A stretch of 33,406 bases of DNA from a virus. A program made the translations under genes and the position numbers. Each line of letters opens with the position of its first letter. Position 1 is the first letter of the stretch. Below are positions 1 to 33,406 of the stretch, one piece after another. The stretch lies in IMG/VR virus record IMGVR_UViG_3300046371_000357, positions 1-33,406 of that record; one strand, given 5' to 3'. The notes below the pieces were generated by a model that saw nothing but the letters and a program-made list of their open reading frames with translations, had not been told where the DNA came from and did not search any database.

Positions 1-696
1 AGAACTAAGATAAAGAACTTTGCCAGCACTGTATCTTTTGAAGGCAAGCCTAAGGTTGTTATTCTTGACGAGGCAGATTATCTAAATCCTAATTCTACAC
101 AACCTGCACTGAGGGCTTTCATTGAGGAGTTCTCTAAAAACTGTAGGTTTATTTTCACTTGTAATTTTAAGAATCGTATCATTGCTCCATTGCATAGTCG
201 AACTACTGTGGTGGACTTTAAGTTAGTGAATGGTCAGAAGAAAAAGATGGCTACAAAATTTCACAGACGCATGATGGAGATTTTACAAGATGAAGGTGTA
301 GAATACAATAACAAAGTCCTTGCAGAACTATTGATGAAACACTTTCCTGATTATAGGCGTGTTCTAAATGAATTGCAACGATACAGCGTTGGTGGGGTTA
401 TTGATGAAGGCATACTTAGTAACTTGTCAGAGATCAATACAAAGGCCCTTATTGATGCTCTGCGTGACAAAGACTGGAAGAAGATGCGTCAATGGGTTGC
501 ATCTAACGTAGATAGTGACCCTCAGGCTGTGTATCGTAAGGTATATGATACACTGATAGACAAAGTAAAACAGGTCCCTCAACTTGTTCTCTTGGTTGCT
601 GATTATCAATACAAAGCGGCTTTTGTTGCAGATCAAGAGATTAATCTGACGGCTTGCCTCACTGAAATTATGGCGAACATTGAGTTCAAAGAATGA
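1..696 (+). CDS. 44: Sliding clamp loader large subunit gp44 (5' truncated)
   Basis: This is the C-terminal part of the AAA+ ATPase subunit of the T4-type clamp loader, which with gp62 loads the gp45 sliding clamp on DNA. The frame is open from base 1, so the start and the Walker A P-loop lie upstream of the window. Visible are a Walker B/DEAD box (VVILDEAD), the sensor-1 stretch FIFTCN and the LHSR arginine-finger region (SRC in most clamp loaders, here SRT), followed by the helical C-terminal collar. About 231 residues are present, against about 319 for whole T4 gp44. It overlaps gp62 by 4 bases (ATGA), the same 44-62 adjacency as in T4. The identification is secure; only the missing N-terminus is uncertain. 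Confidence 0.93.
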   Translation, partial: RTKIKNFASTVSFEGKPKVVILDEADYLNPNSTQPALRAFIEEFSKNCRFIFTCNFKNRIIAPLHSRTTVVDFKLVNGQKKKMATKFHRRMMEILQDEGVEYNNKVLAELLMKHFPDYRRVLNELQRYSVGGVIDEGILSNLSEINTKALIDALRDKDWKKMRQWVASNVDSDPQAVYRKVYDTLIDKVKQVPQLVLLVADYQYKAAFVADQEINLTACLTEIMANIEFKE

Positions 697-1148
697 GTGG
701 CTTCCTAGAAGAACTAGGTCCTCCTAAAGAAGAACATACTGAGGAAGACTTTAAGGAAAAGAAAAAAGCTATAAGTCCGTTTGACTTTGCTAACAGCATC
801 TACTACACAAAAGAATCTCTTATTGTAGATGACTGGTCTGAAAAACAATACAATCCTTTTATTGTAAACAAGGCTATGAGTTATGGTCCCGACACAGTAA
901 TCGCGGCTAATGAAATGAACTCTCGTCCACACATTGCAAACAAAATGCAATATGATTTCCTAATTAATCTCGTCCGAAAAAAGAAGCGTTTTAATAAATG
1001 GCTAAAGCCTGAAAAGGAAGAGAACATCGAGATCGTAAAAGAATATTTTGGCTATGGAAATACAAAGGCACAAGAAGCATTACGCATTTTGTCACAGGAT
1101 GACTTGGAAAGTATTAAGCAAAGGCTAAACAAGGGCGGCAAAAAATAG
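693..1148 (+). CDS. 62: Clamp loader small subunit gp62
   Basis: This is the small, non-ATPase subunit of the clamp loader, partner of gp44. The protein is 151 residues, shorter than T4 gp62 (187). It has the family's features: an N-terminal SPFDFANSIYYTKE segment, a central region with MNSRPHIANKMQYDFL, and a charged C-terminus. There is no P-loop, as expected. The ATG overlaps the gp44 stop in an ATGA, which suggests translational coupling; in T4 this coupling sets the subunit ratio. The call rests on sequence character plus position directly after gp44. Confidence 0.88.
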   Translation: MSGFLEELGPPKEEHTEEDFKEKKKAISPFDFANSIYYTKESLIVDDWSEKQYNPFIVNKAMSYGPDTVIAANEMNSRPHIANKMQYDFLINLVRKKKRFNKWLKPEKEENIEIVKEYFGYGNTKAQEALRILSQDDLESIKQRLNKGGKK

Positions 1149-1153
1149 CATCT

Positions 1154-1161
1154 TATAAATA
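1154..1161 (+). promoter_or_regulatory. T4-type late promoter upstream of regA
   Basis: An exact TATAAATA octamer lies just after the gp62 stop and 31 bases before the regA ATG. It is the T4 late promoter consensus, recognised in T4 by the gp55 sigma with gp33 and the clamp. The predicted transcription start is about 1167. A late promoter in front of regA, an early-function gene in T4, suggests that RegA is also made late. Confidence 0.65.
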
Positions 1162-1192
1162 ATTATTAGAATTACATTATAAGAGCAATAAT

Positions 1193-1609
1193 ATGAGTGT
1201 CGATTTCTTCAATATTGATTATCCTGGTTATGCCCCATTGGAAATCAAACTAAAAAATTCAGATGACTTTCTCAAGATAAGAGAAACCCTTTCACGCATC
1301 GGCGTGGCTTCTCGTAAAGAAAAAGTCCTTTATCAATCCTGCCATATTCTACACAAACAAGGTAGATATTTTATCACACACTTTAAAGAACTTTTTGCCC
1401 TTGACGGCAAGGATGCTGACTTTGAAGACGCTGACCTTGAGCGTAGAAATACAATCGCTAAACTTCTTTCGGACTGGGGTCTGTTAGAAATCATGAGCCA
1501 AGAAATACATGAGAATCACGCCCCAATGAGCCACATAAAAATTATCTCATACAAGGAAAAAGGCGATTGGGAACTGGTTACCAAATATAATATTGGTAGA
1601 AAAAAATAA
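1193..1609 (+). CDS. regA: RegA-like translational repressor
   Basis: RegA binds the initiation regions of early phage mRNAs and blocks their translation. The 138-residue product (T4 RegA is 122) has the RegA pattern: an N-terminal LEIKLKNSDDFLKIRETLSRIGVA region, then LYQSCHILHKQGRYFITHFKELFALDG, and a short variable C-terminus. It follows gp44-gp62 as in T4-like clamp-loader operons (43-regA-62-44 in T4, different order here). Only a weak Shine-Dalgarno (AAGAG) precedes the ATG, which is plausible for a gene that represses its own translation. Confidence 0.9.
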   Translation: MSVDFFNIDYPGYAPLEIKLKNSDDFLKIRETLSRIGVASRKEKVLYQSCHILHKQGRYFITHFKELFALDGKDADFEDADLERRNTIAKLLSDWGLLEIMSQEIHENHAPMSHIKIISYKEKGDWELVTKYNIGRKK

Positions 1610-1619
1610 CCAAAAAGCC

Positions 1620-1651
1620 TTGACTTTTTCAAAAAAGTAACTATATATAAT
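1620..1651 (+). promoter_or_regulatory. Sigma70-type promoter of hsp20
   Basis: TTGACT (1620-1625) is followed by an AT-rich TATATATAAT block whose last six bases (1646-1651) match the -10 consensus. The spacing is 20 bases to that hexamer, or 16 to the overlapping TATATA at 1642. It would give an hsp20 mRNA with a leader of about 50 bases, containing a small inverted repeat AGCGA...TCGCT. This is a host-polymerase (early) promoter, unlike the late octamers elsewhere. Confidence 0.55.
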
Positions 1652-1706
1652 GTAGCGATGCCTGATGGGTCGCTATAATTTAACTCGCTTATTTAAGGAG
1701 ATGAAC

Positions 1707-2183
1707 ATGGTTGTTCGCAAATTTAAAGCACGCGATCTGTCTGAGATCGCAAATTCAGTTTCCCCTTTCACTGTTGGTTTTGACCGAGTATTTGATAACT
1801 TAAATACGGTAGCTGAACTCTCAAACAATTATCCGCCTTACAATATTATAGACAACGACAGCGGCAAATATACAATTGAGTTTGCCGCCGCTGGATTTAC
1901 TAACGAGGAACTTTCACTTGTTCAGGTTCCAGAGGGAAATAAACTTGTTGTTCAAGGTATGCAAGGTAAATCGGATGAACGAAAATTCTTACATCAGGGT
2001 ATTGGTGCAAGGAACTTTACAAAAACTTTCGCCCTCAATCAAGATGTTCAAGTGACAGGTGCGGAGTTCGTGCAAGGCATGTTGAAGATTTATCTCGAAC
2101 ATATTGTCCCAGAAGAACGCAAGCCAAGAGAAATTAAAATTAATGAAATTGGTGATGATGACAAACAGTTCCTACAGGACTAG
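1707..2183 (+). CDS. hsp20: Hsp20/IbpA-family small heat-shock chaperone
   Basis: This is an ATP-independent small heat-shock protein that holds unfolding proteins; it is common in marine T4-like phages and may help folding or head assembly. The alpha-crystallin domain runs from about residue 45 (YNIIDNDSGKYTIEFAAAGF) through LVVQG to a C-terminal beta strand (GAEFVQGMLKIYLEH), with a PEERKPREIKIN tail that fits the IbpA pattern. Length is 158 residues, usual for the family. The start at 1707 is chosen because AAGGAG at 1695-1700 is 6 bases upstream. In-frame ATGs at 1701 and 1665 lack a usable ribosome site. It has its own early-type promoter and is followed by a strong hairpin, so it looks like an independent unit. 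Confidence 0.9.
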   Translation: MVVRKFKARDLSEIANSVSPFTVGFDRVFDNLNTVAELSNNYPPYNIIDNDSGKYTIEFAAAGFTNEELSLVQVPEGNKLVVQGMQGKSDERKFLHQGIGARNFTKTFALNQDVQVTGAEFVQGMLKIYLEHIVPEERKPREIKINEIGDDDKQFLQD

Positions 2184-2191
2184 TATAAATA
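2184..2191 (+). promoter_or_regulatory. T4-type late promoter upstream of the Sm-like gene
   Basis: An exact TATAAATA lies immediately after the hsp20 stop. The predicted start is about 2197, inside the hairpin at 2194-2214, so the late transcript would begin with a short stem-loop (GAGCC/GGCTC). The ATG served is at 2234. Confidence 0.6.
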
Positions 2192-2193
2192 AG

Positions 2194-2214
2194 GGGGAGC
2201 CACAAAGGCTCCCC
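2194..2214 (+). terminator. Strong hairpin after hsp20 (terminator or mRNA 5' hairpin)
   Basis: A perfect 8-bp GC-rich stem (GGGGAGCC/GGCTCCCC) closes a 5-base ACAAA loop, 10 bases after the hsp20 stop. The 3' side is TAAATT rather than a clean U-tract, so intrinsic termination would be weak. It may instead protect mRNA ends: the 3' end of hsp20 mRNA and, in truncated form, the 5' end of the late mRNA from the promoter at 2184. Confidence 0.6.
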
Positions 2215-2233
2215 TAAATTATAAGGACTAATT

Positions 2234-2545
2234 ATGACACAAATTGTGAAACTATCCTCAGGTGAGGAAATCATTGGCGAAGTTACTGATGTGGAAGTTG
2301 AAGGTCGCACCTTCATTGAAATTAAAACTCCAGCAGTAATTATGCTTATCCCAGATCAAAACAATGAACAAAAATTTGGTATCGGTCTTGCACCCTACGC
2401 ACCATATGCAGATGGAGGCAAGGTTCAAATCATGCCTGGGCATATAGTTGCTTTGATGAAACCTACTGCTAGTTTGTTGAATGAATATAATGCCGCATAT
2501 GGCTCAGGAGTTGTTGTTCCTGAAAAACCTAAGTTGGTGACTTAA
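2234..2545 (+). CDS. Small conserved phage protein with possible Sm-like fold
   Basis: The 103-residue product opens with QIVKLSSGEEIIGEVTDVEVEG and continues ...IEIKTPAVIMLIPD. A short strand, a G-E-E/D turn, then a second strand is the layout of the Sm1 half of Sm/LSm-like proteins. The later IMPGHIVALMKPTASLLNEYNAAYG is helix-like and not part of a classic Sm2 motif. Such proteins recur in marine T4-like phages near replication genes. RNA binding would fit the neighbourhood of RegA, but this is inference from a short motif. It is preceded by AAGGA about 9 bases upstream, and its stop overlaps the next start as TAATG. Confidence 0.6.
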   Translation: MTQIVKLSSGEEIIGEVTDVEVEGRTFIEIKTPAVIMLIPDQNNEQKFGIGLAPYAPYADGGKVQIMPGHIVALMKPTASLLNEYNAAYGSGVVVPEKPKLVT

Positions 2546-3183
2546 TGTCTACATTACTTTGCAACCTACCTAACAATAAAGTTTATGTCCGTAAGGAGTA
2601 TCTTATGGACCATAAAGAAGGACATGGTGAGTTTGTAGAAGGACATTGGGTAACATGTAAATCATTACCAGGGCGGGCGTTCTATTTTGAAACATACCTG
2701 CCTGAGTATGGTGCATTGTTTGACAAGTTGCCTATCAGTGCTTTTGTGTCAGAGCCTAAGACACCCGAACCAGATTTGCCTCTCAATGATTTGCAATTCT
2801 GGAACGCAATGGACTATGGTGTAACGGCTATCTACAAACAATTTATTGGCAGTATGGACTTTGAAATTTTTACACGAAGTCATCAGATTATCAAAGGCAC
2901 ATATTGTTTTACGTTAGATAATTATCACGCTCAATCAGACGAACCGGACTATAGCACTGCCGAGGTGCCAGAGGAACATAAGTCCTTCAACATAATTGAA
3001 TTAGATAATGGTCAGTATGCGGCATATCCTAATAATCGTATGCGTGTTTATGATAATTCATTGACACCCCCTGAACCTAAAATGCCTGACTTCAAAGTTT
3101 CTACAGAATTTTATCAAGTAGAAAATGGTTATGAATATCGCTTAGGTGACCAGGATGATTACTTTTGGCGTATTAAGGATTGA
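2545..3183 (+). CDS. Conserved hypothetical protein upstream of gp43
   Basis: This is a 212-residue acidic protein I do not recognise functionally. It starts with LLCNLPNNKVYVRKEYL, has an aromatic-rich middle (LQFWNAMDYGVTAIYKQFIG) and ends with a beta-rich section (YEYRLGDQDDYFWRIKD). No transmembrane segment, P-loop or metal motif is seen. It overlaps the previous gene as TAATG, so the two are probably co-translated. Its TGA stop is embedded in the -35 box (TTGACA) of the gp43 promoter. Confidence 0.75.
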   Translation: MSTLLCNLPNNKVYVRKEYLMDHKEGHGEFVEGHWVTCKSLPGRAFYFETYLPEYGALFDKLPISAFVSEPKTPEPDLPLNDLQFWNAMDYGVTAIYKQFIGSMDFEIFTRSHQIIKGTYCFTLDNYHAQSDEPDYSTAEVPEEHKSFNIIELDNGQYAAYPNNRMRVYDNSLTPPEPKMPDFKVSTEFYQVENGYEYRLGDQDDYFWRIKD

Positions 3184-3208
3184 CATTTCCTTTATTATCT
3201 AGTATAAC
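3180..3208 (+). promoter_or_regulatory. Sigma70-type promoter of gp43, predicted leaderless
   Basis: A consensus TTGACA (3180-3185), an exact 17-base spacer, then TATAAC (3203-3208). The first base of the gp43 ATG (3215) lies exactly 7 bases after the last -10 base, which is the expected +1. No Shine-Dalgarno precedes the ATG. The -35 box contains the upstream gene's stop codon. The gp61 promoter at 32416-32444 has the same boxes, spacing and CTAGATT-ATG junction. Confidence 0.75.
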
Positions 3209-3214
3209 TAGATT

Positions 3215-5704
3215 ATGAAACAAAACTTCTACACATGGGCCTGGCAATATGGTAACAAGATCCTATTGCGAGGCGTTCGAGATGGTAAGCGGTTCAATTC
3301 GCGCCATGATTTTCAACCTACATTGTATGTTCGCTCTGCGGATGAAACAGGCTTTAAGGGACTCTATGACGAGAACTTGAAGCCTGTTGTTTTTGATTCC
3401 AACTCTGACTGCAAAGACTTTATGGAAAAGTATGATGGGATTGAAAACTATCCTATCTATGGTCAGACAGATTTGACTTATCAGTTTTTGTCCTCACAAT
3501 ATCCTGGTGAGATTGACTTTGACATTAGCCAACTTTCCATTTGGTCTATAGATATCGAGACAACCGCAGAAGGCGGGTTTCCGAATGTGGATAACCCTGT
3601 GGAAAAAATACTTCTTATTACAGTAATGAACAATTACACTAAGGAGATTAAAACGTGGGGTGAGGGTAACTGGTCTCCAGGTGAGGAGACAAAGGATCTT
3701 GATGTAGATTATACGCCGTGTGAAGATGAAAAAGAACTCCTAACAAAGTTTGGCACATGGTGGTGTAATGAATATCCTGACATTATCACAGGTTGGAACC
3801 TAGAACTTTTCGATATTCCTTATCTTGTCTCCCGTATGGACAGGCTGTTTGGTAATGATGCAAAAAATGCCTTGAGTCCTTTCAATATGACAAGACGTCG
3901 TGCTATTCGTTTGAATAACAAAGAGGTCACAACATATGACATCAAAGGCGTCTCACAATTAGACTATTTGGATCTATACAAAAAGTTTACTTACACAGCA
4001 CAAGAGTCCTACAAACTTGATTACATCGCTGAGGTCGAACTAGGTAAGAACAAACTTGAAAGTGGCTTTGACACATTTAAGGAGTTCTATGAAAATGATT
4101 GGAATCGCTTTATTGATTACAACATTATTGATACTAAACTTGTTGACGAGCTCGAGGATAAAATGAAACTCATTGAGCTCATTGCTACAATGACATATGA
4201 TGCCAAGGCAAACTTTAAGGATATTTTCTCCTCGGTTAGAACATGGGACTGTTTGTTGTATAATCACTTGCTGGACAAAGGCATTATGATTCCTCAACGT
4301 AAAAGTGCCGAGGGCAGACGTATTGAAGGTGCCTTTGTGCAGGAACCTAAGCCTGGTAAGTATGATTGGGTTATGTCATTTGATGCTACGTCTCTGTATC
4401 CGTCAATCATTATGCAATACAACATGTCCCCTGAAATGATATTGCCTGGTATGGTTGACTGCACTGTTGAGGGTATGTTGGAACGCCGAGATAAAATGGA
4501 TGACCAGTATGCAGTGACAGCTAATGGTGCAAGGTTCAGCCGTGACAAACAAGGATTGTTTCCTGAGATTGTGCAGAAGTTTTTTGATGATAGACAACGG
4601 TACAAAAAACTTATGATTCAAGCACAAAATGATTATGAAAAAACAAAGGACAAAAAACATCTTAATAATATTGCAAAGTTCAACAACTTTCAGATGGCTC
4701 GTAAGATTCAGTTGAACAGTTTGTTTGGTGCGTTGGGTAATGAGTATTTTAGATACTATGATGACCGCATCGCTGAGGGTATTACTATGACAGGTCAGTT
4801 TATTATTAGACAGACTGCCAAGGCCCTTGACGACTATCTAAACAAAGTATGTGACACTGAAGGAGAGATGTATTCCTTTTACTCAGACACAGACTCCTGT
4901 TATATCACCATGAACAAACTTGTGCAAAAGTTTTTTGCTGATAAAGATTATAACACAATTATTGGTTCGCTTGACAAAATAGGCGAGGATAAAATTGAGC
5001 CTGTAATCAATAAGGCAATGGAGTCACTTGCAGAATATACAAATGCCTTTGATAAAAAGATATACTTTAAACGTGAGGCTATTGCTGATAAAGGCATATG
5101 GGTCGCCAAGAAGCGTTATGCTTTGAATGTGTATGACAATGAAGGTGTAAGGTATCAAGATCCTAAACTAAAAGTTATGGGACTCGAGATTGTCAGATCA
5201 TCTACGCCTGCGCCTGTGCGGGAAAGTTTGCGTAGTGCTGTAAGATTATGTTTAACATCTGATGAACAGGCTTTACAGGACTTTGTAGAATCTAACTGGC
5301 AGGAGTTTAGACAAATGGAGGTTGAGAAGATTGCATTTCCTCGAGGATGTAATAACTTGCAAAAATATACATCGACTTCTCATATCTATGAAAAGGGAAC
5401 GCCTATACATGTTCGAGGTGCTCTACTATATAATTATATGTTGGACAAGAACAAAGTCGGACATAAGTATGAACATGTGCAGGATGGTGACAAAATTAAA
5501 TTTTTGTATTTGAAAGAGCCTAACACATTGGGTGAAAATACAATTGCTTTTAACTCCAAACTTCCTGTAGAATTTGACTTACACAAATATGTTGACTATG
5601 AGACTATTTTTGAAAAGTCTTTTGTTGAGCCCTTGAACACAATAGCAAAAGGTCTTGGTTGGAATACCAGGCCCGTTGCAACACTGGAGGATTTATTCTC
5701 GTGA
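3215..5704 (+). CDS. 43: DNA polymerase gp43 (family B, with 3'-5' exonuclease)
   Basis: This is the phage replicative DNA polymerase. The 829-residue protein (T4: 898) is intact, with no intein or split. Exonuclease motifs: Exo I SIDIETT (D113, E115), Exo II GWNLELFDIPYL (D200), Exo III YNIID (Y302, D306). Polymerase motifs: A SFDATSLYPSII (D390, steric-gate Y394), B KIQLNSLFGALGN (K497, N501), C YSDTDS (556-561). All catalytic residues are present. Motif B has Phe504 where T4 has Tyr (NSLYG). No ribosome site precedes the ATG; the promoter just upstream predicts a leaderless mRNA. The 3' end overlaps the next gene at GTGA. Confidence 0.98.
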   Translation: MKQNFYTWAWQYGNKILLRGVRDGKRFNSRHDFQPTLYVRSADETGFKGLYDENLKPVVFDSNSDCKDFMEKYDGIENYPIYGQTDLTYQFLSSQYPGEIDFDISQLSIWSIDIETTAEGGFPNVDNPVEKILLITVMNNYTKEIKTWGEGNWSPGEETKDLDVDYTPCEDEKELLTKFGTWWCNEYPDIITGWNLELFDIPYLVSRMDRLFGNDAKNALSPFNMTRRRAIRLNNKEVTTYDIKGVSQLDYLDLYKKFTYTAQESYKLDYIAEVELGKNKLESGFDTFKEFYENDWNRFIDYNIIDTKLVDELEDKMKLIELIATMTYDAKANFKDIFSSVRTWDCLLYNHLLDKGIMIPQRKSAEGRRIEGAFVQEPKPGKYDWVMSFDATSLYPSIIMQYNMSPEMILPGMVDCTVEGMLERRDKMDDQYAVTANGARFSRDKQGLFPEIVQKFFDDRQRYKKLMIQAQNDYEKTKDKKHLNNIAKFNNFQMARKIQLNSLFGALGNEYFRYYDDRIAEGITMTGQFIIRQTAKALDDYLNKVCDTEGEMYSFYSDTDSCYITMNKLVQKFFADKDYNTIIGSLDKIGEDKIEPVINKAMESLAEYTNAFDKKIYFKREAIADKGIWVAKKRYALNVYDNEGVRYQDPKLKVMGLEIVRSSTPAPVRESLRSAVRLCLTSDEQALQDFVESNWQEFRQMEVEKIAFPRGCNNLQKYTSTSHIYEKGTPIHVRGALLYNYMLDKNKVGHKYEHVQDGDKIKFLYLKEPNTLGENTIAFNSKLPVEFDLHKYVDYETIFEKSFVEPLNTIAKGLGWNTRPVATLEDLFS

Positions 5705-6156
5705 GTCCGGTGACAAAACTAAATTATCCTTTGAACCGTGATAGGTTGCTAGTTTTGGCGGACAGCATAAAGGAAGAAGCCAAACCATATTCTGACCCAA
5801 GATATGAAAAAAGTCTTGACACATGGTTAATTTTAAAGTATAGTGATTCTTATATACAACAAATTATGGATGATTTTAATGTTGATGGCAGTTCAAGATT
5901 TTATTGGCAGGAGCCCAACTCTGTTTTGCCTATGCACGTTGATAACAATACAACCTGCTCTATAAATTTTGTTCTTACAGACGACCCTGCACCTGTAATT
6001 GTTGAGGATACAGAATATACTTATGAACAATGTGTTCTTGACACAACAAAATTACATGGTGTAAATACAGACGATGAAGAAAGAATTATATTGAAAATAA
6101 GTATTTTTGATGAGTCCTATGAAGATTTAATTAAACGGATACCCTACACATGCTAG
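5701..6156 (+). CDS. Small 2OG/Fe(II)-dependent oxygenase-like protein (first of pair)
   Basis: A 151-residue double-stranded beta-helix protein with the signature of 2-oxoglutarate/Fe(II) oxygenases: an HxD pair in PMHVDNN (H79, D81), a distal His in KLHGVNTDDEERIILKISI (H119), and Arg128 placed to bind 2-oxoglutarate. The substrate is unknown; protein or nucleobase hydroxylation are both possible. The start is taken as GTG 5701, which overlaps the gp43 stop; GGAGG lies about 10 bases upstream. GTG 5710 is an alternative, and the in-frame ATG at 5659 would extend it into gp43. It overlaps a second small oxygenase at its 3' end. Confidence 0.78.
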   Translation: MSPVTKLNYPLNRDRLLVLADSIKEEAKPYSDPRYEKSLDTWLILKYSDSYIQQIMDDFNVDGSSRFYWQEPNSVLPMHVDNNTTCSINFVLTDDPAPVIVEDTEYTYEQCVLDTTKLHGVNTDDEERIILKISIFDESYEDLIKRIPYTC

Positions 6157-6758
6157 AAGATTATTTTTATGAAAATATTGCCAATCTGACAACAGATTAT
6201 GAAATGTTTTGTTTGGCACAAGGGGGCGACCAACTATACAGACAAAAAAAGTTTGTTCAATTAAAATCCGCCGCAGAGATAAGACTGCCTAAAGGTGAAA
6301 TATCATATGACGGTGGTGCATATGGTATTCGTGTATCTGCAATGATGTTTGAAGATGATTTGGAATGGCCTGATTTTTTAAAGGAGACTGCTCAATCTAT
6401 AAAGGAAAGATATAAAGGTGATGGCGCACAATTTTTGTATGTTCCTTATGGAGAAGAAGTTGCAGTGCATAAAGATGTGCCTAATGTAAGAGAATGTAAT
6501 GTATCTTTTCCTATTACACGAGATAATGCACCTACAGATTTTTATGAAAGTCCCTACAGCCATAGGCCAATTTATAGCTGTCAGTATAGTAAACCAGTTT
6601 TGTTAAATACACAAAAGTATCATGGCATCAAAGCCATAAATAAAGATAGGATTGTTTTTCAAATATCATATCAAAGACCTTACGAGGAAGTAAGAGAAAT
6701 GCTTCTTGATATTCACGATCCTAGAAAATGTATAGGAGTAAATTATGAGCTTAATTGA
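6150..6758 (+). CDS. Small 2OG/Fe(II)-dependent oxygenase-like protein (second of pair)
   Basis: A 202-residue protein with the same active-site layout as its upstream neighbour: HxD in VAVHKDV (H107, D109), distal His in QKYHGIKAINKDRIVFQISY (H158) and Arg167. The two are similar in architecture but not close copies. They overlap by 7 bases, and this gene overlaps uvsX by 14 bases, so they sit inside the replication operon. It could hydroxylate DNA bases or a replication or host protein; nothing in the sequence decides the substrate. Confidence 0.75.
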   Translation: MLEDYFYENIANLTTDYEMFCLAQGGDQLYRQKKFVQLKSAAEIRLPKGEISYDGGAYGIRVSAMMFEDDLEWPDFLKETAQSIKERYKGDGAQFLYVPYGEEVAVHKDVPNVRECNVSFPITRDNAPTDFYESPYSHRPIYSCQYSKPVLLNTQKYHGIKAINKDRIVFQISYQRPYEEVREMLLDIHDPRKCIGVNYELN

Positions 6759-7806
6759 CAAACTAAAAAAGAACTCTACGATTAAAGAATCGGCAGTTCT
6801 TACAAAATCCAAATTTTTCGGCACAAAGGATTTAATTCAAACATCTGTCCCTGCTTTAAATGTAGCATTGTCAGGTCGTTTGGATGGTGGTCTTACGCCT
6901 GGACTGACAGTATTTGCAGGGCCGTCAAAGCACTTTAAAACAGCCTTTGCAATGCTACTTGCTAAGTCTTACTTAGATAAGTTTGATGATGCTGTCGTAT
7001 TGTTTTACGATTCAGAGTTTGGTGCGCCGCAAGGTTACTTTACAAGTTTCGGTATTGACACTGATAGAGTTGTGCATACACCTATCACTGATATTGAACA
7101 ACTAAAACATGATGTGATGTCACAGTTGAATGGCATTGAAAGAGGCGATCATGTTATGGTCGTTGTAGATTCAGTAGGTAACTTAGCTTCCAAGAAAGAA
7201 GTTGATGATGCACTTGAAGGTAAGTCGGTTGCAGATATGACAAGGGCAAAACAAATGAAGTCCTTGTTCCGTATGATTACACCCCACCTTACAATCAAGG
7301 ATATTCCTGCTGTTGTTGTTAACCATACTTACAAAGAGATTGGTTTGTTCCCTAAAGATGTTGTATCAGGCGGCACAGGTATTTACTATTCTGCAGATAA
7401 CATCTTTATTATTGGACGCCAACAGGATAAAGTAGGCACTGAAATTAAAGGCTACAATTTTATTATTAATGTTGAAAAGTCTCGGTATGTTCGTGAGAAG
7501 TCTAAGATTCCTGTAGAAGTTTCATGGGAAGGCGGCATCAGCAAATGGTCAGGGCTATTGGATATGGCACTTGAATCTGGTCACGTTGTAAAGCCTAGTA
7601 ATGGCTGGTTCCAAATTAAAACTGATGGTGAGGATGGCAAAAAGTATCGCACAAAAGATACATATAGCAAAGACTTTTGGCTTCCTATTCTTGCAGACAA
7701 AACATTTACAGACTGGATTACCTCTCGTTATCTAATTGCAAGTGGTGATATTATTCAGGATGAAGTTTCCGAGGATGATATCGCGGAAGCCTATACTGAT
7801 GCTTAA
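6745..7806 (+). CDS. uvsX: UvsX RecA-like recombinase
   Basis: UvsX is the phage strand-exchange protein used in recombination-dependent replication and repair. The 353-residue product (T4: about 391) has the RecA core: Walker A GPSKHFKT (59-66), Walker B VMVVVDSVG (D142), and an acidic C-terminal tail (SEDDIAEAYTDA) typical of the family. The start is supported by AGGAG about 8 bases upstream, within the end of the previous gene. Location beside gp43 and gp41 matches other T4-like genomes. Confidence 0.96.
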   Translation: MSLIDKLKKNSTIKESAVLTKSKFFGTKDLIQTSVPALNVALSGRLDGGLTPGLTVFAGPSKHFKTAFAMLLAKSYLDKFDDAVVLFYDSEFGAPQGYFTSFGIDTDRVVHTPITDIEQLKHDVMSQLNGIERGDHVMVVVDSVGNLASKKEVDDALEGKSVADMTRAKQMKSLFRMITPHLTIKDIPAVVVNHTYKEIGLFPKDVVSGGTGIYYSADNIFIIGRQQDKVGTEIKGYNFIINVEKSRYVREKSKIPVEVSWEGGISKWSGLLDMALESGHVVKPSNGWFQIKTDGEDGKKYRTKDTYSKDFWLPILADKTFTDWITSRYLIASGDIIQDEVSEDDIAEAYTDA

Positions 7807-8500
7807 TGATCTTGCAAATGTATTTAATAATTTAGAAGAACTAGATTATGAATACATTGACGCTGGTAGTCAAATTTGGGTAGTGGATAATTTTTTACCT
7901 CAGTACATTTTTGATGAAATTTTAAAAGAAAATGACAACCCTGTAGCATGGGAACGAGATCAACTTATTAAGCATCCTTTACCTGAGGTTCTTAGATATG
8001 AGAACAATAAGTTTTATGACATGCCAGTAACTGAGGCGGTCACTAATCATTTAAATTCAGGTAAGTTTATGCGGTGGGTGGAAAAACTTTGTCACGAGGA
8101 TGGTTTGTTGCCTGACCCTTATGTTTGGGGAGGCGGTATTGTTAAAATGCCAAGAGGTAAAACAATTACCTTACATACAGATTTTACATGGAACGCAAAA
8201 ATACGATGTGAACATTATATGAACATTGCCTTATATTTAAATGAGGAGTGGCGTCCAGAGTGGAATGGTAGTTTACAGTTTTGGAACAATAATTCTACAG
8301 AATGCCTTGCTGATATAGATATCAAACCCAATAGATTAATCTTCTGGGACAACCCTACAAAAGTTATTCATGGATTTGCAGAAGGTTTGAACTGCCCTGA
8401 GGATATTACCAGGGATGTCCTAATGGTATTTTATTATAAAAGCAATAGTTTCCCCGATGAAAAACCTTCCAAGTCCACACTTAATCGGAAAGATATCTGA
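7799..8500 (+). CDS. 2OG/Fe(II) oxygenase, prolyl-4-hydroxylase-like
   Basis: A 233-residue protein of the P4H-like branch of 2OG oxygenases. It has an HxD in TLHTDFTWN (H126, D128), strands MNIALYLNEEW and GSLQFW, a distal His in KVIHGFAEG (H191) and Arg205 in the last strand (ITRDVLMVFYY). This is longer and closer to the classical family than the two small oxygenases upstream. ATG 7799 overlaps the uvsX stop by 8 bases; an in-frame ATG at 7736 lies inside uvsX and is unlikely. Its presence between uvsX and gp41 makes three oxygenases interleaved with replication genes. Confidence 0.86.
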   Translation: MLNDLANVFNNLEELDYEYIDAGSQIWVVDNFLPQYIFDEILKENDNPVAWERDQLIKHPLPEVLRYENNKFYDMPVTEAVTNHLNSGKFMRWVEKLCHEDGLLPDPYVWGGGIVKMPRGKTITLHTDFTWNAKIRCEHYMNIALYLNEEWRPEWNGSLQFWNNNSTECLADIDIKPNRLIFWDNPTKVIHGFAEGLNCPEDITRDVLMVFYYKSNSFPDEKPSKSTLNRKDI

Positions 8501-8727
8501 TGGCTGATAATTCAAAAATTATAATTTCTCTGACAGACATACTCGATCAAAGAATTCGTAAAGAACAAGAAATTGAGTATTATGAAGATGAATTAAAAAA
8601 GATAGAAAGTAAATTGTTTTTTCTACGCAAGGAAAAAGAACTGACAGAATTAATCATCCAAATTATAGAGGATGAAAAGGTCATAGATTTACAAGAGCAT
8701 TTATTAGAGAAAAAAACTGATGGCTGA
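8500..8727 (+). CDS. Small coiled-coil protein between uvsX and gp41
   Basis: A 75-residue, highly charged protein with a continuous predicted coiled coil (IRKEQEIEYYEDELKKIESK, then FFLRKEKELTELIIQIIEDE). Small proteins of this type downstream of uvsX are familiar from T4-like marine phages, but no function is known to me. Its ATG overlaps the preceding stop by one base (TGATG). It may be a small accessory to UvsX or gp41; this is inference from position. Confidence 0.72.
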   Translation: MADNSKIIISLTDILDQRIRKEQEIEYYEDELKKIESKLFFLRKEKELTELIIQIIEDEKVIDLQEHLLEKKTDG

Positions 8728-8896
8728 TGTAGTGGGTCTATGTGACCGTTGTGAGGCAGAAATACTTGAAACTGATGCCGCAATGTGTTTTACTGGTGGA
8801 GATGTTGACACATATTTGTGTGAATCCTGTATAGAAGAAATTAAACGTGAATGGTTAAATGAGAATAGAGACACAAATATTATCGAATCTGATTAA
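8720..8896 (+). CDS. 58-residue zinc-ribbon protein overlapping gp41
   Basis: A short open frame encodes a 58-residue protein with two CxxC pairs: GLCDRCEAE (C8, C11) and YLCESCIEE (C34, C37), the pattern of a small zinc ribbon. It begins 8 bases before the upstream stop (overlap) and overlaps the gp41 start by 38 bases in another frame. The compact metal-knuckle pattern and the exact fit between neighbours argue it is real. It may bind DNA or RNA, or be an adaptor of the helicase operon. Confidence 0.68.
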   Translation: MADVVGLCDRCEAEILETDAAMCFTGGDVDTYLCESCIEEIKREWLNENRDTNIIESD

Positions 8897-10250
8897 TGAT
8901 GAAACTTATGTTAGGAAAGTTATTCCTTTCCTAAAAGAAGAATATTTTTCAGACTCCGAGGACAGAAAAGTTTTCACTGTTATTAAGGACTTTGTTGAAA
9001 AATACAACAGCCCCCCTAACAAAAGTGCCTTGTTAATTAGTTTGCAAGAAGATAGAACTGTCACAGAGGACTTATATGTTAAATGTGAAACAGTCATTAA
9101 TAGTTTGCGTACGGATAAAGATACAGATGCACAATGGCTTGAGGATGAAACTGAAAAGTTTTGCAAAGACAAGGCTGTTTACAATGCAATCATGCAGTCG
9201 ATTCAGATTATTGATGGGTCAGAAAAGAATCTAAGTAAAGATGCATTGCCTAGTATTTTATCTGAGGCTCTCGGTGTTGGCTTTGACAGTAACGTAGGTC
9301 ATGATTACATTGAAAACGCAGAATCTCGCTATGAATTTTATCATCGGCTTGAAGAAAAAATGCCTTTCGACTTGGACTTCTTCAATAAAATTACTGAAGG
9401 TGGTTTATCTAATAAAACATTGAACATTGCACTTGCAGGCACAGGCGTGGGTAAGTCCTTGTTTATGTGTCATATGGCGGCTGGTGCAATTGCACAAGGT
9501 AAAAATGTTTTGTATATTACACTTGAAATGGCAGAGGAACGTATTGCAGAACGTATTGATGCAAACATGATGAACGTGGCTATTCAAGATTTGAAAGACT
9601 TGTCAAAGTCTATGTTTACACAACGTATTGACAAAATTAAGAACAAGATTGAAGGTCGTCTTGTCATTAAAGAATATCCTACAGCTTCGGCACATGCTGG
9701 ACACTTTAAAGCATTGTTGTCAGAGTTGAAGTTAAAGAGAACATTTGTTCCTGATATTATCTTCATTGATTATCTGAACATTTGTGCGAGTTCCCGCTTC
9801 CGGGCAAATGCTAATGCTAACTCCTATACTATCATTAAGAGCATTGCCGAAGAGTTGCGGGGACTCGCAGTTGAATTTGATTTGCCTATTGTCAGTGCTA
9901 CACAAACAACAAGAAGTGGTTATGCAAATAGTGATGTAGAACTGACAGATACATCTGAGTCTTTTGGTTTGCCTGCAACGGCTGACTTGATGTTTGCTCT
10001 TATCTCCACAGAGGAGTTAGAACAACAAGGTCAAATTATGGTGAAACAGTTGAAGAACAGATATTCAGATCCGACAAAGAACAAACGTTTTATGGTCGGT
10101 GTAGATAGAAGCAAGATGCGTCTGTATGATTTGGATACTGAAGCACAGAAAACTATTTCGGACTCTGGTCAAGATGATGACACTGCATTGTTTGATAAAA
10201 CTGAATTTAATATCCGCCGAGTGGAAGATTATTCAAGCATCAAGTTTTAA
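8859..10250 (+). CDS. 41: Replicative DNA helicase gp41 (DnaB-like)
   Basis: This is the hexameric 5'-3' replicative helicase that works with primase gp61. The 463-residue product (T4: 475) has an N-terminal helical domain and a RecA-like motor: Walker A GTGVGKS (194-200), TLEMAEERIAERI, Walker B IIFIDYLN (D304), and the SATQTTRSG sensor motif. The ATG lies within the small Zn-ribbon gene. No strong Shine-Dalgarno is seen, so expression may depend on coupling. In T4 gene 61 is adjacent; here gp61 is about 22 kb downstream. Confidence 0.96.
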   Translation: MRIETQILSNLINDETYVRKVIPFLKEEYFSDSEDRKVFTVIKDFVEKYNSPPNKSALLISLQEDRTVTEDLYVKCETVINSLRTDKDTDAQWLEDETEKFCKDKAVYNAIMQSIQIIDGSEKNLSKDALPSILSEALGVGFDSNVGHDYIENAESRYEFYHRLEEKMPFDLDFFNKITEGGLSNKTLNIALAGTGVGKSLFMCHMAAGAIAQGKNVLYITLEMAEERIAERIDANMMNVAIQDLKDLSKSMFTQRIDKIKNKIEGRLVIKEYPTASAHAGHFKALLSELKLKRTFVPDIIFIDYLNICASSRFRANANANSYTIIKSIAEELRGLAVEFDLPIVSATQTTRSGYANSDVELTDTSESFGLPATADLMFALISTEELEQQGQIMVKQLKNRYSDPTKNKRFMVGVDRSKMRLYDLDTEAQKTISDSGQDDDTALFDKTEFNIRRVEDYSSIKF

Positions 10251-10265
10251 TACTAAATAGTATGT

Positions 10266-11765
10266 ATGACATATGATGCAATCTTTATCAATAGCCATCC
10301 TGTAGAAAATACAAAAGTTAGAGGGCTAGGTCCTCACTTGTTGGCAAATGAATTACGCCGCCATGGTTACACTGCCATGGTGTTAGATTATATTGAACAC
10401 TGGACATTAGAAGAATATAATACGGCAATGGAAAAATTTGTCGGAAAAAATACACGACTTATAGGATTTTCTTTAACATGGGCATATGCAGGTTTAGGTA
10501 GCGAAACTAAAGTAGGGTTAGGAATATATTATGATAAGGATATTTCGGGTGATACTCTTGTAGGAAACTATCTAGTAAATGGCAACATGAACAGAATGCT
10601 TTCTATGGTTCCAAGATTCAATGATACTGAACCACCTAAAGTTATGGTAGGAGGTAGTAAAGCTAGAACAATTGAAAAAATGTTTGACGAACGTGTTGAC
10701 CATGTTATGGCAGGGTATAGTGAAACACAAATAATAGATCTAATGGAAGGTAAGGAATTGCCTCGCATTATTGACCATGATACCAAGGCTCATTGTGAAC
10801 ATACAGGTTATGATTTTGCAGTTGCAAAAACACAATGGGCTAAAGAAACTTTTTTGTCCTCTGATGAAATTGTGCCTATTGAATGTTCCCGAGGTTGTAG
10901 ATTTAAATGTAAGTTCTGCAACTTTCCTTTGATAGGAATGAAACATGTAGCTGCCTATACAAAGACTAAAGAAACTTTTAGAGACGAACTAGTACGCAAT
11001 TATGAAAATTTTGGTATAACTAAGTATTCAATTCAGGACGATACTTTTAACGATAGAATAGAAAAAGTAAGATTGTTTGCAGAAGTTGTGGATTCACTTC
11101 CTTTCGATATTAAGTTTTGGTGTTATTTAAGAGCGGATATGCTCGTGACACAACCCGAACAAAAAGAATTACTACATCAAATGGGATTGTGTGCAACATG
11201 GTTTGGCATTGAAACATATTGTAGAAAAGCAGGGCAGGTTGTTGGTAAAGGAACAGATCCTGAAAAAATAAAAGAAATGCTGTATGAGGTAAGGGACATG
11301 TGGAAAGGTGATGTCTTTATTCAACAGGGTTACATTGTTGGTTTGCCCCATGAAACAAAAAAAGACGTTGCTGAAAGTGTTGAATGGCTTTCCAAAGATA
11401 CATGTCCTGTTGACAATGCTTTAATGATACCATTATTCATTGCACCTAAAGAAGTGCAGAAACAATATCATATTAATTATCTTTCGGAGTTTGATAGAAC
11501 ATATCAAATGTATGGTTATGAGTTTCCTGATGCACATAAAGCACCTGAGACTCCTGTAGAAAGAGCCGCAGAGATTTCAATGTGGACAAAGAATGATGAC
11601 ACAGATATAAATTCTTTTCAGGAAGCATATATGCTAACACAAAAATATCAACCTATATTGGATAAGAAAAAACCAATATATCCTGTAGAAGATTTTTATG
11701 AAAGTGCGCGGCAAAACTTTACCAATTTGAGAGAAACATATATTACACCTCTTTTAAACTTATAA
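10266..11765 (+). CDS. Radical SAM enzyme with N-terminal B12-binding-like region
   Basis: A 499-residue protein carrying the [4Fe-4S] CX3CX2C motif in CSRGCRFKCKFCNF (C211, C215, C218), which defines radical SAM enzymes. The N-terminal 150 residues (DAIFINSHP...GLGPHLLANELRRHGY... then PPKVMVGGSKA...VDHVMAGYSE) look like the Rossmann region found before B12-type radical SAM domains, but the cobalamin motif DxHxxG is not clear. The last 150 residues are a variable C-terminal domain. The reaction is unknown. The gene has a weak late-like sequence (ACTAAATA, 10252-10259) and no Shine-Dalgarno. Confidence 0.85.
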   Translation: MTYDAIFINSHPVENTKVRGLGPHLLANELRRHGYTAMVLDYIEHWTLEEYNTAMEKFVGKNTRLIGFSLTWAYAGLGSETKVGLGIYYDKDISGDTLVGNYLVNGNMNRMLSMVPRFNDTEPPKVMVGGSKARTIEKMFDERVDHVMAGYSETQIIDLMEGKELPRIIDHDTKAHCEHTGYDFAVAKTQWAKETFLSSDEIVPIECSRGCRFKCKFCNFPLIGMKHVAAYTKTKETFRDELVRNYENFGITKYSIQDDTFNDRIEKVRLFAEVVDSLPFDIKFWCYLRADMLVTQPEQKELLHQMGLCATWFGIETYCRKAGQVVGKGTDPEKIKEMLYEVRDMWKGDVFIQQGYIVGLPHETKKDVAESVEWLSKDTCPVDNALMIPLFIAPKEVQKQYHINYLSEFDRTYQMYGYEFPDAHKAPETPVERAAEISMWTKNDDTDINSFQEAYMLTQKYQPILDKKKPIYPVEDFYESARQNFTNLRETYITPLLNL

Positions 11766-11768
11766 ATA
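11761..11768 (+). promoter_or_regulatory. T4-type late promoter of the lysis cluster
   Basis: An exact TATAAATA begins within the last codons of the radical SAM gene and lies 21 bases before the next ATG, leaving room for the AAGGAG at about 11778. It would drive the small membrane protein, spanin, DUF1353-like and EF-hand genes as one late operon. Confidence 0.7.
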
Positions 11769-11788
11769 AAAAAAGTAAGGAGAATATT

Positions 11789-11953
11789 ATGATAGATTTT
11801 ATTACATCCAGAATTAAAGAACGGACATCTATTGACGGTCTTATTCTTATTGGAGCAGGAATTACTTTCCTAATTTTAAAACCAATTGCAAACTTAGTCG
11901 CCCTCGGAGCAATCGCATATGGCGGCTGGACTTTTTATAAGAAAGAGGACTAA
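11789..11953 (+). CDS. Small membrane protein heading the lysis cluster
   Basis: A 54-residue protein with one or two hydrophobic segments (GLILIGAGITFLIL and IANLVALGAIAYGGWTF) separated by KP. It begins with an amphipathic charged stretch and ends KKED. A good Shine-Dalgarno (AAGGAG) precedes it, a late promoter lies just upstream, and its stop overlaps the i-spanin start (TAATG). A short hydrophobic protein directly before spanins could be a holin or antiholin, but the sequence does not prove it. Confidence 0.7.
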   Translation: MIDFITSRIKERTSIDGLILIGAGITFLILKPIANLVALGAIAYGGWTFYKKED

Positions 11954-12339
11954 TGTTTAGATTATACGGACTAATTGCAGTAGTCGGTGTTGTTGGCGCA
12001 GTTCTGTTTGGTGCCTGGTGGGAATATCGAGATATGCAAAAACGTATTGCTACCCTAAGGGAAAATAATGCTAAGTTAGAAACTGTGGCAAGAGCAAACG
12101 CAGAAGCACTACAACAGGCAACAGAATTTGCTGAACAAATGGAAGCAAATAATTTAGAACTACAAGCAAACTTACAAAAAGCCGAAGCGTATAAAGATCA
12201 ATTAATGAGTAAGTTTCAAAAACATAATTTAACAAAATTATCTTTGGCTAAACCTGGTTTAATAGAAAGGAGAATCAACGATGCTACGAAAGAAGTTTTT
12301 GACGATATCGAGTCTCTTACTACTATCAACAGTAATTAG
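11953..12339 (+). CDS. Inner-membrane spanin (Rz-like)
   Basis: A 128-residue protein with an N-terminal transmembrane segment (about residues 5-22, LIAVVGVVGAVLFGAWW) followed by a long periplasmic coiled coil (RDMQKRIATLRENNAKLE onward, Ala/Glu-rich). This is the architecture of i-spanins, which link to an outer-membrane lipoprotein and disrupt the outer membrane at lysis. The strongest support is the next gene, a lipoprotein starting inside this one in another frame, the classic Rz/Rz1 overlap. Confidence 0.85.
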   Translation: MFRLYGLIAVVGVVGAVLFGAWWEYRDMQKRIATLRENNAKLETVARANAEALQQATEFAEQMEANNLELQANLQKAEAYKDQLMSKFQKHNLTKLSLAKPGLIERRINDATKEVFDDIESLTTINSN

Positions 12340-12676
12340 TGGTTGCTCTATCTTTCGGTTACCAGAAGACCGAGTCGTGGTGCAGAATCAAATGGTCGAG
12401 CGAAAAATTCCATTGCAGGGTAATCCTAAGCCAGTAACGTTAGGTGACCCACAATTTTATGTTGTTACCGAAGAAAACTTTGAAGAGTTTTTGGCTAACT
12501 TTATAAAAGAGAATGGTCAACCTTGGGTATTTTATGCTATGGGTGTTCGCTCCTATGAGACACTTGCATTGAACGTTGCAGAAACACGCCGTTATTTAGA
12601 ACAACAGAAGCAAATCATTATCTACTATGAGAGTGCTATTACTGGGGAAAAACAAGAAGAGCCCAAGGAGGAATAA
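12281..12676 (+). CDS. Outer-membrane spanin lipoprotein (Rz1-like)
   Basis: A 131-residue predicted lipoprotein: basic start (MLRKK), hydrophobic stretch (FLTISSLLLLSTVIS) and lipobox VISGC with Cys22 as the lipidation site. The mature part has a short Pro-containing region (KIPLQGNPKPVTL) and a C-terminal helix (TRRYLEQQKQIIIYYESAI). The start overlaps the i-spanin gene by 59 bases in a different frame, with GAAAGGAGA just upstream. This implies a Gram-negative host with an outer membrane. It is larger than lambda Rz1 but the pairing is convincing. Confidence 0.85.
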   Translation: MLRKKFLTISSLLLLSTVISGCSIFRLPEDRVVVQNQMVERKIPLQGNPKPVTLGDPQFYVVTEENFEEFLANFIKENGQPWVFYAMGVRSYETLALNVAETRRYLEQQKQIIIYYESAITGEKQEEPKEE

Positions 12677-13276
12677 ATGGATTTTATAGTTGACCAACTT
12701 ATCACATGGTGGCAGTTTACTATATTTGGTATTTTAGTTATTGTTGGATTTATTGCCAACAAACTAGGCGTTGATCAGGATGAACCAATTGTAAATTTAG
12801 AATATAAAGAAATGCCTCACATGCAACCTATTACAATTGCTACGGCGGGCAAAGGATTTTGGGGCGCCATATGGATGTGGTTGACAGGTGTTCGCACATG
12901 GGAAGTTGCTAAGGATTGGCATTTTTCAGTAAAGGGTGAGGATTATGTTATTCCTAAAGGATTCGTATTTGATGGTGCGTCTGTTCCTAAGTTTCTTGCC
13001 ACATGGCTATCACCAACAGGTGTATTGCTCATAGGTGGTTTGGTGCATGACTATGCCTACAAATATACTGTTCTACTTAAAAAAGGTAAGAAGGAATCTT
13101 CTGAGCCAATGACACAGAAAGAAGCAGATATTTTGTTTCGTGACATAGGCATTGAACAGAATGGCTTTCATCTTCTTAACTATCTAGCATATTGGGCTTT
13201 GAGAGTAGGTGGCTTTGTAGCCTGGAACGGTCATCGGGAACGTGACTGTAAAGTAAAATACTTGGGAGAGAAGTAA
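12677..13276 (+). CDS. DUF1353-like protein with N-terminal membrane anchor
   Basis: A 199-residue protein with an N-terminal transmembrane helix (about 12-30, WWQFTIFGILVIVGFIANKL). The C-terminal domain matches the DUF1353 pattern: IPKGFVFDGASVPKFLA, GGLVHDYAYKY, and KEADILFRDIGIEQNG with GHRERD near the end. DUF1353 proteins are common in phages and prophages, often in lysis or tail regions, and their function is not established. It sits between o-spanin and an EF-hand two-TM protein, so a role at the envelope during lysis is plausible. Confidence 0.78.
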   Translation: MDFIVDQLITWWQFTIFGILVIVGFIANKLGVDQDEPIVNLEYKEMPHMQPITIATAGKGFWGAIWMWLTGVRTWEVAKDWHFSVKGEDYVIPKGFVFDGASVPKFLATWLSPTGVLLIGGLVHDYAYKYTVLLKKGKKESSEPMTQKEADILFRDIGIEQNGFHLLNYLAYWALRVGGFVAWNGHRERDCKVKYLGEK

Positions 13277-13581
13277 TGTCCGAACATCATCCAGCCGATA
13301 CAAATGGTGACGGCAAAGTAAGTGAACAGGAAGAACATTTATACCTAGAGTTCAAACGTAAAGAGCTCGAGGATGCTGATGCAATGCGAGATGCCCAACG
13401 TAAAATGGCTTGGTATTCTCTTGCAGGTATGCTTTTGTATCCAGCGGCAGTTGTTGTTGCAAACTTAGTAGGACTTGATAAAGCGGCTGACATTCTCGGT
13501 GATATGGCATCCGTTTACTTTGTTTCTGTTGCGGCTATCGTGGCTGCCTTTTTTGGTTCGCAGGCTTACGGAAAAAAATAA
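13276..13581 (+). CDS. EF-hand-bearing two-TM protein, holin candidate
   Basis: A 101-residue protein with an N-terminal calcium-loop motif (ADTNGDGKVSEQE, residues 7-19; D8, N10, D12, K14, S16, E19 in the D-x-[DN]-x-D-G arrangement). A charged helix follows, then two hydrophobic segments (about 46-67 and 80-97) and a short basic tail (GKK). Small size, two membrane spans and location in the spanin cluster suggest a holin. The EF-hand loop is an unusual addition and could make it respond to calcium or stabilise an exposed N-terminus. Confidence 0.72.
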   Translation: MSEHHPADTNGDGKVSEQEEHLYLEFKRKELEDADAMRDAQRKMAWYSLAGMLLYPAAVVVANLVGLDKAADILGDMASVYFVSVAAIVAAFFGSQAYGKK

Positions 13582-13582
13582 T

Positions 13583-14539
13583 GTGAACAAATTTTTGTTA
13601 ATGCAAAGTTTGGGAGGATTCACCCATGATTGGAATACAATATTTCAGTCTAATGTTGATACCTTCATACAAGCAGAAGAATATGATTTTACATCCCCTA
13701 CCTTTTTTAAGGACCTTAAAAAATATAACCGTAAAAATTATAACTTTGTTCTCGGCGGAACACAAAATAGTGTAAGTGCAAAATATCTCGATTTTGGTGA
13801 GGTAAAATACTGGTCAGACTATTTTGCATATAAATTAGCTTATTATTTAAATGTTGAAAAATATTTAGAAATTTTAAAACCTCAAGACATAACAATCCCC
13901 TTTACATTTTATGTGAGAAACTCCCGTGAGTTTCGAGAATATCTACATAATAATCTGCGTCAAAAGGATGTTTTAAAATATGGTGATTGGAGTTACAACG
14001 ATAATTCCTTAGACGATCAAATAATATATCTGCCTGTAGAAAAACAACTATCCTCTTTTTACAATCCTTTAGGATTACATCTTAAATCATACAACAATTC
14101 TTTTTTGGATATTGTGTGTGAAACATATAATGATGAACAGGAAAAATATTACATAACAGAAAAAACTTGGCGACCTATTCTTTGGGGTAAACCTTTCTTA
14201 ATTGCGGGTATATCAGGTATCAATAAAAGAATGGAAAAAATGGGTTTCAAATTGTTTGACGAAATAATAGATTATTCTTTTGATGCAGAATATGATTGGC
14301 AAAAAAGAATGACGATAATTTCTGAACAAGTTGTAAAACTTTGTAAATCTAATCATAATTTTAATGAATTATATTATGATGTGTTGTATCCCAAGATAAA
14401 TCATAATAGAGCTTTATTGATGAATAACATATTGAAACAAAAAGACATACCTGAGGTATGTTTACAAGTCCCACTTTACTCAGAATACATAAAAGGTGCT
14501 CAAAAAAATATCGAAAAAGTGCTTGACATTTGGTCCTAA
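13583..14539 (+). CDS. Putative glycosyltransferase-like protein
   Basis: A 318-residue soluble protein. The best clue is YYITEKTWRPILWGKPFLIAG (residues about 189-209); an E-K-x-x-R/P-I-x-x-x-x-P-F pattern is typical of fucosyltransferase-like (GT10-type) and related phage glycosyltransferases. No DXD motif is obvious. Start GTG 13583 follows the previous stop by one base; ATG 13601 is an alternative, and an in-frame ATG at 13475 lies inside the upstream gene. Its last codons overlap the first copy of the 48-bp promoter repeat. It is more AT-rich than its neighbours, like the other accessory enzymes here. Confidence 0.6.
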   Translation: MNKFLLMQSLGGFTHDWNTIFQSNVDTFIQAEEYDFTSPTFFKDLKKYNRKNYNFVLGGTQNSVSAKYLDFGEVKYWSDYFAYKLAYYLNVEKYLEILKPQDITIPFTFYVRNSREFREYLHNNLRQKDVLKYGDWSYNDNSLDDQIIYLPVEKQLSSFYNPLGLHLKSYNNSFLDIVCETYNDEQEKYYITEKTWRPILWGKPFLIAGISGINKRMEKMGFKLFDEIIDYSFDAEYDWQKRMTIISEQVVKLCKSNHNFNELYYDVLYPKINHNRALLMNNILKQKDIPEVCLQVPLYSEYIKGAQKNIEKVLDIWS

Positions 14540-14566
14540 ATATGCCATTATAAGATATAGTTAGGA
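14519..14566 (+). repeat. 48-bp direct repeat carrying a promoter, copy 1
   Basis: This is the first of two copies that match at 47 of 48 positions (second at 14895-14942). It contains TTGACA (14523-14528) and, 17 bases on, CATTAT (14546-14551), or TATAAG with a 20-base spacer. It ends in TTAGGA, the start of a ribosome-binding region. The last codons and stop of the glycosyltransferase-like gene lie inside it. It drives the gene at 14581. Confidence 0.8.
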
Positions 14567-14580
14567 AAAAGGAGTTAGCT

Positions 14581-14889
14581 ATGAATTTCGATAAACTTAT
14601 TGATTGCATTGAAACCGACTATAACAACTGGTGTGACCGCGCTAATATTAAGTATAAGCGGGACTATGTTTACACCATTGAACTTGGTCGTAAATATGCT
14701 AAAATTGTCAAAGATGATGGTCAAAAATCTGTTTGGGGTTTTGTCCAACTCGTAGATGACAAAAAATTCCGTAAAGGTGATATTCTTATGGCAGCCGGCT
14801 GGCAAGGTCCTGCCCGTAATAAAGCTCGGGGCAATGTCCTGGACGAAACTTTTGACATGGTAAACTGGACTGGTCCTGCATATCTTTAA
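14581..14889 (+). CDS. Conserved small protein, unknown function
   Basis: A 102-residue soluble protein. The central part (KRDYVYTIELGRKYAKIVKD) is followed by VWGFVQLVDDKKFRKGDILMAAGWQGPARN, a beta-rich layout reminiscent of small single-domain phage proteins. There are no cysteine motifs or membrane segments. Strong AAGGAG at about 14569 and a promoter in the 48-bp repeat precede it, so it is probably expressed early by host polymerase. I do not recognise a function. Confidence 0.72.
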   Translation: MNFDKLIDCIETDYNNWCDRANIKYKRDYVYTIELGRKYAKIVKDDGQKSVWGFVQLVDDKKFRKGDILMAAGWQGPARNKARGNVLDETFDMVNWTGPAYL

Positions 14890-14894
14890 AAAGA

Positions 14895-14942
14895 GTGCTT
14901 GACATTTGGTCCAAAATATGCCATTATAAGATATAGTTAGGA
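14895..14942 (+). repeat. 48-bp direct repeat carrying a promoter, copy 2
   Basis: The second copy has one mismatch, an A where copy 1 has the T of the upstream gene's TAA stop. It has the same TTGACA (14899-14904) and candidate -10 positions, and ends in the AGGA of the ribosome site for the gene at 14953. It retains, untranslated, the bases that encode the C-terminal residues of the glycosyltransferase-like protein in copy 1. Confidence 0.8.
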
Positions 14943-14952
14943 GTAAATTGAT

Positions 14953-15201
14953 ATGTTAGATAATGAAATGACTACCGCTGAATATTATGAAACACTTTTT
15001 AATAGCACGTTCTTATACAAGACGTTGGATTTAAAAACAGGTGAGGAAATCGAGGTAGAAGCTCGTATCACCAATGTTCTTGACGGTCCCGGTGCAGATC
15101 GCCGTGACTATTGCGTTGTCGAAGGTATACAAGACTGGGAAGTCGATATGCCTCTTGAGAACTTTCTGAAGAACTGTTCTGGGATTAAGGAGGCGGCGTA
15201 A
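14953..15201 (+). CDS. Small hypothetical protein
   Basis: An 82-residue acidic protein (TTAEYYETLFNSTFLYKTLD, then TGEEIEVEARITNVLDGPGAD, ending LENFLKNCSGIKEAA). The middle looks like a small beta domain. Preceded by AGGAG and the second copy of the duplicated promoter; it overlaps the next gene by one base (TAATG). Function unknown. Confidence 0.68.
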   Translation: MLDNEMTTAEYYETLFNSTFLYKTLDLKTGEEIEVEARITNVLDGPGADRRDYCVVEGIQDWEVDMPLENFLKNCSGIKEAA

Positions 15202-15518
15202 TGACATCGCAAGTATTTACTGTCGCCGGCACATCGACGACTGCAAAGGGTGTGCGTAAGGCACGTTTTGGAAATGATCTAGTTTCTCGTATTAAGAAAC
15301 TAAAAGACAATGAGGACTTGAATCTCATTGAGTTGCCTCGGGCAATGACAAAGGTGGAAGCGGCGACATATCTTTTGGACGTGCCGGCGTTTCAAAATGG
15401 TGAAAATCGAGATGCATTGCATCGTGTTATTTTCCGTAATGTTCCAAAACGACAAATTGTTCAGGTCGATACAACGGCACTTGAACTAAATAAAGAGGAT
15501 GAATTAGAAAATGTCTGA
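15201..15518 (+). CDS. Conserved small protein (MTSQVFTVAGTS type)
   Basis: A 105-residue basic-to-acidic protein. It starts SQVFTVAGTSTTAKGVRKARFGNDLVSRIKKL, then IELPRAMTKVEAATYLLD. Proteins with this start and the MTKxEAxxYL helix recur in marine T4-like phages, with no known role. Short ribosome site (GGAGG) upstream; its ATG overlaps the previous stop and its own end overlaps the next gene by 8 bases, so three genes form one unit from the 14895 promoter. Confidence 0.7.
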   Translation: MTSQVFTVAGTSTTAKGVRKARFGNDLVSRIKKLKDNEDLNLIELPRAMTKVEAATYLLDVPAFQNGENRDALHRVIFRNVPKRQIVQVDTTALELNKEDELENV

Positions 15519-15732
15519 CTTGTCAGGTGAAGGGTGGTCCTTCGATTCCAAACGAAACCGTGTGGTTTTTAGTGGCGGCACACAATCAGTGTTCACTGTA
15601 AAAATGAAGGAAGGTGTTAAAAACTTTCCTTCAGACATGGATAAAATTTACTATCGCAAAGTAAATAATGTTCCTCAGGATGTTCCTGTGGCAGTCTTCA
15701 ATACTGAAGGCAAATGGGTAGATAGTTTTTAA
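15511..15732 (+). CDS. Small hypothetical protein before the tRNA cluster
   Basis: A 73-residue protein, mostly beta strand by composition (GWSFDSKRNRVVFSGGTQSV, DVPVAVFNTEGKWVDSF). No motif recognised. It overlaps the previous gene by 8 bases and is followed within 10 bases by the first tRNA gene, so tRNAs may be co-transcribed with this small operon. Confidence 0.66.
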   Translation: MSDLSGEGWSFDSKRNRVVFSGGTQSVFTVKMKEGVKNFPSDMDKIYYRKVNNVPQDVPVAVFNTEGKWVDSF

Positions 15733-15738
15733 AACATT

Positions 15739-15815
15739 CTGCCCTTAGCTCAACTGGATAGAGCAACAGCCTTCTAAGCTGTAGGTTCCAGGTTCGAGTC
15801 CTGGAGGGCAGGCCA
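15739..15815 (+). tRNA. tRNA-Arg (anticodon TCT)
   Basis: Complete 77-base cloverleaf with encoded CCA. Acceptor CTGCCCT/AGGGCAG pairs fully, D-stem GCTC/GAGC, anticodon stem ACAGC/GCTGT with loop CTTCTAA, T-stem CCAGG/CCTGG with TTCGAGT. It reads AGA, a codon frequent in this AT-rich genome. Confidence 0.95.
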
Positions 15816-15820
15816 ATAAC

Positions 15821-15896
<76 letters not shown>

Positions 15897-15897
15897 T

Positions 15898-15971
15898 AGG
15901 GGAAAAGTGTTACGGTAGCACGGCTGGCTCCAACCCAGTAGGACAGGGTTCAATTCCTTGTTCCCCTGCCA
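15898..15971 (+). tRNA. tRNA-Trp (anticodon CCA), somewhat degenerate
   Basis: A 74-base cloverleaf with encoded CCA. Acceptor AGGGGAA/TTCCCCT, D-stem GTGT/GCAC, anticodon stem GCTGG/CCAGT with loop CTCCAAC (anticodon CCA, codon TGG), T-arm CAGGG-TTCAATT-CCTTG. Position 8 is A instead of the near-universal U, the D-loop is short, and two stems contain G-T pairs. It may be slightly decayed or merely divergent. Only one base separates it from the preceding tRNA. Confidence 0.82.
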
Positions 15972-15978
15972 ATTTTAT

Positions 15979-16055
15979 CGGGGCTTGGCGCAGTCTGGTA
16001 GCGCACCTGGTTTGGGACCAGGGGGTCATAAGTTCGAATCTTATAGCCCCGACCA
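15979..16055 (+). tRNA. tRNA-Pro (anticodon TGG)
   Basis: Complete 77-base cloverleaf with encoded CCA. Acceptor CGGGGCT/AGCCCCG, D-stem GCGC/GCGC, anticodon stem CCTGG/CCAGG with loop TTTGGGA, T-stem ATAAG/CTTAT with TTCGAAT. The C1-G72 pair is typical of bacterial tRNA-Pro. It reads CCA. The late promoter octamer begins two bases after its CCA. Confidence 0.95.
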
Positions 16056-16056
16056 T

Positions 16057-16064
16057 TATAAATA
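16057..16064 (+). promoter_or_regulatory. T4-type late promoter abutting a start codon
   Basis: An exact TATAAATA directly after tRNA-Pro. The ATG at 16069 lies 5 bases after the last A, so the predicted start (about 16070) falls at the ATG: a leaderless or near-leaderless late mRNA for the small basic protein. Confidence 0.65.
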
Positions 16065-16068
16065 AGGT

Positions 16069-16200
16069 ATGAAAATGGATAAAGATAAAAAACGTATTGA
16101 ACGTAAAGAGCGTAAACAAGCAATTAAACTTCAAAATACTAGTGGAGTTAAATTGAGTATGTCTGAGGCTCTGAGAAGAGTTCGTAATGCCAACGTATAA
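16069..16200 (+). CDS. 43-residue basic protein
   Basis: A short, lysine/arginine-rich protein (MDKDKKRIERKERKQAIKLQ, ending SMSEALRRVRNANV). ATG 16069 follows a late promoter by 5 bases; the next in-frame ATG (16075) is a possible alternative. It overlaps the next gene by 14 bases. The strongly basic N-terminal helix suggests nucleic-acid binding, but no family is recognised. Confidence 0.65.
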   Translation: MKMDKDKKRIERKERKQAIKLQNTSGVKLSMSEALRRVRNANV

Positions 16201-16501
16201 ATTTAAAGATAAGAATACTGGTAAAGAGTGGGAAGAGTTCATGGGAATATCTGCCGCAGATAATTATCTTGCAGAAAATCCTCACATCGAACGTTTGCCA
16301 AATGGCTTCCCGGCATTTACTATGAAAGGAACAGGCGATAGAATTAAACCGCCTGAAGGTTTTAAGGAAGTGTTGTCTAAAATATCAGACGCAAATCCAA
16401 CATCCAAACTTGCTGATGACTATGGCAAGAAGGATAAGAAATCTGTTGCAGTTCGTGACAGTATGAAAAGAGTTCGCAAAAAGATCGGTATCTCTGAGTG
16501 A
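16187..16501 (+). CDS. Conserved phage protein (MPTYKFKDKNTG type)
   Basis: A 104-residue protein. The N-terminus (PTYKFKDKNTGKEWEEFMGI) resembles the start of FmdB-type zinc-ribbon proteins but the cysteines are absent, so it is at most a metal-free relative. Similar proteins occur in many T4-like marine phages. The C-terminus (KKDKKSVAVRDSMKRVRKKI) is basic. Function unknown. Its ATG lies in the previous gene. Confidence 0.72.
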   Translation: MPTYKFKDKNTGKEWEEFMGISAADNYLAENPHIERLPNGFPAFTMKGTGDRIKPPEGFKEVLSKISDANPTSKLADDYGKKDKKSVAVRDSMKRVRKKIGISE

Positions 16502-16517
16502 CTCTTGGGTTGGACGC

Positions 16518-16525
16518 CATAAATA
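16518..16525 (+). promoter_or_regulatory. Late-type promoter variant (CATAAATA)
   Basis: CATAAATA differs from the late consensus at the first base. Predicted start about 16531, followed by a 6-bp inverted repeat (TGTGGG/CCCACA, 16532-16554) at the mRNA 5' end and GGAGA before the ATG at 16574. Confidence 0.5.
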
Positions 16526-16573
16526 GTCTCGTGTGGGTCCACGGTTAGCCCACAATTAGTTATGGAGAAAAAC

Positions 16574-16780
16574 ATGTTGTTAGATGCATTAATTAAAAAA
16601 CTTGAAGGTGAGATCGCAGTCGCCAAAGCAAATGTCAAAGTTTACCTTACTAGCCCTGTTGGTATCGGTGAGCATCCAGAAATTGTTGAGGCAATTGAAA
16701 CACAGATTGAAAAAATTGCCACTGCTGATGAAAAAATTGAAATTATTAGAAAAAACTTTTTAAATGAACTTGGGAGATAA
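16574..16780 (+). CDS. Small conserved helical protein (MLLDALIKKLEGEI type)
   Basis: A 68-residue helical protein (LDALIKKLEGEIAVAKANVK, then PVGIGEHPEIVEAIETQIEK, a third helix). The GIGEHPE..AIE pattern recurs in small proteins of marine T4-like phages, with no assigned role. ATG 16574 is chosen over ATG 16562 because GGAGA lies about 7 bases before it. Confidence 0.72.
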   Translation: MLLDALIKKLEGEIAVAKANVKVYLTSPVGIGEHPEIVEAIETQIEKIATADEKIEIIRKNFLNELGR

Positions 16781-16785
16781 ATATT

Positions 16786-17016
16786 ATGGATCCGATTGAA
16801 GTATTAGTTCAAACGCTTGTTCAGGGCTATGCAGTTATTGTTGCATTTATGGTAGGTTGGGCATTGCCTCGCGGTAACAACTTGCGTATGATGCAACTTT
16901 GGATATTGCGTAAAGTTCATAACTTCCTCGCTTGGGAAGATGAACGTGTTGTGGATAGGATTAATAAAACTAAAACAGCTATTAAAAACACCAGTAAACG
17001 TAGTAGGGAACTATGA
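16786..17016 (+). CDS. Small single-TM membrane protein
   Basis: A 76-residue protein with one hydrophobic segment (about 6-27, VLVQTLVQGYAVIVAFMVGWAL) and a basic cytoplasmic tail ending KNTSKRSREL. A GGGAGA ribosome site precedes it. It overlaps the next gene by 4 bases (ATGA). Function unknown. Confidence 0.7.
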   Translation: MDPIEVLVQTLVQGYAVIVAFMVGWALPRGNNLRMMQLWILRKVHNFLAWEDERVVDRINKTKTAIKNTSKRSREL

Positions 17017-17243
17017 CACCAGTAGAAAAATTACGTCAAAAAAGATCTGAGGATGAAAGAAACTCTGCTCTTCAAAAACTAAAAATAGGTATGAGCGCAG
17101 ATGGTCATTTGACAGACGCAGAAGATGTTTCAGGGCTTATTGAAAAAGCAGACAAGTATTGGTCAAACTTTACAGATACCGAAAGGGATTATATTAGACT
17201 TGCTCGGTATGCACTTGTAAATCAAACAGCCTGGAAACTTTAA
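17013..17243 (+). CDS. Small helical hypothetical protein
   Basis: A 76-residue helical protein (VEKLRQKRSEDERNSALQKL, ending DYIRLARYALVNQTAWKL). A D-A-E-D-V-S-G segment sits in the middle. It overlaps the previous gene at ATGA. No motif gives a function. Confidence 0.68.
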   Translation: MTPVEKLRQKRSEDERNSALQKLKIGMSADGHLTDAEDVSGLIEKADKYWSNFTDTERDYIRLARYALVNQTAWKL

Positions 17244-17245
17244 TT

Positions 17246-17407
17246 TTGACATTGAGCTTTCACGGTAAAACTATTGAGCAGTGTGAATGGGTGTTGAAAT
17301 ATTTTGGCACACCTGAAATGCAGGAATATTATAAAGATAATGTAGGCTTTCAAAGATGGTTACAAGAATGCCGAGATGTAATAGCGGCTAGAAGACTTGA
17401 TTACTGA
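17246..17407 (+). CDS. Small 53-residue protein with TTG start (tentative)
   Basis: An open frame between two genes encodes a well-composed 53-residue protein (TLSFHGKTIEQCEWVLKYFG, PEMQEYYKDNVGFQRWLQEC, RDVIAARRLDY). The only starts are TTG codons at 17246 and 17252, with GGAA about 9 bases upstream of the first. It overlaps the oxygenase gene by 11 bases. Otherwise this 150-base gap would be the largest unexplained space in a genome with almost none, which supports the call. Confidence 0.5.
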   Translation: MTLSFHGKTIEQCEWVLKYFGTPEMQEYYKDNVGFQRWLQECRDVIAARRLDY

Positions 17408-18260
17408 ATTGAATATTGATCTAGATAATATCTCACCAGATATTTGTCAAGAAGTTTTTGAGACATTAAAGAAGGACTTGGTTGTTGTTATAAAACGCCA
17501 GTCCACTGATGCCTACAAGTTTGCTCGTCTTGTCTATAGTATGAGCCACATTGCAAACTGGCAACAACTTACCTGGGACACAGACGGTAACTATATTGGG
17601 TCACCCAAGGAATATCCTAATCCTTGGGAACAAGAAAATTTTCCTGTCCAAAGAGTTACAGGTGAGCAAAAGGAAGGTGAGTATACAGGTATCTTCCCTG
17701 TAGGTAAACTGGACTGGCATTCTAACTTAAATGGACCAACGCGAGCAGATGGAGTAGCCCTGCAAGGTATTCATGGTGTAGAAGGCACCACAACATCTTG
17801 GCTAAATACGTCAGTTGCTCTTAAGGAAATGCCAGAAGAATTGTATAATAGACTAAAGGACAAACATTGTTCCTACTATTATAATATGGAAAACTGGTCA
17901 GATATTAAAAACAAAAAACAACTAGAGTTTATGCGTAAAAATCGAGAAGAATATAAAATGTTCATTCTTCAGGAAAATATTGCAGGAACAAAAGGTTTGT
18001 ATTTTTATGTTAATAATGATTTAAAAGTTGAGGGTGACGAGGACTTATTGTTTGATTTACAGGAATATTTGTTTCAGGAAAAATTTATTTATCATCACCA
18101 ATGGGAAGTTGGCGACATCGTATTAAGTGACCAACTACTTACCTTACATAAAAGACAATTAAAAGAAGATTCAATCTTTGAAAAGAGACTTCTTCATCGT
18201 CTAACTTTTCCTATCAGTAATCAATCAGAAAATTTTATTTTGGAGAACAATCTTGTCTGA
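17397..18260 (+). CDS. TauD/TfdA-like oxygenase with altered metal triad
   Basis: A 287-residue protein with the TauD-family layout: VVVIKRQ near the start, PVGKLDWHSNLNG where the HxD/E metal motif is expected, the long TSWLNTSVALKEMPEELYNRL segment typical of TauD, a distal His region (DIVLSDQLLTLHKRQ, H251) and RLLHRLTF with Arg264/Arg268 for 2-oxoglutarate. The first metal pair reads H108-S-N110, with Asn replacing Asp/Glu. It is therefore either a variant enzyme or inactive. Start TTG 17397. Substrate unknown. Confidence 0.75.
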   Translation: MITELNIDLDNISPDICQEVFETLKKDLVVVIKRQSTDAYKFARLVYSMSHIANWQQLTWDTDGNYIGSPKEYPNPWEQENFPVQRVTGEQKEGEYTGIFPVGKLDWHSNLNGPTRADGVALQGIHGVEGTTTSWLNTSVALKEMPEELYNRLKDKHCSYYYNMENWSDIKNKKQLEFMRKNREEYKMFILQENIAGTKGLYFYVNNDLKVEGDEDLLFDLQEYLFQEKFIYHHQWEVGDIVLSDQLLTLHKRQLKEDSIFEKRLLHRLTFPISNQSENFILENNLV

Positions 18261-18537
18261 TGATATAGCAACCTTAAAAAAGAATCTTTTTATCATATCT
18301 AAAAAATATGATTTCCTAGGTTACGACTTTACAAGTATCCGAGATCAATTGCATACAGCTAAAGCAACTATTGCCTTGCTTGAACATGATATAGAAGTTT
18401 ACAAGAAAGAAATTGTAAACATGAGAGAACGTGCTGAGGAAGAACTTAAAAAAGCCGCACACGAAGCATATGAGGCAAAACTCGAAGCCAAACATGCTAA
18501 ACGTGAATTGAATCAACTGAAAAAACAAACAAAGTGA
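18253..18537 (+). CDS. Coiled-coil protein
   Basis: A 94-residue protein with a long coiled coil from about residue 30 (LHTAKATIALLEHDIEVYKK) through an Ala/Glu/Lys-rich C-terminal helix ending RELNQLKKQTK. It begins with TTG 18253, with GGAG about 8 bases upstream, overlapping the TauD-like gene by 8 bases and the SGNH gene by 4. Probably a small structural or adaptor protein. Confidence 0.66.
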   Translation: MSDDIATLKKNLFIISKKYDFLGYDFTSIRDQLHTAKATIALLEHDIEVYKKEIVNMRERAEEELKKAAHEAYEAKLEAKHAKRELNQLKKQTK

Positions 18538-19199
18538 TTTATGTTTTTGGTGACAGCTGGGCATATGGTTATGGTTTGCCTGACCGAAATAAAAACTTTG
18601 GCTCCCTCATAGGCCAATACTATAGTCAGCCTGTAGAAAACTATAGTGTTCCTGCAAGTTCAATGGGACACATTACATATGAGTTTATGAAACACGCTGA
18701 AAAATTTGAACCAGGTGATAAGGTTATTGTAATATTACCTCCCGATGTCAGATGGTATCAAATTAACAATGGACACGCTTCTAGTCTTTTTAATGGTATG
18801 GAACTATATGAGGATTGGTTAGAGAAACACGGCACAGAAGAGTGGTTTACATACAATCATAGTATGTTTATCTATACTTTAATAAACATCTGTAAACAAA
18901 AATCGGATATATTAGAAGATGTTGGACTTGTATTAGCGCACAATTATGGCAAGTTAAATTTACATTCTTATTTTCCTATAGACGATTATTTTCTTGACAA
19001 AGAACATAGTTTATGTTACCTTTTAACTGGTAAGGAATGGTGGGAAACAAATTACGACATTAATATTGATAATCATATGTCTGTAATTGAACACCCTAAT
19101 TTTTTACCTAATGATAATCACCCTAATGAAACAGGGCACAAATTGATAGCAGATATGATAGTGAGGAGATTAGAGAATGGATTATCACAGACTAATTAA
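18534..19199 (+). CDS. SGNH/GDSL-family hydrolase
   Basis: A 221-residue protein with the SGNH nucleophile block at the very start (VFGDSWAYGYG, Ser8), a Gly block (VPASSMGH) and a C-terminal block NDNHPNETGH with Asp194 and His196 as the rest of the triad. SGNH enzymes cleave esters, often acetyl groups on polysaccharides. In a phage such an enzyme could trim host surface glycan or act on modified sugars; the neighbouring TauD-like gene gives no decisive clue. Start GTG 18534 overlaps the coiled-coil gene; no clear ribosome site. Confidence 0.83.
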   Translation: MIYVFGDSWAYGYGLPDRNKNFGSLIGQYYSQPVENYSVPASSMGHITYEFMKHAEKFEPGDKVIVILPPDVRWYQINNGHASSLFNGMELYEDWLEKHGTEEWFTYNHSMFIYTLINICKQKSDILEDVGLVLAHNYGKLNLHSYFPIDDYFLDKEHSLCYLLTGKEWWETNYDINIDNHMSVIEHPNFLPNDNHPNETGHKLIADMIVRRLENGLSQTN

Positions 19200-19299
19200 T
19201 AATGCTACACGAGCATATGAAAATGCCAAGTCCGAATGGGCTAGAGAATATTGGTTGGAAGTTCTTGCAAAACTTTCACAAAACAATCAACTTCATTAA
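19177..19299 (+). CDS. 40-residue small conserved-type protein
   Basis: A short helical protein (DYHRLINNATRAYENAKSEW, ending LEVLAKLSQNNQLH). It starts within the SGNH gene with a good AGGAG 8 bases upstream. The codon pattern and strong ribosome site support it. Function unknown. Confidence 0.62.
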   Translation: MDYHRLINNATRAYENAKSEWAREYWLEVLAKLSQNNQLH

Positions 19300-19301
19300 C
19301 T

Positions 19302-19309
19302 TATAAATA
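19302..19309 (+). promoter_or_regulatory. T4-type late promoter, predicted leaderless start
   Basis: An exact TATAAATA just after the 40-residue gene. The last A is 6 bases before the ATG at 19315, which is the expected +1, and there is no Shine-Dalgarno. The late mRNA for the ligase-like gene would begin at its AUG. Confidence 0.7.
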
Positions 19310-19314
19310 GTGTT

Positions 19315-20565
19315 ATGAAAACACTATCCTCATATATTGCAGAAGATGCACAGGGTAAAAACCTACACTTAGAACACATTGAAGATGATATTCTAAACTT
19401 TGGTGTTGTAGGTGCCCGCGCTTCTATAAATTTTTTGAGATCCTTGAGGGATATGCTTTCGGGGAGTTCTCGCTCATCCATAAACATGACTGTGAAATGG
19501 GATGGTGCGCCCGCAATATTCGCTGGAGTAGATCCTAGTGATAACAAATTTTTTGTAGCAAAGAAATCAGTATTCAATAAAACACCCTTACTGTATAAAA
19601 CAGCAAGTGAGATTGATACTGATACAAAGTTACCACAATCATTGAAAAGTAAATTTAAAACCGCCCTTACTGAGTTCAGTAAGTTAGGTATCAATGGTGT
19701 TTTGCAAGGCGATCTTATGTTTACTAAGAGCGATTTGCAGTCGGAAACGATTGATGGTCAACGTTATACAACTTTCCAACCTAATACTATTGTCTATGCA
19801 GTGCCCTCGGGCTCGCCTCTTGATATAAAAATTAAACAAGCAAAGATAGGTATAGTTTGGCATACATCGTATTCTGGCAAGTCTCTCCAAGACATGAGAG
19901 CATCTTTCGGTGTAAACATAAAACCGCTAACAAAGCCATCCTCTGTATGGATGGATGATGCGTCTTATCAGGATATATCAGGACAGGCAACCTTTACTAA
20001 AACTGAAACGGATAGTATTACTCGGATCCTTTCAAGTGTAGGTCTGCAATTTAGAAGAATATCCTCTGCACAACTAAACACATTTCTTGCAATGCAAAAT
20101 TCATTTACAGGAAAGATGATAGGTGCAAGTTTTAAGACATATAATAACAGTAAAGTTCGTGAAGGACAAAAAGTAACCAACCCCAAGTCACATGCTCAGG
20201 GCTATGTCAAATGGGTTGAGAATAAATTTCAAACCGAAATTGATAAACTAAAAACAGAAAAGTCTAAAAGTGCATTAGAACTAAAAATGAAAGAAACTGT
20301 GAAGGTTATTTCATCGCAGGTTAGTTTGATTGAAAATGTTACAGCATTTCAGTCAATGATTATTGACGCAAAAATGATAATTATAAACAAACTAAATACT
20401 GTTAAGAGTATTGGAACGTTTGTTAAAACTGACAATGGCTTTAAAGTGACAACACCTGAAGGCTATGTTGCTATTGACAGAATCGAAGGCAATGCAGTTA
20501 AGTTGGTTGATAGAATGGAATTTAGTTACAATAATTTCACAGCAATTAAGGCGTGGGACAAATGA
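19315..20565 (+). CDS. DUF6267-like protein with ligase-type nucleotidyltransferase motifs
   Basis: A 416-residue protein of a marine-phage family I recall as DUF6267. It contains motifs in the order of DNA/RNA ligase adenylation domains: KWDGAPA (61-67; KxDG, Lys61 would be the AMP site), GVLQGDLMF (128-136), IVWHTSYSG (180-188), PEGYVA (381-386; like motif IV EGxV), and VKLVDR (395-400; like motif V). It begins MKTLSSYIAE|D, like the T4 capsid targeting peptide MKTYQEFIAE|A, ending in a (L/I)xE prohead-protease site. It may thus be a packaged ligase-like enzyme. The next gene overlaps at ATGA. Confidence 0.72.
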   Translation: MKTLSSYIAEDAQGKNLHLEHIEDDILNFGVVGARASINFLRSLRDMLSGSSRSSINMTVKWDGAPAIFAGVDPSDNKFFVAKKSVFNKTPLLYKTASEIDTDTKLPQSLKSKFKTALTEFSKLGINGVLQGDLMFTKSDLQSETIDGQRYTTFQPNTIVYAVPSGSPLDIKIKQAKIGIVWHTSYSGKSLQDMRASFGVNIKPLTKPSSVWMDDASYQDISGQATFTKTETDSITRILSSVGLQFRRISSAQLNTFLAMQNSFTGKMIGASFKTYNNSKVREGQKVTNPKSHAQGYVKWVENKFQTEIDKLKTEKSKSALELKMKETVKVISSQVSLIENVTAFQSMIIDAKMIIINKLNTVKSIGTFVKTDNGFKVTTPEGYVAIDRIEGNAVKLVDRMEFSYNNFTAIKAWDK

Positions 20566-21149
20566 GTAAGACTGTAATATTTGCATTTGGTAGAATGAAC
20601 CCACCTACAAATGGTCATGGCAAACTTATTGCCAAGGTAAAACGCATGGCGCAACAACAAAGAGCTGACCATTTAATTGTTGCCAGTCATTCTTTTGATA
20701 AACTAAAAAATCCACTTGAACCAAGTAAGAAACTGAAACATTTACAAGCAATGTTTCCAGGCACAAACTTTGCAACATCTGATAAAACCAATCCTAATTT
20801 TATTAAACAACTTGGATTATTGACAGGCAAATATGATAACGTAATTATGATTGCTGGTTCGGATAGAGTTCAAGATTTTCAACGTTTGTTAGATACATAC
20901 AATGGCAAAGACTTTACTTTCAAATCTGCTAAAGTAGTTTCTGCAGGTGAACGTGACCCAGATGCTGAAGGTGTTGCGGGAATCAGCGCAAGTAAAATGC
21001 GCTTGTATGCTAAAAATAACGAATTCAGTAATTTTAAACGAGGATTGCCTACAGGTTATCGAGGTGCAAAACAACTTTTCAAAGATGTCAGAGCTGGCAT
21101 GGAATTGAAAGAAACATATAAATCATTCTCGCAGTTCTTGAGAGACTAA
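20562..21149 (+). CDS. NMNAT/cytidylyltransferase-like nucleotidyltransferase
   Basis: A 195-residue Rossmann-type nucleotidyltransferase: FGRMNPPTNGHGKLI (TxGH, residues 16-19), IAGSDRV (98-104) and GISASKMR (140-147; like the ISxTxxR motif). These motifs are those of NadD/NadR-like NMN adenylyltransferases and relatives, so NAD or nucleotidyl transfer is likely. ATG 20562 overlaps the previous stop (ATGA); the upstream in-frame GTG 20553 is less likely. The C-terminal end KETYKSFSQFLRD resembles the SFxxF(L/I) targeting peptides of neighbouring virion proteins, with LKE|T as a possible cleavage site. Confidence 0.83.
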   Translation: MSKTVIFAFGRMNPPTNGHGKLIAKVKRMAQQQRADHLIVASHSFDKLKNPLEPSKKLKHLQAMFPGTNFATSDKTNPNFIKQLGLLTGKYDNVIMIAGSDRVQDFQRLLDTYNGKDFTFKSAKVVSAGERDPDAEGVAGISASKMRLYAKNNEFSNFKRGLPTGYRGAKQLFKDVRAGMELKETYKSFSQFLRD

Positions 21150-21150
21150 C

Positions 21151-22548
21151 ATGTCTAAAAAGCCTGACTTATCAGAACTTTTTCAAATGCTTTCTGAGGA
21201 GAAAGTTAAGCGTTCTGTTGAGCAGGATAAGAAAAGTAAAAAGTCTAAAAAAATACAAAAAGACTTTATGGAAGAATTCTCTGCTGAGATTAAAAAATTA
21301 AAAGAGCAAGAGGAACAACACAAACGAGATGTAGCCGCAATGGAGGCTTGGTTAACATCTCCGGTTGAGGAAAAAAATGAAGAAGTTGAAGAAATCATTG
21401 AAGAACATATTGTGGATATACCTGAAGTCCCTATCGAAATTGCAGATGAGCCGGTTCCCATAGAAGAAGAAATTGTAGCAGAAACACCGCTACAAGAGCA
21501 AGCCCTTAAATATTTAAATACCAAACGTCAGGAACTTACTGAAGAACAACAGTCTGTTAAGATACTTGAGAAGCAGATAGAAGATGTTAAGAAATCTATC
21601 ACAAGTATTAGACTAGGACTTCAAGGACAAGGCGGCGGTGGTATTTCCAAACTTAGTCAGGCTGACGACATTGACCGAGCAACCGCATTAGTCAATGATA
21701 AGTTTTTAAAATACAATGCAACCACTGGTAAGTTTGTAGGTGCAGATGCATCAGGAGGCGCTGTTGATTTATCTGCGGTTGACCAAAATATAGTTCCTGC
21801 TACAACTGAAACATATGACCTCGGTACAACATCCAAACGTTGGAATGATTTGTTCCTAGCAGGTGAAACTATTGACTTGGGCGGCACAAAAATATCTAAG
21901 GATAGCAGTGGAGATGTTTCTTTTAAGGATAGTTCTAACAATCTGAAAAAAGTTATTGTTGAAGAATTGCACATTGGCACAGGTTCAAACAAACTAAAGT
22001 TAACACGGGATTCCAATGGTAAGTTAAAAGCACTTGATAATTCTAACGCAAAAGCTAGTCACAATGTAACATTCTCAGAACTTACTGGAACACCGACAAC
22101 CATTTCAGGTTATGGAATCACAGATGCTTTCGATGGCGCATATGGTTCGTTGACTGGAACACCTACTATACCAACAGTTTCTAATGATTTTACTAATGAT
22201 GACCATTCTAAACTAGATGGCATTGAAGCATCGGCTGATGTTACCGACACAGCTAATGTCACGGCAGCAGGTGCATTGATGGACTCAGAAGTCACCAACC
22301 TTGCACAAGTAAAGGCATTTGATTCCTCGGATTATGCAACAGCGGCGCAAGGTGCTAAGGCAGATTCGGCTATACAAAGTGGCGATCTTAGTCCTTATGC
22401 TACACTTTCCAATCCGACACTAACAGGAACGCCTGCCGCACCGACAGCATCGACAGGCACAAACACAACACAAATTGCAACAACAGCTTTTGTTCAACAG
22501 GAAATTACTGCTCTGAAAGCTCTGTTGTATGCGTATGACCAATCATAG
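21151..22548 (+). CDS. Structural protein, tail-fibre-like
   Basis: A 465-residue protein in two parts. Residues 1-165 form a charged coiled coil (KKSKKIQKDFMEEFSAEIKK, Glu-rich to LQGQGGGG). The rest is beta-rich and typical of phage fibres: TYDLGTTSKRWNDLFLAG (a motif frequent in marine phage structural proteins), repeated SELTGTPT/GSLTGTPT, DGIEASADVT, and LTGTPAAPTASTGTNTTQIA near the C-terminus (a common fibre motif). It probably forms a fibre or whisker on the virion. It follows the nucleotidyltransferase by one base. Confidence 0.82.
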   Translation: MSKKPDLSELFQMLSEEKVKRSVEQDKKSKKSKKIQKDFMEEFSAEIKKLKEQEEQHKRDVAAMEAWLTSPVEEKNEEVEEIIEEHIVDIPEVPIEIADEPVPIEEEIVAETPLQEQALKYLNTKRQELTEEQQSVKILEKQIEDVKKSITSIRLGLQGQGGGGISKLSQADDIDRATALVNDKFLKYNATTGKFVGADASGGAVDLSAVDQNIVPATTETYDLGTTSKRWNDLFLAGETIDLGGTKISKDSSGDVSFKDSSNNLKKVIVEELHIGTGSNKLKLTRDSNGKLKALDNSNAKASHNVTFSELTGTPTTISGYGITDAFDGAYGSLTGTPTIPTVSNDFTNDDHSKLDGIEASADVTDTANVTAAGALMDSEVTNLAQVKAFDSSDYATAAQGAKADSAIQSGDLSPYATLSNPTLTGTPAAPTASTGTNTTQIATTAFVQQEITALKALLYAYDQS

Positions 22549-22556
22549 GAGTTAGA

Positions 22557-23018
22557 ATGAGACTTTCCAAAAATTTTACACTTGCGGAGTTTACAAAGAG
22601 TCAAACCGCAACACGCCGGGGTATTGATAATACTCCCAATGATGACCATCTTGAAGCGGCAAAGGAATTATTTGAAAACGTAGTTCAACCTGTTCGAGAT
22701 AATTTTGGTTTAACTGTTATTAACTCCGGTTATCGAGGACCCGACTTAAATGAAGCTGTCGGGGGTTCATCCAAATCACAACACTGTAAGGGTGAGGCAG
22801 TTGATATTGAGTGCCCAGGTAAATCCAACTATGAAATTGCAAAATGGATTGAAGATACTTTGGACTTTGACCAACTTATCCTTGAATTTTACACACCGGG
22901 TATTCCTGATTCAGGTTGGGTTCATGTTTCCTACAAACCAGAAGGTAATCGTAAATCTATACTAACTGCCATGAAAGAGAATGGTAAAACAGTTTATAAG
23001 AATGGACTTATTGAATGA
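22557..23018 (+). CDS. M15-family peptidase endolysin
   Basis: A 153-residue zinc peptidase of the M15 (D-Ala-D-Ala carboxypeptidase/L-Ala-D-Glu endopeptidase) type, which cleaves peptidoglycan stem peptides. Zn ligands: SQHCKGEAVDI (SxHxxGxAxD; H76, D83) and WVHVSY (H123). N-terminal FTLAEFTKSQTA and NSGYRGPDLNEAVGG are standard in this group. AGGAG precedes the ATG. No signal peptide, so it needs a holin. It sits among tail and head genes, 10 kb from the spanins, so it may be either the lysis enzyme or a virion enzyme. Confidence 0.9.
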   Translation: MRLSKNFTLAEFTKSQTATRRGIDNTPNDDHLEAAKELFENVVQPVRDNFGLTVINSGYRGPDLNEAVGGSSKSQHCKGEAVDIECPGKSNYEIAKWIEDTLDFDQLILEFYTPGIPDSGWVHVSYKPEGNRKSILTAMKENGKTVYKNGLIE

Positions 23019-23290
23019 AGTGGGTTGTAGTTTTTTGGATCATCGGTATTTTTCCCGATGGAGATCTCGGCAGTCGTGAGTATCAAATGGTAATGTTTGA
23101 ACCTATGTTCACGATGGAATCAGATTGTGTTCTATATTCTTTACAAGCAGAGGAAATTTATTTTCGAGAATTAACTGATAAAATACGAAATAATACAAAC
23201 TATGTAGATTTTGATCTAGTCACAGAGCCTGAATGTAAACAATTAGACACTGAAAACATGGAGTTGATTGATAATGGACCGGATATCTAA
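23015..23290 (+). CDS. Small hypothetical protein
   Basis: A 91-residue protein beginning with a hydrophobic stretch (MKWVVVFWIIGIFPDG), possibly a signal or short anchor, then an acidic region with two cysteines (ESDCVLYSLQ, TEPECKQLD). Two cysteines and the hydrophobic start fit an exported protein. It overlaps the endolysin by 4 bases (ATGA) and the next gene by 17 bases. Confidence 0.62.
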   Translation: MKWVVVFWIIGIFPDGDLGSREYQMVMFEPMFTMESDCVLYSLQAEEIYFRELTDKIRNNTNYVDFDLVTEPECKQLDTENMELIDNGPDI

Positions 23291-23447
23291 AAGATTATAT
23301 CGCAGACTATATAGACTAAAACAACGCAATACCCCGATAACAAGAGATGAACGTAATAATCTTATAAATAGTATAGGATTATACAAACTTGTGTCTAATC
23401 GTTCTAAATCGGTTGACCGCATTATACAAGAGCTGTTAAATGGATAA
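23274..23447 (+). CDS. 57-residue basic helical protein
   Basis: A short protein rich in Arg/Lys (ISKRLYRRLYRLKQRNTPIT, ending SVDRIIQELLNG). It overlaps the previous gene by 17 bases and the kinase-like gene by 8. A late promoter octamer is embedded within it (23363-23370). Basic composition suggests DNA or RNA binding. No family recognised. Confidence 0.6.
   Translation: MDRISKRLYRRLYRLKQRNTPITRDERNNLINSIGLYKLVSNRSKSVDRIIQELLNG
23363..23370 (+). promoter_or_regulatory. T4-type late promoter inside a small gene
   Basis: An exact TATAAATA within the 57-residue gene, 70 bases before the ATG of the kinase-like gene at 23440. It would make the large virion protein independent of upstream transcription. 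Confidence 0.55.
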
Positions 23448-26313
23448 AAGTTTATCAGATTTTATTCCTTTAGAAGAAGGTGTAAATGACCCAGGTATCT
23501 TCAAGGCAGTATTCCTTGCGGGCGGACCTGGATCTGGTAAATCTTTTATGGTAGGACGCACCGCATTGCCTGCACTAGGCCTGAAAGTAATTAACTCAGA
23601 TACAAATTTTGAAAATGCTTTGCGTAGAGCAAATATGGAACCTACTCCGGAAAATATTATGTCGGATGCAGGTCAGTCTATTCGCGCAAAAGCAAAGTAT
23701 CTCACACAAAAGCAATTGAGCTTGGCAGTAATAGGCCGTCTTGGTTTGGTCATTGATGGCACAGGCAAAGATTACGATAAGATTGCAAGGCAAAAAGCAA
23801 CTCTTGAAAACATCGGTTATGAATGTATGCTTCTGTTTGTAAACACTGATTTGGAAACAGCACAAGCAAGGAACCAAAAAAGACCGAGAACATTACCAGA
23901 TAATATTGTCACCAGAATGTGGCAGGATGTTCAAAATAATCTCGGTAAGTTTCAAAATGCTTTTGGTAATAATCTGCTTATTGTGGACAATAGCGAAGGT
24001 GTAAATGCAGAGGCGGCATCATTGTCTGCTTATAGAAAAATTACTGCTTGGGTATCAACACCTCCTCGTAGTTACATTGCACAACGTTGGATGAAAAAAC
24101 AAAGGAATATGGCAATGCACGAATCCTTAAAAGACTGGTTTGGTAAAGGCAAAAAAGGTGATTGGGTTCGTGTAGGAACCGATGGTGAAATTAAAGGTGA
24201 CTGTGCGAGAGACCCAGGTGAGGGTAAACCTAAGTGTATGCCTCGCAGTAGAGCTCATAGTATGGACAAAGAGGATAGAGCAAAGTCTGCAAGACGTAAG
24301 CGGCGTAAGGATCCTGATGTAGATAGACCAGGAACAGGTAATAAGCCTATCAATGTAAAAACTGAGGCTATTGACAGACACGGTGTTTCCAAAGACGCAA
24401 CAAAAGCAGAACTGAAAAAAATTAGATCCAATCCTAAATCTAGTAAGGGTGCCAAGGATCTCGCACATTTTAAACTGAATATGCACCATAATGAAGAAAA
24501 TATTGACGAAAAATGCTGGGACTCACATAAGCAGGTAGGCATGAAGAAAAAGGGCGGCAAGATGGTTCCTAATTGTGTGCCTAAAAACGAGGACCTCGAA
24601 CCAATGCCTAAACTTTCTAAACTAAAACCTGCTAAATCTCCCGAGCAGAAAAAACTTATTAAGGGTAGAGAGAAAGATAAAGTTTTCTCTAGTATTGCTG
24701 TTGAACAAACAGAACTAGAAGAAATTTCGATGTCAGATAGAGTCAAGGCTAAAACTCTTTACAAAGATAAGTATGCAAAACTAACTAGAGCAGTTATCTC
24801 TGATTACAGAAAAGATAAGCAAAGAACAGGCACAGCAAGGCATGGTGTTTATTACTATGCCGGTGAAGTTCTCCGCAAACTAGGGGGTCGCAGTCAACTG
24901 AATTCTAGAATACTTGGTGATATGGCCGCACAAAAGTTGGGTGAAGAATATAAGTATGAATGGGGAACACCTGAAGGCACACAATATATGAAAGCTGTTA
25001 CACCAGGTGAGCCAGGCAAAACTACTAAGAAAAATAAAACGAAATCCAAGAATCATTACAAAGCAGTAGATCAAATGACGGAAGATGTTGTAACAGAAGC
25101 AGTTGAATTGTTGGAGAAAAGTAAACCAACAAATCCAGGACTATGGAGCAGAGCAAAGTCTGCCGCAAGAGCAAAGTTTGATGTGTATCCTTCTGCTTAT
25201 GCCAATGGTTGGGCTGTTCAATGGTATAAAAAACGAGGCGGCGGTTGGAGATCTGTAAAAGAAGGTGAAGAGCCAGAAGGCGATATCTTTGCAGAAATGT
25301 ATAAGTCACCTGCACACAAAAAACTACAAGGGTTTATGAACAAAAATCGCAAATCTTTCGCATATCAAAATAAAGTAAGAAGCATGGGCGGAACTCCTTT
25401 GAAACCAGGCGAACAAAATAAAATGGTTTCCACAAAAGAAGCGACAGATGACGAGGAAAATTTTAAACCTCACATGATGTATGACCCTAAAACAGGCAAG
25501 GCTGTTAAGGCAAAGAAATATGCCGACCATATTGCATTGGGTAAAAAAGGTTATACACATGATAAGCCTGAAATGAAAGAAGAAAATGGTATTGAATGTC
25601 AGGACGGGCATTATTATTGTCGCCAACGTAAGGCATGTGTTCCAATACCAAAAGGTTATAGGGATCGCGGAGACGGATTTATTGTAAAAGAAGAAGTTGA
25701 TGACGCAGAATATCTACAAAATCTTCATCAGATTGAAGTTCATGGGTTTTCAGATAATGAACTTAAAGCAATGGAACTTGAAGTTGATCAAATGACATTT
25801 GATGATTTTGTTGATCTCGGAATGTATGACGAAGAAGAACTTGAAACTGTAGAAGCAGATGTTAGCGACTATGAGGGTGACATTAACGTAACAGAAGTAT
25901 TGTCAATCCAAGGTAGAATGAAACGCCGCTTTACTGCAAGACGCAACAGACAAAAACTTAAGGTTGCTCGTATGCGTAGAGCTCGTATGGCATCAAGTCC
26001 TGATAGAATCAAACGCCGTGCCGCTCGAGGTGCTCGTAACATGTTTAAGAAACGTCTTGCTCGAGGCAGAGATGTTGGTGCAATGCCGCCTGCAGAGAAG
26101 GCTCGTATTGAAACAATGTTGAAGCGTTTCCAACCAATAGTTAGTAAACTTGCACAACGTATGATTCCCACAGTAAGACGTGCAGAAATTGGCAGACTAA
26201 AAAAACGTGGGGCAATGCAGTCTCAAAAAGCCAAGAAGTTTAAGATTTCTAAGGGCGGTTCTGCTTCCAAGTATAAGGCTAAGAAGTTTAAAATTAAAAA
26301 GGCTAAGAAGTGA
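23440..26313 (+). CDS. Multidomain virion protein with N-terminal zeta/P-loop kinase domain
   Basis: A 957-residue mosaic. Residues 1-14 (MDKSLSDFIPLEE|G) look like a capsid targeting peptide. About 21-220 is a zeta-toxin/polynucleotide-kinase-like P-loop domain: GGPGSGKS (28-35), INSD (51-54), VIDGTGKD (104-111). About 228-310 resembles DUF5872 (SLKDWFGKGKKGDWVRVG...CARDPGEGKPKCMP). Then come CWDSHKQVGMKKKGGKMVPNCVP, a segment SDRVKAKTLYKDKYAKL..., KPTNPGLWSRAKSAARAKFD, a four-Cys ECQDGHYYCRQRKACVP motif, and a highly basic C-terminus from 820. Such modules recur in marine-phage head proteins. Probably a head-interior protein carrying a kinase; phosphorylated substrate unknown. Confidence 0.8.
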   Translation: MDKSLSDFIPLEEGVNDPGIFKAVFLAGGPGSGKSFMVGRTALPALGLKVINSDTNFENALRRANMEPTPENIMSDAGQSIRAKAKYLTQKQLSLAVIGRLGLVIDGTGKDYDKIARQKATLENIGYECMLLFVNTDLETAQARNQKRPRTLPDNIVTRMWQDVQNNLGKFQNAFGNNLLIVDNSEGVNAEAASLSAYRKITAWVSTPPRSYIAQRWMKKQRNMAMHESLKDWFGKGKKGDWVRVGTDGEIKGDCARDPGEGKPKCMPRSRAHSMDKEDRAKSARRKRRKDPDVDRPGTGNKPINVKTEAIDRHGVSKDATKAELKKIRSNPKSSKGAKDLAHFKLNMHHNEENIDEKCWDSHKQVGMKKKGGKMVPNCVPKNEDLEPMPKLSKLKPAKSPEQKKLIKGREKDKVFSSIAVEQTELEEISMSDRVKAKTLYKDKYAKLTRAVISDYRKDKQRTGTARHGVYYYAGEVLRKLGGRSQLNSRILGDMAAQKLGEEYKYEWGTPEGTQYMKAVTPGEPGKTTKKNKTKSKNHYKAVDQMTEDVVTEAVELLEKSKPTNPGLWSRAKSAARAKFDVYPSAYANGWAVQWYKKRGGGWRSVKEGEEPEGDIFAEMYKSPAHKKLQGFMNKNRKSFAYQNKVRSMGGTPLKPGEQNKMVSTKEATDDEENFKPHMMYDPKTGKAVKAKKYADHIALGKKGYTHDKPEMKEENGIECQDGHYYCRQRKACVPIPKGYRDRGDGFIVKEEVDDAEYLQNLHQIEVHGFSDNELKAMELEVDQMTFDDFVDLGMYDEEELETVEADVSDYEGDINVTEVLSIQGRMKRRFTARRNRQKLKVARMRRARMASSPDRIKRRAARGARNMFKKRLARGRDVGAMPPAEKARIETMLKRFQPIVSKLAQRMIPTVRRAEIGRLKKRGAMQSQKAKKFKISKGGSASKYKAKKFKIKKAKK

Positions 26314-26420
26314 AGCCTAATAAATATTTAAAGAAGCCTAAACTAAAGGATATTCCGAAAGAGGAAGCAATGAAAAGGCTTTGGAAAGACAATAACAAAG
26401 TAGGGTCGGGTAAGAAATGA
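26310..26420 (+). CDS. 36-residue basic protein (GTG start)
   Basis: A short Lys-rich protein (KPNKYLKKPKLKDIPKEEAM, ending KDNNKVGSGKK) starting with GTG 26310, which overlaps the kinase-like stop, and ending with an ATGA overlap into the next gene. The double overlap supports it. The composition matches neighbouring head-interior proteins, so it may be part of the same set. Confidence 0.55.
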   Translation: MKPNKYLKKPKLKDIPKEEAMKRLWKDNNKVGSGKK

Positions 26421-26698
26421 AAACGTTTGTAGATTTTATTAATGAAGATATGTCAGGCATGACAGTAAAAGGTGGTCACAAACTTCCCGTATCAAAGGGT
26501 GCCGGCCTTACCAAAAAGGGCGTTGAAAAATATCGCCGTCAAAATCCAGGCAGTAAATTGAAAACTGCCGTCACTACACCTCCTAGCAAATTAAAGCCAG
26601 GCAGTAAGGCAGCCAAAAGACGTAAATCATTTTGTGCAAGATCCAGAGGCTGGACAGGTGAACGAGGTAAAGCTGCCAGACGTAGATGGAATTGCTAA
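26417..26698 (+). CDS. DUF6321-like basic protein with capsid-targeting-like N-terminus
   Basis: A 93-residue protein. Residues 1-10 (MKTFVDFINE|D) match the T4 capsid targeting form MKTYQEFIAE|A, with INE as a prohead-protease site. The rest (KGAGLTKKGVEKYRRQNPGS, then LKTAVTTPPSKLKPGSKAAK, RRKSFCARSRGW, RRRWNC) matches a family I recall as DUF6321, highly basic and with two Cys. Likely an internal head protein that binds DNA. It overlaps the preceding small gene. Confidence 0.75.
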   Translation: MKTFVDFINEDMSGMTVKGGHKLPVSKGAGLTKKGVEKYRRQNPGSKLKTAVTTPPSKLKPGSKAAKRRKSFCARSRGWTGERGKAARRRWNC

Positions 26699-26704
26699 TC
26701 CCAC

Positions 26705-26712
26705 AATAAATA
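26705..26712 (+). promoter_or_regulatory. Late-type promoter variant (AATAAATA) abutting a start codon
   Basis: AATAAATA differs from the late consensus at the first base. The ATG at 26717 lies 5 bases after the last A, at the predicted start, with no Shine-Dalgarno between. This again predicts a leaderless mRNA. Confidence 0.5.
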
Positions 26713-26716
26713 TATT

Positions 26717-27247
26717 ATGCTTAAAAATATTGACCTCCATGTAGATTGGGAACAAATGCACTCTGACTATGAAGAGGTGCTATCAAAGGCACTTCCTAAT
26801 GGTTGGGACGAATCCGCTTTGATTGAAGGGCGGCAGATTAATTTAAGGGGAAAGGATTTTTTAGAGAAACAATACGAATCTAAAAAACCTACACCTGAAT
26901 TGTATAAGTTGTTTAGTTTCTGGCACCCAGAAACACCTAAATACACAAGAAATATTATTGATGAAGTTTGTTATATAACAGGACATAAATTAGTTAGGGC
27001 AAGATATTTGTGTTTACCTCCTGGTAAAGGGTTGTCATATCATGAAGATTTGGGTGAAAGAATACACTTTGTTATAGATACAAACCCACAATCACTGTTC
27101 TTTTTTGTCGGTGAGGGTGTTTTCCATGAAAATTTACAACCACACCACTTACCCTGTAGCAATAATTTTGTTAAAGTTAACACCACAAAAACACACTTTG
27201 TTTATAATGCAGGTCATACTAATAGAATTCATTTGGTAATTTCCTAA
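26717..27247 (+). CDS. Aspartyl/asparaginyl beta-hydroxylase-like protein
   Basis: A 176-residue protein with the active-site pattern of the Asp/Asn hydroxylase family: GLSYHEDLGERIHFVI (H109, D111, R115, H117) and KTHFVYNAGHTNRIHLVIS (H160, N164, R170, H172), matching HxDxxxxRxH and HxxxNxxxxxRxHL. These 2OG/Fe(II) enzymes hydroxylate protein side chains. In a late-transcribed position between head proteins it might modify a virion protein. No ribosome site; a late promoter abuts the ATG. Confidence 0.82.
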   Translation: MLKNIDLHVDWEQMHSDYEEVLSKALPNGWDESALIEGRQINLRGKDFLEKQYESKKPTPELYKLFSFWHPETPKYTRNIIDEVCYITGHKLVRARYLCLPPGKGLSYHEDLGERIHFVIDTNPQSLFFFVGEGVFHENLQPHHLPCSNNFVKVNTTKTHFVYNAGHTNRIHLVIS

Positions 27248-27251
27248 TCCT

Positions 27252-27259
27252 TATAAATA
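27252..27259 (+). promoter_or_regulatory. T4-type late promoter
   Basis: An exact TATAAATA 5 bases after the hydroxylase stop and 37 bases before the ATG at 27289, with a TAAGGGG ribosome site in between. This is the normal layout with a leader, unlike the leaderless ones. Confidence 0.7.
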
Positions 27260-27288
27260 ATATTAAACAATATCCTAAGGGGTTTACC

Positions 27289-29010
27289 ATGGCAGTAAAA
27301 AACGAAATGCAAACAATCCGAGAAACACTTCTCGGTGAAGCGGCAGACCGCCGCAAACTAGATATGTTGGTGCGTCAAGGTATGATGTCACCGGCGGCAC
27401 TTCCAATGTTACATAGAGGATTGGATAAACTACAACAGGGCAAAACACTTAATCCTATGGAGAGAGATGCTGTTGCAAAAGTTGTAGATTCTCTGATGTA
27501 TATTGTAACTGGTGATGATACAGTGTTTCAGAAAGCCCGTCAACATACACAAAAAAACAAATATCAGACTGAGGATATTGAAGAAGTCGAAGAAAAAATG
27601 GACATGAAAAAAGCAGACATGGGAGACGTAATTAAGGACTTCCAAAGCTCTGATGCTCCACAGTTTAAAGGTAAAACAAAAGATAAAAAACGTGAAATGG
27701 CAATCGCCGCTAAACTTTCTGCTGAGGAAACAGAACAGCTCGATGAGTATGGTAATTACTCAGTGGGAATCAAGGGTCAAGGCGGAACTACCGTGAAGGC
27801 TCGCTCTGATAAAGAAGCAAGCCAAAAAGCATTTAAAAATATGGGCATTGCTGACCGCCATCGTAAAACAATGTCTCACACTGTTAAGAAAGTTGGAGAG
27901 GAAACTGTTGATGAAAATAGAGCAGCTTTCTCAGGCGCGGCTGATAGAAATAAAATGCTAGGAAAATTACAAAAGGCTGGTAAGACTGCTTCTGAGATAG
28001 GTGACCCGAAAAAACGAGCCGCCGCTAAAGCCGCACTACCTAAAATAAAGAAAAGATTGGATTACGGAATGAAAGAGGAATCTCCTGCATCAGATAATCT
28101 AGACAGTTCTTATAAAGCCAAGTTTGCCGCAATGTTGAAAAAAACAGGCAAGTCTCTGGCTCAAATGTCTGATGAAGAAAAGAAAAAGTTTTTCAATTCT
28201 GTTGATGACGCACATAAAGCCAAAAACGAGGAAATGCAGACAACAGGTCCGGGTGTAAAAATGATGAAGCCAGTGAAAGGTGTTGGTGGTAAGACACAAA
28301 AAGTGGGCGGTAAACTTTCACAGCCACCTCGCAAACCTAATCGTTTGAAGCCAGATCCTATGATGACAAAAAGTGAAGAAGCCGTTGATGAAGGTGCTAT
28401 GAAACGTATGGCAACTCAACAACAAACTGGTGAAAAAGGCTCTGGTCTTGAAACATACAAGAAGAAGCCAGCCGCTAAGGACACAATGGTTGCCAGTCCA
28501 AAGACACAGCGTGTAAAAATGACGACAGCTAAAGCTGCCAAGAGAATGGTTGCAAAAGGTGCTGTATATGCTGAAGGTGAAGGTGCTTACGATTCCGAAG
28601 AAATGCGTTCTAAAACACAGCGTAAACTAAGACGCATGTCCTCAATGAAAGCAAATCAGGAAAAGCAAACTGACCCAGGAATCAAAGAAGACGCTCGTTC
28701 TGACGCTCGCCGTGCGATGCGCTCCGACAGTAAGGGTATGGCTCCTCTGAAAAGGCCAGGTGCAACCAAAGCTCACACAGGGACTAAAGCCGGTGATGAA
28801 AAACACGGCGGTCATATTGTCATGCAATTGCGTAAGGCAGTTTCTATTAGTAAGCCAGTAAGATTTAAAGACGGCTCAACTAAACCTGTCAGTAAGGCAC
28901 ATGCACACAAGTTTCTTTCCAAATATAATGCAGGTAAACCTGCTGAGAAAGAAGCGATGCACGGAGCCCACGATTCACATGACGCCTTTATGAAACACAT
29001 AAATAAATAA
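27289..29010 (+). CDS. Large basic head-interior (core/scaffold-like) protein
   Basis: A 573-residue, Lys/Ala/Met-rich protein with little globular sequence. N-terminus: NEMQTIRETLLGE|AAD, with LGE a likely prohead-protease site. Modules common in marine T4-like head proteins: AADRRKLDMLVRQGMM... (helical), a segment YKAKFAAMLKKTGKSLAQMS... followed by KKKFFNSVDDAHKAKNE, and a C-terminal HGGHIVMQLRKAVSISKPVR and KAHAHKFLSKYNAG. Several inner (L/I)xE sites occur. Probably an abundant internal or core protein processed during head maturation. Strong ribosome site and late promoter upstream. Confidence 0.72.
   Translation: MAVKNEMQTIRETLLGEAADRRKLDMLVRQGMMSPAALPMLHRGLDKLQQGKTLNPMERDAVAKVVDSLMYIVTGDDTVFQKARQHTQKNKYQTEDIEEVEEKMDMKKADMGDVIKDFQSSDAPQFKGKTKDKKREMAIAAKLSAEETEQLDEYGNYSVGIKGQGGTTVKARSDKEASQKAFKNMGIADRHRKTMSHTVKKVGEETVDENRAAFSGAADRNKMLGKLQKAGKTASEIGDPKKRAAAKAALPKIKKRLDYGMKEESPASDNLDSSYKAKFAAMLKKTGKSLAQMSDEEKKKFFNSVDDAHKAKNEEMQTTGPGVKMMKPVKGVGGKTQKVGGKLSQPPRKPNRLKPDPMMTKSEEAVDEGAMKRMATQQQTGEKGSGLETYKKKPAAKDTMVASPKTQRVKMTTAKAAKRMVAKGAVYAEGEGAYDSEEMRSKTQRKLRRMSSMKANQEKQTDPGIKEDARSDARRAMRSDSKGMAPLKRPGATKAHTGTKAGDEKHGGHIVMQLRKAVSISKPVRFKDGSTKPVSKAHAHKFLSKYNAGKPAEKEAMHGAHDSHDAFMKHINK
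28998..29005 (+). promoter_or_regulatory. Late-type promoter variant (CATAAATA)
   Basis: CATAAATA within the last codons of the core-like gene, followed by an AAGGAGAG ribosome site and the ATG at 29043. It would serve the structural gene downstream. Confidence 0.5.
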
Positions 29011-29042
29011 GAATTAACAAAAACCCTTACAAGGAGAGAAAA

Positions 29043-30569
29043 ATGTCAGGTTGGGGAAAAGCGGACGATAAAACGTCCACAGGCACGATTACTATAACCG
29101 CGCCTACCATTACTTTCAACGGCGCATCTGCCGTAGGTAGTAATGTTATTACTTCATCTGCACATGGTTTCCGCAACGGAGACTATGTAAAGTATGTTGA
29201 TGGAGGTGGGACCCAAATTGTTGGTCTTACAGATACGTCTAGTTATTATGTGACTAATGTAACTACAAACACTCTACAGTTAGCGGATTCTTATCACAAA
29301 GCTATGATGAACGTACCTCAACCATTAACAATTACTGATGGTGCTGGTGCTTCTCATGCGTTGACTCTTGAGCTCGACAAGGCACATCGTGTTACTGTTA
29401 CTGGTTCAGGAACTGGATTTACTACAGAAGCCGCCACTGGTGATGTATTGGTAGTAGGTTCACAAGAACTGTTGATTACTGAAATTGCCAGTGATACTGT
29501 TTGCACAGCTATCGCATATGATAGACAGACTGCACCTGCCGCCGTTTCTGGGCAAAACTTTACATTGAACGAGAAACCAGTCGCACTTGGTTCAGATGCT
29601 AACACTGATAACACATTGGTGTTTGGTGTTGATAATACTGAACTTGTTCGTGGTTCGGACAATATTACAAGTATCGCAGTTAACGTTGAAGGTACACAAT
29701 ACTTAGAAGTTCCTACTGTTACAGTAACAGGTCCTACTGCAAGAACTATTGCTACGACCGCCGTAACAACTGCTTCTAACAGTATTACCATCACAGATCA
29801 CAATCTTACTACTGGTGCTAAGTTGACTTACGCTGATGCGTCTGGAACTGCAATCACTGGTTTGTCTGATGGGACCACTTATTTTGTAATCAAAGTTGAC
29901 AACGACACTATTAAGTTAACAGGAAACTTGGCCAATGCAAATAGTGGAAACCCTATTGCTATTTCTGGAACTGGTAATAATTCACAAACACTTACAGGTG
30001 TAACTGCTACTGCAACTGCTACTGTTGCCGGTGGTGTTGTGACAGGATTTGCTGTGTCTGAGGTTGGTAGTGATTATGTTACTGCACCAACTGCCACAGT
30101 CGATGTTCCAAGAAGAACTATTCCTACTTCTGGTGTTACAACTGGAACTGATACTATCGCTTATACAGCACACGGTCTTTCAGTAAGTGACCAAGTTCGC
30201 TATCAAGATGGTGGTGGCACTGCTCTTGCTGGTCTGGTAGACAACACAACCTACTTTGTGAAGGCAGTGGCTGATGCGAATAGTTTCACACTTGCTGCCA
30301 CAGATGGTGGCACTGTTATTAACTTAACAGGAACAGGTAACAATGCACAATTCTTTGAACTTCTTAGTGCCACACAAGCAACTGCTGGAGTAGCATTGGG
30401 AACAGGTGCCCCTGGTGACCAAGGTTCAAGTGCACCTCACTCTGGTTGGATCCGCCGTAAGGAACTTACAGGCGCCCACGCTGGTCGTGTGCAATATGAA
30501 GTTCTTGTTGCTATGTCTAAAAATGGCATTACAAGTGACGCGGCTGACGATACACAGTTCTCAGAATAG
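29043..30569 (+). CDS. Structural protein with three internal repeats
   Basis: A 508-residue Thr/Gly-rich, beta-dominated protein. It holds three copies of a module of about 47-50 residues with the pattern HGFxxGDxVxYxDGGGTxIxGLxDxxxYYV...TxxL: residues about 35-81, 245-293 and 367-418. The last two are each followed by an SGTGNN/TGTGNN segment. The C-terminal ~50 residues (SGWIRRKELTGAHAGRVQYE) are a separate conserved end. This looks like an outer virion protein (decoration or tail surface). Ribosome site AAGGAG is strong. Confidence 0.8.
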   Translation: MSGWGKADDKTSTGTITITAPTITFNGASAVGSNVITSSAHGFRNGDYVKYVDGGGTQIVGLTDTSSYYVTNVTTNTLQLADSYHKAMMNVPQPLTITDGAGASHALTLELDKAHRVTVTGSGTGFTTEAATGDVLVVGSQELLITEIASDTVCTAIAYDRQTAPAAVSGQNFTLNEKPVALGSDANTDNTLVFGVDNTELVRGSDNITSIAVNVEGTQYLEVPTVTVTGPTARTIATTAVTTASNSITITDHNLTTGAKLTYADASGTAITGLSDGTTYFVIKVDNDTIKLTGNLANANSGNPIAISGTGNNSQTLTGVTATATATVAGGVVTGFAVSEVGSDYVTAPTATVDVPRRTIPTSGVTTGTDTIAYTAHGLSVSDQVRYQDGGGTALAGLVDNTTYFVKAVADANSFTLAATDGGTVINLTGTGNNAQFFELLSATQATAGVALGTGAPGDQGSSAPHSGWIRRKELTGAHAGRVQYEVLVAMSKNGITSDAADDTQFSE

Positions 30570-30578
30570 GACTGACCA

Positions 30579-31025
30579 ATGGCTGATCAAAAACTGAGTG
30601 AACTGACTGCCGCAACTAGTGCCGCATCTGCAGATACAATTTATCTTGTGCAGGGCGGTTCTAGTAAAAATATTACGTTAGCAAATTTATTTGCCGATGT
30701 TGATACAGATGTCAAATTCGGCGATACGATTTCAATCGACGACTCGGAAACATTGACCAGTGCCGGTGCAGTGTCCGTTGCAAAAACTGTTACTATTCTT
30801 AGTAACCCAGGTGCATCGGGAACACTTACTATTGGCACTGGTTCAACCGGTCAGATTAAAATTATTGTTATGACTGCCAATACAGGTTCACGCACTTTGA
30901 CTCTAGACGATTCAGATCTAGGACATGATACTGTTGCATTCAACAATGCCGGCGATACCTCAACTCTCATATATATTGGGAGTAAGTGGTGGCAAATCGG
31001 TGGCACGGCTACTGTAACAAATTAA
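30579..31025 (+). CDS. Small structural protein (fibre-head-like)
   Basis: A 148-residue beta-rich protein. It opens MADQKLSELTAATSAASADT then IYLVQGGSSKNITLANLFAD, a start used by many phage virion proteins (ADxxYxVxGGxSxKxTxxNL). The rest is a Thr-rich beta section ending STLIYIGSKWWQIGGTATVTN, typical of a fibre or capsid-surface tip. It lies 9 bases after the repeat protein and is probably co-transcribed. Confidence 0.8.
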   Translation: MADQKLSELTAATSAASADTIYLVQGGSSKNITLANLFADVDTDVKFGDTISIDDSETLTSAGAVSVAKTVTILSNPGASGTLTIGTGSTGQIKIIVMTANTGSRTLTLDDSDLGHDTVAFNNAGDTSTLIYIGSKWWQIGGTATVTN

Positions 31026-31033
31026 GTGGGATT

Positions 31034-31402
31034 ATGATTGATCTAAATGATGAAAACTTTTTAATCTTTGCAATAAAAAATTATAATAACCCAGGATGCG
31101 AAGGGTTGAGTGATTTAGAAGAAGATCTTAAAAGATTTAAATATATTAAGCGATTATTTCGCAGGTATGAAAAGAATAGTGTATTAAGTGAAAGGTTGAT
31201 TATCAATCATTTAGTAGTATTATACAATGTCTTTGGTGAGTCTGCTACAAAAATGCTTTTCTTCAAAATAGAAGAAGAATATTGGGCAGTTATGAAATCA
31301 TTTTTGGTATATCTTAATAGACTACCAATAGAACAAATCGGAGGAAGTGAACCACATATTCCTCTCGATGCAAATGTTTTAGAAACTTTGAGGAAACTTT
31401 AA
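31034..31402 (+). CDS. Conserved T4-like phage protein (DUF7207-like)
   Basis: A 122-residue helical protein: MIDLNDENFLIFAIKNYNNP, LEEDLKRFKYIKRLFRRYEK, ERLIINHLVVLYNVFGES, then a C-terminal AVMKSFLVYLNRLPIEQ. Proteins with this signature are widespread in T4-like phages next to virion genes, with unknown function (DUF7207 from memory). The start ATG 31034 has GTGGGA upstream; an in-frame ATG at 30986 lies inside the previous gene. It overlaps the next gene by one base (TAATG). Confidence 0.75.
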   Translation: MIDLNDENFLIFAIKNYNNPGCEGLSDLEEDLKRFKYIKRLFRRYEKNSVLSERLIINHLVVLYNVFGESATKMLFFKIEEEYWAVMKSFLVYLNRLPIEQIGGSEPHIPLDANVLETLRKL

Positions 31403-31953
31403 TGTCCCGTTTTGTAGATGCAGTTGTAGGTTATAGGATCTTGCGTATGTTGGCAACGCCAATTAATCGTAGTGATGCGTTTCGCCTTGGCATTATAGAC
31501 AAGGACGGAGACAAAGTTAAGGAACCAGTTTCATCGGAAGAATTAGACGCTTACTCTCTCCTACAGCGTTTTATCTTCAAGGTGCAAAAGGCCTTAACAA
31601 GATCCTCAGATAGAAATGCTAAAAGGTTGCTTACTTTTGCGGCCGCCATGGCTTTGTTGCGTGAGAACGAGGAACACTTAGAAGACTTAGAAGAAAACGA
31701 AGACTTTGATGTGTTGCTGGAACTCTATATGAGTGATGAAAAAGTCCAACAACAAGCTAAACTGTTAGAAACTAATACACTATCTTTTAAGAACTTTCTT
31801 ACAGAGAATGACGTAGAAGAAGAAAACAGTGTAGGTGGCGGCGCCATTGCAGGATTGGGTGTCGGTGACCAGGGTGAACCTGGAAGACCAACAAACAAAA
31901 TGCCAATGTTCCGCAGAAAGAAGAAACGTCGTGGCGGAAACACTAAAAACTAA
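31402..31953 (+). CDS. Conserved phage protein with internal cleavage-like signal and basic tail
   Basis: A 183-residue protein in three parts: a helical N-terminus (RFVDAVVGYRILRMLATPIN), an acidic middle (LRENEEHLEDLEENEDFDVL), then LSFKNFLTE|NDVEEEN followed by GGGAIAGLGVGDQGEPG and a basic end MFRRKKKRRGG. SFKNFLTE is the same type of peptide as the capsid targeting signals of the neighbours, here internal, with LTE|N as a prohead-protease-like site. Cleavage would free a short GGG...basic peptide. This type of protein is familiar in marine T4-like phages; role unknown. Confidence 0.72.
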   Translation: MSRFVDAVVGYRILRMLATPINRSDAFRLGIIDKDGDKVKEPVSSEELDAYSLLQRFIFKVQKALTRSSDRNAKRLLTFAAAMALLRENEEHLEDLEENEDFDVLLELYMSDEKVQQQAKLLETNTLSFKNFLTENDVEEENSVGGGAIAGLGVGDQGEPGRPTNKMPMFRRKKKRRGGNTKN

Positions 31954-32419
31954 AGTCGCAGTCTTAGAGACTGAAGTTTCTAAGATGGGAGAGCTTTTTA
32001 CCAAGCTCGATACCACTATCGACCGCATCACGGATATCTCCAATTCCATTAACCAAATGCTCGTTGTCCATGAGCAAAAAATACAGCAAAATTCGGAAGA
32101 TACTGAGGACTTATTTCACCTGACTGAAAAAAGGCGTATCGAAAATGATGAGCAGTTGCGAGAACTACACTCTCGCATAACAACCAATGGCAAGGAAACC
32201 CGTCAAGAAATGAACGCAAATGTAATTAAAATAATGCACGCCATTTCTGAGATTAAGGATGCCATGCTAGAAAGAGAGAAGATTATTCGTAACGAACAGT
32301 CTGGTCTCGAAAAAAGAATAACCGACCTTGAGAAGAAAAATTGGTTCTATATGGGTGCCGCGGCTGTAATTGGTTTCCTTGCTGGTGCCTTTGATTGGAT
32401 TTCATCAATCTTTTCTTGA
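31931..32419 (+). CDS. Coiled-coil protein with C-terminal membrane anchor
   Basis: A 162-residue protein: a long coiled coil (LKTKVAVLETEVSKMGELFT through LEKRITDLEKK) ends in one transmembrane helix (WFYMGAAAVIGFLAGAFDWI). The tail-anchored layout resembles small phage membrane or virion-associated proteins. GTG 31931 is chosen because it overlaps the previous gene and fits the packed layout; ATG 31985 is an alternative that shortens the N-terminus by 18 residues. Its TGA stop lies in the -35 box of the gp61 promoter. Confidence 0.7.
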   Translation: MAETLKTKVAVLETEVSKMGELFTKLDTTIDRITDISNSINQMLVVHEQKIQQNSEDTEDLFHLTEKRRIENDEQLRELHSRITTNGKETRQEMNANVIKIMHAISEIKDAMLEREKIIRNEQSGLEKRITDLEKKNWFYMGAAAVIGFLAGAFDWISSIFS

Positions 32420-32444
32420 CATATAGTAAATTTTACTATATAAC
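32416..32444 (+). promoter_or_regulatory. Sigma70-type promoter of gp61, predicted leaderless
   Basis: TTGACA (32416-32421), a 17-base spacer, TATAAC (32439-32444), then CTAGATT-type junction and ATG at 32451, exactly 7 bases after the -10 box. The hexamers, spacing and 3' junction (TATAACTAGATTATG) are identical to the gp43 promoter, and again the -35 box contains the upstream stop. No Shine-Dalgarno. Confidence 0.75.
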
Positions 32445-32450
32445 TAGATT

Positions 32451-33406
32451 ATGAGTTTATACATTGATACAAAATATCTGACACAAATCTCCCATAAATT
32501 TGAGATCTTCAAAAAGAAGAATGACTATCTTTGGAATGTCCGTTGTCCTATCTGCGGTGACTCTCAAAAAAACAAACGTAAGATGCGCGGCTATTTTTTC
32601 CGCAAAGATAATGACCTAATGTATAAGTGTCATAACTGTGGTCATGGCGCACATTTTGGCACAATGTTGAAACAAATGGACACGTTACTTTATAAGGAAT
32701 ATGTCCTAGAACGTTATGCTGATGGAGGTAATCGCAAAAAGTTTGGCACAGAACGAACAGTAAAGGAAGTTGTAAAAATAGAGAAACCTGAGGTTAGTCT
32801 ATGGACACAACTAATGGACTGCCTATATGACTTGCCTGCTGACCATGAAGTAATAGAATATGTCAATGGCAGAGGATTGCCAAAAGATTCACACAAAAGG
32901 CTTTATTTTGTAGATAATATCAAGAATGTAGTTCAATTGAATTATAAGTATAAAGAGAGTATTAGAACAGAAGAGCCGCGTCTTGCTATTCCGTTTGTAA
33001 ACGAAAATGGTAAATTGACAGCATTGTCTATGCGTGGTATGAGAGGGGAAGCTCTTAGATATATCCTTATTAAAATTGACGAGGATGCTCCTACAGTATA
33101 TGGTATGGATAACGTTGATAAGACACTACCTGTAACCGTTGTAGAGGGCCCTCTGGACAGCCTGTTTATTAAAAACAGTATTGCATGTGCCGGTACCTCC
33201 TTCAATAAGATTGAGGAGTTGGGTCTTGATAAGGATAATACAAGGATTGTTTTTGACAATCAACCTAAAAATGCAGAAGTCTGCAAACTTGTAGAAAAGT
33301 ATGTGGGCATGGGCTATAAAGTTGTTATATGGCCTGAAACTATTGGCGAGAAGGATATAAATGATATGGTAATTGCTGGTATTAATGTTCAGGACATTAT
33401 TGATAG
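32451..33406 (+). CDS. 61: DNA primase gp61 (3' truncated)
   Basis: This is the T4-type primase that makes RNA primers with helicase gp41. About 318 residues are present with no stop before the window end (T4 gp61: 342). It has an N-terminal zinc-binding domain with two CxxC pairs (RCPICGDS, C32/C35, and YKCHNCGHG) and a Toprim-type catalytic core (VVEGPLDSLF, then RIVFDNQPKN, and GEKDINDM). The start has no ribosome site; it follows a promoter predicted to give a leaderless mRNA. Confidence 0.94.
   Translation, partial: MSLYIDTKYLTQISHKFEIFKKKNDYLWNVRCPICGDSQKNKRKMRGYFFRKDNDLMYKCHNCGHGAHFGTMLKQMDTLLYKEYVLERYADGGNRKKFGTERTVKEVVKIEKPEVSLWTQLMDCLYDLPADHEVIEYVNGRGLPKDSHKRLYFVDNIKNVVQLNYKYKESIRTEEPRLAIPFVNENGKLTALSMRGMRGEALRYILIKIDEDAPTVYGMDNVDKTLPVTVVEGPLDSLFIKNSIACAGTSFNKIEELGLDKDNTRIVFDNQPKNAEVCKLVEKYVGMGYKVVIWPETIGEKDINDMVIAGINVQDIID

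Follow-up and report, generated by a model that had tools for sequence, protein, structure and literature searches.

The RNA ligase of Naegleria carries AMP on K170, holds metal via water through D172, E227 and E312, and touches the phosphate with K326 (PMC9931718). Human C12orf29 was placed beside it when a predicted model gave a DALI Z of 7.4 to the Naegleria ligase, and the protein was then proved to be an active RNA ligase (PMC9931718). In cyanomyoviruses, homologues of the ligase gp30 have not been found, and a review from 2010 regarded an unrecognised distant homologue as possible but true absence as more probable (PMC2984593). In the T4 internal head protein IPIII, the first ten residues serve head targeting, with residues 4 and 7 needed for targeting and residues 8 and 10 for cleavage (PMC9026906).

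Consider now a gene in the virus record IMGVR_UViG_3300046371_000357 of IMG/VR, of which positions 1 to 33,406 were analysed; this whole stretch of 33,406 nucleotides is here called the window. The 416-aa open reading frame that begins with ATG and occupies exactly 19315-20565 on the + strand is a member of PF19782/DUF6267 (E 2e-106, 357 bits against a gathering cut-off of 27), and it also matches PHROG 455, a group of unknown function. The preliminary description of this DNA had treated the family as one of unknown function, and this agrees with PF19782, which has no assigned function, and with PHROG 455. A literature search gave no paper mentioning DUF6267, and no earlier assignment of a ligase-type function to it was found in the literature searched.

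DUF6267 is the only profile that the window protein matches above cut-off: the ligase profiles PF09414, PF09511 and PF01068 are unmatched, and matches to SWI2_SNF2, Cut12 and DUF1971 were weak, under the Pfam cut-off, and disregarded. The NCBIfam search gave nothing near any cut-off, and PADLOC gave no defence-system match. When phmmer and hmmsearch are run against PDB sequences no ligase is found, and the assignment made here therefore rests on fold and motifs. When the family is aligned by hhalign to a T4 Rnl2 profile the result is not significant (E 0.2-0.35), with motif IV alone aligned. Within the covalent nucleotidyltransferase superfamily DUF6267 forms a new and divergent family, outside PF09414, PF09511 and PF01068. 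It occurs in two forms, a long one of about 400 aa, to which the window protein belongs, and a short one of about 300 aa, and most of the difference is due to a helical stretch that separates motif IIIa from motif IV.

The preliminary description had read the ligase motifs I, III, IV and V from the protein in this order, and the order is as claimed: KWDG at residues 61-64, QGDLM at 131-135, PEGYVA at 381-386 and VKLVDR at 395-400. It had also singled out AxA after KxDG, which is right for the window protein (KWDGAPAIF); short members have KIDGAPAIV in this position. The ordered motif pattern appears in 42 of 200,000 shuffles of the window protein, a rough guide only because the pattern was devised after the sequence had been seen, and from this follows that conservation within the family is the better test. 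Relatives were gathered from viral contigs, with six queries, and from phage records, and were aligned as A2 (95 sequences, identity down to 27%), A3 (38 short-form members) and A5 (30 mixed members, 26-75% identical to the window protein). The residues K61, D63, G64, Q131, D133, E382, G383, V385, K396 and R400 are the same in every row of the three alignments (95/95, 38/38 and 30/30), so that the catalytic-motif residues are invariant over 130 distinct sequences, down to 26% identity. This includes Lys61, and loss of this lysine in relatives had been named beforehand as a result that would count against the ligase reading. G132 is present in every row of A2, with exceptions in four rows of A3 and one row of A5. 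Further residues invariant in A2, A3 and A5 are K84, Y161, H183, Y186, N278, K353, F403 and N407, together with H18, H21 and D24 near the N-terminus, where E23 occurs in 93 of the 95 rows of A2 and in all rows of A3 and A5. The motifs depart from the classical pattern: the acidic residue of motif III is invariant as Asp133, where classical ligases have Glu, the Arg of motif Ia is replaced by a Lys (K84, placed by spacing), and motif V keeps K396 and is without the second Lys of KxK. The positions of the motifs and of neighbouring features are collected in the table.

Table. Positions of predicted features of the DUF6267 gene and its partner gene in the window.
Feature	Position	Strand	Remarks
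DUF6267 protein, 416 aa	19315..20565	+	predicted adenylation domain, covalent nucleotidyltransferase (ligase) superfamily, with helical insertion
N-terminal peptide MKTLSSYIAE, T4 capsid-targeting-like	19315..19344	+	predicted prohead-protease cleavage after E10; disordered in model
Family signature H18xxH21xE23D24	19366..19386	+	start of nucleotidyltransferase domain; from conservation
Motif I, K61-W-D-G	19495..19506	+	Lys61 predicted nucleophile; K61, D63, G64 invariant
K84, in place of motif Ia Arg (T4 Rnl2 R55)	19564..19566	+	invariant; equivalence by spacing only
Motif III, Q131-G-D133-L	19705..19716	+	Q131 and D133 invariant; model strand 129-137
Motif IIIa-like, N157-T-I-V-Y161	19783..19797	+	from conservation; model strand 160-164
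H183-T-x-Y186, family-specific	19861..19872	+	from conservation
Helical insertion, residues 229-363, between motifs IIIa and IV	19999..20403	+	about half this length in short-form members
Motif IV, E382-G-Y-V	20458..20469	+	E382, G383, V385 invariant
Motif V, VK396LVDR400	20497..20514	+	K396, R400 invariant; 14 residues beyond E382, as in Naegleria RNA ligase
NMNAT/cytidylyltransferase-like HxGH enzyme	20553..21149	+	listed start GTG, ATG at 20562 also possible; adjoins DUF6267
C-terminal peptide YKSFSQFLRD of the NMNAT-like protein	21117..21146	+	resembles capsid-targeting peptide

Two AlphaFold2 models were made, one of the window protein from A2 (mean pLDDT 88, pTM 0.84, residues 1-17 disordered) and one of a 304-aa short form from A3 (pLDDT 91.5); the alignments behind them share only three rows. 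When the window model is compared with known structures by VIA-align, the Naegleria RNA ligase has Z 7.7 over 183 residues, T. brucei REL1 has Z 7.6 over 194, and T4 Rnl2 and Rnl1 have Z 6.5. With the short-form model the best Z is 9.2 over 180 residues, to the Naegleria gruberi RNA ligase, and the best 50 listed matches are all nucleic-acid ligases. After the Naegleria enzyme, the lists continue with trypanosome REL1, T4 Rnl1, T4 Rnl2, fungal Trl1, archaeal RNA ligases and DNA ligases. A Z below 8 may reflect a common arrangement, but the short form exceeds 8 and its list of matches is uniform. DnaK also has rows in the list for the window model, with only about 70 helix residues aligned, and these were disregarded. 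In Foldseek searches against the PDB no E-value falls below 0.01 for either model; the top 27 rows for the short-form model are all ligases, and the best-ranked ligase for the window model is the NAD+ ligase adenylation domain 3jsn (E 0.58). A predicted fold that lacked an adenylation domain would have spoken against the earlier reading of fold and lysine as those of the ligase superfamily. Both models contain the domain, and that reading is borne out, with RNA ligases of the Naegleria/REL/Rnl2 type and T4 Rnl1 nearest, ahead of DNA ligases. A C-terminal OB domain with motif VI, as in ATP DNA ligases, is absent from both models, and the window protein ends 16 residues past the motif V region. 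On these models it is very probable that DUF6267 has a covalent-nucleotidyltransferase adenylation domain.

The correspondence with the Naegleria ligase extends to the active site, in which K170, D172, E227, E312 and K326 correspond, in the same order, to K61, D63, D133, E382 and K396 of DUF6267, and the spacing from motif IV to motif V is 14 in both proteins. By extrapolation from the ends of the structural alignments, motifs IV and V should lie at most one residue from E312 and K326 of the Naegleria enzyme, and, likewise extrapolated from the N-terminal end of the alignment, K33 of the short form would fall on K35 of T4 Rnl2. The predicted position of Lys61 in the pocket is in this way judged from alignment end points and motif order rather than from a residue-level superposition.

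We consider it probable, given these models and the invariant motifs, that DUF6267 is a divergent family of polynucleotide ligases in T4-like phages of marine bacteria (Kyanoviridae and relatives). In such an enzyme, Lys61 would attack ATP (or NAD+), with D63, D133 and E382 holding metals and K396 the phosphate, to give lysyl-AMP. The AMP would then move to the 5'-phosphate of a nucleic acid, after which a 3'-OH would close the break. The variable helical insertion probably takes the place of the OB or C-terminal domain by which known ligases hold their substrate.

How widely the family occurs is seen from tblastn searches, which find DUF6267 in 469 phage records: 371 with Synechococcus names, 61 with Cyanophage names and 24 with Prochlorococcus names, in addition to pelagiphages, methylophages and a few others. 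A search of the same kind for the replicative helicase gp41 gives 376 Synechococcus-named and 61 Cyanophage-named records, and since the two sets of counts are about equal, the family is present in almost all T4-like cyanophages. Two loci, L082 and L083, are in metagenome bins named Sphingobacteriales and Euryarchaeota and appear to be phage contigs that were placed in one bin with a host genome. In phage metaG-MbCM1 (NC_019443, 145353-146249) the DUF6267 gene lies under a feature named 'NrdB ribonucleotide reductase A subunit', which seems to be an annotation error. As for other ligases, a profile search finds a PF01068 DNA ligase in 4 of 29 DUF6267-positive records (DLP_6 and the records of L020, L264 and L274) and an NAD ligase in none of the 29; PF09414 is matched in none of 11 and PF09511 in 2 of 21 such records searched. 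When a related phage DNA ligase is used as query, no cyanophage name is among the ten commonest names, the smallest count being 14. Most T4-like cyanophages are without any other recognised ligase.

These observations bear on the idea that DUF6267 is the missing replicative DNA ligase of the T4-like cyanophages and a functional stand-in for gp30. The family is near-universal in cyanophages, which are without gp30, and in several phages its gene is just downstream of uvsX-gp41, adjoining or near a cytidylyltransferase/NMNAT-like gene. However, a conventional ATP DNA ligase is also present in four records, including that of L020, which is 66% identical to the window protein. This co-occurrence weakens a simple story of gp30 replacement, and the presence of both ligase types in some non-cyanophage relatives argues against one universal role as gp30 substitute. 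Furthermore, the host ligase can stand in for the phage ligase (PMC2984593), the closest structures are RNA ligases, and the head-cargo tag discussed below would point to delivery at entry and not to work at the fork. A gp30 substitute is therefore possible but rather unlikely.

A different proposal is that the protein is an active covalent nucleotidyltransferase but no ligase, which passes lysyl-AMP (or GMP) to a host protein or a small molecule, or which takes part in RNA capping. Such an enzyme would share the superfamily fold, and the missing OB or C-terminal domain downstream, the unusual motifs III and V and the unique invariant residues H18, H21, H183, Y186, N278 and K353 would suit it; T4 also offers, by annotation, a precedent in Alt, a packaged protein-modifying ADP-ribosyltransferase. 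Since the nearest structures are polynucleotide ligases, and the sole capping enzyme in the short-form Foldseek list stands at rank 38 with E 1.4, we hold this proposal to be unlikely. The preliminary description had suggested, from the unusual AxA after KxDG, that the activity may differ, for example as protein or RNA adenylation; the present results speak neither for nor against such altered chemistry.

The gene that adjoins DUF6267 in the window encodes an NMNAT-like protein, to which NMNAT models give only weak matches. The two genes lie within 400 nt of each other at 144 of 237 loci and nearby at the rest. They align to successive parts of one profile, PHROG 455, and in S-PM2 they are fused into a protein of 591 aa. 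The setting in the window is T4-like, with the same gene pair, UvsX and a DnaB-type helicase. Just upstream of DUF6267 the window has genes for a TauD-like dioxygenase (17397-18260, +) and a weakly GDSL-hydrolase-like protein (18534-19199, +), a position occupied in other phages by PHROG 1462 or by other genes without known function. The PHROG 1462 family (460-500 aa, without Pfam match) is directly upstream of DUF6267 in several cyanophages, for example at L091:2478-3974 and L084:2538-3932; the upstream gene in the window does not belong to it. Four tRNA genes (Arg-TCT, Thr-TGT, Trp-CCA and Pro-TGG) are clustered at 15739-16055 (+).

From the gene pair comes a further suggestion, that DUF6267 depends on NAD+ and that the adjoining NMNAT-like enzyme reconverts the released NMN to NAD+. 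With this would agree the adjacency of the genes, the presence of the NMNAT-like enzyme in cyanophage virions (PMC3037559, PMC9602691, PMC10665884), the single Lys of motif V, and the fact that for the window model Foldseek ranks 3jsn, an NAD+ ligase, first among the ligases. However, no NMN-binding domain Ia as in LigA is recognisable in DUF6267, the best VIA-align matches are ATP-dependent ligases, and the NMNAT substrate of the neighbour is putative in view of the weak model matches, so that NAD+ dependence is doubtful. It is, like the gp30 substitute, a narrower version of the polynucleotide-ligase explanation, and the probability given to either overlaps with that of the latter.

The N-terminus of the window protein, MKTLSSYIAED, may be compared with MKTYQEFIAEA of T4 IPII/IPIII (from the T4 record) and MELITELFDED of Alt, and its residues fit the capsid-targeting positions 4, 7, 8 and 10. 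A strict form of the tag pattern is found in 122 of 304 long-form and in 0 of 81 short-form DUF6267 ORFs, and under a generous rule it is found in 93 of 1180 other ORFs; the loci behind these counts are redundant, and the figures are therefore suggestive. The NMNAT-like neighbour has a tag-like C-terminus in the window clade (..ETYKSFSQFLRD, ..FANFLKEQQ) and a tag-like N-terminus in other clades (MKKFSEIIEARGD.., MINSFSQYLVEEER..). The tag-like peptide thus occurs at one end or the other (window 20553-21149, +; loci L003-L063, L082, L083 and L087), as if a packing tag could be attached to either terminus. Virions of S-SM1, S-SCSM1 and S-CREM2 are known to contain this neighbour (PMC3037559, PMC9602691, PMC10665884). 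The DUF6267 protein of S-CREM2 (gp87), an untagged short form, is not in the S-CREM2 virion table, and S-CREM2 gp160, a virion protein whose gene lies close to that of the cytidylyltransferase, was checked as a DUF6267 candidate and does not belong to the family. Judged by its N-terminal residues, the DUF6267 protein of the window may be head cargo. Two other genes of the window have similar beginnings. One, at 26417-26698 (+), encodes a 93-aa DUF6321 protein with the capsid-targeting-like start MKTFVDFINEDMSG, possibly a second head cargo or a core protein. The other, at 23440-26313 (+), encodes a protein of 957 aa with the tag-like start MDKSLSDFIPLEE; its N-terminal domain resembles AAA_33/Zeta-toxin kinases (Pfam E 1e-9 and 5e-9), and it also has a DUF5872-like stretch and a basic C-terminus.

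That DUF6267 has kept the ligase fold without the catalytic activity and serves in the head or as a scaffold, as the capsid-targeting-like peptide of the window clade could suggest, is very improbable, since all predicted catalytic residues are invariant in tagged and untagged members alike. If DUF6267 is instead a polynucleotide ligase, its route to the substrate can be sketched with less certainty than its chemistry. The window-clade protein might enter the prohead by its N-terminal capsid-targeting-like peptide, be cleaved after E10, and reach the host cell along with the DNA and the NMNAT-like neighbour; its early role could then be to seal nicks in the incoming DNA or to repair RNA or tRNA. 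Taken one step further, marine T4-like phages would pack and inject, by T4-style peptides, a ligase-type enzyme and an NMN/NaMN adenylyltransferase-like enzyme as a two-enzyme kit for DNA or RNA repair at entry, possibly an NAD+-dependent ligase that recycles its own NMN. We offer this scheme as speculation, and as a whole it is improbable.

T4-like cyanophages are among the most abundant marine viruses. A near-universal protein with the anatomy of a ligase, annotated as hypothetical, would fill the reported DNA-ligase gap, or else reveal an enzyme of RNA repair or protein modification, and the packaging tag, if borne out, would make DUF6267 a delivered enzyme like T4 Alt.

Among described systems, T4 Rnl2 and the trypanosome RNA-editing ligases (PF09414) resemble DUF6267 in fold (Z 6.5-7.6), in motif I on K35, in a similar spacing from motif I to III, and in EGYV at motif IV. 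Compared with T4 Rnl2, DUF6267 has K84 for R55, Asp for E99 and one motif V Lys for K225 and K227; the C-terminal domain of Rnl2 is missing, and PF09414 is unmatched. With ATP DNA ligases of the T4 gp30 type (PF01068) it shares the adenylation fold (short form to 6dt1 Z 5.7, human Lig1 about 6), but it is without their OB domain and motif VI, and some phages have both kinds together. In contrast to classical ligases in general, it has family-specific invariant residues and no domain after motif V. The T4 internal head proteins IPI-IPIII and Alt resemble it in the tag; the body of the cargo is unrelated, and short-form members are without the tag. Compared with the Naegleria gruberi RNA ligase (NgrRnl), DUF6267 has the Asp of motif III, a large helical insertion ahead of motif IV and sequence homology too low to detect. 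NgrRnl has an N-terminal OB domain, which both DUF6267 and C12orf29 are without, and it was by the same kind of evidence as that used here for DUF6267 that C12orf29 was recognised.
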